Below, one piece after another: positions 1 through 64,000 of a stretch of DNA of 64,000 nucleotides. Each line of letters opens with the position of its first letter. The stretch's first letter is position 1. The stretch is taken from the IMG/VR virus record IMGVR_UViG_3300033145_003233, positions 248,001 to 312,000 of that record; one strand, written 5' to 3'. The notes under the pieces are model-generated. The model worked only from the letters and a program-made list of their open reading frames with translations. It was not told the DNA's origin and did no database searches. Both the position numbers and the translations under genes were made by a program. Source of the stretch: a virus.

Positions 1-864
1 ACACATATCTCCAGCTATAATATGAAAATCTCCTTTTCCTGCATTGACTTTAATAGCATCGCATACACTTCTGAATTGGGAATAGCTATTTCTCATATCT
101 GCTGTAACTATAAAATGCCAAGGTAGAAAATTAGGTTCTGTCTCAGATGATTTAGATTTAACTGGTTCGGGAATATGAGCCAACCAATGTTGAGAGAACA
201 TGGTGAAATCTACTATATCTACCGAACCATCTTTATTAAAATCATAAGGCATATCTTCATATCCAAGAGGATGGACCGTAATTTTTATATTACTTATATC
301 CTGCTTCGATGGACCTATTGCAGGATTATCTGTTGCAGTTAATACCATCTCATGAAGACCCACTTGCTCCATTGTGGGGTTCCATATAAATAGTTTAGGG
401 TCATATTGAGAACCTTCAAAAGTAGCTCCTGAAGGAAGATCACTTGTTGTTAATTCAACATTATCTCCATCTGGATCTGTAGCAGTAAATAAATATTCAA
501 ATTCAGTTTTGACAGGAATTGCAAATTGAGTATTAGAAACAATTATCCCTACAGTTTTAAAAATAGCGGCTGAAGTAAAAGTTATTCTATAATGGCCGGC
601 CTGAACATCCGTAGGAGTCCATTGAAATAAGGTTCCATCAAATACGCTTCCTTCCGGCAGGTTCCTTGCATAGACAAGAGAATTACTATCTGAGACAATA
701 GTAATAGACAAAGATTCTCCCTCATCTACTTTTTTAAAATCTACTATCTCTTGAGATCCCCCCTCTACATCAGAAATAGAGATTGCAGAATAAGAGATAG
801 AAGAGAAGGCGAGAATTATTAATGCCAAAAATATTTTACTGTTTCTACAAATTGTTTCCACCAT
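1..864 (-). CDS. Secreted Ig-like/dockerin/metallophosphoesterase-like protein (partial)
   Basis: Only the first 288 codons are inside the window; the C-terminus lies beyond base 1. I chose the ATG at 864, preceded by AAGGAA, because it gives a clear signal peptide (hydrophobic residues 11-29). Two Ig-like/cadherin-like stretches follow (about 60-110 and 115-197, with FQWTPTDVQAGHY and FIWNPTMEQVG). Next comes one dockerin-type calcium loop at 208-227 (DFNKDGSVDIVDF). The visible end (250-288, WHFIVTADMR and HIIAGDM) resembles the start of a calcineurin-like metallophosphoesterase. Family knowledge: dockerin loops of this wording are frequent in secreted proteins of planctomycetes. The start overlaps the upstream small gene by about 46 bases. 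The phosphoesterase call is tentative because its catalytic core is cut off. Confidence 0.75.
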   Translation of the reverse strand, partial: MVETICRNSKIFLALIILAFSSISYSAISISDVEGGSQEIVDFKKVDEGESLSITIVSDSNSLVYARNLPEGSVFDGTLFQWTPTDVQAGHYRITFTSAAIFKTVGIIVSNTQFAIPVKTEFEYLFTATDPDGDNVELTTSDLPSGATFEGSQYDPKLFIWNPTMEQVGLHEMVLTATDNPAIGPSKQDISNIKITVHPLGYEDMPYDFNKDGSVDIVDFTMFSQHWLAHIPEPVKSKSSETEPNFLPWHFIVTADMRNSYSQFRSVCDAIKVNAGKGDFHIIAGDMC

Positions 865-1052
865 TCTTTTAGTTCCTTTTTTTTCTTTTTTGAAAATGAA
901 CCATCAGGGACCACTTTAGTTGGAAGTAATCCAGCATTCCTCAGTTCTATTATGGCCTGTCTCGAGGAAAGAGTTTCAATAGTCCCGCTGACATCTTCCC
1001 CATCTTCATTAAGAGCTTCGTAATAATATCTCACATAATACCTCAGGCACAT
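819..1052 (-). CDS. Stand-alone GspF/PilC N-terminal-type domain protein
   Basis: This 77-residue protein matches the N-terminal soluble repeat of type II secretion/type IV pilus GspF/PilC proteins: YEALNEDGEDVSGTIE at about 11-26, then ELRNAGLLPTKV at about 36-47. In GspF this motif begins a protein of about 400 residues with membrane helices. Here nothing follows except a lysine-rich tail. It overlaps the secreted gene downstream and the coiled-coil gene upstream (10 bases), so the three are probably translated together. A role in binding or interfering with a host secretion or pilus machine is inference. Confidence 0.6.
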   Translation of the reverse strand: MCLRYYVRYYYEALNEDGEDVSGTIETLSSRQAIIELRNAGLLPTKVVPDGSFSKKKKKELKEWWKQFVETVKYFWH

Positions 1053-1318
1053 GATAATTCTTTTTCTACATTTTTTAATGTCTTCTGAAGATCTTTAATT
1101 TCTTTTTTTAATTCTTTTTTTCTTGCTCTTAATCTAAATTTATGTTGTATTTCTTTAGTCTCTAATCTAAATAAAACACTTTCTAAATTATATACATATC
1201 TAGAACGACAGGAATAATATGCTAATTGATAACCTGATTTATTCTCTGCCCCATCAACAATACACTCCCACTCAGAATGACCCTTCCATAATATATATAG
1301 AACGATATATTCTCTCAT
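1043..1318 (-). CDS. Hypothetical protein with C-terminal coiled coil
   Basis: This 91-residue protein was not recognised. The first 50 residues contain aromatic and cysteine residues. Residues about 50-88 are strongly charged and heptad-like (RARKKELKKEIKDLQKTL), predicting a coiled coil. Its start overlaps the preceding gene's stop by four bases (ATGA), indicating translational coupling in the short operon transcribed from the promoter near 1530. Confidence 0.55.
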   Translation of the reverse strand: MREYIVLYILWKGHSEWECIVDGAENKSGYQLAYYSCRSRYVYNLESVLFRLETKEIQHKFRLRARKKELKKEIKDLQKTLKNVEKELSCA

Positions 1319-1509
1319 GTCAGAGATATTGGCCAGGAATCTCCCGCATTATTATCCCACCTAGCGTATTGATATATAATTCCTTTTACCGTAGAATGGG
1401 TCTTAGGGAAATGGGCTATAAATAAACCATCATTAGATTTGATTTTATAAGATCTTTTTAGATCTGGTAGCTTTATTTCTAATTGTGTAGTATATGTATA
1501 GTTTCTCAT
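1315..1509 (-). CDS. Small hypothetical protein, first gene of operon
   Basis: This 64-residue protein has no recognised family. It appears beta-rich (alternating TYTTQLEIKLP, RSYKIKS). It is first in the short operon running toward base 1. The -10 box of the upstream promoter ends only 9 bases before the ATG, so the mRNA would have a leader of just a few bases. A G-run (GGGGGG) between -10 and ATG may be part of a very short leader. Confidence 0.5.
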   Translation of the reverse strand: MRNYTYTTQLEIKLPDLKRSYKIKSNDGLFIAHFPKTHSTVKGIIYQYARWDNNAGDSWPISLT

Positions 1510-1518
1510 ATCCCCCCT

Positions 1519-1546
1519 ATTATATCACATAATTTTCACTTTTCAA
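1519..1546 (-). promoter_or_regulatory. Phage-type promoter P1
   Basis: On the minus strand TTGAAA (1546-1541) is followed directly by AGTGAAA, and TATAAT lies at 1524-1519 with a 16-base spacer. It is one of a set of 13 near-identical sites in the window. It reads into the small gene at 1509. Confidence 0.7.
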
Positions 1547-1551
1547 GTATA

Positions 1552-2637
1552 TTAAAACCACTTTTTGTAGATATTAGCATAAGTCCCATTCTCATAAAGA
1601 GTTAGAATAATCTTATCTATAGGACGTTTTAATTCACTTCCCTTAGATAGAACAAATCCATAGTATTGTTCATCAAACATACCGCCCGCCATAACAACCT
1701 TATCGGGATTGTCTTTTACATAGTTTAAGAGGATAGGATAGTCATAGACAACAGCATCTCCTCTTTCAAGCAGCAGATTATCACAGGCACTACTAATACT
1801 ATCAACTGTTTTAACTTTTGCTCCTAATTCTTTCACATATCCAACACTTGTTGTCCCTTTTTGAGTTAAGACAATTTTGCCTTTTAAATCGTCAGGGCTT
1901 TGAATATCTCCAGCTATCTTTTCCGTTGTATAATCAGCAGACAAAAGAGCAGTAAAATTACAAAAAGCCATAATCCCGCAAAAGATAAGTGCTATTGTTA
2001 TTATTTTTGTTATCCATTTCTTGGGAGTATAATCTCCATATCCAACTGTTGAGCAGGTAACAACACAGAAATAGATAGCTTCAAAAATCCCTGGGATATA
2101 TTTATTATTAATACCCTCGTCTTTCCCTCTTTCGGCAATCCATATTATATGAGAGAAGAGAAGTATAAAGAATATAAAAATACCTATAGGTCTAGACAAG
2201 GCCTCATAAAGAATAGCTCCTCTTGCAATAAAGCCACTACTGGCTTGGTTTTTCAAGACCATAATACCCAAACCAGAGTTCATAGTGGGAACAGAGAAAT
2301 CTGCCCATTCCATTCTAGCAGAACGGATTGTAAGACCTGAGCAACCCACATCTGCATTGCCATTCTTGATATTAGTTTCTATTTCATCCCATGGAACAGC
2401 ATTAAATTTCCAACTTGCAATAAGCCCTTGGGAAACCAATTCTTTTCCTATGGCATTCCATAGTTCTATTTCAAAACCTGAAATTTCTTTGGGGCCATAT
2501 TCGTTATCAGTATTAACAATTACACAGGGGGGCATATCTGAAACATAAACTTGCAAAGGCTTAAAAAAATCGTCCTGTGCCGAAACTATTTGACAACCAA
2601 CAAATAAAACCAACAAAATTACCAACGTTTTCTTCAT
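1552..2637 (-). CDS. GluR0-type ligand-gated potassium channel
   Basis: This 361-residue protein has the layout of prokaryotic ionotropic glutamate receptors. A signal sequence (1-20) comes first. A periplasmic-binding-protein lobe (about 28-148, with GLTIRSARMEWADFS) contains an Arg equivalent to the amino-acid carboxylate binder. Next are a membrane helix (151-168), a pore loop with the K+ selectivity filter TVGYGD (197-202), and a second helix (about 209-231). The second binding lobe (about 240-361) completes it. In this family an extracellular amino acid opens a K+-selective tetramer in the cytoplasmic membrane. Seeing the complete S1-M1-P-M2-S2 order supports an intact channel; the ligand cannot be read. 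It sits directly downstream of a PspA module, separated by a hairpin. Confidence 0.9.
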   Translation of the reverse strand: MKKTLVILLVLFVGCQIVSAQDDFFKPLQVYVSDMPPCVIVNTDNEYGPKEISGFEIELWNAIGKELVSQGLIASWKFNAVPWDEIETNIKNGNADVGCSGLTIRSARMEWADFSVPTMNSGLGIMVLKNQASSGFIARGAILYEALSRPIGIFIFFILLFSHIIWIAERGKDEGINNKYIPGIFEAIYFCVVTCSTVGYGDYTPKKWITKIITIALIFCGIMAFCNFTALLSADYTTEKIAGDIQSPDDLKGKIVLTQKGTTSVGYVKELGAKVKTVDSISSACDNLLLERGDAVVYDYPILLNYVKDNPDKVVMAGGMFDEQYYGFVLSKGSELKRPIDKIILTLYENGTYANIYKKWF

Positions 2638-2660
2638 AGTTTTGTCTCCTAAAAATTAAA

Positions 2661-2688
2661 GAGAGAGAGGATATTATCCCCTCTCTCC
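2661..2688 (-). terminator. GA-rich hairpin between pspA and the channel gene
   Basis: The minus strand has GAGAGAGG, a 9-base loop, CCTCTCTC, then TCTTTAATTTTT, which resembles an intrinsic terminator or processing site. A related GAGAGAGG hairpin occurs at 4675-4698 in the same operon. Confidence 0.55.
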
Positions 2689-2728
2689 CGGTTATAACAA
2701 CGTTACAAAAGCCACACACACGACCACG

Positions 2729-3394
2729 TTATTTCTTTGCCATCAACCTTGCAACTTCATCGTCAACAGCACTATCTCCATGAGTGCCGTACTTACTTTC
2801 CATGTCTTCGATACCACCGGAGGGAGCCATCTCTTCGAAAGCTTCCGCTTCGCACTCATCCGACTCCACAGCGTCTTTAAGCTTATTAAGCTCTGAGAAG
2901 CAATTGTCCGAATCAAGCCCTTGACTTGACTTCGCAAACTCTTTTCTTGCTTCTGCCATTTGCTTACGGACTGCCAGTTGAGTATGATCGCTCTCGGCCT
3001 GACTAACCTTGTTGTTTTTGTCTTGCCATTGGCTCTTCATTCTACCAAGCATCATCTCATCCTGAGAGATCATCTTCTTAAGGCTGTCCGCCCTTTGCTG
3101 GGCCTGCGTCTTATTGGTGATACACGTCCGAACATCATCTTCCTTGCCAGCTTCTGCTGCCTTCTTAGCAAGATTAGTCCATTTCTTGATATCGGCCATT
3201 TCGGTATCAAGTTGACGCTGATTCTTTTTAATTTGTGCCGAATACTTACCAATATTGGCTTGTATCTCAGACAACTTTTTCTTAGAATCCTCAATAGCAA
3301 ACTTGCCATCGCGGATCGGATCTTCCATCGACTTCGCAGCCTTATCCTTTTTCTCACGAGCGGTATTTTTTAACATCTTCCAAAAACTTGCCAT
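2729..3394 (-). CDS. pspA: PspA/IM30 (phage shock protein A) family protein
   Basis: This 221-residue protein starts with the amphipathic N-terminus typical of the family and the signature DPIRDGKFAIEDSKKKL (about 25-41). A long charged coiled coil follows to about residue 170. Family knowledge: PspA/IM30 proteins polymerise on the inner face of the membrane, stabilise it when proton-motive force falls, and can bind regulators. The next gene upstream is a DUF2170 protein, the pairing found in the Escherichia coli yjfI-yjfJ operon, which supports the assignment. A phage copy would plausibly protect or remodel the host membrane during infection; that is inference. Confidence 0.9.
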   Translation of the reverse strand: MASFWKMLKNTAREKKDKAAKSMEDPIRDGKFAIEDSKKKLSEIQANIGKYSAQIKKNQRQLDTEMADIKKWTNLAKKAAEAGKEDDVRTCITNKTQAQQRADSLKKMISQDEMMLGRMKSQWQDKNNKVSQAESDHTQLAVRKQMAEARKEFAKSSQGLDSDNCFSELNKLKDAVESDECEAEAFEEMAPSGGIEDMESKYGTHGDSAVDDEVARLMAKK

Positions 3395-3439
3395 CTTTTT
3401 ATCTCCTGATTATTAAAACCTAAAAATCGTTATGGTCTC

Positions 3440-3892
3440 TTACAAAGACTCAACAAGGTGAACATCAAATAAGTTTTTCGCCGTTAAGAGCGCCGCATTT
3501 AAGCTCCTCATAGAAGCAAGAAGCTCATTTTCCGAAATATCCCCAACTGGTATGCTGTCGATTAAAACAACAGGCCACGAAGATCTGTCATCTCCCTCAC
3601 CATCAATGTCAGTTAAGACACTGAAGGCATACGGAAGTGTTTGAGAATTCATGTCCAGAAGACCAAGAAAAAAATCCTCTTGCATCTCAGTATCGACCTT
3701 CGCTATCAACTGACCCCAAGTTGCGATTTCACAACTGATAGTCAGATTGGTATTATCCATCAGGATAACACAAGGGAAAGGGGCAGTGTCACTCCCCATG
3801 GGAACAGCAACGCTATTCTCGTTAAGCTTGGGAGAAAAACCCTGAGCCTCAAGAGTGCGTTCTACGTCAACTAATGTCTTAATATCGTTCAT
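3440..3892 (-). CDS. DUF2170 (YjfI-like) protein, PspA partner
   Basis: This 150-residue acidic, cytosolic protein has an N-terminal half with FPCVILMDNTNLTISCEI, then DFFLGLLDMNSQTLPYAFSV and a helical C-terminus. It matches the layout I know from DUF2170/YjfI, which is encoded next to PspA-family genes. No catalytic motif is visible. It lies 45 bases before the PspA start and is probably co-transcribed from the promoter near 5440. Function is unknown; association with the PspA polymer is inferred from conserved neighbourhood. Confidence 0.7.
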   Translation of the reverse strand: MNDIKTLVDVERTLEAQGFSPKLNENSVAVPMGSDTAPFPCVILMDNTNLTISCEIATWGQLIAKVDTEMQEDFFLGLLDMNSQTLPYAFSVLTDIDGEGDDRSSWPVVLIDSIPVGDISENELLASMRSLNAALLTAKNLFDVHLVESL

Positions 3893-3924
3893 CCTACTTG
3901 CTCCTAAAAATTAATTTTAATTGT

Positions 3925-4653
3925 TTACTTCCACAACTTTACATCATTTATATTGACTTTGCATCCTTGAAGAAAAGTTATAAAACTATTTTCTTCATCA
4001 ACATCAATACCTTCGGTAATCTCTGTTTCTATTTCCACATCACCGTATGCGTCCAGCTCAAGAGACTCTTCCTCATCTCTCCATTCTTGAACGTTGTTAA
4101 ATTCAAGAGTAAGTGATTCGGGATTCTCACAGTCAGATTTGGTTTCATATTCCACCACAGTTGCAAATGATTTTTCCCCATCTTCCATGCACAGACCATA
4201 TCTAGGCCCTTCAGTTACATAAACAATATCCTCATCCTGACCATCATCATTCTGGAATATTTTTTGGGAAAAAACAAGAGAAGGAAGTTCGCAATTTTCA
4301 AAGTCTGCTTTTTCAAAGACCCAATCGCTGCCACTATCCAACATATCAGCACGATTACCTTCTTCGAAATCGTCAGGGATATACATAATTTTTAGCTCAA
4401 ACTCATGCTTAATTATCTTTACAATCAAATACCATAAAATATCGCCAAATTCTATATCAAGAATAATCCATTTAATAGGAGCATCTTGACAAGTTATGAC
4501 TCTTCTTCTCTTTATGGTAAAATCAGCACCATTGGCTATATCCTTATGGCCCTCATCCATTAAAAACGATAAAGTCTGCTCATCAGATAGTTGAACTATA
4601 TCATCTATTTTTAATTGCTGCCACTGGGCCACTTTTTCTTTATCTTCTATCAT
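3925..4653 (-). CDS. Acidic protein of PspA cluster, possibly DUF4178-like
   Basis: I placed the start at 4653 (MIEDKEK), which has AAGGA at good spacing, giving 242 residues; the open frame itself extends further upstream through a hairpin. The protein is very acidic in its second half. Residues about 40-95 (FTIKRRRVITCQDAPIKWI) have the strand-rich look of DUF4178 domains, which occur in PspA-type operons. This match is from memory of pattern only. No catalytic residues are evident. It lies between the DUF2170 gene and the Gly/Ser/Arg-rich membrane protein. Confidence 0.6.
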   Translation of the reverse strand: MIEDKEKVAQWQQLKIDDIVQLSDEQTLSFLMDEGHKDIANGADFTIKRRRVITCQDAPIKWIILDIEFGDILWYLIVKIIKHEFELKIMYIPDDFEEGNRADMLDSGSDWVFEKADFENCELPSLVFSQKIFQNDDGQDEDIVYVTEGPRYGLCMEDGEKSFATVVEYETKSDCENPESLTLEFNNVQEWRDEEESLELDAYGDVEIETEITEGIDVDEENSFITFLQGCKVNINDVKLWK

Positions 4654-4674
4654 TGCTACTTTTCCTTTAAGATT

Positions 4675-4698
4675 GAGAGAGGGGAAAACCCCTCTCTC
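4675..4698 (-). terminator. GAGAGAGGGG hairpin in leader of acidic gene
   Basis: A perfect 10-bp inverted repeat (GAGAGAGGGG / CCCCTCTCTC) flanks a 4-base loop. It lies about 20 bases upstream of the chosen start and 27 bases after the preceding stop. There is no long U run, so it may be an mRNA stability or processing element rather than a terminator. Confidence 0.5.
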
Positions 4699-4724
4699 GC
4701 TCATTTCTCCACAAGGAGACAAAC

Positions 4725-5375
4725 CTATGTAGACTGTTTTCGATTAGCCAAGACAATAGCAACAACGATACCGCCGACCACGAGCAAAGCCACGACTCCT
4801 AAGAGACCGTTATAGTTCCCCGGAGGACGACCGTACACATAGTTGTTGCGAGTCATCAGGGTGTTCATCATCACAGCATCCGACATGGCACTATACATCA
4901 TCCACGTACCAACGTTGTTCATATAACCATATCCACCATAACCAGAATTATAGGAAATGTTAACATTCGTATTCCCTACTCTCGTTGTTTGGGGGATATG
5001 ACTTGGACGGGAAGCTGGCTGTTTGGTATACTTAGAAGTATACTTAGCTGAGTTCTTACTCTTGAACGCGGCTGTCGCTTCAGACTTGCTCTTGAATGCC
5101 GTTCCATTCTTTTTAGCTGTCTCGAATGACTTTTTTGAAACAGCACTTCTTTTTGGAGCAGTTTTAGCACGACCTGTTGATGCTTTCCTCTTCGTCTGAG
5201 TTTTCGCCCTGTTGCTACTCCTATTACTACTTTTATTACTACTCCTGGCGCCACTTCTGCTGCCACCTCTGCTGCCTCCACCTCTACTGCCTCCTCTTGC
5301 AAAAACATCACTCATGCTTGCAAGAAGGAAGATTGCTGCCACCGACAGCACTACCAACCATCTAAATTTCTTCAT
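4725..5375 (-). CDS. Gly/Ser/Arg-rich membrane protein of PspA cluster
   Basis: The start at 5375 is chosen over an ATG 36 bases upstream because GGAG lies 8 bases before it and it opens a clean signal segment (residues 1-25, ending DVFARGG). A long Gly/Ser/Arg/Lys-rich region follows (about 27-130), then a Tyr/Gly/Met region (GYGGYGYMNNVGTWMMYSAM). A C-terminal transmembrane helix (about 190-210, LLGVVALLVVGGIVVAIVLA) precedes a short basic tail. It is probably anchored in the membrane with a disordered basic domain. It is the first gene after the promoter at 5429-5456 and heads the PspA-channel operon. Function is unknown. Confidence 0.75.
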   Translation of the reverse strand: MKKFRWLVVLSVAAIFLLASMSDVFARGGSRGGGSRGGSRSGARSSNKSSNRSSNRAKTQTKRKASTGRAKTAPKRSAVSKKSFETAKKNGTAFKSKSEATAAFKSKNSAKYTSKYTKQPASRPSHIPQTTRVGNTNVNISYNSGYGGYGYMNNVGTWMMYSAMSDAVMMNTLMTRNNYVYGRPPGNYNGLLGVVALLVVGGIVVAIVLANRKQST

Positions 5376-5428
5376 CGTTTGTCTCCTTTCAAGAAACATT
5401 ACAAAAATCATTTAAGATTTAAAAATGC

Positions 5429-5456
5429 ATTATACAAAATATACTTTCACTTTCAA
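5429..5456 (-). promoter_or_regulatory. Phage-type promoter P2
   Basis: TTGAAA (5456-5451) is fused to GTGAAA and TATAAT lies at 5434-5429 with a 16-base spacer. It should drive the membrane protein, DUF4178-like, DUF2170, PspA and channel genes, with a leader of about 47 bases before the GGAG-preceded ATG. Confidence 0.8.
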
Positions 5457-5523
5457 GCATTAAAAAAAATATTTATAACTGTCTATTATAAAACAAGTTA
5501 TAAAAAGCTCATTTTTCACAACT

Positions 5524-5781
5524 TCACTTATCTTTCTTAGCTGGCCCCTTTTTTACCTCTCCTTTTCCCACTTTTTTATCTAATTCGTAGTTCTTATCTT
5601 TTCTATAATCAGTAGCATAAAAGCCACTTCCCTTAAAAATTATACCCGATCCTGCTCCAATTAAACGATTAAGTTTTAATTTCTTGCATTTAGGGCATTT
5701 CTTAAGAACACGACTAGACATCTTTTGAAATTTCTCGAATTGATGATTACAAGCAGAGCATAAATAATCATAAGTAGGAAT
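5524..5781 (-). CDS. FmdB-family zinc ribbon protein with ATT start
   Basis: The family begins with a short (M)P-x-Y-x-Y-x-C-x-x-C stretch. That exact stretch is encoded upstream of the first ATG: PTYDYLCSACNHQFEKFQK, then CPKCKK and the hallmark GIIFKGSGFYATDY. To include it the start must be ATT at 5781, which has GGAG 7 bases upstream. Starting at the ATG (5721) would remove the first CxxC pair. The 85-residue protein thus has two CxxC pairs forming a zinc ribbon and a lysine-rich tail. FmdB proteins are small putative regulators of unknown mechanism. The adjacent LAGLIDADG gene begins within the region holding this ribosome binding site, on the opposite strand. Confidence 0.8.
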   Translation of the reverse strand: MPTYDYLCSACNHQFEKFQKMSSRVLKKCPKCKKLKLNRLIGAGSGIIFKGSGFYATDYRKDKNYELDKKVGKGEVKKGPAKKDK

Positions 5782-5785
5782 TTTC

Positions 5786-6589
5786 TTGCTCCTTAATAAA
5801 GGTTTTTTACAATTTATTCATAATATAGAATATGTGGAAACAGTAATAAAAGAAAAAATCATTAATATCTATAAAAACAATTTCAACAAAACAATTGTAG
5901 ATATTGCTTCTCAATTTAAAGTTAGCCGTAATACTATTTATAGAGCATTGGAAAAAAATAGAATAGATAAAAATCTGTTAAAATTTGACCATAATTTTTT
6001 CTCTTCCATTAATTCCGAAAAAAGCGCCTACTGGCTCGGTTTTATATTCGCAGATGGGTGCATATGTGATTCACACGGAACTACAAAATCCCTAAATATC
6101 CATTTATCTACTAAAGACGAATTACATCTTAAAGCATTTCAAAAAGATATTAAATCCAGATTAAAAATACATCTTGTAAAAGAAAAAGACAAAAACTCGG
6201 TTTATTGCAGATATTATTCTAATAAATTATGCGAAGATCTTATAAGACTAGGCTGCGTGCCAAGAAAAAGCACTATTTTGAATTTTCCCGACATCCCACC
6301 GCTTCTGCATCGACATTTTATCAGAGGATATATAGATGGAGATGGATGTATTTGTCTAAGAAAAAATGGCCTAAGAAAAAATTTACAGATAGGAATTATA
6401 GGAACTGAGCAGTTTTTATCTTCTCTACAATCTTTATTTTTCAAAGAGCTAAATATTAATCACAAAAAACTTCAGAATAAGGGCAGAGTTAAAAGTTTAA
6501 CCATTAATGGTAACAAGCAATGCCTCCGATTAATAAAATGGCTATATCAAGATAGCACAATATATCTTGCTAGGAAGTGCATAATATAA
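5786..6589 (+). CDS. LAGLIDADG homing endonuclease with N-terminal HTH
   Basis: It is on the plus strand among minus-strand genes, as expected of a mobile element. The N-terminal part (about 25-55, IVDIASQFKVSRNTIYRAL) is a helix-turn-helix. Two LAGLIDADG-type motifs follow, AYWLGFIFADGCI (about 81-93) and HFIRGYIDGDGCI (about 173-185), whose acidic residues (ADG, DGDG) would coordinate metal, so this is a single-chain two-motif enzyme. The open frame starts with TTG at 5786; a GTG at 5834 is also possible and neither has a strong ribosome binding site. It separates the FmdB gene from the Nudix operon. Confidence 0.85.
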   Translation: MLLNKGFLQFIHNIEYVETVIKEKIINIYKNNFNKTIVDIASQFKVSRNTIYRALEKNRIDKNLLKFDHNFFSSINSEKSAYWLGFIFADGCICDSHGTTKSLNIHLSTKDELHLKAFQKDIKSRLKIHLVKEKDKNSVYCRYYSNKLCEDLIRLGCVPRKSTILNFPDIPPLLHRHFIRGYIDGDGCICLRKNGLRKNLQIGIIGTEQFLSSLQSLFFKELNINHKKLQNKGRVKSLTINGNKQCLRLIKWLYQDSTIYLARKCII

Positions 6590-6603
6590 TTCATAGGTCG
6601 GCA

Positions 6604-7182
6604 TTACTCTATTTTTCCTATTTTCGAATAATAGTATAGAATTCCCCAAGCCTTAGCTCCAACCTTCTTCCCCGAACCTAATAGCTTATTAATGTCGTCT
6701 ATATCATAAAACAACACTTCTATATCCTCACTATCTTCTTGATCAGTATAACTAATTTCTCCCGCTGCCTTTGCAAACACAATAACACATGATTCATCAC
6801 AAATACCAGGAGAAGAATAAATAGGGCAACTTACATCTGTAATTTCTGTAATATCTAGACCAGTCTCTTCCTTCAATTCTTTAATAGCGGTTTCTGCTAT
6901 ATCTTGCCCCTCTTCTATCAATCCAGCAGGGAATCCATATTCACATCCTCCAATAGCGACTCTATACTCTTTTGTAATAACAAGTCTTCTACCAGTAGGA
7001 GTATCTACAATAGGAGCAATAACAACAGCATCAACACTTGGATCTGCAATAGGATGTTCTTTTCTGGAAACAAAAGTCCATTCTACAGTATTTAATTTAG
7101 CATTAATATATTTCACAAAAAATAAATTAATCCATTTGTTATCTGTAAGTTTTTTAAGTTGTAATATTTTTCTCAAGTTCAT
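6604..7182 (-). CDS. Nudix hydrolase, ADP-ribose pyrophosphatase-like
   Basis: This 192-residue protein carries a Nudix box at about 87-109 (GLIEEGQ...KELKEETGL). The metal-binding EExG glutamates are kept, while the usual first Glu is Gln and the Arg is Lys, conservative changes seen in some members. The surrounding fold (RLVITKEYRVAIGG, YGFPAG) is most like ADP-ribose/NDP-sugar pyrophosphatases. It overlaps the four-HTH gene by 4 bases (ATGA), so they are translationally coupled. The substrate cannot be read; cleaving NAD-derived ADP-ribose or damaged nucleotides would fit a phage. Confidence 0.85.
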   Translation of the reverse strand: MNLRKILQLKKLTDNKWINLFFVKYINAKLNTVEWTFVSRKEHPIADPSVDAVVIAPIVDTPTGRRLVITKEYRVAIGGCEYGFPAGLIEEGQDIAETAIKELKEETGLDITEITDVSCPIYSSPGICDESCVIVFAKAAGEISYTDQEDSEDIEVLFYDIDDINKLLGSGKKVGAKAWGILYYYSKIGKIE

Positions 7183-8489
7183 CTGTCCATTTCTTCCAAT
7201 AACTTTTTATAACGATTTCTATAGTTAGCACTCAAGTGATCTATCTTTTCAGATAACATTATCTCAAATAATTCATCTGGATCAAAATTAGCTAACTTGG
7301 CAAGACCAAGAATCAAGAGAGGAGTAGGAGTGTAGCTCCCTCCTTCGCTTCTTGCCACATTAGAAACACTCACATTTACCTCCTTACATAAAGATAGCTG
7401 ACTTTTCCCTATTGAGGTTCTTTTATTTTTTATATAAGCAGACGTTTTTTTAAAATTCCATCCTATTCCCTTAGAAGTTCCCTCATCAAAACGGAAGGCC
7501 CACCCTCTATTATCTTTCAATTCTCCCTTTTTATATTTATCAAATACTATTCTATGTTTATAATCATACCATCTTACCCTATCAGATAAAACCATCTCAT
7601 AAATAGGCTCTAAATTTAAAAATAAAGAATTACATAATCTATATATCATCATTTGGCCAGGCAGATTCCATGAAAGACAGATACTCCTTATAAGATGAGG
7701 ATGAACTCCTATCAACTTTGACTGCTCTCCGTATGTTAATCCTCGAATTGCTTCTAAGTAAAATACAGAAAAATCAGATTGAAATTCTTCATCCCTCAAT
7801 AATACTGTGTGAGGACAAGAAACATTATCTCTATGATAAGATTTAATTAATTTTATAACTTCATCTTTATCATCTTGCTTCTCCCTGTAATACTCCATAT
7901 ATTCAGCCACTTTTTTTTCTGCATGAGCCACATAGCATTTTATCTTCTCTAATAATTGCATATGAAAGAGATCATATGGGTTAATCTTCAAACATTTAGA
8001 TATAGCAAAAATCTTCTTTAAAGGTAAACTTTTTCTACCAGCTTCTATAGATAAAAGTTCCCTCCTCTCCATCCCCATTATCTTGAGAAAATTTATTATA
8101 GTCAGAGATTGCTCAACTCTCCTATTATGTATATATCTCCCAGTTTTTTTTAATTTTAATGAAACTTTACCTCGAGAATTAGAAGTAGAAAAAAAGATAC
8201 AATTATAAGGGTTCTTGCTAAAATCTCCCTTCTTTTTATAATCCTTATAAAAAAGAACATTCTCTTTAGCAAATCTTTTAGACCATTCTATTATAATAGA
8301 TTGGCAAAAAGATGGCGGATCAATACCCATAGCTTGTGCTATGTGAAAAGCCTTATGAATAGAAGGGATGATCTCTCCTTTTTCTGTCCTCAATATAACA
8401 TCAGGATGAACTCCAGATATCTTAAAAAGATCTTTAAGTGTCCATCCCTTAGAGATTCTTTGAGAACGTACTAGTTCGGCTACATTCAT
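7179..8489 (-). CDS. Regulator with four tandem Cro/CI-type HTH domains
   Basis: The 436 residues contain four XRE-like helix-turn-helix units, each followed by a short segment with the wording (D/N)PxxLFxxxLxEK. The units lie at about 2-60 (LVRSQRISKGWTLKDLFKIS), 115-175 (RRVEQSLTIINFLKIMGMER), 245-305 (RGLTYGEQSKLIGVHPH) and 350-415 (KRTSIGKSQLSLCKEVNVS). Units two to four end in a phrase resembling NPYDLFHMQLLEKI or DPDELFEIMLSEKI. XRE repressors normally have one HTH. Four in one chain could bind a long or repeated operator. It is encoded between sigma factor and Nudix genes with ATGA overlaps on both sides. No dimerisation domain is obvious. Confidence 0.75.
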   Translation of the reverse strand: MNVAELVRSQRISKGWTLKDLFKISGVHPDVILRTEKGEIIPSIHKAFHIAQAMGIDPPSFCQSIIIEWSKRFAKENVLFYKDYKKKGDFSKNPYNCIFFSTSNSRGKVSLKLKKTGRYIHNRRVEQSLTIINFLKIMGMERRELLSIEAGRKSLPLKKIFAISKCLKINPYDLFHMQLLEKIKCYVAHAEKKVAEYMEYYREKQDDKDEVIKLIKSYHRDNVSCPHTVLLRDEEFQSDFSVFYLEAIRGLTYGEQSKLIGVHPHLIRSICLSWNLPGQMMIYRLCNSLFLNLEPIYEMVLSDRVRWYDYKHRIVFDKYKKGELKDNRGWAFRFDEGTSKGIGWNFKKTSAYIKNKRTSIGKSQLSLCKEVNVSVSNVARSEGGSYTPTPLLILGLAKLANFDPDELFEIMLSEKIDHLSANYRNRYKKLLEEMDR

Positions 8490-9085
8490 CTGCTAACAAA
8501 ATCCTCAACAACATATCCATTTTCATCTACATAGTTTTTAATTCTTCCCGCCATGTTATTAATAATTTGTCTAATTCTCTCTCTACTATAATCCAATACA
8601 TCTGCTATTTCAACCATTTCCATTCGTTGCTCATAATAATAATATTTGATTTGCTCTTCTAATGGGCTTAATTCAATTCTGTCAAACAAAAACTCTAAAT
8701 CTCCCCACTCAACAAATGGCTTATATTTCTCTCGTATAGGGCGATAATGGTATCCATATTCTTCTTCGCTTTCTCCAGCAAATTCAAAACCCATTATTTT
8801 AAATCTATCTTCCCACCTACTACGTAAATCTATATAGATAGAGAACCCTGTTCTAAAAGCAAATTTTGCATAGGTAGAAAATTTCACACCCCTAGACGGA
8901 TCATATTTCTCAGCGGCCATACACAAAAACCATATTAAATGACCAGCAACATCATCAATTTCGGGAGGCCTTATTTTTCCGCGATTTAATAACGTTTTTA
9001 TATACCACCATACCAAATTGATATTATCAGCAGCTAGTTGTTTTTGTTCTTCCGTTAAATAATGTTGTCCATAGGGTCTTCCCAT
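8486..9085 (-). CDS. Sigma-70 family RNA polymerase sigma factor (first)
   Basis: In this 199-residue protein, region 2 is seen at about 43-85 (IDDVAGHLIWFL...AEKYDPSRGVKFSTYAKFAF), the part that contacts the polymerase clamp and the -10 element. Region 4 at about 138-186 (LSPLEEQIKYYY, then MVEIADVLDYSRERIRQI) binds -35 DNA. A short acidic linker replaces region 3. It lacks region 1.1, as expected of a small alternative sigma. It overlaps the HTH regulator by 4 bases and lies 6 bases after the second sigma gene. Confidence 0.85.
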   Translation of the reverse strand: MGRPYGQHYLTEEQKQLAADNINLVWWYIKTLLNRGKIRPPEIDDVAGHLIWFLCMAAEKYDPSRGVKFSTYAKFAFRTGFSIYIDLRSRWEDRFKIMGFEFAGESEEEYGYHYRPIREKYKPFVEWGDLEFLFDRIELSPLEEQIKYYYYEQRMEMVEIADVLDYSRERIRQIINNMAGRIKNYVDENGYVVEDFVSR

Positions 9086-9091
9086 TTCATC

Positions 9092-9664
9092 CTAATCTCT
9101 TATATAAAAATCATTTTTCAATAAACTCCGCGACCTTATAATCCTTCTTAGCTTATTCAGCATCTCCATTATAATTTGCTGAATTCTTCTCCCACTAAGA
9201 TCATATTTCTTTCCCAGTTTTTCCTGAGAAATCTTATGAGAATAATATTCTATCAATATCTTTTTATCTCTTTCTTTAGCATTTATGCCATCAAGAAGTT
9301 CATATAGAAAATCTTTTTTAACCTCTGTTTTTTTAGCATCCTGAACAACACTTTCCTCAAGATAACGAATGTGGGATGAAGAACAAAAATTATATCTATC
9401 AAATTTTTCTTTCTCTTTCCCATAAATTTGTGCTATGCTTTTATTAAACCCCCAATAAGCATAAGTAGAGAACTTAGTTCCATAATCTTCATCATATTTC
9501 GAGGCAGATATACAAAAATTCAAACAAAGATCACTAATTAAATCATCCTTCAAATGAGGAAATATAAATTCTTTTTTCCTCAAATCCGAAATAAAACCTG
9601 TTAACAATCTAATATTATTAGTTACTAATTTCTGTTGTTTTTTTGTTAATCTCGTTCTGCTCAT
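9092..9664 (-). CDS. Sigma-70 family RNA polymerase sigma factor (second)
   Basis: This 190-residue protein has the same build as its downstream neighbour: region 2 at about 39-75 (DDLISDLCLNFCISASKYDEDYGTKFSTYAYWGF without the variable middle) and region 4 at about 130-178 (KISQEKLGKKYDLSGRRIQQI). The two probably arose by duplication but are well diverged. It is the first gene of the sigma-HTH-Nudix operon. The -10 box of promoter P3 is 8 bases from its ATG, so translation appears nearly leaderless. Confidence 0.82.
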   Translation of the reverse strand: MSRTRLTKKQQKLVTNNIRLLTGFISDLRKKEFIFPHLKDDLISDLCLNFCISASKYDEDYGTKFSTYAYWGFNKSIAQIYGKEKEKFDRYNFCSSSHIRYLEESVVQDAKKTEVKKDFLYELLDGINAKERDKKILIEYYSHKISQEKLGKKYDLSGRRIQQIIMEMLNKLRRIIRSRSLLKNDFYIRD

Positions 9665-9672
9665 TTAAAATT

Positions 9673-9700
9673 ATTATACTATATATACTTTCACTTTCAA
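9673..9700 (-). promoter_or_regulatory. Phage-type promoter P3
   Basis: TTGAAA (9700-9695) is fused to GTGAAA and TATAAT lies at 9678-9673, spacer 16. The ATG of the sigma gene (9664) is 9 bases beyond the -10, giving a leader of about 0-2 bases. Confidence 0.78.
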
Positions 9701-9704
9701 ATGG

Positions 9705-10499
9705 TTATTTTTCACCTTCCGTGCTTTCCCACATAGCAAACGGATTGATTTTCCTAAGATTATGTCTCTTTTTCCACTTTCTACCATCAAACATATGGGT
9801 TTCAGGAATCCTACATAACCAAAAAGGTAGTTTCCAATTTTTAGTATAAATCGCATAATCCCAACTATTTAGATATTCCCTATTTATTAGTGGGGCTTTC
9901 TGATCTCTAACTTTATAATGGTCTCCCCACAACTGAAGCTCTAAACTTATCTCATCATTCATTAATTCCGACATTTTCCTAACAAATTCCCCTCTAAATA
10001 ACCCTGGCGATGCCGTAGGTTTCTCTACTTCTATAAACAGTTTTTTATCTTTTTCTGATTTATAGGCATGATAAAAAAAGGGGTCAGGACTACCATCAGC
10101 AAGAACATACTTATGTAAATGCACCCAGGCAATCTTAGGATACTCATCAATAATATAAATTAAATCTTCTAAATCAACTTCTGTCATAGAGATCCACATA
10201 TCTTCAAGATTAAAGACATACTTAGAAGTAGTTTGTTTCCACACCCATTTAAAGGCATGAGGCCATTGATGAGTTTTTGGAGAATTGTAAATTATATCAC
10301 TAAAGTACTTTTTAGCCACATTTAGGACATCTTTATAATCATATCTATCATCTCCTATAGGATCTATATTAATGATTAGACGATAATGATATTTATCTTT
10401 ATATTTTTCAAAAAGATTAGCCCAAAAACTCTGATAAGTATTGTCCAGAATCTCTGGTCTTAGAGTTGCTGTGGTTGTTATATCTATTAATTCTTTCAT
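9705..10499 (-). CDS. Putative glycosyltransferase-like protein
   Basis: The 264 residues begin with strand-helix wording of GT-A enzymes (TATLRPEILDNTYQSFW, then YRLIINIDPIGD). An acidic cluster in VFNLEDMWISM (about 95-105) could play the DxD role of metal and sugar-nucleotide binding. The remainder is rich in Trp and Lys. Similar proteins occur in large phages as predicted glycosyltransferases modifying virion or DNA. The acceptor is unknown and the call rests on fold-like pattern only. Confidence 0.5.
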   Translation of the reverse strand: MKELIDITTTATLRPEILDNTYQSFWANLFEKYKDKYHYRLIINIDPIGDDRYDYKDVLNVAKKYFSDIIYNSPKTHQWPHAFKWVWKQTTSKYVFNLEDMWISMTEVDLEDLIYIIDEYPKIAWVHLHKYVLADGSPDPFFYHAYKSEKDKKLFIEVEKPTASPGLFRGEFVRKMSELMNDEISLELQLWGDHYKVRDQKAPLINREYLNSWDYAIYTKNWKLPFWLCRIPETHMFDGRKWKKRHNLRKINPFAMWESTEGEK

Positions 10500-10547
10500 A
10501 AAAATCCCTACTATTCAATATCGGAAAATAGTAAGAATTTAATAATC

Positions 10548-10850
10548 TCAGTCCCACAACCAGTCATTTTCTGTACGGAAATAAGGAAGATTGTCATAAT
10601 CTTTCCTAATCATGGCTTGACCTGTTTTGGCTCTGCGGCGTTTCCATTGATGTCTTTTCCAAAACTTGGGAGATTTACGATGTGGTTTCTGATCTCTGCA
10701 AGAATGAGTGTTGTAAAGATAATAACCAGCATGGCTACGGAACCATACTTTTAAAATAATTTCCCCTTTTCTTCTATGCCAGTAACGAATAGGGTTTCCA
10801 TATTCTGGCCCATCAACATAGGAAGGGTAGTTACGATACGTTCTAGTCAA
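10548..10850 (-). CDS. Small basic hypothetical protein
   Basis: These 100 residues are rich in Arg, Lys, His, Trp and Tyr (about 60-75: KFWKRHQWKRRRAKTGQAM). The composition suggests nucleic-acid binding, but no family was recognised. It stands alone between the glycosyltransferase-like gene and a small Cys-containing gene. Confidence 0.5.
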   Translation of the reverse strand: MTRTYRNYPSYVDGPEYGNPIRYWHRRKGEIILKVWFRSHAGYYLYNTHSCRDQKPHRKSPKFWKRHQWKRRRAKTGQAMIRKDYDNLPYFRTENDWLWD

Positions 10851-10926
10851 TTTATAGTCTCCTAATTAATTATATTGTTGTTAATTAACTAAAAGACATC
10901 ATAAGCTTCCTTAATTATAGTTCCCA

Positions 10927-11106
10927 TTATATTTCTCTTTCTATCTCTCTTTGTGCTATTTGTCTTGCACTTGTTTTTCTGCTCTTTTGAGCGTTCTTTC
11001 TTTGCGTAGGAGTTGTAGTGTTATATCTGTCGCTTGGATATTTATCATGTCCTGGGCAACAGCCACCATCTTTTCTTTTTTTACCATACGCTTTCATTTG
11101 CGTCAT
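10927..11106 (-). CDS. Small basic protein with CC motif
   Basis: This short gene fills the otherwise empty stretch 10851-11114. Starting at ATG 11106 (or 11097, MKAYG) it encodes about 56-59 residues. There is a KKRKDGGCCPGHDKYPSDRY block followed by a Lys/Arg/Gln tail ending in a charged helix (ARQIAQREIEREI). The composition and position, 8 bases after the lipoprotein stop, make a real gene likely. The ribosome binding site is weak. Family is unknown. Confidence 0.5.
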   Translation of the reverse strand: MTQMKAYGKKRKDGGCCPGHDKYPSDRYNTTTPTQRKNAQKSRKTSARQIAQREIEREI

Positions 11107-11114
11107 TCATTCTA

Positions 11115-11537
11115 CTATATTGGACTTCTTCCTGTCAATACTCTAGTCTCATCATCTCTCAACATCATTTCCAAGACTGCTTTGATGTCCATGATATAAA
11201 GCCTCATTCGAGGATCTGAAGCATTCATCTCAGCAATAATGCTATTTACAATGAGATCAATTTCTTCAGCCCCAATTTCAAGAGTCTCTGCATCATTAAG
11301 ATGTTGCTTGAATGTGGAAAGAGCTAAAATCCACTTCTCAAGATCTGCCACATCACACGGCGAAACATTTTCTGCTGCACATGCATCTAAAGCAAGCATT
11401 TTTTCAAACTCAAGATGATTAACAGCAATACTGGTCACAAGAACAAATGTATCCTTGTGAGAAGGATCTCCTATTGTGCATCCCGTAAAACCCAAGGACA
11501 TAACAAACAGTAATCCAATTAACAATAACTTTTTCAT
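11115..11537 (-). CDS. Putative lipoprotein, hypothetical
   Basis: This 140-residue protein has a signal peptide (1-19) ending in FTGC, a near-lipobox whose Cys20 would be lipidated. The mature part is helical and acidic with no known domain (LEFEKMLALDACAAENVSPCD, trimmed here). It is anchored to a membrane, probably the host's. It lies just downstream of the tmRNA gene (27 bases between them) and may be read through from the same promoter. Confidence 0.6.
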   Translation of the reverse strand: MKKLLLIGLLFVMSLGFTGCTIGDPSHKDTFVLVTSIAVNHLEFEKMLALDACAAENVSPCDVADLEKWILALSTFKQHLNDAETLEIGAEEIDLIVNSIIAEMNASDPRMRLYIMDIKAVLEMMLRDDETRVLTGRSPI

Positions 11538-11563
11538 AATTTCTCCCCTAAATATGTTTTTAA

Positions 11564-11909
11564 TGGAGCCGGACGCATCGAAGCGTCGTCCACTGTAGCT
11601 TTAAATCAAACATCTACATGCATAGTTAGTTATTTAGGTTTCGCAAATCAAATCCAAACTAACATGGTTTATCATCGCTATCTCAAATTAGTTTCGCATC
11701 ATATTCTCTTGAGAAAAAGAATATTCAACTATCCTGTTGTCGTGCTTGCTTCCCTAACAGGAGTCAGGAGCAAACAGCCTAAATTGGCTTAGGCAGCCAT
11801 TGCGTAACTGTTGCCAGTTAAAGCTTTTTAGTAGATTTTTACTGAGCCAACTACTATCTCAGGCATGCAATCCAATTCTCTATTCTACGTGTCGATACCT
11901 TTCGACCCC
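11564..11909 (-). ncRNA. ssrA: tmRNA (transfer-messenger RNA), one-piece
   Basis: Read on the minus strand, the 346 bases show the tmRNA plan. The 5' end GGGGTC pairs with GGCTCC at the 3' end (acceptor stem, two wobbles). Next come GGTATCGAC and TTGCATGCCTGAG, matching the conserved D-like arm and helix 2 start. Then there is an A-rich resume region and a tag frame ending GGC AAC AGT TAC GCA ATG GCT GCC TAA (11815-11789). The encoded tag ends GNSYAMAA and, if resumption is at GCT 11824, reads ALTGNSYAMAA. The stop lies in a GCCTAA/TTAGGC hairpin as in other tmRNAs. A T-arm (GACGC TTCGAT GCGTC) precedes the acceptor; its loop is 6 rather than 7 bases. CCA is not encoded (the next bases are TTA). 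Its role is rescue of stalled ribosomes and tagging of their products for proteolysis. Confidence 0.93.
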
Positions 11910-12183
11910 TTTTAATTTTTTAAAGAACAAAAACGTCAATACATTAGACAGGATTGGCTTATTACACCATCTCTAAGAGCAAAGTGCAACTCTCCGCTAC
12001 CCGCTAAGATTTCTGGCTTGCCTACGCGCCTGACTACCAGATGCCCTCTATACCATTGGTCAATTTTTATACCCACTGTTTATTAAACTCTTAACCCTCA
12101 CCTTGTGGGCTAATAACGGGGTCGGAGCTTTTCAAGCGGTTCAATGTGTCGCACCACATCACCAATGTATTAACATTTTAATT
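11910..12183 (-). other. Structured transcribed leader upstream of tmRNA
   Basis: About 275 bases lie between the promoter and the tmRNA 5' end with no open frame. Several strong hairpins are visible (ATGTG-GTGCGA-CACAT near 12155; GCCCAC with GTGGGT around 12071-12110; AGAG with CTCT near 11980; TTAGA with TCTAA near 11945-11975). It reads like a stable RNA or a processed precursor. I could not fold any part into a convincing tRNA; the T-loop consensus is missing. Confidence 0.35.
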
Positions 12184-12189
12184 ATCGGT

Positions 12190-12217
12190 ATTATACCAGA
12201 AAATTATCACTTGTCAA
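12190..12217 (-). promoter_or_regulatory. tmRNA promoter P4
   Basis: TTGACA (12217-12212), then AGTGATAA, then TATAAT (12195-12190), spacer 16. This is the closest of the set to a housekeeping sigma-70 promoter. It directs transcription into the tmRNA region. Confidence 0.8.
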
Positions 12218-12219
12218 GT

Positions 12220-12612
12220 CTAAAAAGCATAAACTTTTTCTAAATCTGAAGATGACGGCATTTTCTGATAAATTTCCCCTCTTGGCCCAACAAAATTAGG
12301 GCCTTGCCTTCTTAATTTTACAGTTTGTTGAGAACCATTACTGTTAGTAATCCATATAACCACTGTATTTTGCTCTGCTCTAATTTCTTCTATTTCACTT
12401 CTAATATTTTCCTTATCTTTTTCACTTCCTATTGCATATCCAATAGCTGCCCCAACAACGGCCCCTTCTTCGCCTCCAGCTATAGCTCCTATAATTGCTC
12501 CTGTTGCTGCTCCATTTTGAGCCTCATTATTACATCCAGCCACAACTATTAAAAAGAATAAGGCTATTGCCAAAATCCATAATAATTTTCTAAGTTCACT
12601 TTTTTCTTCCAT
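12220..12612 (-). CDS. Glycine-zipper lipoprotein
   Basis: The 130 residues start with a charged N-terminus, a hydrophobic segment (about 9-25) and VVAGC, a good lipobox with Cys27. A glycine-zipper follows (about 34-62, GAATGAIIGAIAGGEEGAVV), typical of small outer-membrane or membrane-spanning lipoproteins. A short C-terminal beta-rich part ends the chain (VIWITNSNGSQQTVKLRRQG). It probably inserts into the host envelope. It ends 3 bases before the tmRNA promoter. Confidence 0.75.
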   Translation of the reverse strand: MEEKSELRKLLWILAIALFFLIVVAGCNNEAQNGAATGAIIGAIAGGEEGAVVGAAIGYAIGSEKDKENIRSEIEEIRAEQNTVVIWITNSNGSQQTVKLRRQGPNFVGPRGEIYQKMPSSSDLEKVYAF

Positions 12613-12635
12613 CTTATTTCCTTTCTACATTATTT

Positions 12636-13496
12636 TTAATCAAGTAGATTTGAAGTCCCTTTTAACATATCCCTAGTAACAGAAAGATCCTTAGCAAGCC
12701 ATGGGTCTCCGCAGAAATCAGCATAATAAGAATATGGCAAATAACCATAACCAGCTGCTCCCCAAAATTGACTCCAACTATTTTTAAGTTGAAAAACCTG
12801 CTCGGCATCATCATATCCAATAACTAGTATTGCATGCCATCCCCAATCTTCATTTGGCTTAGAAGGATAAGGGATTTTACCATTCACTAAAAGACCATAC
12901 ATTTCTTCAAAGCAAGGCATAGCAACAACAGCTGGACCTTCGACTAATGCTCTTTTAAGCCCTTCAACACTACCACTCTCAATGCTCCAATAAGAATCAA
13001 TAGTAGCCCACTTAGCAACCATGTGCGCCCATTGTTTAGGCTCTCCTATATTAATTGGATCGTCTCGATAAGGCCATCCTTTTTCAGTCGGAACGCCAAT
13101 CTTATGAATTACTTTAAAACCAGACCTAAGATTAGTTCCCTGTACATCTGGTCCCCATGGGTCTATCTTCTTAGCATTCCAATATACCCATTGTTCTGAA
13201 AAATTATATTCTCTATCTTTTCTATGATCTTTCTTACCAGCCTCTACTTCTGCCTCATGCTCTTTTCTCTCCTGCCACTCTTTTAATGCGCATACAGCAA
13301 AACCAACACAACTTCCCAATGCTCCTTGATACTTTACCGGAGACATTTCTGGTATCCTATCTATTTTGGGAGGTAAACTAGATGCAGTTTTTAAGATTCT
13401 ATTCTTGTCAGGAAGAGCCTCAAACTTATAATCTTTTTCGTCTGGAGGATCTTTAAATAAACCTCCCGATAAAAACGGTTGCTTAATTTTGCTCAT
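12636..13496 (-). CDS. Papain-like (C1A) cysteine protease
   Basis: This 286-residue protein has the C1 catalytic set: Gln and Cys in YQGALGSCVGFA (C63), His in GWHAILVIGYDD (H221), and Asn in LKNSWSQFWG (N239). After the His motif, GYGYLPY completes the fold as in papain. No signal peptide is seen, so it acts in the cytoplasm or on the virion. The canonical CGSCW is AL-GSCVG, a variant found in bacterial and viral members. Possible roles are processing phage proteins or attacking host proteins. Confidence 0.88.
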   Translation of the reverse strand: MSKIKQPFLSGGLFKDPPDEKDYKFEALPDKNRILKTASSLPPKIDRIPEMSPVKYQGALGSCVGFAVCALKEWQERKEHEAEVEAGKKDHRKDREYNFSEQWVYWNAKKIDPWGPDVQGTNLRSGFKVIHKIGVPTEKGWPYRDDPINIGEPKQWAHMVAKWATIDSYWSIESGSVEGLKRALVEGPAVVAMPCFEEMYGLLVNGKIPYPSKPNEDWGWHAILVIGYDDAEQVFQLKNSWSQFWGAAGYGYLPYSYYADFCGDPWLAKDLSVTRDMLKGTSNLLD

Positions 13497-13596
13497 AATA
13501 TAATCCCCATATAAAAAATCTTAATATTTATCATTTTTTATATTCGATATTCTATCCAATATCCCTGTTTTTTTCTAAAATTTAACTTTCCTATAT

Positions 13597-13782
13597 TTAT
13601 CTCAAGCCTCTCAACTTGTTTTCCCATTTTTTTTCAAAATAAGCCGTTCTTTTTCTCTCTTGTCTAATCTTATGATTTTTATACACACTAACTAACCATC
13701 TAATTAAAAAAAATTGACTTACTCTTACCATTATCTTCTCTTTCAATGATGACACATAAAAAGAAAAATTTGCCCAGGTCAT
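13597..13782 (-). CDS. Possible small basic membrane-associated protein
   Basis: This 61-residue frame may truly start at an internal ATG at 13731 (MVRVSQFF, preceded by GAGAAG). It has a hydrophobic stretch and an Arg/Lys-rich C-terminus. It is isolated between the protease and dCMP deaminase genes. No family was recognised and the coding status is uncertain. Confidence 0.35.
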   Translation of the reverse strand: MTWANFSFYVSSLKEKIMVRVSQFFLIRWLVSVYKNHKIRQERKRTAYFEKKWENKLRGLR

Positions 13783-13854
13783 CGCAAGGCAAATTCTCGG
13801 TTAAAAAGCTAAATATCTCCCATATTAATAGATTAAAAAGATAGAAAATCCTTT

Positions 13855-14439
13855 TTAATTATGCTCAAAATTGATATTAGCTATTTCTCGCTCATTAATC
13901 AAACTTTCTACACGCGGATTAAATTCGTATAATCCCTCATCATACTTAAATCTCTTAATGATGATAGGTTGATTTTTAAGAAGAGAAGGATATTTATCAA
14001 GATACTCTTTGTTATCAGTCATTACAGAATTATAAGGTCCATATACAATTTTCTTTACCCTAACCTGGATCATAGCCCTAACACATTCTATGCAAGGAAA
14101 TCCAGTGATATAAAATACAGAACCCACCAATGGAGTATTATGATGAGTAGCCATATAAATACAGTTTCTCTCTGAGTGTTCAAAATATATATATTTCTCA
14201 GGCCTAGTCAAAGGAATTTCCGCATCAATAGAGCCTTGAGGTGGGCTATTATAACCTGCTGATAATATTCCCCCTTTAGGATCAATAGCTAAACAACCGT
14301 GCTTGCTGGACGGGTCGAGAGACTTCCTAGCAATCTCAAAGCAAAGATTCATACAATACAAATCTACACACGGCCTTCCCAACTCGTCCATCCCCAATTC
14401 ATCTATTGTTTTAAACGAGTTTGTTTTTTTCTTTTTCAT
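13855..14439 (-). CDS. dCMP/cytidine deaminase family enzyme
   Basis: This 194-residue protein has the zinc site H88-S-E90 (EHSERNCIY) and the PCIECV pair (C116, C119). A downstream SVFYITGFP strand is as in deoxycytidylate deaminases. The reaction converts dCMP to dUMP, feeding thymidylate synthesis, and the window also encodes ThyX. The N-terminal extension and Cys-rich SSKHGCLAID are like phage forms. It overlaps the adjacent nuclease-like gene by four bases. Confidence 0.88.
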   Translation of the reverse strand: MKKKKTNSFKTIDELGMDELGRPCVDLYCMNLCFEIARKSLDPSSKHGCLAIDPKGGILSAGYNSPPQGSIDAEIPLTRPEKYIYFEHSERNCIYMATHHNTPLVGSVFYITGFPCIECVRAMIQVRVKKIVYGPYNSVMTDNKEYLDKYPSLLKNQPIIIKRFKYDEGLYEFNPRVESLINEREIANINFEHN

Positions 14440-15194
14440 TTTTGCTCCCTATTAAATTGTTTAAGTGGACCTTCCCATATAGGCATGCTTTCGCCCCTAT
14501 CCCAAATTTCTACCAACCCATCTTCCTGCAATTCTTCCAATGTGATTTCTCTACTTTCTCTTTTGGAAACCTCTACAAGAATTTTCTTATCATAGAAGGG
14601 CATACCATTATCGCTATATTTCACCCCTCCTGAAAAAAGACTTAATCTTTTTACACAAGCAGAATTAAGAAATAAACACTTATCAGTGGTTGTTAAAAAT
14701 ATACTACTATTGTGTTTCTTATAACATTGCAAATTATTAACCTTGAAAAGAGCAACATCATTACTTACAAAATTCTTTATCTCTATTGTTGTATTATAAT
14801 TATTTAACATTACTTTAAAATCAGGATGGTTGGGAGCTTTAAGATATGCCCATCCAAGAGGTTTATCATCAAATGTCTGAATTTCTACCTTATTACCTTT
14901 TCTCTCCAATAGGTCTTTAAATTCTGTCATCAACCTAAGCTCTTCTCTCCCTGTGCGGCGCTGTTTAAGTTGAAACTCTGCATCATCTCTATAATCATTT
15001 CTACTATGTCTTACTCCCTGCCCTCCAGAACATGGAACTCCATATAGTTCAGCATTTTTTCTTATTTTTGCATTCTTCTCACAAAATAAAGTACGAGTTA
15101 TTTTATTCTCTTCTAACTCATCTAAATAATCATTAAGCTTAGCTTCTAACAAATCTCTTATTCCATTTGTTGTTAGGGTTTTCTCTTCTATCAT
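14436..15194 (-). CDS. Putative PD-(D/E)xK restriction endonuclease-like protein
   Basis: These 252 residues have no obvious family match. Residues 124-140 read PDFKV...TIEIK, i.e. PD, 12 residues, E-x-K, the metal site of PD-(D/E)xK nucleases. Conserved-looking basic motifs precede it (HSRNDYRDDAEFQLKQRR, about 63-80). It overlaps the DNA methyltransferase gene by 4 bases (ATGA), the arrangement of a restriction-modification pair. Specificity is unknown. It could instead be a nuclease attacking host DNA while phage DNA is methylated. Confidence 0.5.
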   Translation of the reverse strand: MIEEKTLTTNGIRDLLEAKLNDYLDELEENKITRTLFCEKNAKIRKNAELYGVPCSGGQGVRHSRNDYRDDAEFQLKQRRTGREELRLMTEFKDLLERKGNKVEIQTFDDKPLGWAYLKAPNHPDFKVMLNNYNTTIEIKNFVSNDVALFKVNNLQCYKKHNSSIFLTTTDKCLFLNSACVKRLSLFSGGVKYSDNGMPFYDKKILVEVSKRESREITLEELQEDGLVEIWDRGESMPIWEGPLKQFNREQK

Positions 15195-16396
15195 TTTAAA
15201 ATTTCCTCTATCGTCTTAACTTCTATCCCATAAAACATGGTAGGATCTGTTGCAGATTCTCCTCTCCTACTTTTCGTGGTATGGGCCTTCTTCTTACCCT
15301 TCCTGGATTTAGCGAAAGTAAGTCGTTTTCTGGCTTCTTTCAGATACTCCTTATTCGTGTCAATACCTACATAATTATGATCATGTTTTATAGCTACCTC
15401 TCCCGTAGTTCCTGTTCCATTAAAAGGATCTAATATCAAACATTTTTTAATTTTATTTATATCACATTTGCAAGCTTTCTCAAAATCTTCCGGGACTAAC
15501 TCCAGACGATAGCCCTTCTTATTATTAGCTGGTATCTTAACTTTACTAAACTTTCTTTCCCATGGCTTGCCACAATTAGCACAACAACCAGCGTTAGAAG
15601 CAGAAGCTTTAATACAAGGTTCAATTAGAGCCGGAGGATAAGTGGCATAATGTTTTCCCTTGTAGCTAGCAACAGAAGTTCTCCACACCGACCTCTTATT
15701 CCTTTTACCATAATGCTCAAATATTCTATCTTGATCTTGCCTGAATGTCCCATGCTGTTCATTTGCCCCAAACCCCTGGATACCATCAGGTTGATCTTTA
15801 GTATCTTCTAAAACACCATAATAATCATAAAAATATTTAGGAGACTTACTAAATAAAAATAGATATTCGTGTCCACGAGTCGGCCTATCTTTAGCTCCAT
15901 CAGGCATGGGATTTGTTTTTTCCCATATAATATCACAACGCAAATACCACCCATCTTTTTGGAGAGCAAATGCAACCATCCAAGGAATGCCGAATAATTC
16001 TTTCTTCTTTATATAAGAATGCTTAAGGGCCTTTTTGTCCGCAGAACCTCTCGTTCTTCCTTTTCTATCCCACCCATTTGTAGCCCTAGTAAATCCAGAA
16101 TCATTGTTATAACTATCTCCCATATTAAGCCAGAAAGTTCCGTCTTTCCTCAGAACCCTTTTAACTTCTCTTAAAATTTCTACTAAATTTTCTACATATA
16201 ATTCAGGAGTGGATTCCTGCCCTAGTTGATCATCTGCAAAATAATCTCTTAGTTGCCAGTATGGAGGACTAGTCACAACAGTTTGAAATGTATTATCTGG
16301 AAATTGCTTCAAAACATCCCTAGAATTTCCTTCTAACAAAAGAAATTTTTTCGTAATACTTTCCAAAGACATTGTTTGTACATCTATACCTGACAT
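15191..16396 (-). CDS. Site-specific DNA methyltransferase (N4-cytosine/N6-adenine type)
   Basis: The 401 residues contain catalytic TSPPYW (42-47), then an SAM-binding DPFNGTGTTGEVA (323-335). This order (catalytic first, SAM site last) is class beta, and SPPY favours N4-cytosine. A CCANCGKPW/CKCD zinc-knuckle-like insert lies near 271-311. It uses S-adenosylmethionine to methylate specific DNA sites. It is coupled to the nuclease-like gene downstream, suggesting a restriction-modification or host-killing pair, and separately may protect phage DNA. Confidence 0.9.
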   Translation of the reverse strand: MSGIDVQTMSLESITKKFLLLEGNSRDVLKQFPDNTFQTVVTSPPYWQLRDYFADDQLGQESTPELYVENLVEILREVKRVLRKDGTFWLNMGDSYNNDSGFTRATNGWDRKGRTRGSADKKALKHSYIKKKELFGIPWMVAFALQKDGWYLRCDIIWEKTNPMPDGAKDRPTRGHEYLFLFSKSPKYFYDYYGVLEDTKDQPDGIQGFGANEQHGTFRQDQDRIFEHYGKRNKRSVWRTSVASYKGKHYATYPPALIEPCIKASASNAGCCANCGKPWERKFSKVKIPANNKKGYRLELVPEDFEKACKCDINKIKKCLILDPFNGTGTTGEVAIKHDHNYVGIDTNKEYLKEARKRLTFAKSRKGKKKAHTTKSRRGESATDPTMFYGIEVKTIEEILK

Positions 16397-16936
16397 TTAT
16401 TCTTCCAGTTTAGAAATAATGTAATTAATTATCCCGTCCTGATCAAGACATGAACGACTCGTAAAAGATATTTTATTCGCAACCAGAACCCCCTTCACTG
16501 AAATATCTATACGTTTTGCCTGTGGCAACGTTTCATATCTTCCAACTTCATCATAAAATTTATCTTCCCTGTCAATAAAAATATGAAGAGCAGGATACAA
16601 CTTCTCAAATTCTAAAGCTGCTAATCTCATAGGCTCCTGCAAGGGCACTTTATGATGATAAGCATAAAAATATTGAAGCATAAGAGGGGAGTCACTAACT
16701 ATTAAATCTACGCCTGCTCTTAGCCTGATATCCTCTTTCTGGATCTGCCCTGCTTGAAGATAAAAACTATCACAATCTTTTGGGATGCGAGGAATATAGG
16801 TCCAATCTTTTATACACTCATCTACTAACTCAATATCATATCCTTTAAAACCAAGTTGAGCACGTATATTAGTAGCTGTTATAGATTTTCCACAACCTGC
16901 TCCACCATATAAATTTATTCTTCTTATCTTACTCAT
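16397..16936 (-). CDS. P-loop NTPase/kinase-like protein
   Basis: The 179 residues begin with a Walker A motif GGAGCGKSITA (11-21). The DLIVSDSPLMLQYF segment (about 77-90) fits the Walker B/lid region of small phage nucleotide or AAA-type kinases. An ELVDECIKDW segment resembles the NadR/AAA-28 group. The substrate is unknown. It adjoins the methyltransferase and HD genes in what looks like a nucleotide-metabolism operon. Confidence 0.65.
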   Translation of the reverse strand: MSKIRRINLYGGAGCGKSITATNIRAQLGFKGYDIELVDECIKDWTYIPRIPKDCDSFYLQAGQIQKEDIRLRAGVDLIVSDSPLMLQYFYAYHHKVPLQEPMRLAALEFEKLYPALHIFIDREDKFYDEVGRYETLPQAKRIDISVKGVLVANKISFTSRSCLDQDGIINYIISKLEE

Positions 16937-17559
16937 ATTTCTCTCCCGGGAAATACATAATTATCAAACTCTTTTAATTTGCTATCTATTTTTCTTGATG
17001 CTGCATAGTCCGCTAATTGAACAATTTGTAATATTAGCTTATTATTCTCGTCCATTACATCTTTCCATGGAAAAGATAATGACTCATTTGTGAACCTTCC
17101 CATATGTAATGCTACACAGGCTATAATAGCTCCTGCATTCTTCGCTTCTATCTCTCTAGGATAGTTATCATATAAATCCCTCATTTGAATAGCTAACATT
17201 GGGCCATGAGTTTCCCAGTATCGTGCTAATGTGGGCTTTTTATCCTTATCTAATAACTTGCCAAATTTTTGGAGATCATGTAGGAGGAGAGAAGAAATTA
17301 TAATATCAAGATCTGTACAGCCAAAATTGTCTGCCAATTTCCTACCCCACCAGACGCATAATTTAGTATGAATTACAATCCCATGTTCTCCATTACATGC
17401 CTGAGGGTGATGTTTATGAGACGAGGAAGCCGAAAAATCCCAAAAATAATCTGGAGTTAACTTATCAAAACAACTTAAAGTAAAAGATTTTGTACAACGA
17501 GATTGTATATATTTTAATTCTTCATCAAAAACTTTTCTCGCTATCTCTCTATTAGACAT
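16933..17559 (-). CDS. HD-domain phosphohydrolase
   Basis: This 208-residue protein has an HD-type metal site: H in GEHGIVIHTKL, HD in LLLHDLQKFG, H in WETHGPML, and H plus terminal D in VALHMGRFT and LADYAAS. Family members hydrolyse phosphate esters, for example dNTP or cyclic nucleotide phosphodiester bonds. The genomic setting suggests nucleotide turnover. It overlaps neighbours by one to four bases on both sides. Confidence 0.8.
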   Translation of the reverse strand: MSNREIARKVFDEELKYIQSRCTKSFTLSCFDKLTPDYFWDFSASSSHKHHPQACNGEHGIVIHTKLCVWWGRKLADNFGCTDLDIIISSLLLHDLQKFGKLLDKDKKPTLARYWETHGPMLAIQMRDLYDNYPREIEAKNAGAIIACVALHMGRFTNESLSFPWKDVMDENNKLILQIVQLADYAASRKIDSKLKEFDNYVFPGREI

Positions 17560-17903
17560 TACATATTCTCCATTTCCTCTAAAACTTTATCCCAGTCTCC
17601 CCTGAACCCTATCCCTCTGTCATCTATATAGAATGTAGCAGGTGGCTTATCACTTTTCAACACTTCATCATACGGAATTTCATGTTTATCAAGATATTCT
17701 TTCATAATTCTACGTTGAGTTTCTTTATCAATAGGATATTTACTCATCTCATCTGAGGTTCTAGCAGAAAGAATAAGAATAGTAAAACCCTTATCTTTTA
17801 TTTTTTGAAGAGCTTCTTTAGCTCCCCTTGTAGGAGGCCCCATGCCAGGATAGTCTCCCCACTCTGCTATAGTCCCATCAAAATCTATTATAACAGTTGA
17901 CAT
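17559..17903 (-). CDS. HAD-family phosphatase-like protein
   Basis: These 114 residues have DFDGTIAEW (7-15, nucleophile D7 and acid D9), LSARTSDE (about 45-52, motif II Ser) and YIDDRGIGF (about 92-100, motif IV acids). A short compact core of this type is common in phages. It is one of two HAD proteins in the window (the other near 23 kb). Likely substrates are nucleotides or polynucleotide 5' ends, but none can be read from sequence. Confidence 0.75.
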   Translation of the reverse strand: MSTVIIDFDGTIAEWGDYPGMGPPTRGAKEALQKIKDKGFTILILSARTSDEMSKYPIDKETQRRIMKEYLDKHEIPYDEVLKSDKPPATFYIDDRGIGFRGDWDKVLEEMENM

Positions 17904-18662
17904 CTACTTTCCAGACTTTCTTTTATTTTCAACATAGATATTAACTTTCTCTACTATTCTTAAGGCCTCATCATCTCTCATTTTAAAAGACAAAATATGA
18001 TCAGATGGTTTGTGACTTAAACTATCATGCCACCTATATTTTATTAATGGTTCATGAAAATTAACTAATATTTTATCACTTAGAACCATCCTAATAAAAA
18101 GATCTAAGTCATGAGCTATAATTAACTCTTCATCATATCCTCCCATTTCATAAAATGCTTCTCGATGATAAACACAGGCGGGATGAGTAGTATAACAACG
18201 ATACAATCTTAAGAGATGTCGTAACATTTCTTTTCTATCTTTTGCATATTGTATAATTTCACCATTACAAACACCATCCTTATCCATCTTGAAAGCAGGA
18301 GCACTAACTAAAGAATATTGGGGATTATCTTCCAGCATCTCCACTTGTTTCTCAAATCTATGAGGTAAACTAATATCATCACCATCTACAACTCCTATGT
18401 ATTTCCCTCTTGCAAGATTATTTCCTATATTACGAGAGACTGGACAATTCATATTTTTTTCATTACTAATTATCTGATATTCCCCATCAAAATTTTTCAT
18501 TGTTTCTTCGATAATTTTAAGAGTACAATCTGTAGAGCCATCATTCACAATAATAATTTCAAAATCCTTGAATGTTTGATTAAGAACTGATTCTAGAGCT
18601 TCTTTAATATATTGTTCAGAATTATAGACAGCTATAACCACACTTAGTATAGGATCTGTCAT
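17904..18662 (-). CDS. Family 2 glycosyltransferase
   Basis: The 252 residues have the GT2 start LSVVIAVYNSEQYIKEAL, then IIIVNDGSTD (about 36-45). GVVDGDDISLP follows as the DxD metal/sugar-nucleotide motif. A later DLDLFIRM segment continues the GT-A fold. It transfers a sugar from an activated nucleotide to an unknown acceptor, such as a virion protein, DNA base or host glycan. It is coupled by a 4-base overlap to the ATPase gene upstream. Confidence 0.82.
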   Translation of the reverse strand: MTDPILSVVIAVYNSEQYIKEALESVLNQTFKDFEIIIVNDGSTDCTLKIIEETMKNFDGEYQIISNEKNMNCPVSRNIGNNLARGKYIGVVDGDDISLPHRFEKQVEMLEDNPQYSLVSAPAFKMDKDGVCNGEIIQYAKDRKEMLRHLLRLYRCYTTHPACVYHREAFYEMGGYDEELIIAHDLDLFIRMVLSDKILVNFHEPLIKYRWHDSLSHKPSDHILSFKMRDDEALRIVEKVNIYVENKRKSGK

Positions 18663-19507
18663 CTTATATGTTGCTCTAAATCAAACAGATATTTGTCATC
18701 TAACTCATTAACTATGATAGGAGAATGAGTAGTTGCTATAATCTGAATATTAGGGAATATTTCTTCTATCTTATTCAATAAATTCATATGCCTTTTAAAA
18801 TAAATATGCATTTCTATATTATCTATAAGCAAGATATCACTTTCATCGGCCCTCCTGAATAGGCTAACAAGCAATGTAGCTATCTTCTTCTCTCCCTCAG
18901 AAAAACTTTTATAATGAACCTGAGTATTCCCATGTTTCATAATAACGAAATCAGTATAAAGATAATAATTACTTTGCTCTTGAACTATAGACTGATGTGG
19001 TAAATAGCAATCAAAATTATAAACAGTCTTAGCTATATCAATGAATTCTGCTTCCCATTTTTGAGCTATTTGGAAACCATACATATTAATAGGATTATCA
19101 GAATCAATATAGGAAGACGCAGACAAAAGTTCTCGAGGCAGTTCATTTGTAGTTAGCCCCATCTTATCATCCCAATTATTTTCTACTATAACTTTCTTTT
19201 CCCCTTCTTCAGTGAGAAAAACCGCTTCCATAAAAAGATTAGTCTTTTTTTTATCGAAGGCCACATATGTAGGATTATAATTAGGATGATAAGTTAATCT
19301 ACGAAGAAAGAGTTTATTATCTAATCTTCCAATAAGCCTTCGAGGGGATGACAATAGATCTACGGCCCTTATAAGGTTGGATTTTCCAACCCCATTAGGA
19401 CCATAGAATATTGCCCATCTTTTTACTCCCTCTCCATCTGATAGATCTAACTCAAAATCCTTATACCCACAATAATTAGTAAGTTTAATACTTTTGAGTT
19501 TAATCAT
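18659..19507 (-). CDS. RecF/OLD-like AAA ATPase
   Basis: This 282-residue protein has Walker A (YGPNGVGKSNLIRA, about 35-48). There is an ABC-type signature FSEGEKKIATLL, a Walker B LLIDNIEMHIY where the usual DEP is DNIE, and the switch ATTHSPIIVNE. There is no TOPRIM nuclease domain. Such ATPases act in DNA repair, recombination or phage-defence complexes. It lies upstream of the GT2 gene and next to SSB. Confidence 0.75.
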   Translation of the reverse strand: MIKLKSIKLTNYCGYKDFELDLSDGEGVKRWAIFYGPNGVGKSNLIRAVDLLSSPRRLIGRLDNKLFLRRLTYHPNYNPTYVAFDKKKTNLFMEAVFLTEEGEKKVIVENNWDDKMGLTTNELPRELLSASSYIDSDNPINMYGFQIAQKWEAEFIDIAKTVYNFDCYLPHQSIVQEQSNYYLYTDFVIMKHGNTQVHYKSFSEGEKKIATLLVSLFRRADESDILLIDNIEMHIYFKRHMNLLNKIEEIFPNIQIIATTHSPIIVNELDDKYLFDLEQHIR

Positions 19508-19525
19508 AAACTACCTAAATCCATA

Positions 19526-19936
19526 TTAAATAGAATCAAATTCTTCAGTCGATGCAGGTGTATCGTTACCAGCTATAGCGGGAACTCCCTCATTAGCCTT
19601 TTTGCTATCAACAAAATTGAAGTTCTCTACCACAACCCTAATACGACTTTGGTTCTTGCCACTCTCCTTGTCAGTCCATTTTTCTTGCTTGAGGCGACCA
19701 TCGAGGAAAATAGGTCTTCCCTTTGTGAAATGATCAGCAATAGTCTTAGCTGCTCCACCCCAGATTTCACAATCTATGAAGGAAACTTCACTTCCGGCTT
19801 CTCCTTGAGGACCAGTCCAAGTCCTGTTTACAGCAATGACAAAATTTGCCACCTTTTTTCCACCCTGAATTTCCTTGTATTCAGGATCTTGGGCAAAATT
19901 TCCCATCAAAATCACTTTGTTATAGTCTCTAGACAT
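19526..19936 (-). CDS. ssb: Single-stranded DNA-binding protein
   Basis: This 136-residue OB-fold SSB is recognised from VILMGNFAQDPEYKEI, VANFVIAVNRTW, IDCEIWGGAAKTIADHF and DGRLKQEKWTDKES. The C-terminus is acidic with terminal TEEFDSI, a degenerate form of the DDDIPF tip that recruits partners. The start has GGAG upstream. It is driven by promoter P5 and is divergent from the HNH gene. It coats ssDNA during replication and recombination. Confidence 0.92.
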   Translation of the reverse strand: MSRDYNKVILMGNFAQDPEYKEIQGGKKVANFVIAVNRTWTGPQGEAGSEVSFIDCEIWGGAAKTIADHFTKGRPIFLDGRLKQEKWTDKESGKNQSRIRVVVENFNFVDSKKANEGVPAIAGNDTPASTEEFDSI

Positions 19937-19986
19937 ATTAACAACTCCTTACTAAAATTAAACTAAATTTCTAAAATACTCGATTA

Positions 19987-20015
19987 AATATACAGTAATC
20001 TCTTTCACTTTTAAA
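19987..20015 (-). promoter_or_regulatory. Phage-type promoter P5 for ssb
   Basis: TTTAAA (20015-20010) is fused to AGTGAAAG and the TATATT -10 lies at 19992-19987, spacer 17. It is a slightly diverged copy lying between ssb and the HNH gene. Confidence 0.65.
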
Positions 20016-20022
20016 GTAAAAA

Positions 20023-20295
20023 ATGAAAAACTTTAAAACTCCATTTATTAGCAAAAAATCTTTTAAAAGAAGACACAGCAAATGCCAAATTTGCGAAGAA
20101 AAAGAATACAAGCTGTTGGACACTCATAGAATCATAGCCGGTGGAAAATATGAAGAAACTAATTGTGTGTGCATTTGCACTTCTTGTCATCGTAAACATC
20201 ATTCTAAACTAATAATTATAAAAAAATGGGTTCATTCTTCTGCCGGTAATTTACTATATTATATAGACGAAGACGGAAATGAACAATTTAGATAA
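20023..20295 (+). CDS. Free-standing HNH endonuclease-like protein
   Basis: This 90-residue plus-strand gene has an HNH/zinc motif: CQICEEKEYKLLDTHRI (about 21-37), then NCVCICTSCHRKHHSK (about 48-63). The paired Cys residues are the structural zinc ligands and H in CHRKHH belongs to the metal site. Free-standing HNH genes are common homing-type elements in phages. It converges with and overlaps the next minus-strand gene by 8 bases. A strong ribosome binding site is not visible. Confidence 0.75.
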   Translation: MKNFKTPFISKKSFKRRHSKCQICEEKEYKLLDTHRIIAGGKYEETNCVCICTSCHRKHHSKLIIIKKWVHSSAGNLLYYIDEDGNEQFR

Positions 20296-20536
20296 AAGGA
20301 TAATACCCCTCCTGATCGGCTTCAGATGCTAATAAACACAACTTCTCCACATATACTTTAATTTCTTCTAATGTGGGAATAAAATCAAAACCAACCGCTA
20401 GATTATAGCCCTTATAGTCATCAATCAAACACAAAATATCTCCCCCAGGAACAGATATGTAAGTTATATCATCTGGAGGGAAACCTATTGCCTGAGCAAC
20501 TAAACATCTAATTAATTCTAGTTCTCTATTCGTCAA
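20288..20536 (-). CDS. Small hypothetical protein with FPPDDIT motif
   Basis: This 82-residue acidic protein shares the phrase (F/V)PPDDI after a hydrophobic helix with its neighbour 20538-20858, so the pair may be diverged duplicates. No catalytic motif is seen. It is last in the thioredoxin cluster. Confidence 0.5.
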   Translation of the reverse strand: MTNRELELIRCLVAQAIGFPPDDITYISVPGGDILCLIDDYKGYNLAVGFDFIPTLEEIKVYVEKLCLLASEADQEGYYPFI

Positions 20537-20537
20537 T

Positions 20538-20858
20538 TTAGCTCATCTTATTTAATATATCTCTAACATATCTTTCTTCATATACGTCTACCCAATCAAA
20601 AAATGGACTTTCTCCCGTTAAAATCATATCAATAATTTTTTCTCCATATTGATTGTAAATAGCTTTTTTCTCTTCTCTCGTCAAAGGAACAATATCATAC
20701 AGCCCATCTTCTCTAGAACAAGCATCCCTCACAGTCCTCATAATACATTTTATAATGGCTATCATATTTATATCATCAGGAGGAACATCAAAATGCTTCG
20801 CTATTATAATCCTCCATGGTTCACAAAATCTAAATTGTCTTTTTTCTCTACTATTCAT
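20538..20858 (-). CDS. Hypothetical protein, paralogue-like of neighbour
   Basis: These 106 residues contain AKHFDVPPDDINMIA (about 20-34), paralleling AQAIGFPPDDITYIS in the next gene. The rest is helical and charged. It overlaps the thioredoxin stop by 8 bases. Function is unknown. Confidence 0.5.
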   Translation of the reverse strand: MNSREKRQFRFCEPWRIIIAKHFDVPPDDINMIAIIKCIMRTVRDACSREDGLYDIVPLTREEKKAIYNQYGEKIIDMILTGESPFFDWVDVYEERYVRDILNKMS

Positions 20859-21192
20859 TGAAAACCTTTTCTATATCTTTCTTTATCTCTTTTTTAGAAC
20901 GTAAACCCATATGTTGATCTACTAATTCCCCATCCTTAAAAATTAAAATAGCCGGAACCCCGGCTATACCAAATTTAGAAACAGTGCTACTATTAACAGT
21001 CACATCTGCTTTGCAAATCTTAACTTTTCCATTATATTCATTATTTAATTCTTTGATAGTATTAGCGATAGTTCTACAAGGACCACACCAATCGGCATAA
21101 AAATCAACTAGCACTGGTTCAACACTCTCTATCACTTCTTTCTGAAAATTGTCATTTGTTATCTCTTGTATATCTTGTATTTCTTCCGCCAT
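20851..21192 (-). CDS. trxA: Thioredoxin-like protein
   Basis: The 113 residues have the classical core: VDFYADWCGPCRTIA with active-site C36-G-P-C39, the cis-Pro motif IAGVPAILIFKDGE, and a C-terminal helix. It reduces disulfides in the cytoplasm. In phages it may supply ribonucleotide reductase or serve as a polymerase processivity factor, but neither partner is in this window. Confidence 0.92.
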   Translation of the reverse strand: MAEEIQDIQEITNDNFQKEVIESVEPVLVDFYADWCGPCRTIANTIKELNNEYNGKVKICKADVTVNSSTVSKFGIAGVPAILIFKDGELVDQHMGLRSKKEIKKDIEKVFNE

Positions 21193-21222
21193 TATCTTTC
21201 CCCCTATTTAAGATTCGAGTTA

Positions 21223-21552
21223 TTATATTGTTATATTTTTTTTCCTACATTCATCACAAAGTTTCTCCCTCAAATCATCTAGAAAAAGAGACCTTCCTCT
21301 AACCTCACATATTGCCTGATAACTCTGTCCTTGAGCAAATCCCTCATTATATGCTTCTTTATTATTATCAACAAATGCTTCCGTTGCCTTTTCATAGTGC
21401 ATTTCAATCTCTTCTTTCTCAGCTTGCAATTTTTCAACTAAATTCTTAGCGTAACGTGTTAAATCAGTTTTACAACAAGAAGACGACATCAATTTTTCAT
21501 GCAATTCTTCATCAGTAGGTACTGCACCTGTTGTTTTATCATTTTCTCCCAT
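21223..21552 (-). CDS. Hypothetical coiled-coil protein
   Basis: The 109 residues are acidic with a helical middle (ENLVEKLQAEKEEIEMHYE style, about 35-58) and two Cys near the C-terminus (LCDECRKK). This is a typical small phage protein of unknown role. It lies between thioredoxin and a two-helix membrane protein. Confidence 0.5.
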   Translation of the reverse strand: MGENDKTTGAVPTDEELHEKLMSSSCCKTDLTRYAKNLVEKLQAEKEEIEMHYEKATEAFVDNNKEAYNEGFAQGQSYQAICEVRGRSLFLDDLREKLCDECRKKNITI

Positions 21553-21648
21553 CTCGTTTCTCCCATCTTTATGTACATACCTTTATGGCAGACAGTGTGT
21601 ACATTGTTAAAAATAATTGAGTTCTCCCCCCATTATTTTCTTCCCCCT

Positions 21649-21855
21649 TTATTGCCCTGGAGGTTTTATCCCAAGAAGGCTCATAACCAAGCCAAAGGCA
21701 AATGGAACCCATAAAGGCGCCCATACTCCCCACCAACTCCATGTTATAATAGCAAGCAGCTTTAATGTAATAAACATAAAAACTAATGCCAAAATAAAAA
21801 CAATAAAAATGATTCCCATTGTTTTTTGAAAATCTGGATCAAACGGATCGTACAT
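21649..21855 (-). CDS. Small two-helix membrane protein
   Basis: These 68 residues have two hydrophobic segments (IIFIVFILALVFMFITL and a Trp-rich WSWWGVWAPLWVPFAFGLV) typical of a family of small phage membrane proteins. The ends are short and polar. It is probably an inner-membrane protein with no readable function. Confidence 0.6.
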   Translation of the reverse strand: MYDPFDPDFQKTMGIIFIVFILALVFMFITLKLLAIITWSWWGVWAPLWVPFAFGLVMSLLGIKPPGQ

Positions 21856-21878
21856 GATTTTCTCCCTTTCTTTCTCTT

Positions 21879-22298
21879 TTATAAATCCATAAGCTCAAAT
21901 CTATCATCACCTGTATAATTATCCTCTTCTTCCTCTTTTTTCTTCTCTTTCTTAGCATCTTCACTTCTAGCAGCAACCTCATGATAAAGGTCATCGAGAG
22001 CATCAGTTGCTGGGGGTTGAGGAGCAAAACCTTCAGCTTGAAAAGCTTGCTCCTCTTCGGTAGGTTCTGTGTCCCCAGCATCGGTCGCTGCTAAATCAGC
22101 TTCGTGTTGTGCTTGTTGCTGCCTTTGTCTTACTCTTATCTCTTCCATCGTTTTGCCCATATGGTCTAATCTTCTCAGTTCCTCAAGAGCCTCTGCTTTT
22201 CTCTTAGTACTTCTCCCTTTTAACCATCCAGCTATCATCCCAACAGCAGCCGCTCCTGCGACATAAACAACCGGAACTAATGGTAATACCGCTAACAT
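21879..22298 (-). CDS. Membrane-anchored coiled-coil protein
   Basis: The 139 residues start with a membrane helix (LVPVVYVAGAAAVGMIAGWL, about 7-26). A Lys/Arg/Glu-rich coiled coil (about 30-70) follows, then an acidic low-complexity tail (KKEKKKEEEED). This is a cytosolic tail anchored in the membrane. No family was recognised. Confidence 0.55.
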   Translation of the reverse strand: MLAVLPLVPVVYVAGAAAVGMIAGWLKGRSTKRKAEALEELRRLDHMGKTMEEIRVRQRQQQAQHEADLAATDAGDTEPTEEEQAFQAEGFAPQPPATDALDDLYHEVAARSEDAKKEKKKEEEEDNYTGDDRFELMDL

Positions 22299-22303
22299 TT
22301 TAC

Positions 22304-22618
22304 TTACTCCTTCAAATCCAATATGTCAAATCTACTAGATATTCTATCACTTTTCAACTTATTTCTTTCACTTTCTCCGAAATGACCATCCAAACATTCG
22401 AATTCGATGTTAGGATACGCTTTAACTATATCCCTTACCGCTTGGCGTGCCCAACTCTTACCCCACCACCCATATAATAATACTATCGTATCTTTTTCCA
22501 TAACTTCATTAAATTTGTCCAAAGTGCGAGCATGCGTAGCTTCTTTGCCTGTAGAATATTTATTTTTTCGCAGGTATGTCCAATAAGAATCAGATTTTCC
22601 GCTAATTACGTATCTCAT
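22304..22618 (-). CDS. Hypothetical protein
   Basis: Using ATG 22618 (MRYVISGK) this is 104 residues. An upstream GTG-type start at 22630 would overlap the upstream HAD gene further. The protein has a Trp-rich middle (LYGWWGKSWARQAVRD) and a charged C-terminus. Unknown function. Confidence 0.45.
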   Translation of the reverse strand: MRYVISGKSDSYWTYLRKNKYSTGKEATHARTLDKFNEVMEKDTIVLLYGWWGKSWARQAVRDIVKAYPNIEFECLDGHFGESERNKLKSDRISSRFDILDLKE

Positions 22619-23210
22619 TAATATATTCAAACAAATCGTTAAAAGTCTCTTCTAAATCAACATCTCCATCAAGTAGATGAAAAGGAGAAGGCCATTGAAA
22701 TACATGACCACCAAATTTTCTGAATCTCTTAATCTTTCCTTTATCATCATCTACAAGAAGTGCCCTGGGAGAAGCACAAAGATATTTGTTCCTTCCAATA
22801 AGAAAGTCCTTAAAATCATCTCCAAAATGTTTTCTTAACCATTGCACTTTTCCTGCTGCACAATCAGGGTCATTAGAAGGAGAACTCAAGAAGGAAAAAT
22901 AATCTGATCTCTTCTTTAGCTCTTCGTATAGTCTTTTACCCCAAGGCAATAACTCCATATCAGCCCACCACTTACTTCCTTCTTTCTTTATTATAGGCCA
23001 CATCTTCTCATCCCCGCCGACATAAGTTTCCATCCTTTTACCATTCTTAATTTCTTCCCTTATTTTTTCATCCTCTATATCTATACCGAGTGTCTTACCA
23101 GCAGATTTCTCCCAGAATGAGCAAACGCCATCAATATCTAAAAATATTATCAAACCACTTTTCTTTTTACTTTTTGCCATAATTATTTTATTCGGATCTT
23201 GCACTTTCAT
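22602..23210 (-). CDS. HAD-like phosphatase
   Basis: The start at 23210 (ATG AAA GTG) lies 8 bases after AAGG. FLDIDGVCSFW is the HAD nucleophile motif. LSSPSND is motif II and LVDDDKGKI the motif IV acids, so the phosphatase fold is complete (about 200 residues). The larger cap resembles phage 5'-nucleotidases. It probably dephosphorylates a nucleotide or DNA end. It is the second HAD in the window. Confidence 0.7.
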   Translation of the reverse strand: MKVQDPNKIIMAKSKKKSGLIIFLDIDGVCSFWEKSAGKTLGIDIEDEKIREEIKNGKRMETYVGGDEKMWPIIKKEGSKWWADMELLPWGKRLYEELKKRSDYFSFLSSPSNDPDCAAGKVQWLRKHFGDDFKDFLIGRNKYLCASPRALLVDDDKGKIKRFRKFGGHVFQWPSPFHLLDGDVDLEETFNDLFEYINEIRN

Positions 23211-23221
23211 TAACACGCCCT

Positions 23222-23791
23222 TTACAACTTTCTAATATCTTTGCCATCTATTTCATTACCGATATAATCCCATACCGGAGAGGGATCGGCAAAGATATCT
23301 ACTGTTTCTGTAGGTCTAGCAAAAATCTCCACGCGAGGAGAGTAGCTGACCTTCTCTATCATTTTTCTCATTGCTTCTGGTTTCTCGCTATGTTTGCCTC
23401 TAGGCCAAGAAAAACCAGTTTTCCCCTGTTGTCTTTTTCCATCTATCACCTTGTAAGGTAATCTACCTTTTACTCCAAACAAGCAATCTTCTGTTACACC
23501 CCTAAAATACTGACCTAATCCTATTTTCCCTTCTTTAAACCATGTGATTTTAGTAATATATCTAAAACCCCATGCTTCCATAACATCCCCGCCATCAAAG
23601 AAAAAATTATTAGTTACCCATAGATATAAATGACAATTATCCTCTGAAATGCTTTTTATAAAATCACCCATAGCTATAATGTCTGATGTTTTCATTAGAG
23701 GATAATGTTTATCTGCTCCTCTCTTGATTTTACCTCCGCCACGTTCATTCCAGGGCGGGTCCGCATAAATAGTTTTATATTTCTTTATCAT
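23222..23791 (-). CDS. MT-A70 family N6-adenine DNA methyltransferase
   Basis: The 189 residues contain KTIYADPPWNERGG, the catalytic DPPW of MT-A70, then HLYLWVTNNF and GFRYITKITWFK. The late KHSEKPEAMRKMI segment supplies SAM-site residues. The family transfers methyl groups from SAM to the N6 of adenine. It is distinct from the SPPY enzyme at 15.2 kb. It could modify phage DNA against host restriction, or mRNA as in eukaryotic relatives. Confidence 0.9.
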   Translation of the reverse strand: MIKKYKTIYADPPWNERGGGKIKRGADKHYPLMKTSDIIAMGDFIKSISEDNCHLYLWVTNNFFFDGGDVMEAWGFRYITKITWFKEGKIGLGQYFRGVTEDCLFGVKGRLPYKVIDGKRQQGKTGFSWPRGKHSEKPEAMRKMIEKVSYSPRVEIFARPTETVDIFADPSPVWDYIGNEIDGKDIRKL

Positions 23792-24048
23792 TATTTAACC
23801 ATCACTTTCTTTACTCTTAAGCTTTCTATAAAATGCTCCATACCATTAGGAACATTATATTTACCCTCTCTTGGATTATTCCCAAAAATTACTTTAAAAT
23901 AATTCACAGGCATAGAAATAATAGCTCTTAATCTCTTTGTTCCACCATATAAAATAGTACAATTCCATAAACTACAAAATTCTGCCAATGTAGTCATAGA
24001 TATTTTATAAGGGAAAATAAGATCTAATTCTATAAGAACTCTTATCAT
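23791..24048 (-). CDS. Hypothetical protein
   Basis: These 85 residues have hydrophobic and basic parts (LIFPYKISMTTLAEFCSLW, then RVKKVMVK). The gene abuts the MT-A70 gene by one base and overlaps the upstream nuclease gene by four. No family was recognised. Confidence 0.4.
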   Translation of the reverse strand: MIRVLIELDLIFPYKISMTTLAEFCSLWNCTILYGGTKRLRAIISMPVNYFKVIFGNNPREGKYNVPNGMEHFIESLRVKKVMVK

Positions 24049-25055
24049 TTTATTTTTTCAGTTAAAAAATCTATAATTTCCACATCATCTAATATATTTA
24101 TTTCTGACTCCCATATATATATTATATGATATCCATATTTTTCAGCATTTAATCTTTTTTTATCATCTCTTTTCCATATTTCTGATGCCAACTTATATCC
24201 ACCTGGATAATTTATTGCATCTTCCTTTTTATATAATAGAGGATTAGCATGCCAATAATCTCCATTAACCTCAATAATTATTTTTGATTTATTTATTTTA
24301 AAATCATAACTTTTTCTATTAATCCAAAACTGCCATACATAAGAAATATTCAACCACATCAAAGCTTTAGACACTCTAGTTTCTAATTTACTTTTAAAAA
24401 AATAAGATAAATTCTTACATCTTTTTTGTATTATCTCATTTTTTTGCTCATCTGTTAATGCTTTCCAATATCTTTTATAACCATCATTCATTGCTTTCAC
24501 GCGTTGCAGTTTTTCTTCTTTTGTTTTTCCATCCCAATATTTTTGTGTATTACCATATCTATTTGGTAAAGATTTTTTACCATATTTTGTCTTCATATAA
24601 TTATGTAACCACTGATAATATTCTTTGCTTTTCCAAATATTATCTACTCCATAATTCTTTATAAATGTTTCTTTCTTTTTGTCTTTTATGCTTTTTACTT
24701 TCGATACATTATCAACTCCATACTTTTTAATACATGTTTTTTTATATTTTTTTGCCCTACTATCTAAAGCATTAGATGTCCCTATGTCTCTTTTCTTAAT
24801 TTTAAAATAATCTAATAAAAATATAGTTTGATTATAGTTTAATTCATATTCTTTTTTAAAATCTGGAAGACTATATTTCTTAACGAGATATAGGTCTTCC
24901 ATCTCAGATTTAGTGAAATTATATTTCGTAATAAAACATATTTGTTTAAATTTTATTTCTTTTCTATCTAAATTTAACTCATTTTTATTTGCACAAAAAT
25001 AAATATGCCTACCATTTTGAGGTTTTATTTTTTGTTGACATACAAAACATTCCAT
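24045..25055 (-). CDS. Vsr-like homing endonuclease with repeated DNA-binding modules
   Basis: This 336-residue protein has a CxxC zinc knuckle near the start. Repeated KKYGVDNVSK/KNYGVDNIWK modules (about 112-150) follow, a DNA-contacting repeat seen in homing endonucleases. The C-terminal nuclease domain has SYDFKINKSKIIIEVNGDYW, then KKRLNAEKYGYHIIYIWE, which matches the Vsr/PD-(D/E)xK fold of the I-Bth0305I type. It is strongly AT-rich. It inserts between the MT-A70 block and small genes, as a mobile element would. A 12-bp hairpin lies just before its start. Confidence 0.8.
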   Translation of the reverse strand: MECFVCQQKIKPQNGRHIYFCANKNELNLDRKEIKFKQICFITKYNFTKSEMEDLYLVKKYSLPDFKKEYELNYNQTIFLLDYFKIKKRDIGTSNALDSRAKKYKKTCIKKYGVDNVSKVKSIKDKKKETFIKNYGVDNIWKSKEYYQWLHNYMKTKYGKKSLPNRYGNTQKYWDGKTKEEKLQRVKAMNDGYKRYWKALTDEQKNEIIQKRCKNLSYFFKSKLETRVSKALMWLNISYVWQFWINRKSYDFKINKSKIIIEVNGDYWHANPLLYKKEDAINYPGGYKLASEIWKRDDKKRLNAEKYGYHIIYIWESEINILDDVEIIDFLTEKIK

Positions 25056-25064
25056 TTTATTTCC

Positions 25065-25096
25065 CTTAATAATATAACTTACTATATACTATTAAG
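25065..25096 (-). promoter_or_regulatory. Hairpin in leader of Vsr-like endonuclease
   Basis: A 12-bp inverted repeat (minus strand CTTAATAGTATA, 8-base loop, TATATTATTAAG, one G-U) sits directly before GGAAATAAA and the ATG. The stem holds the AAG of the AAGGGA ribosome binding site, so it could dampen translation. Confidence 0.45.
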
Positions 25097-25139
25097 TAAA
25101 AAAATAGATATTCCTCTAATTTTTTAGTAATATTTTAAT

Positions 25140-25424
25140 TTATTCTTTATCTCTTAAAAACCTAATTATTCTTTCTCCTTCCGTTTTTTGGTCCTCCATC
25201 CATTGCCAGAATTCATCCCAAAAATCGATATAACAAATCATGCAAATACCCTTCACTCCATCTATTTTATGTTCTAATCTGAGAAAAAGAGAAAAATTAT
25301 TATCCATATTTTTCATGAACTCTCTATTAAAACCAGGAATGTCTTCTAGCAATTCTCGGGCCTGTTGGCCAGCTATCTTTAATTCACTATCATCATACTT
25401 CCTTTTACATTTTTTACATTTCAT
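25140..25424 (-). CDS. Small zinc-ribbon-like hypothetical protein
   Basis: These 94 residues start with a CxxC pair (CKKCKRKYDD) and have a second CxxC (GICMICYIDF), a likely zinc site. The middle is helical and the tail charged (WQWMEDQKTEGERIIRFL). Unknown function. Confidence 0.45.
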   Translation of the reverse strand: MKCKKCKRKYDDSELKIAGQQARELLEDIPGFNREFMKNMDNNFSLFLRLEHKIDGVKGICMICYIDFWDEFWQWMEDQKTEGERIIRFLRDKE

Positions 25425-25438
25425 TTTACCACCTTTTC

Positions 25439-25705
25439 CTAAATTATCTCCTTGTGAGCAACATTTAACTGTCCTATGAAATCTCCTATATCATCTAAAC
25501 ACCCCTTATTAAAAACAACAACATCTGCCATCACTATCTTTAATATAGGGGAAAAAACATATTGTCTCCAAGGAGCATACCACTGAACTCTTCCAAGTTC
25601 ATCTCCATTACTATTGCTTTTACAAGAATATACCTTTGTTTTAGGTTTTTTCTCTATTTCTACAAAATTAATATACTCATTTTTCATCTTCAAATCTTTC
25701 AGCAT
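25439..25705 (-). CDS. Conserved phage-type hypothetical protein
   Basis: The 88 residues contain FVEIEKKPKTKVYSCKS and GRVQWYAPWRQYVFSP, wording I associate with a small protein of unknown function found in many phages. It sits between two small genes with overlaps of 0-3 bases. No catalytic clue is visible. Confidence 0.5.
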   Translation of the reverse strand: MLKDLKMKNEYINFVEIEKKPKTKVYSCKSNSNGDELGRVQWYAPWRQYVFSPILKIVMADVVVFNKGCLDDIGDFIGQLNVAHKEII

Positions 25706-25707
25706 AA

Positions 25708-26109
25708 CTACTCTGGTATCTCACTTACCCATCCCTTCCTATATATAGAGGAAATTTTCGCACTGTCTGGAAATTTATTTTTTTTTTCTTCACAGATTTC
25801 GTTCCATGCTTCTTCACTAGGGCAGTCAAGCTCACCTCCATAACTCAATGGAGAAAGTTCTCTCCACATTTCAAGACTGAATATATGACAATCATAACAT
25901 GTAAAATCTCCGCTTACCCACATTGAAGGTTTCTTTTCTTCACAAAGCTGACAAATTCCCTTTATTGTTGCTTCTCTTCTTGCTTGCTGATATCTTTTTT
26001 CTTCATCTTTTTTTCTCGCTGTTTTTCTTCTTATATATTCTTCTGCTGTTTCAAAGATAAGAAGCTCAAATCTATTTTCTATTTCAAAGCCGTCCACTGT
26101 AATAATCAT
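25708..26109 (-). CDS. Zinc-binding hypothetical protein with FELLxFETAEE motif
   Basis: I took the start at 26109 (MIITVDG), which limits the overlap with the upstream gene; an ATG at 26148 exists. The protein has FELLIFETAEE near residue 15 and CQLCEEKK...CYDC, a four-Cys zinc site. The same FELLxFETAEE phrase begins the neighbour, so the two share an N-terminal module. Unknown function. Confidence 0.5.
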   Translation of the reverse strand: MIITVDGFEIENRFELLIFETAEEYIRRKTARKKDEEKRYQQARREATIKGICQLCEEKKPSMWVSGDFTCYDCHIFSLEMWRELSPLSYGGELDCPSEEAWNEICEEKKNKFPDSAKISSIYRKGWVSEIPE

Positions 26110-26440
26110 CCCATCTTTCTTGCCAATGTTCATTATATTGAGAATCACAAGTAGGGCATAGAAAATAAGATCTATTAGGATCTTCTAATGGCTCTTTATC
26201 TACGTCCCATGTATACATAGTCCTAGATGAAACCCATGATAGATTTTCTCTACCATGACACTCATAAAAATATCCTTCACAACAACCACTATTTTCTATC
26301 TCTTGTAGTTTTCTATTTCTTTCTGATTGTTCCCTATTTCTTCTATCTTTTTCCTCCTCAGCAGTTTCAAAAAGTAACAACTCAAACCTACTGTTTATAG
26401 GAAGCAAATAATAAGGATCTTCTTCCCACCAAAAATTCAT
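26084..26440 (-). CDS. Zinc-binding hypothetical protein, related N-terminus
   Basis: These 118 residues carry SRFELLLFETAEEEKD (about 17-32), almost identical to the neighbour's opening, then CCEGYFYEC and CPTCD as possible zinc ligands. The rest is acidic and Trp/Tyr-rich. It lies just downstream of ThyX. Unknown function. Confidence 0.5.
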   Translation of the reverse strand: MNFWWEEDPYYLLPINSRFELLLFETAEEEKDRRNREQSERNRKLQEIENSGCCEGYFYECHGRENLSWVSSRTMYTWDVDKEPLEDPNRSYFLCPTCDSQYNEHWQERWDDYYSGRL

Positions 26441-26444
26441 TATA

Positions 26445-27311
26445 TTATCCCAACCCCAATATTTCAGCTTTTTCTTTCCATTCTCTATTCTCTAATTTCC
26501 CCACTTTTTCAATTGTCTTTAAAGGCCCACCAGGAAAAAGAATTCTCCTTAATGCCAATACCTCATATCTTGTAAGCAACATACCTCCTCGATAAGGGCT
26601 ATAATCTTCCCACGCATCAGTAGCCCAAGGAACAATAGGCTTAATTAAATCTAAGATCGCATCAGCATATACTTGCACTTCTTGTTGAGCATGACTATCA
26701 CATCTCAAATCTAAAAAGTGAAGTAAATTTTTAAGGTCTATCTTCCAGTACCACTCTGTATAAATGTTTAGGGGAAGAGTCATCCTGGCCTGTTCTCTAA
26801 CTAAGTCCCTTTCAAGAAAATCTTTATACAACTCATAAGCACCCAGGGAGGTTCCATCCAACATATCGATAATATTATCTGCTTCCTTCCCTTCAATTCT
26901 GCCCTCAGACCCTTGCTTATTGATAGCAGATTGTTTCCTGATGTTATCTGTTGCTGGAATATAAAATTCATCTGGCATTTCAGAGTACCTACCGCTTAAC
27001 TCATTTATAGAAGCAGTTCTATGACGCACAATCTGCCTTGCCACGAAGATAGGTAATTTCATGTGAAATTTGAATGTCACCATTTCAAAAGGAGAAGTAT
27101 GATTATGTCTTAATAGATATCTAATAAGAATTTTATCATCAGTGATGGTCTTAGTTCCTCTCTGATAACTACATCTAGCAGCCTCTGCTATAGCATGATC
27201 AGCAGTATCTTCCCCATCACGTATCTGCCTTGGCATACAGTCCACTAGCTTAACATAACCCTTATCAAGACACCTAATATCTGTTACCCTACCACTCATA
27301 ATATCCAGCAT
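26445..27311 (-). CDS. thyX: Flavin-dependent thymidylate synthase
   Basis: This 288-residue protein has the ThyX signature RHRTASINELSGRY (96-109), matching RHRxxSxNxxSxRY. A preceding HTSPFEMVTFKFHMKLPIF places the flavin and dUMP contacts. It makes dTMP from dUMP using methylene-tetrahydrofolate and NADPH, consistent with the dCMP deaminase that supplies dUMP. The start at 27311 has GGAG 7 bases upstream. A phage-type promoter lies about 40 bases upstream. Confidence 0.95.
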   Translation of the reverse strand: MLDIMSGRVTDIRCLDKGYVKLVDCMPRQIRDGEDTADHAIAEAARCSYQRGTKTITDDKILIRYLLRHNHTSPFEMVTFKFHMKLPIFVARQIVRHRTASINELSGRYSEMPDEFYIPATDNIRKQSAINKQGSEGRIEGKEADNIIDMLDGTSLGAYELYKDFLERDLVREQARMTLPLNIYTEWYWKIDLKNLLHFLDLRCDSHAQQEVQVYADAILDLIKPIVPWATDAWEDYSPYRGGMLLTRYEVLALRRILFPGGPLKTIEKVGKLENREWKEKAEILGLG

Positions 27312-27348
27312 AACTTATCTCCATTTTAATTAACTATATATTCTCTAC

Positions 27349-27376
27349 ATTCTACCGTATTTATTTTCACTTTCAC
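27349..27376 (-). promoter_or_regulatory. Phage-type promoter P6 for thyX
   Basis: GTGAAAGTGAAA (27376-27365) replaces the usual TTGAAA start, with a TAGAAT -10 at 27354-27349 (spacer 16). It lies in the divergent space between thyX and the response regulators. Confidence 0.6.
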
Positions 27377-27449
27377 ATAAAAAAAGGTTTTAAGCTATAA
27401 ATATTGAAGTTATATTTATCATCCCATGGATTATATAAGGATATAACTA

Positions 27450-27923
27450 ATGAATATAAAGAGATTTACGGTACTTTCTATAGAAGATAATAAACCCGAT
27501 TTTGTTCTTTTAGAAAAAGCTTTGAACAAGATTGAGGGTCTTTCTCTTGATATTATTAATATCCCCAGCGGAGAAAAATCACTAGATTTTATATACAAAA
27601 AAGGGGAATACACAGAAGCCACTACTCCTGATTTAATTATTTTAGATATTAATTTACCCCTTTTAGATGGTCAAGAAATATTAAAAATCTTAAAAGAAGA
27701 TAAAAAGTATAGAATAATACCTGTCATCATGTTTAGCACTTCTGACAACGAAAAAGATATAAAAAAATCCTATGGCCTATATGCCAATTCTTACATAACT
27801 AAAACATTTGATATTAATGAATTATTCAGAAAAATAGCCGACATGGGAGAATACTGGTTAAAAACCAGTGAAATCCCAAATCTGAATAATATTTGTATTG
27901 TACAAAAAAACAATAAAAATTAA
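27450..27923 (+). CDS. Single-domain response regulator (REC), Rcp1-like
   Basis: This 157-residue protein has the receiver acid pair (SIEDNKPD, 10-17) and phosphoacceptor Asp66 in LIILDINLPLLDG. Then come the FSTSD Thr/Ser switch and YITKTF with the conserved Lys. No DNA-binding output domain follows. It is on the plus strand with AAGGA before ATG. The closest wording is Rcp1-type regulators that pair with bacteriophytochrome-like kinases of the SHDLQEPL type, such as the kinase at 32.4 kb. It ends just before the second regulator. Confidence 0.85.
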   Translation: MNIKRFTVLSIEDNKPDFVLLEKALNKIEGLSLDIINIPSGEKSLDFIYKKGEYTEATTPDLIILDINLPLLDGQEILKILKEDKKYRIIPVIMFSTSDNEKDIKKSYGLYANSYITKTFDINELFRKIADMGEYWLKTSEIPNLNNICIVQKNNKN

Positions 27924-27933
27924 GGAGAAAAAA

Positions 27934-28350
27934 ATGAAGATATTAGTAATAGATGATAGCAGAGAAGATAGGGATCTCATAATCACTCATATAAAAAAAT
28001 CTCAAAGAAGAGAAAAAATCACCACTGACGAAAGCAACTGCTTAGAAGATGCTCTTAAAAAAATTAAATTAAATAATTATGACGTTATTATTTTAGATTT
28101 GATTCTCCCAGAAAGCGATGGCATAGAAACTGTTAAAAATATTGTAAGACATCTTAAAGAAACAAATAAAAATATACCCATAGTTATCCTAACAGGAGTG
28201 GAAGACTACAAGGTAGGAAGAGAAGCAAGACTTTTAGGAATAAAAGATTATCTTATCAAAGACGAAATTCAAGAAAAAGATCTAACAAGAGCATTGAGTT
28301 TTGCTATTCGAGGAAATCATACCAAAAAAAGATTTCTATCATCTGCATAA
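27934..28350 (+). CDS. Single-domain response regulator (REC), second
   Basis: I placed the start at 27934 (MKILVIDD), preceded by AAGGAG; an open frame starts 36 bases earlier. The 138 residues have acid pair DD (7-8), phosphoacceptor Asp55 (VIILDLILPESDG), VILTGVED and YLIKDE with Lys. There is no output domain. It is co-transcribed with the first regulator. Both could be phosphorylated by the encoded histidine kinase or by host kinases. Confidence 0.85.
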   Translation: MKILVIDDSREDRDLIITHIKKSQRREKITTDESNCLEDALKKIKLNNYDVIILDLILPESDGIETVKNIVRHLKETNKNIPIVILTGVEDYKVGREARLLGIKDYLIKDEIQEKDLTRALSFAIRGNHTKKRFLSSA

Positions 28351-28381
28351 ATATAGGGCCATTAATGTAATGGCCCTATAT
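28351..28381. terminator. Bidirectional hairpin terminator
   Basis: A perfect 13-bp stem (ATATAGGGCCATT / AATGGCCCTATAT) with a 5-base loop lies exactly between the convergent ends of the second response regulator and the 386-residue gene. Confidence 0.8.
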
Positions 28382-28383
28382 CT

Positions 28384-29544
28384 TTAACTACCTACTTTTA
28401 AATCTTCCATAAATCCCTCTTTTTTCTCTTCCCTCTTCCCAGCTTTTAAGATTTTTTTCAAAGTTGCTTGATCACAATAATTTATGTAAATCATCCCCGC
28501 AGGTTCTTTGTCCCAGTGACCTATCTTCTTAGGATCATCATAAATATCTTGTTTAATTAATGCTCCTGCTCCTATCTCTAACTGTTTAACAGGAGTGATC
28601 TTCCTAACATTTGATGCCGCTTGAGGAGCTACATTACCTTTCTTCATTTTGAACTTAGCACTAGTGTTACTACTACTAGAAACTGACGAGGAAGGAGAAG
28701 ATGAACATCCGGAACTAGACACACCTTTCCCATATGCACCACCCACAGATTGCCCACATGCACCACCCACATAACCTATAAAAGGAGGATGACTCCCAAG
28801 GCTTTTTAAATTGCTGCTCATATCCATATCATCCACTGATAAACAATCTAAAGTACCTTCAAACGTATTGTTTGAAATAAGATCGTTATATGCTCCCCTT
28901 GTTGGAGCAGGCTTTGGTTGAGGCTTCTTTTCTTTACTCAGATAAAAAGCCACTCCTATAGCAAAAACTCTTTCTTTTCCTATTAATTGAGCAGCTATCC
29001 CCCTCATTTCTTCACTGGTAAAAATATATTGTCTTATTTTTCCGTCAGGAGCACGGAAGCCATCAAGCCACAACCCTCCGTAAGGAGTCCCAGTATTACA
29101 AATGTAATTTTGTCCTGGCCACTTAAAACCACATTTTTCACAGAATCTATCCTGTTTAAAATTAACCTTATGAACAGGACATTTCTTTTTATATTTTTCT
29201 AAGCGAAGAGGCTTCTTGCCAACCATCTTTTGTCCCGTAATCGGATTAACTCCCTGAATTGAGATGACGATTGCAACATCATGAGTATGACGAGTACACT
29301 GGTTAAAATCAAGCCACATTCCATGATCTTCTTCAACACCCACGAAATAGCTACTAGCCATATCTGAGCCATGCATCCAGGTAGAAGGGCACCCAGGATA
29401 TTCATCCACAGGATAAACAGTTTGTACAGCGTATGGAGGTAAATTTTGAGCTACTTCTTCTCCATCAGAAAACCAACTATCTACCTTACGAGGCATATTA
29501 AAAGAACATACTAAATCTTTTTTAACTGACATATTATTTGACAT
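28384..29544 (-). CDS. Conserved large protein of unknown function with internal zinc ribbon
   Basis: This 386-residue protein contains a long well-formed N-terminal region with VDEYPGCPSTWMHGSD and EEDHGMWLDFN, and a zinc ribbon CPVHK...CEKCGFKWPGQNYIC near 140-170. A Gly/Ser/Cys-rich linker near 270-300 precedes a C-terminal basic region. It looks enzymatic or regulatory rather than structural, but I could not assign it. It is paired with the 292-residue gene upstream from promoter P7, with a hairpin between them. Confidence 0.6.
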   Translation of the reverse strand: MSNNMSVKKDLVCSFNMPRKVDSWFSDGEEVAQNLPPYAVQTVYPVDEYPGCPSTWMHGSDMASSYFVGVEEDHGMWLDFNQCTRHTHDVAIVISIQGVNPITGQKMVGKKPLRLEKYKKKCPVHKVNFKQDRFCEKCGFKWPGQNYICNTGTPYGGLWLDGFRAPDGKIRQYIFTSEEMRGIAAQLIGKERVFAIGVAFYLSKEKKPQPKPAPTRGAYNDLISNNTFEGTLDCLSVDDMDMSSNLKSLGSHPPFIGYVGGACGQSVGGAYGKGVSSSGCSSSPSSSVSSSSNTSAKFKMKKGNVAPQAASNVRKITPVKQLEIGAGALIKQDIYDDPKKIGHWDKEPAGMIYINYCDQATLKKILKAGKREEKKEGFMEDLKVGS

Positions 29545-29568
29545 ATTATTTCTCCTTTAATCGAAAAT

Positions 29569-29593
29569 AGGTGGACAGACCAGCTGCCCACCT
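29569..29593 (-). terminator. Hairpin between the two unknown genes
   Basis: The minus strand has AGGTGGGCAG, loop CTGGT, CTGTCCACCT (10 bp with one G-U), then ATTTT. It lies about 25 bases upstream of the 386-residue gene's start and may act as a partial terminator that sets its level. Confidence 0.55.
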
Positions 29594-29609
29594 ACCGATT
29601 CAACGGTTA

Positions 29610-30488
29610 TTAACACTCTATGTTGTCGCCAAAAGGCTGATTACCGCGATCAGATTTTCCGCTGCCTCCGAGTTTCATCTTAAGCAATGGAAGACTTCCA
29701 GTTTTTGATAACTCATCAAACTCCAAGGAAGCCTGAGGATATCTGCTTCTTAGGGTGTCTAAGGTACAACTTTTAGTCATCACCCTATCAAGAATATCAT
29801 TTGCATCAGCAGCAGCTTCAACACAAATCTCTTCAGTTCTCTCAACAGCTATCCACAGCAACTGACGAATATCCATAGAAACACCATCCCATGAACGACC
29901 TGTCTGATCGCATGTCTCGCCGGAACGTAATGACCTTCCTGGATAAATAGGATTCTCATTTGCATAAGAATCTGGACGGTCCCCTACTCTATACGTAGCA
30001 GTAGGCCTTCCCCCTACAAAAGCACGATCAACTTCTGGCAAATTGTTTTCCAAGTCCTCTAATAATTTAGCTGACTCTTCCACAACCACCTTGCCATCGT
30101 TATCAAAGATAATAAAACATTTCCCTTCGGAACGCTCTTTTAATCTTTTACCGACAGCATTCTTCACATCTTTTGGATTGTAACGTTCCAAAAGCCCTCT
30201 TGCATCCATGCCATTAGCCTTTCTTTCAGAGACATAACCGGATTTCTTTGTACTTCCGTTGTCTGCCTGCCGAAACATATGGGCCAAGCTCCGTGCCATT
30301 ATCTTAGGAATACCGCAACTCTGCAAGTCTTCCCAGCTAACAGCTTTTAACGTTTGTTCTGATGTCCCGCCTAACTTACGCAGACTTTGCAAAAAATTAT
30401 CAAAGTCTATCTTATCGGGGGCATCAACAGTGGAATTGTGCTCATCTATAACCTGACGAGCGGATTGGATCTTTGAATCAAAACTCAT
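29610..30488 (-). CDS. Unknown protein, partner of the 386-residue gene
   Basis: These 292 residues have a helical N-terminal region (GTSEQTLKAVSWEDLQSCGI...MARSLAHMFRQ, about 40-75) resembling small all-helical adaptor domains of bacterial conflict systems, a weak resemblance only. The middle is acidic with VFDNDGKVVVEES-like and GGRPTATYRVGDRP segments. No catalytic signature is certain. The promoter is about 120 bases upstream, leaving a long leader with simple repeats. Confidence 0.5.
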   Translation of the reverse strand: MSFDSKIQSARQVIDEHNSTVDAPDKIDFDNFLQSLRKLGGTSEQTLKAVSWEDLQSCGIPKIMARSLAHMFRQADNGSTKKSGYVSERKANGMDARGLLERYNPKDVKNAVGKRLKERSEGKCFIIFDNDGKVVVEESAKLLEDLENNLPEVDRAFVGGRPTATYRVGDRPDSYANENPIYPGRSLRSGETCDQTGRSWDGVSMDIRQLLWIAVERTEEICVEAAADANDILDRVMTKSCTLDTLRSRYPQASLEFDELSKTGSLPLLKMKLGGSGKSDRGNQPFGDNIEC

Positions 30489-30496
30489 TTGAATCT

Positions 30497-30553
30497 CCTT
30501 TACTCTAACTCTAAACTACTAACTAACTAACTAACTCTAACTCTAAACTCTAC
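30497..30553 (-). repeat. Simple TAACTAAC/CTCTAACT repeat in leader
   Basis: The 5' leader of the 292-residue gene contains short imperfect tandem copies of CTAA and CTCTAA units on the plus strand (about 57 bases). It could vary in length by slippage. No open frame crosses it. Confidence 0.5.
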
Positions 30554-30610
30554 GTAGCAGAACAACTACCACTATATTAACTATTCGACAAGAATAGCTC
30601 AACTCCTTTA

Positions 30611-30639
30611 ATTATACCAGATAATCTTTCACTTTTCAA
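30611..30639 (-). promoter_or_regulatory. Phage-type promoter P7
   Basis: TTGAAA (30639-30634) is fused to AGTGAAAG and TATAAT lies at 30616-30611, spacer 17. It drives the two unknown genes at 29.6-30.5 and 28.4-29.5 kb after a leader of about 116 bases. Confidence 0.75.
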
Positions 30640-30652
30640 GAAAAAATAAAAA

Positions 30653-30832
30653 TTATGCCCAATCTAAATTTTCTGGGTCTGTTGGAATCCCCTTCCCTAT
30701 ACTAAACCCATAATCTACTAGTATAAACCGATCATTCCATGAGTGAATAAGCCCACGTTGTCTTAATCCTCCATCATCAAAAATGACATCCTTCATTTTA
30801 TCCTTTTTTGTAAGTTCTTTAATGTCAATCAT
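30653..30832 (-). CDS. Small hypothetical protein, apparently leaderless
   Basis: With ATG at 30832 (MIDIKELTKK) this is 59 residues. The ATG is 7 bases beyond the -10 of promoter P8, exactly where transcription should start, so the mRNA would have no leader. The protein has a hydrophobic C-terminal half (RFILVDYGFSIGKG). No family was recognised. A longer open frame exists upstream through the promoter. Confidence 0.45.
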   Translation of the reverse strand: MIDIKELTKKDKMKDVIFDDGGLRQRGLIHSWNDRFILVDYGFSIGKGIPTDPENLDWA

Positions 30833-30838
30833 ATAGAC

Positions 30839-30866
30839 ATTATAGCATATTATTTTCACTTTTCAA
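30839..30866 (-). promoter_or_regulatory. Phage-type promoter P8
   Basis: TTGAAA (30866-30861) is fused to AGTGAAAA and TATAAT lies at 30844-30839, spacer 16. It overlaps the end of the glycosyltransferase-like gene and starts transcription at or next to the ATG of the small gene. Confidence 0.72.
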
Positions 30867-31632
30867 GAGAATTTATAAAAGGATGATCTCTCCAAAAGAT
30901 ATGATTCTTATTTATCTTATCCTTAAAATTCTCCATCATGTCCCTATATTTAAAAGAACGAGGTTTTTTATATTTATGACTTGAAGAGAAATTCCATGAA
31001 GTCAAAAAAGACACGTCCCTTTTTTCTAATAAAGAAGATATGCATATCTTATCAAGATACCTATATATATTAGTCCTTTGATATTCGGCCTTTCGTTTAT
31101 TTTTATATCGTATTTTATCACAATATAATATATGATTATCAAAAAACAATATTGTAATATTTAAACAAACATAAGCAGTCCACCACCAAGAAATATCATC
31201 AAAACCTAGAAATGTGGGAAAACATAAATCTATTATATCTCTATGAAAAGCAAGCACAGCCGTATCATATGTTGTAAATTTTTGATGGAAACGATAAGCA
31301 AGAGTTCCAACGGCAGGCTCATATTCTATTAAGAAATCATCAAACACTTTCCATGGGTTTTTGCCCCTGTCTTCTGAATACTTCTTTTCCCGTATGAATA
31401 ATTCCAGGTCATCATCTAAAACGACATAATATAAATATTTTTTAGGAACGGCCTCTATCAACTTATTCCTACCCTCCCAAACAGTACTATCAGGAAAGAA
31501 TATATTATTCTTATGTTCTACAGGTCTCTTCCAAGAATGTATATAAACATCTCTCCCCATATCCTCTAATATTTTGACATAATCCGGAATGTAGTCGGGT
31601 GTTTGAACTAAATATGCAATGTTATTATCCAT
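30856..31632 (-). CDS. Glycosyltransferase-like protein (tandem copy 1)
   Basis: This 258-residue protein is a close paralogue of the next gene. Both start with (V/I)QTPDYIPDYVKILEDMGR, then FFP(D/E)ST.WEG.NKL, then a short acidic cluster (LDDDLEL here, VEDDVEL there). The acidic cluster after a strand suggests a GT-A-type DxD site. Trp-rich segments (GFDDISWWW) follow. It probably arose by duplication. The acceptor is unknown. Confidence 0.5.
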   Translation of the reverse strand: MDNNIAYLVQTPDYIPDYVKILEDMGRDVYIHSWKRPVEHKNNIFFPDSTVWEGRNKLIEAVPKKYLYYVVLDDDLELFIREKKYSEDRGKNPWKVFDDFLIEYEPAVGTLAYRFHQKFTTYDTAVLAFHRDIIDLCFPTFLGFDDISWWWTAYVCLNITILFFDNHILYCDKIRYKNKRKAEYQRTNIYRYLDKICISSLLEKRDVSFLTSWNFSSSHKYKKPRSFKYRDMMENFKDKINKNHIFWRDHPFINSLEK

Positions 31633-32404
31633 TAATAAAAGGATGGTCCTTCCAAAAAATATGATTTTTATCTACTCTATTTTTAAAATTCTCAGCCATC
31701 TTCGCATAGTCTCCTAAACGAAATTTCTCTGGCGGGAGAAATAAAGTTGGATATTCCTGTTCATGATAAAAAACACGTTTGAAATTATCTTTGTCCTCTT
31801 TATACAAAAAAGATTTCTTCCATACATTATTAAACAACCTATTAGAATAAGCCCTGCAATATTCTCTACCTAATTTATTCGCGAATTCTAATCCATCACA
31901 ATAATACACATACAAGTAAAAAGCATAAATAAGAGTTATTATATGCATAGATCCAGTCCACCACCATGAGAGATTATCAAAGCCGGTATATACAGGGAAA
32001 CCCACTTTCATAACATCCTTATGATAAGCCAAAATTGATCCTTCACACCTAACTCTTTTTCGAGTAACCTCATAAGCTATAGTCCCTACAGCAGGTTTAT
32101 ATTCAATTAAAAAATGCTCGAATACTTCCCACGGATTTTTATTTTTAAAACATCTACCTTCCTTAATATATAATTCAACATCATCTTCCACAGAAATATA
32201 ATATAGATATTTCTTAGGTACTATTTCTGCCAATTTATTTTTTCCCTCCCAGCATGTGCTCTCTGGAAAGAATATATTATTTTTATGTTCTAATGGCTTC
32301 TTAAAAGAAAGTAGATACACATCTCTACCCATATCCTCTAATATTTTGACATAATCGGGAATGTAATCTGGAGTTTGTATAAGATATGCTATATCTTGCT
32401 TCAT
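31625..32404 (-). CDS. Glycosyltransferase-like protein (tandem copy 2)
   Basis: These 259 residues are strongly similar to the downstream copy across the whole length, including PDYIPDYVKILEDMGRDVY, KYLYYISVEDDVEL and TGFDNLSWWW. The two genes overlap by 8 bases. Keeping two copies suggests distinct acceptors or redundancy. The enzyme class is inferred from pattern only. Confidence 0.5.
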   Translation of the reverse strand: MKQDIAYLIQTPDYIPDYVKILEDMGRDVYLLSFKKPLEHKNNIFFPESTCWEGKNKLAEIVPKKYLYYISVEDDVELYIKEGRCFKNKNPWEVFEHFLIEYKPAVGTIAYEVTRKRVRCEGSILAYHKDVMKVGFPVYTGFDNLSWWWTGSMHIITLIYAFYLYVYYCDGLEFANKLGREYCRAYSNRLFNNVWKKSFLYKEDKDNFKRVFYHEQEYPTLFLPPEKFRLGDYAKMAENFKNRVDKNHIFWKDHPFING

Positions 32405-33547
32405 CTATTCTTCTTGAAAATCAATCGATTTAGAAATAGTAAAATATACATAGGACCCCTTATCTTTTTCTGAATCTATCCATATCTTACCCCCATGGGC
32501 TTCTACTATCCTTTTACAAAGTGCTAACCCTATCCCTGTACCAGGATATTCTTCCCTAGAATATAATCTTTTAAAGATACCGAATACCCTGTCCATATAT
32601 TTAGAATCTATCCCTAAGCCATTATCTTTAACATAAAACAGCCAGCACGAATCTTCATCACAACAACCTATCCTGATAAAAGGAGATTCCTTGGACCTAA
32701 ATTTTAATGCATTACTAATTAAATTATGTAATAATTGTTTAATTCTAAAACGAATACCAAGGATGTGTGGCAAATCACCCTCCACAATAATTTTTGCACT
32801 GGACTCCCGAATCTTCACCTCAAAATCCATCATTGTTTCTTCTAACAAGTCATTTAAATTGATGGTCTCAAATGGCTTATCCCTTCTCCCTACTCGTGAA
32901 AAATCAAGTAGCTCTTCTATAAGTGTCTTCATTCTTATAGTGGCATCAATAATATAAAGAAAATACTTTTCAGCATCTTGATCTTCATCATATAAAGACT
33001 CACCTTTTTTCCTTTTCTCTGTAAGCAACTGACAATAACTAGAGACCACTCTTAATGGCTCCTGTAAATCATGAGAAGCGACATACGCAAATTCTTCAAG
33101 TTCCTGATTGCTTTGTCGCAAGGCATCTGCCGTTTCTTCCAATGTTCTACCATCCCTTATCCTTTCAGTAGCGTCCTGTTGAAAACCTACAAACCCTATT
33201 GTTTCGTCCTTATCGTTTTTTAACGGAGAAACAGTGAGGTCCATTAAAAAAATATCTCCATTTTTACGTTTATTTTTTAATAACCCCTTCCACGTTCCCC
33301 CATTATTAATTACCCTGGAGATACCATGTTGTATCTCATCTTTATTTACCTCCGCATTTAATATGCCAGGATGTTCCCCTAGTAATTCTTTTCTATCAAA
33401 ACCATATAAATTTTCCGATGCCTTATTGATGTATACTATACTTTGGTCTAAATTTGTAACAATAACAGATTCATGCATCTGCTCCATGACTGCCTTAAAA
33501 AACCATATTTCCTTATAAAAATTTTTATTTATAATATTCTTGTTCAT
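32405..33547 (-). CDS. Cytosolic PAS-domain sensor histidine kinase
   Basis: This 380-residue protein has a PAS domain (about 15-130, ESVIVTNLDQSIVYINKA). A HisKA helix follows with phosphorylated His159 in ELEEFAYVASHDLQEPLR. The HATPase_c domain shows N box (NLISNALKF, N279), G1 (DNGLGID, 308-314) and G2 (GTGIGLAL, 336-343). There are no membrane helices, so sensing is intracellular (redox, light, metabolite or ligand cannot be read). With two REC-only regulators at 27.4 kb it could form an encoded phosphorelay. It abuts the glycosyltransferase-like genes by one base. Confidence 0.9.
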   Translation of the reverse strand: MNKNIINKNFYKEIWFFKAVMEQMHESVIVTNLDQSIVYINKASENLYGFDRKELLGEHPGILNAEVNKDEIQHGISRVINNGGTWKGLLKNKRKNGDIFLMDLTVSPLKNDKDETIGFVGFQQDATERIRDGRTLEETADALRQSNQELEEFAYVASHDLQEPLRVVSSYCQLLTEKRKKGESLYDEDQDAEKYFLYIIDATIRMKTLIEELLDFSRVGRRDKPFETINLNDLLEETMMDFEVKIRESSAKIIVEGDLPHILGIRFRIKQLLHNLISNALKFRSKESPFIRIGCCDEDSCWLFYVKDNGLGIDSKYMDRVFGIFKRLYSREEYPGTGIGLALCKRIVEAHGGKIWIDSEKDKGSYVYFTISKSIDFQEE

Positions 33548-33549
33548 TT

Positions 33550-33912
33550 TTAGGCTTCTTTAAGAGCAACCCATTCACCTATACAAACCCTAGCTATTAT
33601 CTTACCATCTTCTTCAATAATACTTATCTTTGAATCAGCATGCATTTTCATATTCATCGTAGGAGCATCTTCTATTTCTATATCATAAGAAGAAACAAAG
33701 ATAATCCTATCAGGCTTATGCCCCTGAGCCGCACAATAAGCTATGATATCATCTACCACCAACCCATGAAAGTCGAAAATAGCATGATTTGTCTTCATTA
33801 AAACTACTCCATTCATTTCATATAAGATATTATCAGATAAAAGATATTTCTCATTTCTTCTAAAATATTTATTCAAAATATCTACAAAAGATTGTTTTAA
33901 ATTAATTGCCAA
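33550..33912 (-). CDS. Hypothetical protein
   Basis: The 120 residues have HGLVVDDIIAYCAAQGH and DRIIFVSSYDIEIEDA, and the chain is generally acidic. No family was recognised. It directly precedes the histidine kinase gene and may be translated with it. Confidence 0.5.
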   Translation of the reverse strand: MAINLKQSFVDILNKYFRRNEKYLLSDNILYEMNGVVLMKTNHAIFDFHGLVVDDIIAYCAAQGHKPDRIIFVSSYDIEIEDAPTMNMKMHADSKISIIEEDGKIIARVCIGEWVALKEA

Positions 33913-33944
33913 GTTTAAACCCCTCTTTTTATTAAAATACTATA

Positions 33945-35462
33945 TTAATAATTAAAATCTAATTTTTCCTTCATTCCTATGTAAACTGCTTCATAAGCTG
34001 TTAGTTTACCTTCAGAAGTTAATTTAATAAGAACTTTTTCCTTTTCGGAATTAGTTAAACCTGCTAATCTAGGTTCAATTATATTATAAGTTTTTTCTAA
34101 TTTAGTCATATCTTCATCACCAAATACAAATTTTGCTCCACCATGAACTGATTCCTCGCTTGAGCTGCTTGAGCTACTTAGGCTTGAACTACTTTGGCTA
34201 GAACTTGAACTACTTAAGCTAGAGCTACTTTGGCTTGAACTACTTGAGCTAGAGCTACTTTGGCTAGAGCTACTTGAGCTAGAGCTACTTGAGCTAGAGC
34301 TACTTGAGCTAGAGCTACTTGAGCTGGAACTGCTTGAGCTAGTAGCAACCGAAGCACACTCATCAGTGTTAGTATCACAGACAGTAGTATGAAAATAATT
34401 TGGACCAAATACTGTAGCACACCATGCTGTCCCAGATGTTGCTTCACAATTAGCGTCTATACTAATAGCAATCGGCAATTGATCTTCCCTTACCACAAAA
34501 CACGAATGTTTAGCTGCATTAGTAGACCTTCCCCAATCAGTCGCCAGATGTTCTCCCTCAGCTACATACTGCCCCCATCCTTCCCCATATAACTTTAAAT
34601 AATTAGGATGAGAAGGAGAAACACCATCGCAAGGATTATTAACACAATCAGGTGGATTACTCTGGCTAATTAATCTTCTACTTGTCCCCACACAACCACT
34701 ATCCCATATTATTTCTCCGGTACAAGTTTGTCCATCATAATTAGCGTATATAATTATTCGATCTCTTACTGTATAGGTAGTATATTCCATAAGAAAATTA
34801 GCCCATCTATTCGGAGATGTTCCCTGCCAGTCACTAGGGCATTCTAATCCCAGACAACACGATTCACAACTATTATATATAGGAGTAGGAATAGAATCTA
34901 AAATCAATTCCCCTCCCACAATGGGAGTTTTATTGTCATAGGCATCTTGATCTACATACCAGCACAAATCATCATATTTAAAATAAGATGGCAATACAAC
35001 CGCTGCCGCCTCATTTACGTATAAAGTATAACCTGGTGGAGTCTGTGGAGGATTACATCCAGTATCGCATAATTGAGCTTCCACCTTTTCATCCCCTATT
35101 TCTTCGCATAATAAACTGGACTCAGCCTGTATGTCACTTTCAAAAAAAGTCTGATCTATCCTAACCTTTGCCTTAAAATAAACTATACCATCACAACCAG
35201 ATACATCTATGGTAGCAGAATATGGCTCGTTCAAAGAAGAAGAATCTAGAACATTATCTAAAGAAGAACTATTATTACAACTCCATAATAATTTATTATA
35301 TGTAAGAGTATCAAAAGATCTATTATAACTATCTTCTATAACCCATTCTACACGCAGATTGTTACCAGAACAATTCCAACCAGTGATAATAACCTGTATA
35401 TCTTCTGGACAAACAGGTTGCTCACATTGATCAAAACCATTTACATATCTTTGAAAAGCCAT
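33945..35462 (-). CDS. Cys-rich fibre/adhesin-like protein A with serine repeat
   Basis: This 505-residue protein starts with the paralogue signature MAFQRYVNGFDQC and has many Cys in the middle. A Ser/Gln/Leu tract of about 60 residues follows (34157-34345). The last 50 residues (IEPRLAGLTNSEKEKVLIKL) are shared with paralogue B. No signal peptide is seen, arguing for virion assembly rather than secretion. Such layouts suit a receptor-binding or decoration protein with a flexible stalk. Confidence 0.55.
   Translation of the reverse strand: MAFQRYVNGFDQCEQPVCPEDIQVIITGWNCSGNNLRVEWVIEDSYNRSFDTLTYNKLLWSCNNSSSLDNVLDSSSLNEPYSATIDVSGCDGIVYFKAKVRIDQTFFESDIQAESSLLCEEIGDEKVEAQLCDTGCNPPQTPPGYTLYVNEAAAVVLPSYFKYDDLCWYVDQDAYDNKTPIVGGELILDSIPTPIYNSCESCCLGLECPSDWQGTSPNRWANFLMEYTTYTVRDRIIIYANYDGQTCTGEIIWDSGCVGTSRRLISQSNPPDCVNNPCDGVSPSHPNYLKLYGEGWGQYVAEGEHLATDWGRSTNAAKHSCFVVREDQLPIAISIDANCEATSGTAWCATVFGPNYFHTTVCDTNTDECASVATSSSSSSSSSSSSSSSSSSSSSSSSSSQSSSSSSSSSQSSSSLSSSSSSQSSSSLSSSSSSSEESVHGGAKFVFGDEDMTKLEKTYNIIEPRLAGLTNSEKEKVLIKLTSEGKLTAYEAVYIGMKEKLDFNY
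34157..34345 (-). repeat. 15-base tandem repeat encoding Ser-rich stalk
   Basis: Direct copies of the unit AAGTAGCTCTAGCTC (minus strand) and variants run through the Ser/Gln/Leu tract. The unit is a multiple of three, so changes in copy number keep the frame and alter stalk length. Confidence 0.85.
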
Positions 35463-35480
35463 AAAAATATTTTCTATATA

Positions 35481-36806
35481 TTAATTAAGGAAATCTAATT
35501 TCTCTTCAGTGCCAATATAGATAGCCTCATAAGCAGTTAATTTTCCATCTCCCACCATCTTAATGAGAAATACCTCTTTTTCAGAATTAGTTAAACCTGC
35601 TAATTGTGGCTTAATTAAGTTATAAGTTTTTTCTAATTCAGGTTCATCCTCTGGTGTAAATGAAAATGTATAAATTTCATGAATATCGCTAACCATGGGA
35701 GAACACAAATCATTACTACCTCCGCAAAAAGTAGCATGAAAATTATTTGGACCAAATACGGTAGCACACCATACTGTAGGATCTCCACTATGACAGTTGG
35801 CATCTATACTAATACCAATAGGCAATTGATCTTCTGCTACTCCAAAACATGCTTGCTTAACATTACTTTGACTATGTGTCCAATCAGTAGCTAATAACTC
35901 ATCTCCACTGACATATTTACCAATGCCCTCACCATATAAAGATCTATAATCCGGGTGAGCTGGAGGAACACCTTGACACGGATGATTGTGGCAATCTGCC
36001 TTACCGCTCCTTAATGTTCTAGCTGTCCCCACACAACCACTAGTCCATATTATCTCACTACCTAAACAAAACTCTGGAACATAATTAGCCCACACTCTTA
36101 TTTGATCTCTAGCCGAATAAGTAGTATATTCTATAAGAAAGAGACCCCAAGAATTGGGAGTTAGCCCTTGCCAGTCACTAGGGCATTCCAATCCTAAACA
36201 ACATGATTCACAAGTAGCATGAGAATTAGGGAGAGATGCTAAAACAAAATCCCCCGCAGAAATAGGAGTCCTATCATCATAAGCAGATCGATCTACATAC
36301 CAGCATAAATCATCATATTTAAAATAAGCTGGCAAGGCCACAGCAACTGCTGCCTCATTCACATATAAATCATAAGCAGGAGGAGTCTGTGGAGGATTAC
36401 AAGTCTGGCATAATTGTGCTCTTACTTTTTCATCTCCCAACTCCTCGCATAAAAAAGTAGACTGATTCTTAATATCACTTTCAAAAAAATCATTATCTAT
36501 TTTAACTCTTGCTTTAAAATAAACTATGCCATCGCAACCAGACACATCTACAGTAGCAGAATAAGGTTCTATCAAAGAGGGAGAATTAACACTATTGCTA
36601 AATGAAGAGCTATCATTACAACTCCATAATAATTTATTATATGGAAGATCAGGAAAAGATGTATTGTACGTATCTTCTATAACCCATTCTACATATAAAT
36701 TATCATTAGAACAATTCCAACTACTAATAACAACACTTATGTCATTAGTAGGACAAGTAGGAGGGTTACATTGATCAAAACCATTTATATATCTTTGAAA
36801 AGCCAT
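35481..36806 (-). CDS. Cys-rich fibre/adhesin-like protein B
   Basis: The 441 residues align end to end with protein A except for the Ser tract: the same MAFQRYINGFDQC start, the same CESCCLGLECPSDWQG block, the same VWCATVFGPNNFHAT phrase. The C-terminal KPQLAGLTNSEKEVFLIK segment also matches. It clearly arose by gene duplication. The many paired Cys residues imply disulfides or metal binding. Function is likely the same class as A. Confidence 0.55.
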   Translation of the reverse strand: MAFQRYINGFDQCNPPTCPTNDISVVISSWNCSNDNLYVEWVIEDTYNTSFPDLPYNKLLWSCNDSSSFSNSVNSPSLIEPYSATVDVSGCDGIVYFKARVKIDNDFFESDIKNQSTFLCEELGDEKVRAQLCQTCNPPQTPPAYDLYVNEAAVAVALPAYFKYDDLCWYVDRSAYDDRTPISAGDFVLASLPNSHATCESCCLGLECPSDWQGLTPNSWGLFLIEYTTYSARDQIRVWANYVPEFCLGSEIIWTSGCVGTARTLRSGKADCHNHPCQGVPPAHPDYRSLYGEGIGKYVSGDELLATDWTHSQSNVKQACFGVAEDQLPIGISIDANCHSGDPTVWCATVFGPNNFHATFCGGSNDLCSPMVSDIHEIYTFSFTPEDEPELEKTYNLIKPQLAGLTNSEKEVFLIKMVGDGKLTAYEAIYIGTEEKLDFLN

Positions 36807-36837
36807 TAAAATATTTTCTATAAAACCAAAATTAAAT

Positions 36838-37167
36838 TTATTGCCATGTTCCGTTTTCTGCCGTAACTAACCAGTCCCCATATCTATTTGATACTATCGT
36901 TATACATTCTCCAGCAGCATCTGCCCAAAGAGGAGTAGAAATTGGGTAGTACTGATAGTTAAAAGAAGCTCCATTTGGATCTATTCTTAATCGATACTGT
37001 GCTTGACAAGCTATAATAAAATAAGTACCAGATTCAGGATTAACTGGCAAAGTCAAAGTTATTGTCCCACCTGCCCCATAATTCGTATGCACACTACCCG
37101 ATTCAGACTCTAGAAGAGTATCATTAGATGTATGATTTTCTACCGTTAAATAATTATTATAAGCCAT
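36838..37167 (-). CDS. Small module protein, C-terminal domain of the fibre family
   Basis: These 109 residues share with paralogue C and the next gene the phrase LRIDP.G..(F/I).., then WADA.GE.(I/L)TIV, ending NGTW. The ORF is this single domain without the Cys-rich head. It starts with MAYNNYLTVENHTSND. Likely a structural or trimerisation module of a virion protein. Confidence 0.5.
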   Translation of the reverse strand: MAYNNYLTVENHTSNDTLLESESGSVHTNYGAGGTITLTLPVNPESGTYFIIACQAQYRLRIDPNGASFNYQYYPISTPLWADAAGECITIVSNRYGDWLVTAENGTWQ

Positions 37168-37170
37168 TAT

Positions 37171-37530
37171 TTATGTTTCCATACTCCATGTTCCATTTTT
37201 AGATGTAGTTAACCAATCCCCATTTGAATCCGCGACGAAAGAAATACATTCTCCCATAGAATCTGCCCAAATATATTTATTAGGAGTCTTAGATTGATTA
37301 GAGTTATCTATAATGGCAGCCGAACCAGGATCAACCCTTAATTGAATCGGAGGAGTATATAGAGTCTCAACAGAAAAACAGAATGTAGTTCCCATAGAAG
37401 CAGATGCCGGAAGAAAAATAGTTATATCCTCAGTAGCATTTAAATTAGTATGGATCGACCCTCTTTGCGAAGAACGTAAACTATAATCATTCGTATGATT
37501 TCTTACACATAAATTTTCTTTATTATACAT
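37171..37530 (-). CDS. Small module protein, second copy
   Basis: These 119 residues have the same plan as the neighbour at 36838-37167: CVRNHTNDYSLRSSQRGSIHTN, then WADSMGECISFVADS and the NGTWS ending. Two free copies plus one fused copy (in C) indicate a mobile structural module. Confidence 0.5.
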   Translation of the reverse strand: MYNKENLCVRNHTNDYSLRSSQRGSIHTNLNATEDITIFLPASASMGTTFCFSVETLYTPPIQLRVDPGSAAIIDNSNQSKTPNKYIWADSMGECISFVADSNGDWLTTSKNGTWSMET

Positions 37531-37548
37531 ACTGATTCCTATAAAATC

Positions 37549-38913
37549 TTAAGCTTGTTCAGACCATGTTCCATTTTTAGCTATTGTAAACCATTGGTTA
37601 TTCACCCCATAAACTATTGTCAGAGTTTCTCCGACAGCATCTGCCCATTTATATTTGCCGGGAGTCCACCCGCTATTGTCCCGGATAGTATTAGACCCAA
37701 AAGGTTCAATTCTTAACTGATTATTTCTATTAACCATAAATGTATACCATGTGCCTATTGGGGGAGAATCAGGAAGATTAAACTGAACAGTACCAGCATC
37801 TCGAACAAGCACAAAACAAGTCCCCGTTTCGCTAGCGATTGTATTATATGGTGTAGAAGCAACTTCTACCACATCTCTTGAAAAATATCTTCCGGTACAA
37901 TTACTAGGAACATCAAAACAGCCGCCTTCATCTCCTCCACATTCTTCTAGTTCGAAACCATCTGGCCCTTCTATATATACACACCATCTGGTTCCTGATC
38001 CCCCCGCACAATCAGGAGCAATCTCTATCCCTATCGGAAGTTGAGACTCAAAAACAGGGAAACAAGCTGCCCTAACACTCCCTACAGCTAATCTTCTAGT
38101 ATTATTTCCCAACGGTTCTCCCTCCCCTTCTCCTAGACTAGTCCCAGCACAAGTGCTGCTCCAAACAACATCCCCGGTACATGTATCTTCATCGAAATTA
38201 GAATATATTATAATTTCATCTTTAATAGTATAAGTTTCATATTCTATATAAAAATTAGCTATATTATCTCCACTAAGAGCCTCCCATTCAGTAGGGCATG
38301 AATCTAATTCACAACTATCACAATTATTATAAATAGAACCTACGCTATCTAAAACTATTCCTAAACTATCATCATATGTTACTTCATTATCATAAGAATC
38401 TTCATCTATATACCAGCATAAATTATCATGTCTAAAATATAATGGTATTGTTGGCACTCCCGTTTTATCAATATATAAATCAGAATAACCCTGCGGGACA
38501 TCTCCTATAGAACAGGCTTGTGCTCTAACCATATAAGTATTAACAGTAAGACCGCACATATCAACATTAATAGAATAAGTATCGCTTTCAAAGAAGGTTT
38601 GATCAATTCTTATTTTAACTTTAAAATAAACTACCCCATCGCATGAAGATATATCAACGATAGCATTATAAGGATCGATATCAACAAAAGAAATGACAGA
38701 ATTATTAAATGAAGAGCTATCGTTACAACCCCACACTAATTGATTGTAACCTAAATGGGAAAAAGATCTATTATAAACATCATTTATAGTCCATTCTACG
38801 TACAAGCTCCTATCTATATTACAACTCCAATTTATTATATTTATTGTTATATCGCTAGGACAAACAGGGGGTTCACACTGGTCAAAACCATCTATGTACC
38901 TTTGAAATGCCAC
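37549..38913 (-). CDS. Cys-rich fibre/adhesin-like protein C
   Basis: The 454 residues begin MAFQRYIDGFDQCEPPVCPS like A and B and share the mid-region CESC/ELDSCPTEWEA logic. The C-terminus differs: it carries the WADAVGETLTIVYG...NGTWS module that also exists as two free-standing genes. It looks like a chimera made by domain exchange. No enzymatic motif. Confidence 0.55.
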   Translation of the reverse strand: MAFQRYIDGFDQCEPPVCPSDITINIINWSCNIDRSLYVEWTINDVYNRSFSHLGYNQLVWGCNDSSSFNNSVISFVDIDPYNAIVDISSCDGVVYFKVKIRIDQTFFESDTYSINVDMCGLTVNTYMVRAQACSIGDVPQGYSDLYIDKTGVPTIPLYFRHDNLCWYIDEDSYDNEVTYDDSLGIVLDSVGSIYNNCDSCELDSCPTEWEALSGDNIANFYIEYETYTIKDEIIIYSNFDEDTCTGDVVWSSTCAGTSLGEGEGEPLGNNTRRLAVGSVRAACFPVFESQLPIGIEIAPDCAGGSGTRWCVYIEGPDGFELEECGGDEGGCFDVPSNCTGRYFSRDVVEVASTPYNTIASETGTCFVLVRDAGTVQFNLPDSPPIGTWYTFMVNRNNQLRIEPFGSNTIRDNSGWTPGKYKWADAVGETLTIVYGVNNQWFTIAKNGTWSEQA

Positions 38914-38947
38914 TTATTTCTCCCCCATTGTTCATAATTAAAAGCAT

Positions 38948-39670
38948 TTATTCATAATATTCTTCTGGTAATATTACATCTCCCTGACCGAGACAAGTTA
39001 ATAGATTATCCCAACTCATTTTATAAAAACCTTTTCTATATTTCTTCCTTTTATATTTATAGAATTGGTGATGGGAATCAACTATCCATAATCCCTTATC
39101 ATCATATCCATTAGCAGCTACGGCATGCTCCACCCAATCTCCATTAATAGAATCATAATTTCCATCTTCTCCATCTTTTGGAAATTTCTGAAACATAGTC
39201 CACACATATGACAAAAGAACTGGCTTACGTCTATTCAAATGTTGTTGAATATATTTTCTAAAATCAAAATTTATCTTAATATTATTATCGTAATCTATCT
39301 TCTTAAGCCATTTATAAACATTTTTAGTTGTCTCTTTCTCTTCTTCATCTTCTTTTTTATTGCAAGAATCTTTTAATGTTTTTATTAATCTTTTTCTCCC
39401 AAAATTAGCCCAAGAATAATCAAAAACAGCTAAATCACTAGTTATAAGAGTAACCTTATAAAAGCCTAATAGATTTAGCAATAAACACATCTGACCAGAA
39501 TCTAAACCTTGTTCTTTAAGATCTTCTTCAGACATTATCTTCTTGTAAGCCAAGTCCCTGACATATTCATAATCTATTTCAGGATTATAATAATTCGTCA
39601 CACAAGCTATCGAAGCGACAGCACAGTGAGCAGGCTCTTGTAAAAAATGGGTCATCTTTAACCGTCGCAT
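38948..39670 (-). CDS. C39-like/papain-fold cysteine peptidase candidate
   Basis: The start at 39670 has GGAG upstream. The 240 residues have a Cys in EPAHCAVASIAC (C16), His in DWVEHAVAANGYDD (H182) and an Asp in GLWIVDSHH (D198), spaced as in C39/papain-like folds. Family members cleave peptides or act as transglutaminase-like enzymes. A DEEEKETTKN loop is unusual. Activity is likely but not certain. Confidence 0.6.
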   Translation of the reverse strand: MRRLKMTHFLQEPAHCAVASIACVTNYYNPEIDYEYVRDLAYKKIMSEEDLKEQGLDSGQMCLLLNLLGFYKVTLITSDLAVFDYSWANFGRKRLIKTLKDSCNKKEDEEEKETTKNVYKWLKKIDYDNNIKINFDFRKYIQQHLNRRKPVLLSYVWTMFQKFPKDGEDGNYDSINGDWVEHAVAANGYDDKGLWIVDSHHQFYKYKRKKYRKGFYKMSWDNLLTCLGQGDVILPEEYYE

Positions 39671-39705
39671 ACTACTATCTCCTTACTCCTTGCAAAATAA
39701 TTTCA

Positions 39706-40218
39706 TTATATCTCGAATTCTCCTCCGCTTTTATAAATTTCATATAACTTAATAGCCTTATCTAACATCTCAGCAAATATTTCTTTAGATTTTCCGCTAT
39801 CTTTAAAATGAGCCTCTATAATAGGATAAATCGTTTTTATAACTTCTGTTTTGCTTTTCCCATTAATAAATTCCCATGTCATTTGAAGTACAAAACTTTG
39901 GACCTCCTCTGGGTCATTAAAATAAAACATCTCTTCTGATCTTCTCTTTAACCAATGAAAGAACTCATGAATAACAAAATGAAAGTTTTCTTTGAAAAAA
40001 TTATCATCTAACAATCTTTCATCAATTCGTATAAGCCTCCCATTCCCCTCAGAAAACTTACCTTGCAAATCTAGAACCTCTATTTCTAGATTAGTATCTA
40101 TCTCAGACAAAGGTATATGATAATAATCAGCTATAGACTGAGTAAAAGGGTGGTTCTTTAAAATAGATTTTAATCTATTTATAAAATTATCATTATCACC
40201 TTGTTTATACCAATTCAT
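39706..40218 (-). CDS. Zinc-metallopeptidase-like protein
   Basis: The 170 residues include HFVIHEFFHWLKRRSEE (80-96), an HExxH zinc motif (H84, E85, H88), with a third acid ligand possible in FNDPEEVQSF (about 100-109). Similar short zincin-like proteins occur in phages. It starts MNWYKQG, sharing an MNW(Y/F)K opening with the gene at 44.8 kb. Confidence 0.6.
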   Translation of the reverse strand: MNWYKQGDNDNFINRLKSILKNHPFTQSIADYYHIPLSEIDTNLEIEVLDLQGKFSEGNGRLIRIDERLLDDNFFKENFHFVIHEFFHWLKRRSEEMFYFNDPEEVQSFVLQMTWEFINGKSKTEVIKTIYPIIEAHFKDSGKSKEIFAEMLDKAIKLYEIYKSGGEFEI

Positions 40219-40231
40219 ATCCTATCCCCCT

Positions 40232-41116
40232 TTATGTCGTAAAATTAACTCTGAAAGTATCAGAGATACCACTTAATTGTCCACTAATTGCAATATCAAC
40301 ATACGCATTTTCTCCTTCAGAAATTAAATATTTATAAAGAATATTATCGATTAAAATCACTCCTGCTTTATGAAAATTAGGAACATTCATTACCGATATA
40401 ACTTCCTGAATAAAACTATGACTATATGATGATATAGAAAAAGAATAATTCTCGTCATTAAAGGTAGTTTGCCTTTTATAAAAAATAGAATTTAAAGGAT
40501 AAGAAAAATCAGACTGAGATTCCGCTGCCTCTGCTAAATAAGCATATGGAGAAAACAGAACATAATAATCACTTGAACTCTCTATTCTTACATATACATC
40601 TCTTCCCACAGAAGTATAGGTGCTCCTATTAGTAATATCTGTCACTTTCACAGGAATATAATGAAAATATTTATCTTCATCATTTACAAGAACCCGAAAC
40701 TTTATAAAATCATTATCAGTAGTATCTCTTATATAACAATCTATAGCTCTAACTCTTACTGTAGGATTAGATAAGTCTATGGAATTAATAACATCTAAAA
40801 CTAAAGGAACACTTCCCGATGGGTCATCGTTCCACCCCCCATAAACACTATTAGTAATTAATGAATACTCCACATCCTCCCCATTACTAGCATCTGTTAC
40901 ACTTATAGAAAAATCAGTAACTTGGATATCTTCCCATTGCGTTTCTGCTTCATCAAGCCTTTTTCTAATTAATATATAAAATCTATCAGCTTTAGGGCTA
41001 GTAATTTCAAGAGGGAACATAATGTTAAACCCCGGCTCATAGTAGTTAGGACTTCCTACATATTGAAGAATCCCATCTTCTATAACTTGATATCCTCCTA
41101 AAGCAACCTGAAGCAT
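40232..41116 (-). CDS. Hypothetical protein, possibly structural
   Basis: I placed the start at 41116 (MLQVALGGYQ), after GGAGG. The 294 residues are beta-rich with many Val, Ile, Tyr and Ser and few Cys, resembling virion or tail proteins. No domain was recognised. It follows the CCA-adding-like gene by one base. Confidence 0.5.
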   Translation of the reverse strand: MLQVALGGYQVIEDGILQYVGSPNYYEPGFNIMFPLEITSPKADRFYILIRKRLDEAETQWEDIQVTDFSISVTDASNGEDVEYSLITNSVYGGWNDDPSGSVPLVLDVINSIDLSNPTVRVRAIDCYIRDTTDNDFIKFRVLVNDEDKYFHYIPVKVTDITNRSTYTSVGRDVYVRIESSSDYYVLFSPYAYLAEAAESQSDFSYPLNSIFYKRQTTFNDENYSFSISSYSHSFIQEVISVMNVPNFHKAGVILIDNILYKYLISEGENAYVDIAISGQLSGISDTFRVNFTT

Positions 41117-41117
41117 T

Positions 41118-43643
41118 TTATACCTCCGCCACAATCAAAGATAAAACAGCAGTATCTTCTATCATGTCAAAAACTTCTTTCCTAAGTTTTTCTTTATTAT
41201 CTGGATTCCATATAATCCTAACTTGAGTACCCTTGATATCATCTACTTTTCCATATTCTTGAGGATTAGCCATCCCCTTCCTTCTGTCTCTTACCCTCAT
41301 ACCTACTTGATATTGAGGAAGAGCTTCTTTCGGACCTTTCACAATTTCTGTTTTATCTTGATATAACTTATCAATAGCCTCCGGTAAAACTTGTGACAAT
41401 TTTACTTGCTTAAACCAATTCCCTGACATTAGCGGCTCCCTATATTTATTAATTATTTCTGGGGCCATCGCATGGACGGCCTGAGTAGCTTGAACTTTAG
41501 AATTCTCAAAAACATTTTGTTTCTCATTCCCGTCTGGCATAGTAGCAAAACTCATATCAATCTTGCCAGTATCTTGAAGCTCTTTAAGTCTATTTAATAC
41601 TTCTTTTATATAACCAGTAGAAGGACTTAAAACAGGAGTAAGAGTAGAAAATATATTTATTATATCACTTCCATTTATCACTGTTCCTCGAAATATCCCA
41701 GTTGGACTTTCTACAAAATTACTAAAATTTTCAAAGAATTTAGTATGTTTTTCTTCATTATAATTATCTGGTTGAGATGCCATATCATCAGCTTGAACAT
41801 GATACAAAACGTACTTCCATAAGTCTTTATGTTCTTCATCTTTACCATGCATTCTTGTATCTCTTAAAAATCTACCCCTACCTTTAGGCCCCCACTTATC
41901 AGCAGAATGAGGACGCATATGTAATCTTATAACCTGATTAACTATATCTCTCTCATCTCTACCAACACCAATAGATTTAAGGATCTGATTTGCCATCTTA
42001 GTAGATGCTCTCTCGTGATCTATATATTGCATCTGTTCCACATTCTTAGGATGAGGCTTCTGCACACCACCTTTCATCTTTCCAAAATCATGAAATAAAG
42101 CAGCAAGATTCATAAGGCCCCTCATATGATCACTTTCTCCATTATCTTGCATTATCTTATTCATATTTTTTACAACTTCTAAAGTATGATCTAATAAATT
42201 ATATTTATGATAAGGAGTTTGTTGATTCATCATTATACCTTCAGGATGCAAATCATCCATTTCAGGAACTTTAAATGCTGACTTATATAAACCAGTACTA
42301 AATAATAATTTAAGAGAATCAACTGGATTTCCCATTAACATCTTCATTAATTCTGGTCCAGCTCTTTCAGAAGCTACCTTCTTACTATATGATTCATGAA
42401 TAGAAGGATCTCCCATTGCCTTAACAATAGAATCATCAATTACGCTATTAGGAAAACGACTATGAAAACGCAAAACTCTCAAAAGCCTAAGAGGATCTTC
42501 ATGAAAAGTTTTATATGATTCATCTGGAGTTCTTAAAACTATTTGACCATCTCCCTCTATCCCCAAATCTTTTTTCCCGCCAACAAAATCATCTACCTCA
42601 CCTGTATCTATATTATAATAAAGAGCATTGATAGTTAAATCTCTTCTTCTAACATCTTCCTTGGGATTATTTGTAGTAGTAATTTGTGGTTGACGACTAT
42701 TGGGATCAGGATAATGCTCTGTTCTCATTGGAACAAATTCTATTTTTTGGCCGAATAAATCAACTGCTCCAACCATCAACTTATCATCAGGAGCTTTCTC
42801 TAATGGATCAGCAGATTTCTCCAAACTTACCTTATATGCTTTAGAAACATCAATTATATTATGCCTAACGGCTGCTTCAGCAACTAATTGAGCGAAATCA
42901 TAACCAGGCATATCAATAGCTATATCTATGTCATCACTAGGTATCCCCAATAACTTATCTCTCACCCATCCACCAGCTACTCTCATTTGAATATTAAGCC
43001 CGTGTCCTTTTTTAACTGTCTTTAAAAACTCAAATATGTTTTTCTCCTTAGGAGTAAGAGATAATTCAGAATGACCCCCGATTACTCTCTGCCCCTTTTT
43101 AAAAACCTTCTTCCCAGTAGTAGATAATCTAGAAGTAGGAAAAGAGAGACCAGGAACACTATTAGAAACCAAACACTCCACACCGATATCAAATTCTTCT
43201 ACTATATTTTTAACCGAGTCAAAAGATCCCATAGCAGCAGGCTCATTAACAATAATTCTTATAAGAGAATCAGATATATCTAACTCTTCTGCAAAGTTTA
43301 GTTGCAATCCCCCAAAGCGACTCTTTTCAGCCCCTGTTTTTTGAGAATCTAGTACTAAAAATATAGAATACTCTTTAAAATATTTATCAGCAAACCTCTG
43401 AGAAAACAGAGGAATAGGACTAAAAAAAGATATCTTATTCTTAATTAAAAAACCTCTTAAGTCTATAATATCACAAGGAAAAACCATATGTCTTGTAGGC
43501 AAGAAAGCAGCAAGGTCATCAATTAATCTGTCCGAACAATCAGCCACATAGGAAAATAATGACCTAAATCTTTGCAAACAGGATAAAATAACATCCTTAT
43601 CCACGTTTATTGGATCTCCTCTTATTTCTCGAACAACCCCCAC
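41118..43643 (-). CDS. cca: Large CCA-adding-like tRNA nucleotidyltransferase with HD domain
   Basis: The open frame has 841 residues from GTG 43643; a GTG at 43604 is also likely. The N-terminal 195 residues are unassigned. The nucleotidyltransferase core starts RVAGGWVRDKLLG (221-233) and continues with SDDIDIAIDM (metal acids D238, D240), RRDLTINA (333-340) and EDPLRLLRVLRF (382-393), the class II CCA enzyme set. An HD domain has LAALFHDFGKM (about 513-523). After a linker, GNWFKQVKLSQ (741-751) and a KOW-like VGMRVRDRRKG (780-790) end the chain. Classical CCA enzymes have about 400 residues, so this is a fusion. It could mature the phage tmRNA, whose gene lacks CCA. Confidence 0.8.
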   Translation of the reverse strand: MGVVREIRGDPINVDKDVILSCLQRFRSLFSYVADCSDRLIDDLAAFLPTRHMVFPCDIIDLRGFLIKNKISFFSPIPLFSQRFADKYFKEYSIFLVLDSQKTGAEKSRFGGLQLNFAEELDISDSLIRIIVNEPAAMGSFDSVKNIVEEFDIGVECLVSNSVPGLSFPTSRLSTTGKKVFKKGQRVIGGHSELSLTPKEKNIFEFLKTVKKGHGLNIQMRVAGGWVRDKLLGIPSDDIDIAIDMPGYDFAQLVAEAAVRHNIIDVSKAYKVSLEKSADPLEKAPDDKLMVGAVDLFGQKIEFVPMRTEHYPDPNSRQPQITTTNNPKEDVRRRDLTINALYYNIDTGEVDDFVGGKKDLGIEGDGQIVLRTPDESYKTFHEDPLRLLRVLRFHSRFPNSVIDDSIVKAMGDPSIHESYSKKVASERAGPELMKMLMGNPVDSLKLLFSTGLYKSAFKVPEMDDLHPEGIMMNQQTPYHKYNLLDHTLEVVKNMNKIMQDNGESDHMRGLMNLAALFHDFGKMKGGVQKPHPKNVEQMQYIDHERASTKMANQILKSIGVGRDERDIVNQVIRLHMRPHSADKWGPKGRGRFLRDTRMHGKDEEHKDLWKYVLYHVQADDMASQPDNYNEEKHTKFFENFSNFVESPTGIFRGTVINGSDIINIFSTLTPVLSPSTGYIKEVLNRLKELQDTGKIDMSFATMPDGNEKQNVFENSKVQATQAVHAMAPEIINKYREPLMSGNWFKQVKLSQVLPEAIDKLYQDKTEIVKGPKEALPQYQVGMRVRDRRKGMANPQEYGKVDDIKGTQVRIIWNPDNKEKLRKEVFDMIEDTAVLSLIVAEV

Positions 43644-43809
43644 ATCCTCCTACTACTCTCTTCGTAGGAGTTTTTAATGTTCTAACTCCAGTAGGGGGAA
43701 CATTTTTAATAGTATCGGACTTACCAATAATAAGAACATCCTTTTTTCTATTCCCGATACGAACTACCTGCCTAGTAGCTTTAAGATTTGGACTGTTTAT
43801 TTCTTTCAT
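43597..43809 (-). CDS. Small Cys/Lys-rich hypothetical protein
   Basis: These 70 residues have a basic middle and a C-terminal GGCGGCSRNKRRSNKRG tail with two Cys. The 3' end overlaps the start region of the CCA-like gene by 8-47 bases depending on that gene's start. Unknown function. Confidence 0.45.
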   Translation of the reverse strand: MKEINSPNLKATRQVVRIGNRKKDVLIIGKSDTIKNVPPTGVRTLKTPTKRVVGGCGGCSRNKRRSNKRG

Positions 43810-43811
43810 TT

Positions 43812-44465
43812 TTACCCCTCTATAACCATATCTCCTACGCTATCTTTTAATCTAGTCAAAACCTTGCTTAGAACCTTTTTAGTTTTTGTACTGTCTATAT
43901 GTTGCATCTCATCATTTACTATTATTTTTAATTGGTTGAAAATCAAATTAACGGGCTTAGCATTATCATAATAATCAGAAAGTTTATTTTCATAAGTAAG
44001 AATGGTTTCAGCTAGTTTTTTTATTGTCTCGGCACTTTTTCTTCTCTCCACCAAATCTATATCCTCACTTTGTTGAGCTATAGAAAACATCTCTCTCTCC
44101 ATGACAGCTATTCTAGATCTTAAAGCAGCAACCTTGTTTGTCTGCATATTCACCCATTGTTGGATATTATCTGCATACTCTTGAAGAGACACATTGTTTT
44201 GAGATGCCTTATGATGATAAACAATATGATTCCTAACAGCAGGGCCTGAGATATCAAAATTGTGTTCATTCTTTAACTTATTTTTTATTTCAGTGTAGTT
44301 TTTTCTTCCTTGATTATCATAAATTCTTTCTGCCTCTTCCCTTAAATCAGAATTACACAATTTACACGTAGGTCTCTTTATCTTATCCATACTAAACAAA
44401 TAAGGAACAACACTGGAATCTACTGGTGCTCCAGCAACAACTATTTCTTCACTTTTTTTTGCCAT
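43812..44465 (-). CDS. Hypothetical DNA-binding-like protein (terminase small-subunit-like?)
   Basis: The 217 residues have a CKLC zinc knuckle, a HTH-like stretch (about 60-80, FDISGPAVRNHIVYHHK) and a helical C-terminal half. This order resembles some phage terminase small subunits, but no terminase large subunit is visible nearby, so the call is open. It follows the small gene at 44465 with a one-base overlap. Confidence 0.4.
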   Translation of the reverse strand: MAKKSEEIVVAGAPVDSSVVPYLFSMDKIKRPTCKLCNSDLREEAERIYDNQGRKNYTEIKNKLKNEHNFDISGPAVRNHIVYHHKASQNNVSLQEYADNIQQWVNMQTNKVAALRSRIAVMEREMFSIAQQSEDIDLVERRKSAETIKKLAETILTYENKLSDYYDNAKPVNLIFNQLKIIVNDEMQHIDSTKTKKVLSKVLTRLKDSVGDMVIEG

Positions 44466-44824
44466 TATACCCAGCCTTTCATAGGTTTTTCTTTTCCTTC
44501 ATGAATAAATTCTGTCCTCTCCTTTTTAAAAGAAGATATTAACATATCAATTTTTTCAATCCCTTCTTCACATAACGATGCGAATTTCCACGGACTATCT
44601 AATGCTAGATAATCTGCTTGAATTAGAATCTCATGTAATAAAGGATAAGATGTTATTTTTGAAGAGCTTATAATTCTATAATTTGCTTCTTTAGCATTTT
44701 TGCCACTTTGAAATATAAGTTTCGCAAGAGTTGTTAAAGTATCTTTTGTCTCAGTTAAATATCTTATCTTACTGTTAAGAAGATTTCTCTTACCGAAATC
44801 CTTAGCTATTTTGAACCAGTTCAT
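44465..44824 (-). CDS. Hypothetical protein starting MNWFK
   Basis: ATG 44824 has AAGGAG 7 bases upstream. The 119-residue helical protein starts MNWFKIAKDFGKRN and is basic. The opening echoes the zincin-like gene (MNWYKQG) and an internal part of the CCA-like protein. Its start overlaps the RuvC-like gene. Unknown function. Confidence 0.45.
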   Translation of the reverse strand: MNWFKIAKDFGKRNLLNSKIRYLTETKDTLTTLAKLIFQSGKNAKEANYRIISSSKITSYPLLHEILIQADYLALDSPWKFASLCEEGIEKIDMLISSFKKERTEFIHEGKEKPMKGWV

Positions 44825-45452
44825 TACGATTCTCCTTGCCATAAAGAGCTATCAATAGGCTTTCGGCCATCCCATCCGTATTTGTCTTTTCGAAGACTTT
44901 TGCCATTTTAGGGTACAATGTCGAAACAAGGGATCTAGCTGCTGTTTTAGATTCAGCTTTTACCTGCCTATTTAATTTATCTATTTGCTTTTTATTCTCA
45001 TTTTTAGCCTGCTTTTCCTCTAAACTTTTAGATAACACCCTTAAATCCCTAATCTCGGCTTTTTTCGCAATAATACCATCAGTGATTAATTCTGAAAATT
45101 GTTTCTTCCATTTTTGAGATGATACGATGATAGGCAAATGATTAAAAAGGCCCATAACTATCCCCTCTAGATTCCCAAAACCCTTGCCAAAAGCAAATGA
45201 ACTTACTGATCCTTCTCCCGGCATGCTAGAAACCCTCTCTAGCACAATCATACTTTTTTCACTAAGATGCTTTACAAATATATCTCTTATTTTTTGTAGA
45301 TCATAAAGTCGCTTCGTCTTTATCTTACCCTTAACTTTCTTGGTGAGTTTTATTACGGGCATTTTATACACAACCGGGAGTGCTTTCCGGCTATTGGATA
45401 AAATAGATATCCCCCCACTGAAGCCTGGGTCTATTCCACAAAATATTATCAT
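44802..45452 (-). CDS. RuvC-like Holliday junction resolvase
   Basis: The 216 residues have the RNase H-fold acids of RuvC: D8 in FCGIDPGFSGG, E in IVLERVSSM (about 74), and a late D pair region with TDGMAESLLIALYG. A basic lysine-rich middle supplies DNA contacts. It should cut four-way junctions during phage recombination and packaging. The helical insert with AEIRDLRVLSKSLEEK is larger than in host RuvC. Confidence 0.8.
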   Translation of the reverse strand: MIIFCGIDPGFSGGISILSNSRKALPVVYKMPVIKLTKKVKGKIKTKRLYDLQKIRDIFVKHLSEKSMIVLERVSSMPGEGSVSSFAFGKGFGNLEGIVMGLFNHLPIIVSSQKWKKQFSELITDGIIAKKAEIRDLRVLSKSLEEKQAKNENKKQIDKLNRQVKAESKTAARSLVSTLYPKMAKVFEKTNTDGMAESLLIALYGKENRNELVQNS

Positions 45453-45510
45453 GCTTTCTCTCCTAAATCATTATACTTACTTATCGACTTAGGAGAGAAT
45501 TTATATAAAA

Positions 45511-45540
45511 ATATAGCCACATGTATTTATGTGACTATAT
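45511..45540 (-). terminator. Hairpin terminator before RuvC-like gene
   Basis: The minus strand has ATATAG-T-CACAT, a 6-base loop, ATGTG-G-CTATAT with one mismatch, followed by TTTTTA. It lies between the 67-residue gene and the RuvC-like gene, with AATGATTTAGGAG and a TATAAT about 20 bases before the latter's ATG. Confidence 0.6.
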
Positions 45541-45562
45541 TGTTCAGAACTGATTACATGTA

Positions 45563-45766
45563 CTATCCACAGAAAATTGTATCTCCGACTATCACCTTAA
45601 CTTCTTCAGAACCTTTGAAAAATTCTTTCAATTCTTCTATAATTTCCTGATCCCCCTCTACAAGATAAGATAGAATCTCCAGCAATTTTTTGTTATGCTC
45701 CCTATCCCCTCTTTTAAACTTTATATGCCCAGTCGGAAGAATCTCTAATTTCAAATCATCTAACAT
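45563..45766 (-). CDS. Small hypothetical protein
   Basis: These 67 residues are charged and helical (LLEILSYLVEGDQEIIEEL) with a C-terminal VIVGDTIFCG. No family was recognised. The start overlaps the upstream Lys-rich gene by 11 bases. Confidence 0.45.
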   Translation of the reverse strand: MLDDLKLEILPTGHIKFKRGDREHNKKLLEILSYLVEGDQEIIEELKEFFKGSEEVKVIVGDTIFCG

Positions 45767-46127
45767 TTTTCTTTTTGTTCTTGCCTTTTATATGATTTTT
45801 TTTCTTTGCCTTTTTCTTCTTAGCCTTCTTGACATTTTTTTTAGCTACTGCGGTTTTGATGGTATATTTAGAATCCATCTCCATCACCTGACAGTCAGGC
45901 TCTTTCAAATCCCTAGCGATGCTCTCAACAGGAATGATTTCAGTCCCTCCATCACTTAAAGAAATCTCTCTCATCGGGGAGCTAGCCTCTTGGGTAACGT
46001 CTGCTCTAACCGTATAAATAATACTGCCGATTCTGTACCGGAAACCGGGTGGAAAAGCAAGTTTCTCCATTTTCGTATCCCCTACTATTATTGGAGCCTC
46101 TGTTTTAAAAATTTTCTTAAATGCCAT
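45756..46127 (-). CDS. Hypothetical protein with Lys-rich C-terminal tail
   Basis: The 123 residues have a beta-rich first part (PPGFRYRIGSIIYTVRADVT) and a tail of about 35 residues dominated by Lys and Ala. Such tails bind nucleic acids nonspecifically. It resembles, in composition, the protein at 63.5 kb. Unknown function. Confidence 0.5.
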   Translation of the reverse strand: MAFKKIFKTEAPIIVGDTKMEKLAFPPGFRYRIGSIIYTVRADVTQEASSPMREISLSDGGTEIIPVESIARDLKEPDCQVMEMDSKYTIKTAVAKKNVKKAKKKKAKKKNHIKGKNKKKNVR

Positions 46128-46139
46128 AATTAAATTCTC

Positions 46140-46334
46140 CTACCATCTTTGTTTTACACGTACTTTTTGATCCTTGTAAAATTCAGACTTCTTAGTAACT
46201 TTTTTCTCATCTCCTAGAGCATTAATCAGATCTTGGATATCTCCCTGACATTCTTTTCCAGAGTATCCAATTTGATCGAACTCTACGGTCCCATCATCAT
46301 TAATTAATACTTTAATTGTTCTAAATCCAGCCAT
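46140..46334 (-). CDS. DUF2997-like small protein
   Basis: The 64 residues match the DUF2997 pattern: FRTIKVLINDDGTVEFDQIG, then KECQGDIQDLINALG. Function of the family is unknown. It lies in a run of small genes between the RuvC-like gene and the delta-like clamp loader subunit. Confidence 0.6.
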   Translation of the reverse strand: MAGFRTIKVLINDDGTVEFDQIGYSGKECQGDIQDLINALGDEKKVTKKSEFYKDQKVRVKQRW

Positions 46335-46339
46335 TATTT

Positions 46340-46609
46340 TTATTCCTTAATTAAAAATCCACTTTCTGTTTTAACAGCAGATATCTTGTCTTTATCTTCT
46401 TCCTGAAACACCATTTTAACAATTTCTTCTTTCACTTTCAAGAACTTTTTTTCACAATTATCAACAATTAGAATCAATTTATCCGCTGTCTTCTCTCGAT
46501 CCTCTTTATTCTCTTCTTTATACTTACAACACATACCTGCCAATTGGGTCAAAGAATGAATAAGTAAAATTACTCTTTTATATATTTCTTTCATCTTCCC
46601 ATATCCCAT
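46340..46609 (-). CDS. Small helical hypothetical protein
   Basis: These 89 residues have Cys pairs (MCCKY) and a helical charged body; an ATG at 46594 (MKEIYKR) is an alternative start. The open frame overlaps the end of the delta-like gene by about 30 bases. Unknown function. Confidence 0.45.
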   Translation of the reverse strand: MGYGKMKEIYKRVILLIHSLTQLAGMCCKYKEENKEDREKTADKLILIVDNCEKKFLKVKEEIVKMVFQEEDKDKISAVKTESGFLIKE

Positions 46610-47777
46610 AAAGCATTTTTTTATGCTCTAATACTCCATCTACCGTATTCTTTTTTGTTATTTCCGCACATATAGTAAGAAATATTACTTGAAAAATCGC
46701 TCTTATTTCTGCATCGGTACATCCTGAACGAATTTTTAATAAAGCCTTTATCAAAACATAATAAATCAATATTAATTCATTATAAGTATAACAAGAAACT
46801 TTTGCTTTATTAAACCTCGTCTCGAATATAGAATTAATCATCTTTAACGAGTATTTAGAAATCGGCTTACCATCTTTAGTTTTTACTGTCGTCTTTATTC
46901 TCTGCGATCTTCCCGAACTTTCTAACTTATTTATATTCGATATTTTATCCTTAATTTCCTTTGATGACATATTGTTATTCGTTCCACTTTTGGCTAACAA
47001 TAACAATTCATATCTCCATGCCATCCCCTGTATCAATAGAATAGCTTCTTGACGGAAATATTTAGCTCTCTCAAGATGATCAGTAACAATCCCCATAGAA
47101 GAGCAATATTTCTTAGCATCTAAAAAATTATAAAGAGTCCAAACAACGAATTCCCTAGAAGAAGAGCAAACAGCATAAATATCTTTTTCTTTAACTTTGG
47201 TCTTACCATAGATATAGTTATAAGTCTTTAACAACAATAAACGCAGTCGATCTACATCTACATCTTGTCCTTTAATATTTAAAGAATCAACAATTAATCT
47301 ATTTAAATCTTCATCTAACTCTATTTTTCTTTTCTTAAAGAAACGATATGCGGCTTTAATACCATCTATCTTATTTATTTTCTGAGGAAACTTAAAAACC
47401 TGTCCATATTTTCTTACTTCTTTCGAAAAGGACTCAGCCGAAACTCCAACTCCATTAAAGATAAGAACATTACCAGCAGGAATTGAAGGGAATAACTTCT
47501 TAAAATTATTAAGAACTTTTGTTCTTTCTTGAGTTTTTAATTTAGATTTATCTTTTGTTACTTTTTTAGCGTTAATCTTAATTTTAGGCAAGGCTTTTAC
47601 AATAAACAATCTTCTTTGTGCAAAGCAGGAAATCTCTGTAGCCATATGAGAAACCTTTTCATAATTATCTTCCTCATCGAAGAGAAAAAGCTCATAATCC
47701 CCCATAGATTGCTTGATCTTCTCAAGTTGTCCCTGCCGATCAAACAGATTGCCTTCTATAAGAACAACAGTATCCAT
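46578..47777 (-). CDS. holA: DNA polymerase III delta (HolA)-like clamp loader subunit
   Basis: This 399-residue protein is laid out like HolA: an N-terminal AAA-fold with VVLIEGNLFDRQGQLEK and RLFIVKALPKI, a helical middle, and a C-terminal collar domain with EFVVWTLYNFLDAKKY and KYFRQEAILLIQGMAWRY. There is no Walker A, as in true delta. It should open the sliding clamp with DnaX. Its neighbour upstream (47780-49093) is the clamp itself. Confidence 0.75.
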   Translation of the reverse strand: MDTVVLIEGNLFDRQGQLEKIKQSMGDYELFLFDEEDNYEKVSHMATEISCFAQRRLFIVKALPKIKINAKKVTKDKSKLKTQERTKVLNNFKKLFPSIPAGNVLIFNGVGVSAESFSKEVRKYGQVFKFPQKINKIDGIKAAYRFFKKRKIELDEDLNRLIVDSLNIKGQDVDVDRLRLLLLKTYNYIYGKTKVKEKDIYAVCSSSREFVVWTLYNFLDAKKYCSSMGIVTDHLERAKYFRQEAILLIQGMAWRYELLLLAKSGTNNNMSSKEIKDKISNINKLESSGRSQRIKTTVKTKDGKPISKYSLKMINSIFETRFNKAKVSCYTYNELILIYYVLIKALLKIRSGCTDAEIRAIFQVIFLTICAEITKKNTVDGVLEHKKMLYGIWEDERNI

Positions 47778-47779
47778 AA

Positions 47780-49093
47780 TTATTTCGTAGAAACCGTAAA
47801 AAATATATAAAAATTCTCAGAAGTGTTCTTAACCTCATTCTCTATTGTTTGAAATTTAATAAGAACAGGCTTCATCTGTTTCAACTTATCATCTTTTATA
47901 GAGTCTAAGACAGACTGACTATCGAAATTTAATTGAACTCTACCCTTCTTGCCACCTTGGACCATCATCTCAAACAGATATTCTGAATTACAACGGAACC
48001 AGATTTTCTCTCCCTTAGTAATAGAATGATCTTCATCTACAATACCTACAGCAGAAGGACTGAGATATGCTGTTTGAGGAGTCACCACAAAAACTTCATT
48101 ATCTGTATCAAATACTATTTCCGTATTATGGATATCAGCATCATGTTGTCTATACGTTCCTCCGATAGTCGCTACCGCATCCTTCCACTCCTCTAACTCG
48201 GTGTAAATTCTATTAGGATATTGATAATCAAGGATATCTACTAGATTAGGATATTTGGTGAAATATTCTAATCCAAAAACACACATTATCATCTCATCAA
48301 ATTCTATCATAATTTGTTGAGGGATATCGTCTTTAGCATTTGCTTTTACCGTTTTTATCGTTACCTCTTCACAACTAGCCTCTGATAAAAGCTTAAAAAT
48401 AGTTTGATGATTTATCTGTGGAAGAATCACTCGCAAGTCCTTATCTCCCTTGACAAGATGCTCCCCTTCAACTGACTTAATGGCAAACCTGCCACCGCTA
48501 CCTGCCGAAAACCTTAAAATATCTTTTGTACCTTTAGTCGCTATTTCTAGAAGCATACACATGTACATTATATACTTTTCTTCGAAAGCAGGAGCGAAGA
48601 GGATATCCTTCATACCAACCACAAAAGCTTCTCTATCTATAACTGACTCTTTAGAAAATTCTCTCCCTATATTCGGAGGGACAACAGTTTCAGAAACAAC
48701 AGGCATAGATCGACTGGACATCTTAAGAACTTTGTTTTTACTTTTATCTTTAGTTTCAACTATAGGAATTATCTTTAGTTGATTAGACTCCAGCGAAAAT
48801 TCAACCGACTTACATGAAGAAAAAGAATTAGTAAACTTAAATAAATCTTCTCCATATACTGTGGCCTTACCATCACTTTTGCACTCATAATCTAAAGAGT
48901 CACAATTGCTACCAGATATAGGAGAGATAATGCTAGCTCTCCCACTATAAGCAAAAAGGATAATCCTATCTTTTTCTGCCTTTATTGTTATTAAATTAGC
49001 GAACTTGGCATCACTTGGAACATTTCTAGTTGCTACTTCAACAGCCGGTTTGATAGCCTTACGAAATGCTTCTACATTAACTTCAAATTTCAT
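47780..49093 (-). CDS. dnaN: DNA polymerase sliding clamp (beta)
   Basis: This 437-residue protein shows the beta-clamp opening MKFEVNVEAFRKAIKPAVEVATRNV and the strand pattern of three DnaN domains (ITIKAEKDRIILFAYSGR, later RFAIKSVEGEHLV and LSPSAVGIVDED). The C-terminal residues are strand-rich, as expected for the last domain; the family's partner-binding cleft lies there. It encircles DNA and tethers the polymerase. It is longer than host forms. The start has GGAG; the promoter lies about 45 bases upstream. Confidence 0.82.
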   Translation of the reverse strand: MKFEVNVEAFRKAIKPAVEVATRNVPSDAKFANLITIKAEKDRIILFAYSGRASIISPISGSNCDSLDYECKSDGKATVYGEDLFKFTNSFSSCKSVEFSLESNQLKIIPIVETKDKSKNKVLKMSSRSMPVVSETVVPPNIGREFSKESVIDREAFVVGMKDILFAPAFEEKYIMYMCMLLEIATKGTKDILRFSAGSGGRFAIKSVEGEHLVKGDKDLRVILPQINHQTIFKLLSEASCEEVTIKTVKANAKDDIPQQIMIEFDEMIMCVFGLEYFTKYPNLVDILDYQYPNRIYTELEEWKDAVATIGGTYRQHDADIHNTEIVFDTDNEVFVVTPQTAYLSPSAVGIVDEDHSITKGEKIWFRCNSEYLFEMMVQGGKKGRVQLNFDSQSVLDSIKDDKLKQMKPVLIKFQTIENEVKNTSENFYIFFTVSTK

Positions 49094-49134
49094 CTCTCAT
49101 CTCCTAATATTCTAAACATATCACTCATCTCACT

Positions 49135-49163
49135 ATATTAATATATATACTTCCACTTTTCCA
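49135..49163 (-). promoter_or_regulatory. Phage-type promoter P9 for clamp gene
   Basis: TGGAAA (49163-49158) is fused to AGTGGAAG and TAATAT lies at 49140-49135, spacer 17. It lies between the third sigma gene and the clamp gene. Confidence 0.6.
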
Positions 49164-49172
49164 TTCTTTTTT

Positions 49173-49895
49173 TTAAGAACATGATTCTCCATACTTGTCA
49201 TATATCTCTTTTGCCTTCATCTTAATACGAGAAAGAGCGTTATCAATACTTTTGATATTAGTACGTTTTTTAGTACCACCCTTGATATATACTTTATTAA
49301 TTTTTGCAGTAATTTCTTCATAAGAACATTTATGTGCATATAATATGAAGACATTTCTCTCTAATTTAGATAACCTTTGATATAACCTACTAAAAAGATT
49401 TTTGTAATATTCCTTATCGCTAACTATATCAATAACACCTGCTTTAGTTTTAGGCAGGATATCTGACAAATATAATTTTTCATCTTCATGAGTCCCTCTA
49501 TCTTGATCTAACGATAAACTCGTATTTAATGCTTTTCTTTTATTTTGAAAACTGCTTTTTAATATAGTCGATAAATGTCTTCTAATACACAAAATAGCAA
49601 ATTTATCAAATGGATATGGTTGATCTCCCGATCCTCTCTCTTTATTATAATCAGGAATAGCCTTGAATCTCAAAGCATATAAGCCCTCTTGTAAAATATC
49701 ATCAAAATTAAAACCTGGTATATAAAATTGCCTAGTAATATAAATTAATTTTGATTTTATACGATGTTCTATTTCATTATAAGCACAATTTTGTCGCCTT
49801 TTTCTTCCTTCTCCTCTTACTATTTCTACTAAATCTTCATACTTTAATTTTTCAACAGGCCCCAAAATCCTTTTGGAAATCCTGGATCTTGCCAT
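49173..49895 (-). CDS. Sigma-70 family RNA polymerase sigma factor (third)
   Basis: The 240 residues have region 2 (PGFNFDDILQEGLYALRFKAI then PFDKFAILCIRRH, about 60-108) and region 4 (about 168-230, KLERNVFILYAHKCSYEEIT). It is of the SigH/late-phage style. Being in the replication block, it may direct late or replication-linked transcription. It is unlike the two sigma factors at 8.5-9.7 kb in the middle linker. Confidence 0.8.
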   Translation of the reverse strand: MARSRISKRILGPVEKLKYEDLVEIVRGEGRKRRQNCAYNEIEHRIKSKLIYITRQFYIPGFNFDDILQEGLYALRFKAIPDYNKERGSGDQPYPFDKFAILCIRRHLSTILKSSFQNKRKALNTSLSLDQDRGTHEDEKLYLSDILPKTKAGVIDIVSDKEYYKNLFSRLYQRLSKLERNVFILYAHKCSYEEITAKINKVYIKGGTKKRTNIKSIDNALSRIKMKAKEIYDKYGESCS

Positions 49896-49962
49896 TGAAT
49901 TCCCCTTCCTATATAATCTTTATAACATATTTATATCGACATATAGAAAAAAAGGGATTAAT

Positions 49963-51078
49963 CTACCTCTTAGACTTCTCCTGACTAGCTATGAGAAGAG
50001 ATTCAACTGCAAATTTATTAAAAAGCTGCACCGGATTAAGGCTATATTCCACTCCAAATGCCACATTGCTTAAAAGATTCATTAATTTTAGAATCATATC
50101 TCCAGAAGAAATGCTGGAATTCTGATGAAGATATCTCTTAATTTCTTCCTGAGTAAAATCAAATGGATCAAGATCTTGCTTGCATGTTCTTATTAGTAAT
50201 AAATTATTAAGATGCTCGTACACTCCATCAAGAATAAATTTCACCTCTTTGCCATCTCGAAATATCTGATTAATAGTTTGAAAACATCCTATACTATTTT
50301 TGCTAATAATATGATCAACCATCTCAAAATATAAAGATTCATCTATAACCCCCAATGCTTCCCTGGCCTTGGTAGCTGTAATTTCTTCCTCTCCTGCATA
50401 ATTCATAAGAGTTTGCAAATTCTGAAGACAATCTCTAACAGACCCCTTTGCATGTTTGGCTATTATCTGCAATGCTTTTTCCTCACAATTCAATCCTTCT
50501 TTCTGAACAATCTTTTTAAGATGCTCAAATATCTCAGGCCACGGTACTTTATTAAAAGTCCATAAAATACAGCGACTATGAATCGTTGGTTTAAAAGATT
50601 GAGGCTCTGTAGTACAAAGAATAAATCTCACAAATTTAGGAGGTTCTTCAATCATCTTTAAAGAAGCTTCAGCAGCAGCCCCCGTTAAAGAATGTGCCTC
50701 ATCAATAATAACGTATCTTGTTCTGCATTCAACTGGACAATGATACAATGATTTGTGTAAATCTCTAATATCATCTACCTTTCCTCCGCTTCCAGCATCT
50801 ATTTCCCTCACTTCGTAAGACTTCCCTGTAAAAATTTCTTCACAATTTGAACATTTTCCACAAGGATCTTTTTTACCTTCTTTGCAATTCTCCATAGCTG
50901 CTATAATTCTAGCTGTAGTCGTCTTGCCACAACCATAATTACCCGCTAAGATATAAGCATGATGAAGAGTATTAGATTTAAAAGCATTTGTAAAAGCTTT
51001 TACAACAACTGGTTGTCCAATAACATCTGATAATTTCTTCGGTCTATATTTTAAACATAATGGTTCTTCGATATTCAT
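49963..51078 (-). CDS. dnaX: Clamp loader ATPase DnaX (gamma/tau)-like
   Basis: The 371 residues have Walker A (AGNYGCGKTT, 45-54), a zinc site (C73, C76, C79), Walker B with sensor DEAHSL (126-131) and the SRC motif FKPTIHSRC. It has the DnaX opening LCLKYRPKKLSDVIGQ. It lacks the tau C-terminal extension. It hydrolyses ATP to place the clamp on primed DNA. The cluster delta-clamp-sigma-DnaX suggests a complete loader except for a delta-prime. Confidence 0.92.
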   Translation of the reverse strand: MNIEEPLCLKYRPKKLSDVIGQPVVVKAFTNAFKSNTLHHAYILAGNYGCGKTTTARIIAAMENCKEGKKDPCGKCSNCEEIFTGKSYEVREIDAGSGGKVDDIRDLHKSLYHCPVECRTRYVIIDEAHSLTGAAAEASLKMIEEPPKFVRFILCTTEPQSFKPTIHSRCILWTFNKVPWPEIFEHLKKIVQKEGLNCEEKALQIIAKHAKGSVRDCLQNLQTLMNYAGEEEITATKAREALGVIDESLYFEMVDHIISKNSIGCFQTINQIFRDGKEVKFILDGVYEHLNNLLLIRTCKQDLDPFDFTQEEIKRYLHQNSSISSGDMILKLMNLLSNVAFGVEYSLNPVQLFNKFAVESLLIASQEKSKR

Positions 51079-51099
51079 TTTCTTCTCCCTTAACCACCA

Positions 51100-51297
51100 T
51101 CAACGAGATCCCATTAAAATTTTAAGGTATTCTTTAATAAGCTCAAAAGCTTCTGGTTTGGTAAATCCCTCTTTCACTAATTCGTTATACATGGCTTTTA
51201 AAGCTCCAGGTAAAGTTCTATTGAATAACTCAGTAAATTGATCAAATTCAAAAACAGCTTTATTTGCCGAGGGCAATTTTTCTTTATCTTCAGCCAT
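51100..51297 (-). CDS. Small helical hypothetical protein
   Basis: These 65 acidic residues are largely helical (ALKAMYNELVKEGFTKPEAF). It overlaps the next gene by 8 bases. It lies directly upstream of DnaX and could be an accessory factor, but no family was recognised. Confidence 0.45.
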   Translation of the reverse strand: MAEDKEKLPSANKAVFEFDQFTELFNRTLPGALKAMYNELVKEGFTKPEAFELIKEYLKILMGSR

Positions 51298-52027
51298 CTA
51301 TTAACACCTTATCTTTAAGAATAGAATTCATTAATCTATAAGTTTCTTCATTCTGCTCTTCAATAGACATCTCCCTATTATCTATAACATAAGCATTCCC
51401 CCCTAACGATTCCCAATCATAGTCATCAAGTGCGACTTCGCTTTCATGAGGATCTACATCACAAATATCTCTAAGTAATCTAAAAATAATCCCCTCATTT
51501 TTAGCAATCCCTTCAACTTCGCTAGGAAATCTTGCATCAGAGATAAGAGCAATATCAAATTCTTCTTTTTCAATAGCTCTGAATGTTGCATTCACCCATA
51601 TAGAATCATCAAAATATTTTCTAAAAATATTAGTTCCGACTATTTGCATGACTTCTCTAGCTGTCATAAACCCATCTTTTCTTACGAAATCAGCAAGAGG
51701 AGTCCCTGGCATACGATATGCGGGAGAGCGTTTAAGCTCTCTATATTTATCCCCTATTTCTGATGGTAATCTGTTCCAGCTATATGTGGTTAAACTATTT
51801 TTTTCTTCATCGCTACCATAACACTGCTCACGACTGAGACCCATAACATCCATACAAATCTTTTCCTTTAAAGCATCTGCGAAACTATACATCTTAAGAC
51901 TATATTGGGAACAGTCTTTATATCTAAATTTTAGTCGAAAGAATTTTGTTAGTCCATCGCATAAAGTATTTTTTCCAGATTGCTTTTTACCTGACGCACC
52001 GATGATAAAAGTTTTCTTTTTTCCCAT
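51290..52027 (-). CDS. Deoxynucleoside monophosphate kinase
   Basis: The 245 residues have a P-loop GASGKKQSGKNTL (about 10-22) and the phage dNMP kinase feature CMDVMGLSREQCYGSDEEK. FMTAREVMQIVGTNIFRKYF and ALISDARFPSEVEGI follow. It phosphorylates dNMPs to dNDPs, using dTMP from ThyX and other precursors. T4 gene 1 is the best-known relative. Confidence 0.82.
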   Translation of the reverse strand: MGKKKTFIIGASGKKQSGKNTLCDGLTKFFRLKFRYKDCSQYSLKMYSFADALKEKICMDVMGLSREQCYGSDEEKNSLTTYSWNRLPSEIGDKYRELKRSPAYRMPGTPLADFVRKDGFMTAREVMQIVGTNIFRKYFDDSIWVNATFRAIEKEEFDIALISDARFPSEVEGIAKNEGIIFRLLRDICDVDPHESEVALDDYDWESLGGNAYVIDNREMSIEEQNEETYRLMNSILKDKVLIDG

Positions 52028-52048
52028 TATCTCCCCCTCCTAATTCTT

Positions 52049-52498
52049 TTAGATTTTCTTAATAAAGAAAGAGGTTTTCCCTTGCAAGTCCTCATGATCT
52101 GTCGATTCAATAGTATTACCCTTCACATCTTTAGCAAACCAATCTTTCTCATTGGCTCTACTTGCCGAGACATTCCCTAAATAAATTCTTACTGTCGCTT
52201 TTTTAATATCTTGCAAAGGAACAGATTTAGCATCTTCTCCCGTGATAGCATATGCCGCCTTGTACATCAGGGGTTCACTCCCACCATAGACATATTTAGT
52301 TTTTTTGTTAGGAGTCTTAATATCAACCATATAAGCTTCCCAGCTCCGCTCTCTATCAGAAGCCGTAAGAGCATTATTAACATTAATATCAGTAATCTCC
52401 TGTTTGGCCCTCTTAATAATCTCATCGATATCCGTAGAAGTCAACAAGATACTACCTTGCCCATATTCATCCCTTGACCATAATTGATAACTAGCCAT
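52049..52498 (-). CDS. Hypothetical protein
   Basis: These 149 residues are mixed alpha/beta (SYQLWSRDEYGQGSILLTS, then ERSWEAYMVDIKTPNKKTK). No motif was recognised. It ends 21 bases before the dNMP kinase start region. Confidence 0.45.
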   Translation of the reverse strand: MASYQLWSRDEYGQGSILLTSTDIDEIIKRAKQEITDINVNNALTASDRERSWEAYMVDIKTPNKKTKYVYGGSEPLMYKAAYAITGEDAKSVPLQDIKKATVRIYLGNVSASRANEKDWFAKDVKGNTIESTDHEDLQGKTSFFIKKI

Positions 52499-52799
52499 TT
52501 TTTTCTCCTTTTATAAATCTAAATTTTATTTTTGAACAATTCTTCATAACCCCCTGATCATTCTCTTCGCAAGGAATTAAATCACCAAGTTCCGGATTCC
52601 AAGTTACTGCTATTGCTTCTCCATTGAGAACAGCTTTAGCATCTTTGATTCTTTGTTTCCTTATTTTCCAGTATTTTTTTGTAAGAATACCATAATAAAA
52701 AGGCATTGGCATGTGATTGACCCAAACCCCAGGTTCAATTTCTGACTGGCACATGTATAAACTCTTATAGTATTCTAAAAATTTATCTATTCGGTACAT
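52491..52799 (-). CDS. Hypothetical protein
   Basis: These 102 residues start MYRIDKFLEYYKSLYMC and have several aromatic residues and a basic C-terminus (KIKFRFIKGEKNG). No family was recognised. Overlaps the following gene by 8 bases. Confidence 0.45.
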   Translation of the reverse strand: MYRIDKFLEYYKSLYMCQSEIEPGVWVNHMPMPFYYGILTKKYWKIRKQRIKDAKAVLNGEAIAVTWNPELGDLIPCEENDQGVMKNCSKIKFRFIKGEKNG

Positions 52800-52800
52800 T

Positions 52801-53253
52801 TTAATCTATTAAAGTTTTTAACTTATCTTTTCCCATTGTTTCAAAAGAAATAGCATGGTGAGTAACAAGAATAGATGGTGTAAAATCTAAGTCCATCAAA
52901 TCGACTAGCCTATCTATAGCTTCTTCAAAATTCTTTAAATCTTCTTCAGAAGCTGGTCTATCATTACTTCCCACTTTTACAATAAAAACATTATTTTTAA
53001 AATCATCTTTATCTATTTTGCAAATTTCATAAGCCATTTTTAGCTCCTTATTAAAATTTCTTTCATTTGCTTCTGCTATAGCTTCATAAGCATCGTCTAC
53101 AAACAATTTTTTACAATCCTCTGAACAATAGACATATCTTCCATCTGTAATAACTGCTTTCTTTTCCTGACACCAATCACAAACGTCTGTTTCTGATAAT
53201 TCTCGAGGATGGAAATCCATTTCAGCTTTAATCTTGCTATAATCTATTTCCAC
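52801..53253 (-). CDS. Zinc-knuckle hypothetical protein
   Basis: The 150 residues have CDWCQEKK...CSEDCKK (about 25-49), a zinc knuckle, then acidic helices. This resembles small phage zinc proteins of unknown role. It overlaps the next gene by 10 bases. Confidence 0.5.
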   Translation of the reverse strand: MEIDYSKIKAEMDFHPRELSETDVCDWCQEKKAVITDGRYVYCSEDCKKLFVDDAYEAIAEANERNFNKELKMAYEICKIDKDDFKNNVFIVKVGSNDRPASEEDLKNFEEAIDRLVDLMDLDFTPSILVTHHAISFETMGKDKLKTLID

Positions 53254-53711
53254 TTAAAATCATCATCATTTAAGATATGAGGAATATCAGGATCATCAAG
53301 AAAATCAATCCCAAGACTTCTGAACATAGCCCCAAATCCTTTTGTATCACAAGAATTAACTTTCCCCTCATTGTCCTCACCTGTTGGCAATCCATGAAGA
53401 ATATCTGCTGTGTGAGCTAGCTTATGCTTTTCACTCATCTCTTGCCAATCATGAGCATATAAAACAACGTACCACGAATAAGGACAATGAATAGCAACAG
53501 GCATTTTAACTGCCTGAAGATTCCATGTTCTCTCTCCGTTGCCTTCTTTTTCTTTCCTGGTTTTATTAGTGATATTGACACAGCAAACTTTATCTATATC
53601 CACACTTATAAATTTCTCAGGGAATTTTCCTACAATCTTAACTGCCATCGTATTAAATTCATCATTTACTTCATATTCCGGTTTTTCTTGTGCCATCTTT
53701 AACTCCCTCAA
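53244..53711 (-). CDS. Hypothetical protein
   Basis: These 155 residues contain FISVDIDKVCCVNITNKTR and a folded centre (MPVAIHCPYSWYVVLYAHDW). No family was assigned. It is the first of a run of small genes, with promoter P10 upstream. Confidence 0.5.
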   Translation of the reverse strand: MRELKMAQEKPEYEVNDEFNTMAVKIVGKFPEKFISVDIDKVCCVNITNKTRKEKEGNGERTWNLQAVKMPVAIHCPYSWYVVLYAHDWQEMSEKHKLAHTADILHGLPTGEDNEGKVNSCDTKGFGAMFRSLGIDFLDDPDIPHILNDDDFKWK

Positions 53712-53748
53712 TAATAAAATATTACAATATTCTTCATTCGTAAGTCAT

Positions 53749-53777
53749 ATTCTATAAAAATAACTTTCACTTTGCAA
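53749..53777 (-). promoter_or_regulatory. Phage-type promoter P10
   Basis: TTGCAA (53777-53772) is fused to AGTGAAAG and TAGAAT lies at 53754-53749, spacer 17. It opens the small-gene run 53.7-52.0 kb. Confidence 0.65.
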
Positions 53778-53779
53778 AC

Positions 53780-54313
53780 TTAAACCACGACCCACCTATC
53801 ATCAGGGACTATTTTCCCCTCATACATTAATTTAAAATGCTCAACACATTCCTCAACAGAATCAAAGACCTCATCTTCATCTACATGCTGTATTAACCAT
53901 GATGGAATATCATATTTATCTTGACCTTCTGCCATGATTACAAAACATGGTTTATGTTGATGTTTTGCCGTAACAAACTCTTCATAAGAACCACACAAAT
54001 GAACATCAATATCGCAATATAAAACAAGGACATGACTCAAATCAACCATTCTCAAATCAAACCGTGCAAATATTTTAACCTCTGCTTTAGCTCTCTCCCA
54101 TTTCCTTCTTTTCATCAACTCCTGAATCCTCGTCTTCTCATCTCCTACTTCCGATCCCATTCCCTTAGGCTTATTAGTAGGATCAAAGAAAAGAAATGGA
54201 AGTTTAAGTCTTTTGCATCTTGCAATAAATTCTTTTCTCCACCCGATACCATCATCTTTGACCCTATCAATAGGACCACTTAAAAAGATCTTCACCCCGT
54301 CCAAACTCTTCAT
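53780..54313 (-). CDS. Nucleoside 2-deoxyribosyltransferase-like protein
   Basis: The start at 54313 (MKSLDGVKIF) has GGGAG upstream, giving 177 residues. KIFLSGPID, FDLRMVDLSHVLVLY and CGSYEEFVTAKHQH match the N-deoxyribosyltransferase fold, which moves deoxyribose between bases or cleaves nucleosides. Such proteins occur in phages and in DNA-modification islands. The active Glu is probably in GSYEEF. Substrate unknown. Confidence 0.7.
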   Translation of the reverse strand: MKSLDGVKIFLSGPIDRVKDDGIGWRKEFIARCKRLKLPFLFFDPTNKPKGMGSEVGDEKTRIQELMKRRKWERAKAEVKIFARFDLRMVDLSHVLVLYCDIDVHLCGSYEEFVTAKHQHKPCFVIMAEGQDKYDIPSWLIQHVDEDEVFDSVEECVEHFKLMYEGKIVPDDRWVVV

Positions 54314-54330
54314 ATTTTTCTCCCTCTTAT

Positions 54331-54522
54331 TTATTCTCCATGATTTTTTAAACAATTTTTAGTTACACATCTTCCTTTAAGATCTACTTGAATGGGACCG
54401 CAACCCTCACACAAAACGCGTGCTGCAAGACCTTTATCCCATTCTTTTTTAGTAGTCATTTCCCTAAAATCTCCATACGGAAAATCTAAATCTTTGGCAC
54501 ACTGTTCACAAAAATCTGCCAT
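54331..54522 (-). CDS. Small zinc-binding protein
   Basis: These 63 residues have FCEQCAKDL, a CEGCG pair and CVTKNCLKN, six Cys in CxxC-like pairs suggesting two zinc sites. Such proteins are common in phages; function unknown. Confidence 0.55.
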   Translation of the reverse strand: MADFCEQCAKDLDFPYGDFREMTTKKEWDKGLAARVLCEGCGPIQVDLKGRCVTKNCLKNHGE

Positions 54523-54532
54523 ATCTCCACTC

Positions 54533-55378
54533 TCACTCTATTATCAAATCGATGTCTCTTTGTCCGACATCAAATATCTCTTCTTTGGTTCTCTCATTAT
54601 TAAGTAAAAGATCAGCTATCTCTTCATCAAACAATTCATTAGCTTCATCACATTCATTTTTATCCCAGTAACTATCAGGTTCAAATATGTTAATTGCCTC
54701 GCCCCCGCCACCTGGAGGGTGCATAACAGTAGAAATACCAGAAGGAATCTTCACATTAAATGACTTACCATTCCACTCTATTATAAAAATACCGTCAGCA
54801 GGACGATAATCTTGATCATAAGCTTCATCATTATGATTTACCCCTTCGACCTGATAAGGAAAAAAACGTCTACGAATTAAAGCTATCAAACTTATAGTAG
54901 GAGAAAACAATTCAAAACCCCAACCATAAAAACAGGCTCTTTCTATTTTATCCACTCTAAATTCAAAAAAAGTGTCGCTTTCCGTCTTATGCTGCCTTGT
55001 TTTTTCTTTCTTATTACGTCTAGAAGGACTTTGCCAATGGCTGCCATAAACAGGTCCACTAGCACTAAAACTATAAGCATTATATGGCCTACTCCTGTCA
55101 AGCACATCTTGCCATCCTTCTACTTTTTCATCATTAGCATCCACTACTAACGCATACGGATTTCCCCAAGCTGACCAACTAGCAACAAATGATAAAGAGT
55201 TATTAGAATCTTCATAAATAAGTCGTTTAATTGGCATCCCTTTTACTTCTTGAAAAATAAAGTATTTGCCTGGCCCTGTTTTACAAGAAAAGATAAAATC
55301 CATTTTATACAAATTCTTGCCAAATCTCATCTTTATAATATCAACTATATTTTTAATATCAGTCAACTTTATAGACAT
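54533..55378 (-). CDS. Hypothetical protein
   Basis: The 281 residues are acidic with aromatic-rich stretches (SASGPVYGSHWQSPSRRN, CFYGWGFELFSPTI). No family was recognised. It ends 10 bases before the small zinc gene. Confidence 0.45.
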   Translation of the reverse strand: MSIKLTDIKNIVDIIKMRFGKNLYKMDFIFSCKTGPGKYFIFQEVKGMPIKRLIYEDSNNSLSFVASWSAWGNPYALVVDANDEKVEGWQDVLDRSRPYNAYSFSASGPVYGSHWQSPSRRNKKEKTRQHKTESDTFFEFRVDKIERACFYGWGFELFSPTISLIALIRRRFFPYQVEGVNHNDEAYDQDYRPADGIFIIEWNGKSFNVKIPSGISTVMHPPGGGGEAINIFEPDSYWDKNECDEANELFDEEIADLLLNNERTKEEIFDVGQRDIDLIIE

Positions 55379-55636
55379 TTAATTTTCTTCTTCCTCGACA
55401 ATTTCTAATGCAAAATCAAGAGCCTCTTTTAATTTTAATAGAGCAGTTCTATTTCTTATATTTAATTCAAATGAACCACTCCTTATAGATAAATGACATA
55501 GCTCATTATTTACCGTCCCACGTATGTTCCCCTTAGAAAAATCATGGTCATAAGATAAAGACTTATAGCCAGTAGCTTCCACCGCTTCATCTATCTTCAC
55601 TCTTTTATATTTGTCTTTTGGTACTGTCCTCTGCAT
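55379..55636 (-). CDS. Small hypothetical protein
   Basis: These 85 residues have an acidic C-terminus (LVEEEEN-like) and a central RGTVNNELCHLSIRSG. It abuts the previous gene. Unknown function. Confidence 0.4.
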   Translation of the reverse strand: MQRTVPKDKYKRVKIDEAVEATGYKSLSYDHDFSKGNIRGTVNNELCHLSIRSGSFELNIRNRTALLKLKEALDFALEIVEEEEN

Positions 55637-55640
55637 TTTA

Positions 55641-56090
55641 TCAATCCTTTATATTTAATAATTTGCGTTCTTCTGAACTTAACTTACTAATAGCCCTACT
55701 TCGCTTTTCACGACGCTCTCTTGCCTGTTTTTCTTTTTTCGTCAATTCCCTATCTATACCTTTAGTCATTGTTAAAAACCATTTTTTATGATAATCACTT
55801 ACGGGATGGATTTTAACAGCAACACGATAAAGTTCATCAGCAACTTTAGCAGGATCTCTCTTCTTGCTTTTTGCCCATTTCTTTAAAATAACATCTCTTA
55901 CTCTTTTTGTGTCTTTCTCCTGATGCTCGGCCCACCATTTACTTATCTTGGTATTTGAATAGTCGCGAAATAAACCATCTCCTTGCAATTCCCCACAAAG
56001 AAAACACAAATTTTGTGTAAGTTCATCTATTTCATTTATATAATCACTATGATCACAACCGACATCACCAAAATCACTTCTGCACGGCAT
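55641..56090 (-). CDS. Hypothetical basic protein
   Basis: The 149 residues contain an N-terminal CRSDFGDVGCDHSDY (possible zinc), NLCFLCGELQG, and a strongly basic tail (KKEKQARERREKRSR). No family was recognised. It follows the 97-residue gene by 2 bases. Confidence 0.45.
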   Translation of the reverse strand: MPCRSDFGDVGCDHSDYINEIDELTQNLCFLCGELQGDGLFRDYSNTKISKWWAEHQEKDTKRVRDVILKKWAKSKKRDPAKVADELYRVAVKIHPVSDYHKKWFLTMTKGIDRELTKKEKQARERREKRSRAISKLSSEERKLLNIKD

Positions 56091-56092
56091 CT

Positions 56093-56386
56093 TTAGTTCC
56101 CTGAATCATTTCTTCCAGCATTATTCTTATCCCCTATGTCCACATTCGCACCAACCATAAGAGCTATTTCTCCATCTATAATTCTATACCAAGAATAATA
56201 TTCTTCTGCTTTTTTCTCTTCTAAAGATTTTGCAGTAGGATCTTTAATTCCTATTTCAAAACCTCCATCTCTCATGCATACTACTAATTTTTCTCCCTCT
56301 TCTGTTTCAAAAAGGACAGAATTAAAAACTTCTTTTAATCGGATAGTCATACCTTCTGTTACATCTATTTTCATTTTATCAACCAT
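56093..56386 (-). CDS. Small hypothetical protein
   Basis: These 97 residues are acidic with a strand-rich core (VFNSVLFETEEGEKLVVCMR). The start overlaps the AbiTii-like gene. Unknown function. Confidence 0.4.
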   Translation of the reverse strand: MVDKMKIDVTEGMTIRLKEVFNSVLFETEEGEKLVVCMRDGGFEIGIKDPTAKSLEEKKAEEYYSWYRIIDGEIALMVGANVDIGDKNNAGRNDSGN

Positions 56387-57123
56387 CCTATAATCCTAGA
56401 TATCCACCCTGGTTTTTGGTCAACTTTTGATTTATTATTCTGAGTATTAAGCAATCCTCCTTGATTGTTCACTTCAGAGTTGCCACCGGATTGAGTGTTA
56501 TTTCCTTTTGATCCGATAATGTTATTATTAACAAAATTTGCTTCCATTGTTACCCCATCTTTCTTTAGTCTTAATTCAGGCAAATTTTCTATTTTATACT
56601 TGTCCTGAATTTCTATAATATACGTATTTAATTTTTCTCTGAACCCCCGTTCTATCGATTCTAAATGCCACAGAGTATATTCCACCATCCAATTTGGCAT
56701 CCCTTCATAAAATACAAAATTTGACAGGCCAAATTCTTTGCGTTCTTCATCACTAACTTCCTTAAGTACTTCAAGCAGACCAGTATTTTTTTTAACACTC
56801 CTGCATATTTCACTTATAGTTAAGGTACATTCCCATTCCTCAAATACATGATACTTCCGAAACCCATTATACTCCCATCCACCGCCTTGACCGAATAAAA
56901 AAATACCACAATCACAATTCTTTAATTTTCTATAATAAGAACCAAATTTAGAAATATCTCCTGCCTCATATCCTTTGATCTCCTTCTCTATCCACTTAAC
57001 TAGATTTTTATTACAGATCTTAAGAAAAATCTTTCGAGCAAGAAAACTTAATTTTACAGTATCTTCTCCATTTAATAGCCCCTCCTCAATTCGATTAATC
57101 GATTTTATTATTTTATCTTTCAT
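56371..57123 (-). CDS. AbiTii-domain protein with C-terminal membrane-like segment
   Basis: Starting at ATG 57123 (MKDKIIKS) this is about 250 residues. A GTG-start frame begins at 57147 inside the promoter. The first 70 residues match the AbiTii pattern: a short helix, then KLSFLARKIFLKICN, LVKWIEKEIKGYE. Later there are a Cys pair (NCDCG) and an Asn/Gln-rich tract, and a C-terminal amphipathic or membrane segment (PGWISRIIGWLIK). AbiTii names an abortive-infection-type domain in bacterial defence; here it may be a host-killing or exclusion factor. The -10 of P11 lies only 3 bases before this ATG, which makes the start uncertain. Confidence 0.6.
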   Translation of the reverse strand: MKDKIIKSINRIEEGLLNGEDTVKLSFLARKIFLKICNKNLVKWIEKEIKGYEAGDISKFGSYYRKLKNCDCGIFLFGQGGGWEYNGFRKYHVFEEWECTLTISEICRSVKKNTGLLEVLKEVSDEERKEFGLSNFVFYEGMPNWMVEYTLWHLESIERGFREKLNTYIIEIQDKYKIENLPELRLKKDGVTMEANFVNNNIIGSKGNNTQSGGNSEVNNQGGLLNTQNNKSKVDQKPGWISRIIGWLIK

Positions 57124-57126
57124 TTC

Positions 57127-57154
57127 ATTATACCAGATTATTTTCACTTTTCAA
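57127..57154 (-). promoter_or_regulatory. Phage-type promoter P11
   Basis: TTGAAA (57154-57149) is fused to AGTGAAAA and TATAAT lies at 57132-57127, spacer 16. It sits at the end of the HNH gene and over the start of the AbiTii-like gene. Confidence 0.72.
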
Positions 57155-58034
57155 TTACAAAATACTGACCATTTGATCTATTGAAACCTACAATATCTTG
57201 TTTATATAAATCGGCAACACAATTCTGCAAACTAATATGAGAGCTAGTGTGCTCAGATCTTGTAAGTAACAACAAATTATTAATATAATTATTTAAAGTA
57301 TCTCCGTCTATATGATGGACACACTCGTTAATAAATAGCTTCCTTCCAATTTTTAACTCCATTAACGCTACATGATAATTTTTTGTAATCCACTTCCCAT
57401 TATTGTTTTTATAAGCATATTTATAATAGTAACTATTCGTCCTTTTATAATGAATTTTATAAAGCTTATTGACATTTAAATTATATTCATTATGATCTAA
57501 AAATGAAACAGTTTCGTTCAAAACATATTTTTTATTTACTCTATCAAACCATATCTTTTCACCAAATAAATCATAACCGATTTTTTCCGTTTGATGATGA
57601 CACCTACTATGATCTCCGTTTAAATTAAATAAATATAAATTAAATATTTCATTATTTATTTTATTAAAATCAATATGATGAATTCTCTCTTCTTTATTTA
57701 ATTTTCTACCAAGATGTTGCTCCATTACATATTGATGTTCAAAACATTTCCTACCGTTATCAACAGTAAGCAATCTATATCCCCCATTATGCAATCCATG
57801 TTTAAAATTCTTATTTTTTTCGCCCCTAGGTCTTTTCCCGCTATATTTTAGCAATTGAGAACAAGAGAGACATAAATCAATTTCATTATTCCTATTTAAA
57901 CGTCCTTTTTTAACAACATCTAAACGAGATTCTTTTTTAACTCCACATTCTTCACACTTTATTACACATATCGTTCTATACTGTTTTTTGTTATTTTTAC
58001 CAACTATTTCTTTTTTAAATGTTCTTATAACCAT
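57144..58034 (-). CDS. Double-HNH homing endonuclease
   Basis: The 296 residues carry an N-terminal zinc pair (CEECGVKKE, CLSCSQ) and two HNH-type blocks: IHHIDFNKINN...NGDHSRCHH (about 115-150) and VHHIDGDTLNNYINN...RSEHTSSH (about 240-270). This is the arrangement of group I intron-type or free-standing phage HNH endonucleases. It ends by overlapping the AbiTii frame by 4 bases. Its ribosome binding site sits in a hairpin with an internal -10. Confidence 0.82.
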   Translation of the reverse strand: MVIRTFKKEIVGKNNKKQYRTICVIKCEECGVKKESRLDVVKKGRLNRNNEIDLCLSCSQLLKYSGKRPRGEKNKNFKHGLHNGGYRLLTVDNGRKCFEHQYVMEQHLGRKLNKEERIHHIDFNKINNEIFNLYLFNLNGDHSRCHHQTEKIGYDLFGEKIWFDRVNKKYVLNETVSFLDHNEYNLNVNKLYKIHYKRTNSYYYKYAYKNNNGKWITKNYHVALMELKIGRKLFINECVHHIDGDTLNNYINNLLLLTRSEHTSSHISLQNCVADLYKQDIVGFNRSNGQYFVIEK

Positions 58035-58041
58035 AGGAATC

Positions 58042-58090
58042 CTCCATTGTTAAAGTATTTTTCTATTATATAATTACTCTAACGATGGAG
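58042..58090 (-). promoter_or_regulatory. RBS-sequestering hairpin with internal -10 box
   Basis: Minus-strand arms 58090-58075 and 58057-58042 (16 bases, 15 able to pair including one G-U) flank a 17-base loop. The 3' arm contains the GGAG that begins the HNH ribosome binding site, 7-8 bases before its ATG. The loop holds TATAAT (58070-58065), so a transcript from it would begin near 58058, after the 5' arm. Confidence 0.6.
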
Positions 58091-58098
58091 AAAATCCT

Positions 58099-60093
58099 TT
58101 ATTTTTTCTTCCACTTTTTAAACTTTTTCTTTTTAAATACTATCTCTTCTCCCGTATCTTTGTCATAAAAGCCCCTGCAATCATCTTTTCTCCAGTTTCG
58201 ACAGCCAAGATACTCCCAATTTTTTTTACTTTTCTTTTTAATCAGCGGCTCATCACAGTTAGGGCAAACAAAATTACTTTCTTCTATTTCTATTTTTGGT
58301 TTTTCTTTTGGTTCGCCATCTTTAGAAATATCACATTTATAATCACATTTGATAGTTTTATTGGATCTATTGCTACAACTCAAAAACTCTCCCCATTTAC
58401 TATATTTTTTTAAGAGATTTGCTCCGCACTGAGGACATTTAAAATCAGTTTTACTATTCTCTTCTTTTTTCTCTTTCGATCTTTTAATATCTTCTTTTAA
58501 TCTATCCCAAAATTCTTGTAAAACATCTACCTTACAACAATCTCCCCTAGAGATACAATCAAGCTGGGTTTCTAAATTAGATGTGAATCCAAGGTCAACA
58601 AAGCAAAAATTTGCTCCCACCAAGAAATCGGAAACCCTAATCCCCATCTCTGTAGTATAGATTATATTTTTCTTCTTTTCGATGTAACCTCTTTTAAACA
58701 AAGTAGTTGGAATAGAAGCATATGTACTAGGGCGACCAATACCCCTCTTTTCAAGTTCTTTTGTAAGAGATGATTCACTATATCTTGGAGATGGAGAAGT
58801 GAATTTCTGCTCAGTTTTTACATTTATCAGTTTTAATTCTTCCCCAACGACAAATTCGGGCAAGACAGAAGTAGAAAAAGACCCATAATTCCATACTTTT
58901 TTCCATCCATCAAAAATCACTTTACTTCCATTTGCCCCGAAAATGTACTTCTCACACTCAAATTCTGCCGTTCCAACGAACTGAATTAGATTTGCCATCT
59001 GAGAGGCTACAGTCCGTTTCCAGACGATTTTATATAATTTGGCATTATCACCCCCAGATACGCTTTCTTCGGCTATATCGGTCACTCTGATGGCTTCATG
59101 AGCCTCCTGAGCAGTAGACTTATTGGCAAATACATTCTTCTTACTTGAAAGATATTTATCTCCATATTTAGTTGGAATTAGACATCTCATAGCTTGAACA
59201 AAATCAGGGACAATATATGTCGAATCGCTTCTTATATATGTGATAGATCCCTGCTCATAAAGAGATTGAGCCACCTGTGCTGTCTTCTTAGATCCCCATC
59301 CAAGAATAGAAGAAGCTGACTGATATAATGTCGAAGTAGTAAATGGAGGATAAGCTCTTGTAGATTTTTCTTTTGTCTCATATTTTGAAACTATCCATTT
59401 TTCCTTCTTCAACACATCAACAATGTCATTAGCTTGCTTTTCTGTTTTTATTTCTAATGGCTTAGGAACCTTAATATTAGCTATTACTCTTTCCCCATTG
59501 TTCCTTTCTAATTCTACTTCAATTGGCCAATATTCTTGTGGAACAAAATCCCTTATCTCTTTTTCTCTCTCTGCAAGAATTCTTAATGCCGCGCTTTGAA
59601 CTCTTCCAGCAGATGGACCACCAGTAGCTTGTTTTGTGGGGAAAGATGCCTTATACCCACACAACCTATCAAGTATTCTTCTACACTCATAGCTAGCAAC
59701 CATATCCATATCTAAATCACCAGCATTTTTAATTGCCTCTTGAACAGCACTTTTTGTAATAGAACCAGTCACTGCTCTTTTAATAGTTGTACCTTTAGGA
59801 ATATAACGAGAGATATGCCATGCAATTGCTTCTCCCTCTCTATCAAGATCAGACATAAGATATACTATCTCTGCCTTCTTAGCCTTATCTTTAATCTTTT
59901 TAATAGTATCTTGTTTATCAGAATTGATAGCATAAGTTGGTTTGAAATCATTTTTCAAATCAACGCTTAATTTCTTTTTAGGAAGATCTGCAACATGTCC
60001 CATAGACGCAATTACATCGTAATCTTTACCAAGATATTTCTTAATGTAACCAGTCTTTTTAGGAGACTCAACTATTACTAAGTATTTGGACAT
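58099..60093 (-). CDS. topA: DNA topoisomerase I (type IA)
   Basis: This 664-residue protein has a TOPRIM start (YLVIVESPKKTGYIKKYLG) with metal motif SDLDREGEAI (81-90). The catalytic Tyr286 is in GSITYIRSDSTY and a GIGRPSTYASI block follows. The C-terminal part has zinc ribbons (CPQCGANLLKKYS, CPNCDEPLIKK, about 553-640). It relaxes negative supercoils ahead of or behind replication. Type IA topoisomerases are rare in phages outside very large genomes. It overlaps the upstream gene by 26 bases. Confidence 0.94.
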   Translation of the reverse strand: MSKYLVIVESPKKTGYIKKYLGKDYDVIASMGHVADLPKKKLSVDLKNDFKPTYAINSDKQDTIKKIKDKAKKAEIVYLMSDLDREGEAIAWHISRYIPKGTTIKRAVTGSITKSAVQEAIKNAGDLDMDMVASYECRRILDRLCGYKASFPTKQATGGPSAGRVQSAALRILAEREKEIRDFVPQEYWPIEVELERNNGERVIANIKVPKPLEIKTEKQANDIVDVLKKEKWIVSKYETKEKSTRAYPPFTTSTLYQSASSILGWGSKKTAQVAQSLYEQGSITYIRSDSTYIVPDFVQAMRCLIPTKYGDKYLSSKKNVFANKSTAQEAHEAIRVTDIAEESVSGGDNAKLYKIVWKRTVASQMANLIQFVGTAEFECEKYIFGANGSKVIFDGWKKVWNYGSFSTSVLPEFVVGEELKLINVKTEQKFTSPSPRYSESSLTKELEKRGIGRPSTYASIPTTLFKRGYIEKKKNIIYTTEMGIRVSDFLVGANFCFVDLGFTSNLETQLDCISRGDCCKVDVLQEFWDRLKEDIKRSKEKKEENSKTDFKCPQCGANLLKKYSKWGEFLSCSNRSNKTIKCDYKCDISKDGEPKEKPKIEIEESNFVCPNCDEPLIKKKSKKNWEYLGCRNWRKDDCRGFYDKDTGEEIVFKKKKFKKWKKK

Positions 60094-61600
60094 GCGTTTT
60101 TTCTTTTAATCCTTCAGAAAATTCTTTTCTAATTTTTTTAGAAAGCTTATTACCTAATCCCATCTCTTCTTCCTTATCGACAATAAATTTCAAGATATTG
60201 TCACATATATCCTGTATTTCTTGTCTCTCATACCAACCCTTTTCTAGTCCCAGTTTTATTTCCTCTGATTCAGATAAAGAATTAGTTTCAAGATGATCTG
60301 GAAGATATAAAAAAAATAACATTTCTTTATTATGTAAAGGGAACTCGGGGCAATAACTCGATATAGTTTGTTCATGAACAAAATGATGGCAATGTAATTC
60401 TGGCCCTCTTTTATAACAAGTGGGAAATTTTATTCTATATAAATAATCACTATATCCTTTTATTGTAGCTATCTCTATAGTTTCACGACCACCATAATCT
60501 ATAGCCCATTCAAGATCGTTTTTAAATAAATCCTCAAATACCTTTATTAAAGCATATAATTCAAAATCCCTATAATCAATGTGAGAATAACAATGTTTTT
60601 TATTCATCACTTTATAATTTCTCAAAATTGCCGTTTCTCTCTTTATCTTTTTGGTTATTTCCTTTTTAACCTCATCAAAATTAGATGGTATAGAAGTAAA
60701 TGCTAAGTAAGGATCTTCTATATTAATACCTTCAAACATATTTCTATTTACAATAATATTTTTGTAGCCAGAATAATTAACAGATTTATGAACAGGTCTT
60801 TCTGCACAACCATATATATAATCAGACATATGAAATGATTCTATATGAGAAATATTTATATTATGTTCTCTTAAGGCTTTCTTTAAAGAAGACGGGGATT
60901 TAAAAGAATGTGACTCTATATTCAAACATAATTTTGTATTGATAGGAGCATTATGATATCCCTTTTGTCTAAAAAACTCTTCAAAATCATCCTCCTCAAT
61001 TTCTTCAAACTTCTCTATGAAATACTCTCTCCACTTTTTCTCCGCAAAATCATATGCTTGCCTATTAACAGAATCTTCTTCAGCATATTTATCTGGTCTA
61101 AGATATAACATTTTCTTATTTTTATATTCTTCTGTCCACAGAGAAAAATCCACAAATCCCACTTTTTTCATGATAGAAAGAATATTCCATGAATAATATC
61201 TTGAATCCTTAGTATAATTAGGAGAAATTCTAAAATATTTAGAAGCCCATCCTGTGAAAATATAAGAACTTTTCGAGAAGATGACTCTGCCAGAAGAATG
61301 ATTATCAACTAATTTCTTTTTTGTGGTAGGCCTCTGGTCCATCTCCCACAAGCCAGATAAAGTAGTCCCCCCGATATTATATGCCCATTGATATCTGCGA
61401 TAACTTAACCCTCCTATATTAATAACTTGATGAACATAGTCCATTACAGAAAAAATATGTTCTTCTAAACCAAAAACATAGTTACGATTTCTATAGTTAC
61501 GATCTTTAAAGTTCTCTATAAATATTATAGAAAATAATCTCTTATTAGGACATCGGGCTGGAAGATATATATCAGGAAGCTTACTTTTATATTCCATCAA
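60068..61600 (-). CDS. Large protein of unknown function
   Basis: These 510 residues have no recognised family. They are rich in Tyr, Lys, Ser and acidic residues, with CHHFVHEQTISSYCPEF and RPTTKKKLVDNHSSGR among notable segments. There is no signal peptide or clear membrane helix. It is in the same operon as topA (26-base overlap), hinting at replication or DNA handling. A hairpin precedes its start. Confidence 0.55.
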   Translation of the reverse strand: MMEYKSKLPDIYLPARCPNKRLFSIIFIENFKDRNYRNRNYVFGLEEHIFSVMDYVHQVINIGGLSYRRYQWAYNIGGTTLSGLWEMDQRPTTKKKLVDNHSSGRVIFSKSSYIFTGWASKYFRISPNYTKDSRYYSWNILSIMKKVGFVDFSLWTEEYKNKKMLYLRPDKYAEEDSVNRQAYDFAEKKWREYFIEKFEEIEEDDFEEFFRQKGYHNAPINTKLCLNIESHSFKSPSSLKKALREHNINISHIESFHMSDYIYGCAERPVHKSVNYSGYKNIIVNRNMFEGINIEDPYLAFTSIPSNFDEVKKEITKKIKRETAILRNYKVMNKKHCYSHIDYRDFELYALIKVFEDLFKNDLEWAIDYGGRETIEIATIKGYSDYLYRIKFPTCYKRGPELHCHHFVHEQTISSYCPEFPLHNKEMLFFLYLPDHLETNSLSESEEIKLGLEKGWYERQEIQDICDNILKFIVDKEEEMGLGNKLSKKIRKEFSEGLKEKTHVQILSNS

Positions 61601-61621
61601 AATAATCCCTCTTTCATCGAA

Positions 61622-61660
61622 AATGGCACGAGCACATCACAAAAACATGCCCGTGCCATT
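61622..61660 (-). terminator. Hairpin terminator before large unknown gene
   Basis: The minus strand has AATGGCACG, an 8-base inner stem with T-rich loop, CGTGCCATT then TTC. The outer 9-bp stem is perfect. It lies between the DUF3892-like gene and the 510-residue gene. Confidence 0.6.
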
Positions 61661-61681
61661 GCCTGAGTGGTTTATAGGCTC

Positions 61682-61891
61682 TTATACAACAATCTCAGGT
61701 AAATCATAGAGTCTGGTAGCTCCTGGAGCAGATTGGATATATCCACCATACTCTCCTCGGCAAGCTACGACACCATCAATTCTACCCTTCCTCGCAAGAT
61801 CATATGCTCGTTTGCGAGAAATCCATTTGCCTCCTACTTTCCACTGAACAGTATGTCTCTTAACATCTGTTCCTCTTTTTTGTACCTTCAT
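61682..61891 (-). CDS. DUF3892-like small protein
   Basis: The 69 residues match the DUF3892 pattern: WISRKRAYDLARKGRIDGV, CRGEYGGYIQSAPG, ending with a short hydrophobic LYDLPEIVV. Function of the family is unknown. Driven by P12. Confidence 0.6.
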   Translation of the reverse strand: MKVQKRGTDVKRHTVQWKVGGKWISRKRAYDLARKGRIDGVVACRGEYGGYIQSAPGATRLYDLPEIVV

Positions 61892-61941
61892 AATTATTCT
61901 CCTGTTAAATACAAAATACGTCTTTTAGACATCAAAGCTAT

Positions 61942-61970
61942 ATTCTAACCTATTAGCTTTCACTTTCCAA
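61942..61970 (-). promoter_or_regulatory. Phage-type promoter P12
   Basis: TTGGAA (61970-61965) is fused to AGTGAAAG and TAGAAT lies at 61947-61942, spacer 17. It opens the DUF3892-like gene. Confidence 0.65.
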
Positions 61971-61986
61971 ATGTTTTTTAGGAATG

Positions 61987-62445
61987 TCAAGACTCCGAGG
62001 GGCAAATCATCACGTTTCGCGAAGGTGTTTCTTCTACTACTTCTTCTTCTTCTTTCTCCCATCCCCGTATCCCCGCCTTACCTGAAGCAACGCCCGCTAT
62101 GATACACCACGCATTTCTCTCCCTATGTGAACCCTTTATCCATTCTTTATCAGAAGCATTGCTTGTCAAACAAGGATCTCCTTTGACATTATATTTAGCG
62201 GTAAAAATGCCATTAATTCTCAACCTTTCGAATGCATGACGAAGAGAATCATTCTGACCTGGTATATCTAAATGTTTTGATAGAGAAAATAAATTAGCTT
62301 GCACTCCCTCTATAACAGATATGACACAAGCTATGCCAAGACACCCCTCCCAATCTGAATCTGATAATTGAGCGTACTCCTCAATTCCACAAATAGTTTT
62401 TAAAAGAGGCTCGTACCTTTTTAGTCCATTGAAATTTCTACTCAT
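61987..62445 (-). CDS. Hypothetical protein
   Basis: I placed the start at 62445 (MSRNFNGL) because GGGGGA lies just before it; the frame opens 4 codons earlier. The 152 residues contain CLGIACVISVIEGVQ and a basic C-terminal EKEEEEVVEETPSRN. No family was recognised. Confidence 0.45.
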   Translation of the reverse strand: MSRNFNGLKRYEPLLKTICGIEEYAQLSDSDWEGCLGIACVISVIEGVQANLFSLSKHLDIPGQNDSLRHAFERLRINGIFTAKYNVKGDPCLTSNASDKEWIKGSHRERNAWCIIAGVASGKAGIRGWEKEEEEVVEETPSRNVMICPSES

Positions 62446-62484
62446 TCTTTCCCCCATGGAAATTTAAATTTTACTATCGTTGAT

Positions 62485-63393
62485 CTAATCTATGGCAAGG
62501 TCTACTGGCAACATCGATAGAAACTTTTCATCCCTATTGATTACCCCCGCAACCGCCTCCATATAGAGCTTCCAAACTTTCTTCACATCTGGTTTATCGC
62601 GAAGAACAGATTTAGGACGCATCTCTTCTGCTTTTTTAACTACTTCATCATGAAGCACTTCAAGTTCTTCCTTAGTATATTTTCCAGCTCTAATATCCAA
62701 AAGTTCTTGAGCATTAGGCCTTGGAAAAGTCATCGTTCCAGTTTCCATTAATTCTGTAAGTTGTTGAACAAGACGAATAGAGTGAGCAGCACTTTTACGA
62801 CAGAAACCGTATTTTTCAATATCTGCTTTTCTCTTAGCTCCAAGTCCGGTCATAGAGGAGATACATTTCTTTTCATCTACAGAATTAAGAATGTCAATAA
62901 TTTGATCTATCTTTTCTTTCTTGAGCTGCCAATGACTACGAACATCATTAATAACTTCTTTTTTACTTTTATTAAATCTAGTAGAAACCAGTTTAACAGC
63001 CATAGCCTTACGCCATTCACCTGTACTATATCCCATAATCCTACCATAGATAGCATTACTGATGATATGTTCCTTTAACTCCATAATAACTTTTCCCAGA
63101 GGAGTCACAATCTTAATATGTTCAGTAGGCGCAAAAAATAATTCTGAGCATTGAGGATCTCCCTTAAGAACAAGCCTAATAAAAGCTAAAATGCTATAAA
63201 TCTTGGTGTCCCCTTCCATTTCTTGACTATCAAATTTCTTTACCCCAATAAGATAAGGAAAGGGAGGAGCTACAAACCCTCTTAGATCGTAATCTGACGT
63301 AGGAGTGGCCATGCCATAAAGATAGCTGCCAGACTCACAAAGGAAATCTGGGTTAGCTAAAGCAATTTGTAGTAATTCTTCGTCTTTTTTCAT
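62485..63393 (-). CDS. Predicted nucleotidyltransferase (DNA polymerase beta superfamily)
   Basis: The 302 residues have YLYGMATPTSDYDLRGF (about 23-39), the G-(S/T)x...DxD core of nucleotidyltransferases, and a later helical region with EVINDVRSHWQLKKEKIDQ. Relatives are phage and bacterial predicted nucleotidyltransferases (RlaP-like) of unknown substrate. They may add nucleotides to RNA or protein. Confidence 0.7.
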   Translation of the reverse strand: MKKDEELLQIALANPDFLCESGSYLYGMATPTSDYDLRGFVAPPFPYLIGVKKFDSQEMEGDTKIYSILAFIRLVLKGDPQCSELFFAPTEHIKIVTPLGKVIMELKEHIISNAIYGRIMGYSTGEWRKAMAVKLVSTRFNKSKKEVINDVRSHWQLKKEKIDQIIDILNSVDEKKCISSMTGLGAKRKADIEKYGFCRKSAAHSIRLVQQLTELMETGTMTFPRPNAQELLDIRAGKYTKEELEVLHDEVVKKAEEMRPKSVLRDKPDVKKVWKLYMEAVAGVINRDEKFLSMLPVDLAID

Positions 63394-63409
63394 TTTCTCT
63401 ATTTTCTTT

Positions 63410-63437
63410 AGGATACACTAAAATCTTTCACTTTCAA
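63410..63437 (-). promoter_or_regulatory. Phage-type promoter P13
   Basis: TTGAAA (63437-63432) is fused to GTGAAAG and a weak TATCCT -10 lies at 63415-63410, spacer 16. It precedes the nucleotidyltransferase gene. Confidence 0.55.
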
Positions 63438-63482
63438 CTACTTTTTAAAAAAAACATTTGTCTGGAAATTTAGATTATTATC

Positions 63483-63944
63483 TTATCCAAATATCTGACC
63501 TATTTCAGGTATCTCATCATCCATGATTTCCAGGATTAAAGTCCCCTCTTCTTCTTCATAAGTATTTTCACCTGGATAAACCGTGAAAACTACTTGCGTC
63601 TTCATCTCTATCTTATTGTACTTCAATTCTACATCTCTAATAGTATTCTCTATAGTAGGAGCATCAGTTACAGCAGACGCAAAAGTAAGTTTCTTTTTAG
63701 TCATCTGAACTTTATTTATTATAGAATAAATATCTGCCATAAATATCTTATTCCTTCTTTTCCTCTTTTTCTTCTTTGTTCTTTTCTTTCTAACATTTTT
63801 TACAACCTTCTTCTTACGTCTTGTAACAGCCTTTTTCTTAGTTTTTCTTTTTACAACTTTCTTCTTTTTCTGTTTCTTTAATTTTACACTCTTTTTTTTC
63901 ACTTTGATAGTTCTTTTTTTTATTTTTTTCTTAGTTTTTTTCAC
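63483..63944 (-). CDS. Protein with poly-Lys/Arg N-terminus
   Basis: The 153-residue frame starts with GTG at 63944, preceded by GGGGGAG, and overlaps the stop of the upstream gene. Residues 1-70 are almost entirely Lys, Arg and Thr (KKTKKKIKKRTIKVKKKSVK), histone-H1-like and likely DNA- or RNA-binding. After an internal ATG at 63739 (MADIYSIINKV) a short acidic-to-mixed domain follows. Either start may be used. Function unknown. Confidence 0.55.
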   Translation of the reverse strand: MKKTKKKIKKRTIKVKKKSVKLKKQKKKKVVKRKTKKKAVTRRKKKVVKNVRKKRTKKKKRKRRNKIFMADIYSIINKVQMTKKKLTFASAVTDAPTIENTIRDVELKYNKIEMKTQVVFTVYPGENTYEEEEGTLILEIMDDEIPEIGQIFG

Positions 63945-64000
63945 TCATACTCCCCCAGTCCTTCGCAGTTATCAGCCCTAGCAGACATTTTTTCAGCAAT
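63941..64000 (-). CDS. C-terminal fragment of a gene beyond the window
   Basis: The last 19 codons (ending CEGLGEYE) of a minus-strand gene that enters from beyond base 64000 overlap the start of the Lys-rich gene (ATGAGTGA). Too short to assign. Confidence 0.4.
   Translation of the reverse strand: MAEKMSARADNCEGLGEYE

Follow-up and report, generated by a model that had tools for sequence, protein, structure and literature searches.

Does the locus at positions 11564-12217 of the 64,000-nt stretch of viral DNA analysed here (the window) encode a tmRNA, an RNA that releases stalled ribosomes and labels the proteins they were making for degradation, and would such an RNA serve the phage that carries it? 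The virus contig to which the window belongs is 547,943 bp long, has 33.6% G+C and yielded a single tmRNA gene. The original prediction, made from the letters of the DNA, was of a phage-encoded, one-piece tmRNA with a tag ending in GNSYAMAA and its own promoter. Our analysis located a complete tmRNA gene on the minus strand, and the comparison with related phages suggests that it is very probably a working phage tmRNA for trans-translation during infection.

The tmRNA identity was borne out by the Rfam search. RF00023 matched the locus over its full length (model positions 1-374) with 105.6 bits (E 3e-40; gathering cut-off 47), and the tag in this match agreed with the one read from the letters. 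The elements followed the standard order of TLD, H2, PK1, tag frame, H5, further pseudoknots and 3' TLD, in keeping with a one-piece molecule; the differences from the RF00023 model included a 5' D region one base shorter and a CCA end that is not encoded. The permuted two-piece model RF04321 gave partial matches only (21.3 and 20.1 bits against a threshold of 47), and the window RNA, which has a full mRNA-like domain, is not a TLD-only form of the DS6A type. The folding energy of the tmRNA was below that of all 100 shuffles (z -3.9, 0/100). The coordinates of the features are collected in Table 1; the predicted interval proved right for promoter, leader and tmRNA taken together, whereas the tmRNA alone occupies 11909-11564.

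Table 1. Features of the tmRNA locus and of associated genes in the window
Feature	Position	Strand	Details
Sigma-70-type promoter	12190..12217	-	TTGACA 12217-12212, 16-nt spacer, TATAAT 12195-12190
Leader, promoter to tmRNA	11910..12189	-	about 280 nt; bracketing 16-bp stem 12179-12164 / 11945-11930
tmRNA (ssrA) gene	11561..11909	-	RF00023 match, covariation over four phages
Mature tmRNA before CCA addition	11909-11564	-	346 nt
Acceptor 5' strand GGGGUCG	11903..11909	-	pairs with 11571-11565
Pseudoknot PK1	11829..11862	-	CUGAG/CUCAG (11862-11858/11846-11842) and UAGUAG/CUACUA (11856-11851/11834-11829)
Tag frame and stop UAA	11789..11815	-	GGC AAC AGT TAC GCA ATG GCT GCC TAA
Hairpin H5, GCCUAA/UUAGGC	11777..11794	-	contains stop codon
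T-arm GACGC-UUCGAU-GCGUC	11572..11587	-	6-nt loop, closing pair C53-G61
Acceptor 3' strand CGGCUCC	11565..11571	-	discriminator A at 11564, then TTA
140-aa downstream ORF	11115..11537	-	no Pfam match; N-terminus lipoprotein-like
Papain-family cysteine protease	12636..13496	-	upstream syntenic marker; PF00112 3.3e-14
CCA-adding-enzyme-like gene	41118..43643	-	PolyA_pol head PF01743 1.2e-24 and HD PF01966; PHROG 2244 tRNA nucleotidyltransferase 4.4e-43

The details of the RNA that had been read from the letters, the D-like arm text among them, were all present on the minus strand. The complementarity noted between the ends corresponds to a 7-bp acceptor stem with an alanine-type G3.U pair, and the CCA end is indeed not encoded, since TTA directly follows the discriminator A. 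The AMAA ending of the tag, with its hydrophobic -AA terminus, and the stop codon inside a hairpin held, but GNSYAMAA turned out to be the whole 8-aa peptide and not only its end, with the resume codon GGC lying after PK1.

Related loci were recovered by searches with the tag and with the neighbouring protease. A tag scan detected the same tag in a 494-kb phage (L006-L008), whose tmRNA is divergent in all else and has a 7-nt T-loop of the ordinary kind; a laxer tag scan detected the 351-kb contig L040, in which the genes are ordered as in the window; and a protease profile search added two further contigs, L347 and L335, in which the protease is followed by a tmRNA. When the locus was compared with 50,697 deposited phages by blastn (word size 11), no match was found. 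The papain-family protease lies upstream of the tmRNA in L040, L335 and L347 as well; the 548-kb virus contig, together with the position of the gene downstream of this same protease in four related virus contigs, upholds the description as phage-encoded. The tags were GNSYAMAA in the window, GNNYAMAA in L040, GNSFSMAA in L335 and ANSYAMAA in L347, so that the tag frame stayed open and of the same kind across the relatives despite the divergence of the remaining RNA.

We aligned the tmRNAs of the window, L040, L335 and L347 and scored 48 pairs of the acceptor, T-arm, H2, PK1 and H5 for covariation. The results showed that 96.4% of the helix cells were paired and that 16 of the 48 pairs had changed on both sides, values that none of 500 shuffles reached in either case (0/500 each), while sliding the partners by 1-3 columns lowered the pairing to 35-42%. 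The G3.U and first acceptor G-C pairs were invariant in all four phages. Two pairs covaried in stem 1 of PK1, where CUGAG/CUCAG is replaced by ACGAG/CUCGU in L040 with stem 2 kept, and three in the T-stem; H5 was mostly conserved, with 83% of its cells paired. The T-arm and the tag frame are thus both conserved in relatives and, given the covariance hit as well, none of the grounds named beforehand for refuting the prediction applies. Across three relatives, the acceptor, T, H2 and PK1 helices show compensatory changes, which indicates that the tmRNA gene is under selection; no other result speaks as strongly for functional maintenance of the RNA as this four-phage covariation.

The promoter, originally described as sigma-70-like, matches the sigma-70 consensus at 12/12 positions and is the sole perfect match in the 64-kb window, where 0.08 would be expected; the whole 548-kb record contains 10 perfect TTGACA/TATAAT promoters. 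Upstream of the relatives' tmRNAs, TTGACA..TATAAT was found in L040 and L335, and TTGATA..TATAAT in L347. Between promoter and tmRNA lies the leader, which the original prediction had missed along with the six-nucleotide T-loop. A leader homologue occupies the same place in L040 (1790-2043) and is shortened in L335 (5190-5320; nhmmer 5.9e-9); no leader is present upstream of the tmRNA in L347, and the leader is therefore not needed for the tmRNA. Searching for homologues with TTGNCCAANGGTATNGAGGGC gave 13 matches, of which only L040 was genuine, the others being coding-like DNA of unrelated phages. The leader had no Rfam match, permissive mode included, and the minus strand carries no 60-aa protein ORF there. 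Its fold energy was mildly unusual (z -1.4 in the window, -1.9 in L040), and its closing stem measures 16 bp in the window and 14 bp in L040, at equivalent places and with different sequence; covariation between these two sequences was not above column shuffles on a MAFFT alignment. The leader may be transcribed, and is a candidate for a separate stable non-coding RNA or for a processing leader. In L040, an additional G+C-rich, RNA-like stretch of about 240 nt (1549-1790) separates a perfect promoter (1521-1548) from the leader; nothing credible was found for it in Rfam (permissive mode), no copy was found in the window's phage, and a portion of its 5' end is repeated close to apparent tRNA genes of the same phage.

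The remainder of the contig was inspected for partner genes. No terminator-like site was found between the tmRNA and the 140-aa ORF downstream of it. The record contains 29 tRNA genes, 27 of them clustered at record positions 171686-183550 and two elsewhere, which cover all amino acids but tyrosine (ARAGORN list) and nearly all do not encode CCA, those listed mostly having ordinary T-arms; the CCA-adding-type enzyme is perhaps a candidate finisher of the 3' ends of both the tmRNA and these phage tRNAs. No match to SmpB (PF01668) was found in the 548-kb record, which is possibly incomplete, or in 10 other tmRNA-bearing phage records, possibly incomplete too, and ClpP had no match in the 548-kb record. 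Partners from the host are therefore likely, and host SmpB and ClpP presumably serve the phage tmRNA, although a phage-encoded SmpB may lie beyond the possibly incomplete record. The window also encodes a clamp loader and topoisomerase I, two adjacent small sigma-70-family genes with regions 2 and 4 (8486-9085 and 9092-9664, minus strand), a double HTH_3 protein beside them (7179-8489), and a DNA N6/N4 methylase (PF01555; 15191-16396, minus strand) adjoining an AAA_28 protein (16397-16936).

The steps of trans-translation, namely alanylation, SmpB and EF-Tu binding, resumption, tagging, termination and proteolysis, are well established for tmRNA. Starting from the computed gene, structure, covariation, promoter match, tag frame, T-arm variant and lack of SmpB or ClpP matches, we infer the expression, charging, partners and tagging of the window tmRNA, and its benefit to the phage, as follows. 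The consensus promoter would give rise to a precursor transcript, from which the leader would be removed at G1, presumably by RNase P, and to which a CCA-adding enzyme, perhaps that of the phage itself, would attach CCA. Host alanyl-tRNA synthetase would charge the RNA with alanine through the G3.U acceptor, and the charged tmRNA would bind host SmpB and EF-Tu and enter ribosomes stalled on broken or run-off mRNAs. The ribosome would then resume at GGC, add GNSYAMAA and stop at UAA, so that ribosomes would be recycled and the product marked for a ClpXP-type protease; as was originally proposed, host proteases would be expected to recognise this tag.

The T-arm departs from the known form. The canonical tmRNA T-arm has a 7-nt loop with a conserved closing G-C pair (340G-C348 in E. 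coli; PMC1168896), whereas the T-loop of the window is 6 nt long and closed by C-G. The 7-nt, G-C-closed loop is typical of tmRNA and not demanded by the Rfam cut-off, and other tmRNAs above the cut-off share the six-nucleotide loop, which is therefore a variant within the RF00023 family and no ground for exclusion. All four related phages (4/4) have it. A pattern scan for a six-nucleotide loop beside an alanine-type acceptor end found at least 119 viral contigs; the stem, whose pairing was not part of the pattern, was perfectly paired in almost all the viral matches listed, and the cases examined with Rfam were a mix of one-piece and permuted tmRNAs. The same pattern occurred in 9 of 768 bacterial genomes, with a paired stem in only one, a permuted tmRNA in a bacterial contig (L208:1501-1680, from the Pseudomonadota search). 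This contrast indicates that the variant is strongly enriched in viruses and not exclusive to them, and the L208 case led us to reject a strictly viral variant. We also rejected the six-nucleotide loop as the usual viral form: among viral tmRNA ends with the acceptor CRGCTCCA, about 4 had it compared to 103 with seven nucleotides, many of which may be prophage ends. The variant is a minority among viral tmRNAs.

Loop length was tied to the polarity of the closing pair. Among the matches listed that were one-piece viral tmRNAs whose 5' acceptor strand matched, all six-nucleotide arms were closed by C-G or T-A (32/32) and all seven-nucleotide arms by G-C (75/75). In the same set, ARAGORN called 9/32 six-nucleotide genes compared to 60/75 seven-nucleotide genes. 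ARAGORN, named along with the covariance search as a check on the prediction, called no gene at the window locus; this missing call, and a T-loop one base below the conserved 7-nt loop, count against a working tmRNA. The window, L040, L335, L347, L114, about 27 more one-piece tmRNAs and many permuted ones share a UUCRAU loop with a Y53-R61 closing pair, whereas the tags and mRNA-like domains of six-nucleotide viral tmRNAs differ widely and several are permuted two-piece molecules. A tree built without the T-arm grouped the window, L040, L335, L347 and L114 (98% SH-aLRT); overall this tree was weakly supported, and the six-nucleotide state was scattered over it with 17 changes, although it may still have had a single origin. 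Also noted were tmRNA-like genes of about 130 nt with a full acceptor and a six-nucleotide T-arm (L108:480-608 (G050), G035:94010-94139 (L091), possibly L158), which have almost no mRNA-like domain and resemble the DS6A TLD-only RNA, and a viral contig in which a six-nucleotide-loop tmRNA and a GOLLD RNA (326.6 bits) lie about 1.6 kb apart (L076:3097-3491 and 5084-5493).

Two other functions can be weighed against trans-translation. The RNA could be a decoy that blocks trans-translation in the host by titrating its SmpB or EF-Tu, a role put forward for the RNA of phage DS6A, whose TLD-only molecule, or a similar one, is reported to inhibit tmRNA (PMC4131195, PMC11915505); the strong promoter would suit such a titrating RNA. 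A decoy would, however, not need the mRNA-like domain, pseudoknots, resume frame and stop that are all kept and covarying here, and the conservation of the mRNA-like part makes this role less likely, to the point that we consider it improbable. Alternatively, the tmRNA might act mainly by degrading selected host or stalled proteins early, thereby supplying amino acids, with rescue as a secondary effect. Early degradation has been put forward in the case of the marine phage Melnitz (PMC9004378), but the sequence of the window cannot separate degradation from general rescue, and we place this possibility a shade lower again.

Two further explanations would deny the gene a function or the loop its reality. 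That the gene is a host-derived copy in decay, or what is left of an attachment site, would be consistent with the T-loop one base short and with the many viral contigs that hold only the tmRNA 3' end without the 5' half; the window gene, by contrast, is complete and lies in the interior of the 548-kb record, and decay is contradicted by the compensatory changes in four phages and by a short T-loop that all four have with a re-paired stem, which makes this explanation highly improbable. That the short loop is an assembly or sequencing error in an ordinary tmRNA is the least probable of all, close to negligible: errors that drop one base are common, but the loop is common to the independent contigs L040, L335 and L347, and the inverted closing pair goes with it in every listed six-nucleotide case. 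We accordingly rejected the loop as an error or as a peculiarity of the window.

Beyond a working tmRNA, a broader reading is conceivable, if rather doubtful, in which the six-nucleotide Y53-R61 T-arm would be an adaptive signature of viral tmRNAs, for example one that sets them apart from host tmRNA in T-loop modification or in recognition by SmpB or nucleases. It would have arisen several times or been passed between phages, in one-piece and permuted forms alike, and have been largely overlooked; in this same reading the window leader would be a new phage non-coding RNA. Such an oversight would follow from the reliance of surveys on ARAGORN, which most of these genes escape; the phage tmRNA surveys PMC7162821 and PMC9004378 both used it. 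The papers on phage tmRNAs that were consulted, PMC4131195, PMC7162821 and PMC9004378 among them, make no mention of a six-nucleotide T-loop, which may still have been described. In practical terms, ARAGORN-based surveys of phages will miss most six-nucleotide-loop genes, the strict association of closing-pair polarity with loop length offers a simple sequence signature, and this signature raises the biochemical question of how the T-arm affects folding, modification, SmpB binding and nuclease sensitivity.

Among bacterial tmRNAs, one genome scan found GN[D/E/N/S/T]YAMAA tags mainly in Bacteriovoracaceae, other Bdellovibrionota and Zixibacteria. The window tmRNA shares the 8-aa tag length, the tag ending and the resume glycine with them; beyond the tag and TLD there is little sequence identity, and all 22 complete ones (22/22) have a 7-nt, G-C-closed T-arm, unlike the window. 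These bacteria were selected by their tag, which makes the comparison one-sided, so a host among Bdellovibrionota or Zixibacteria is kept as a lead only; the phage tag may be matched to host proteases and adaptors, and it suggests a host group that could be tested for this 548-kb phage. Virus-carried tmRNAs are known from Bacillus phage G, mycobacteriophages Bxz1 and Wildcat, huge phages and the marine phage Melnitz (PMC4131195, PMC7162821, PMC9004378), and the Wildcat tmRNA, a precedent for use during infection, is that phage's most highly expressed lytic gene (PMC7474061). The Melnitz tmRNA is two-piece, whereas that of the window is one-piece, and huge phages have been reported with tmRNAs and, in some, SmpB (PMC7162821), in contrast to the phage of the window, which has no SmpB match. 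A tmRNA in a huge phage is therefore known in kind, and what is new here is the T-arm variant, the closing-pair rule and the poor detection of such genes.
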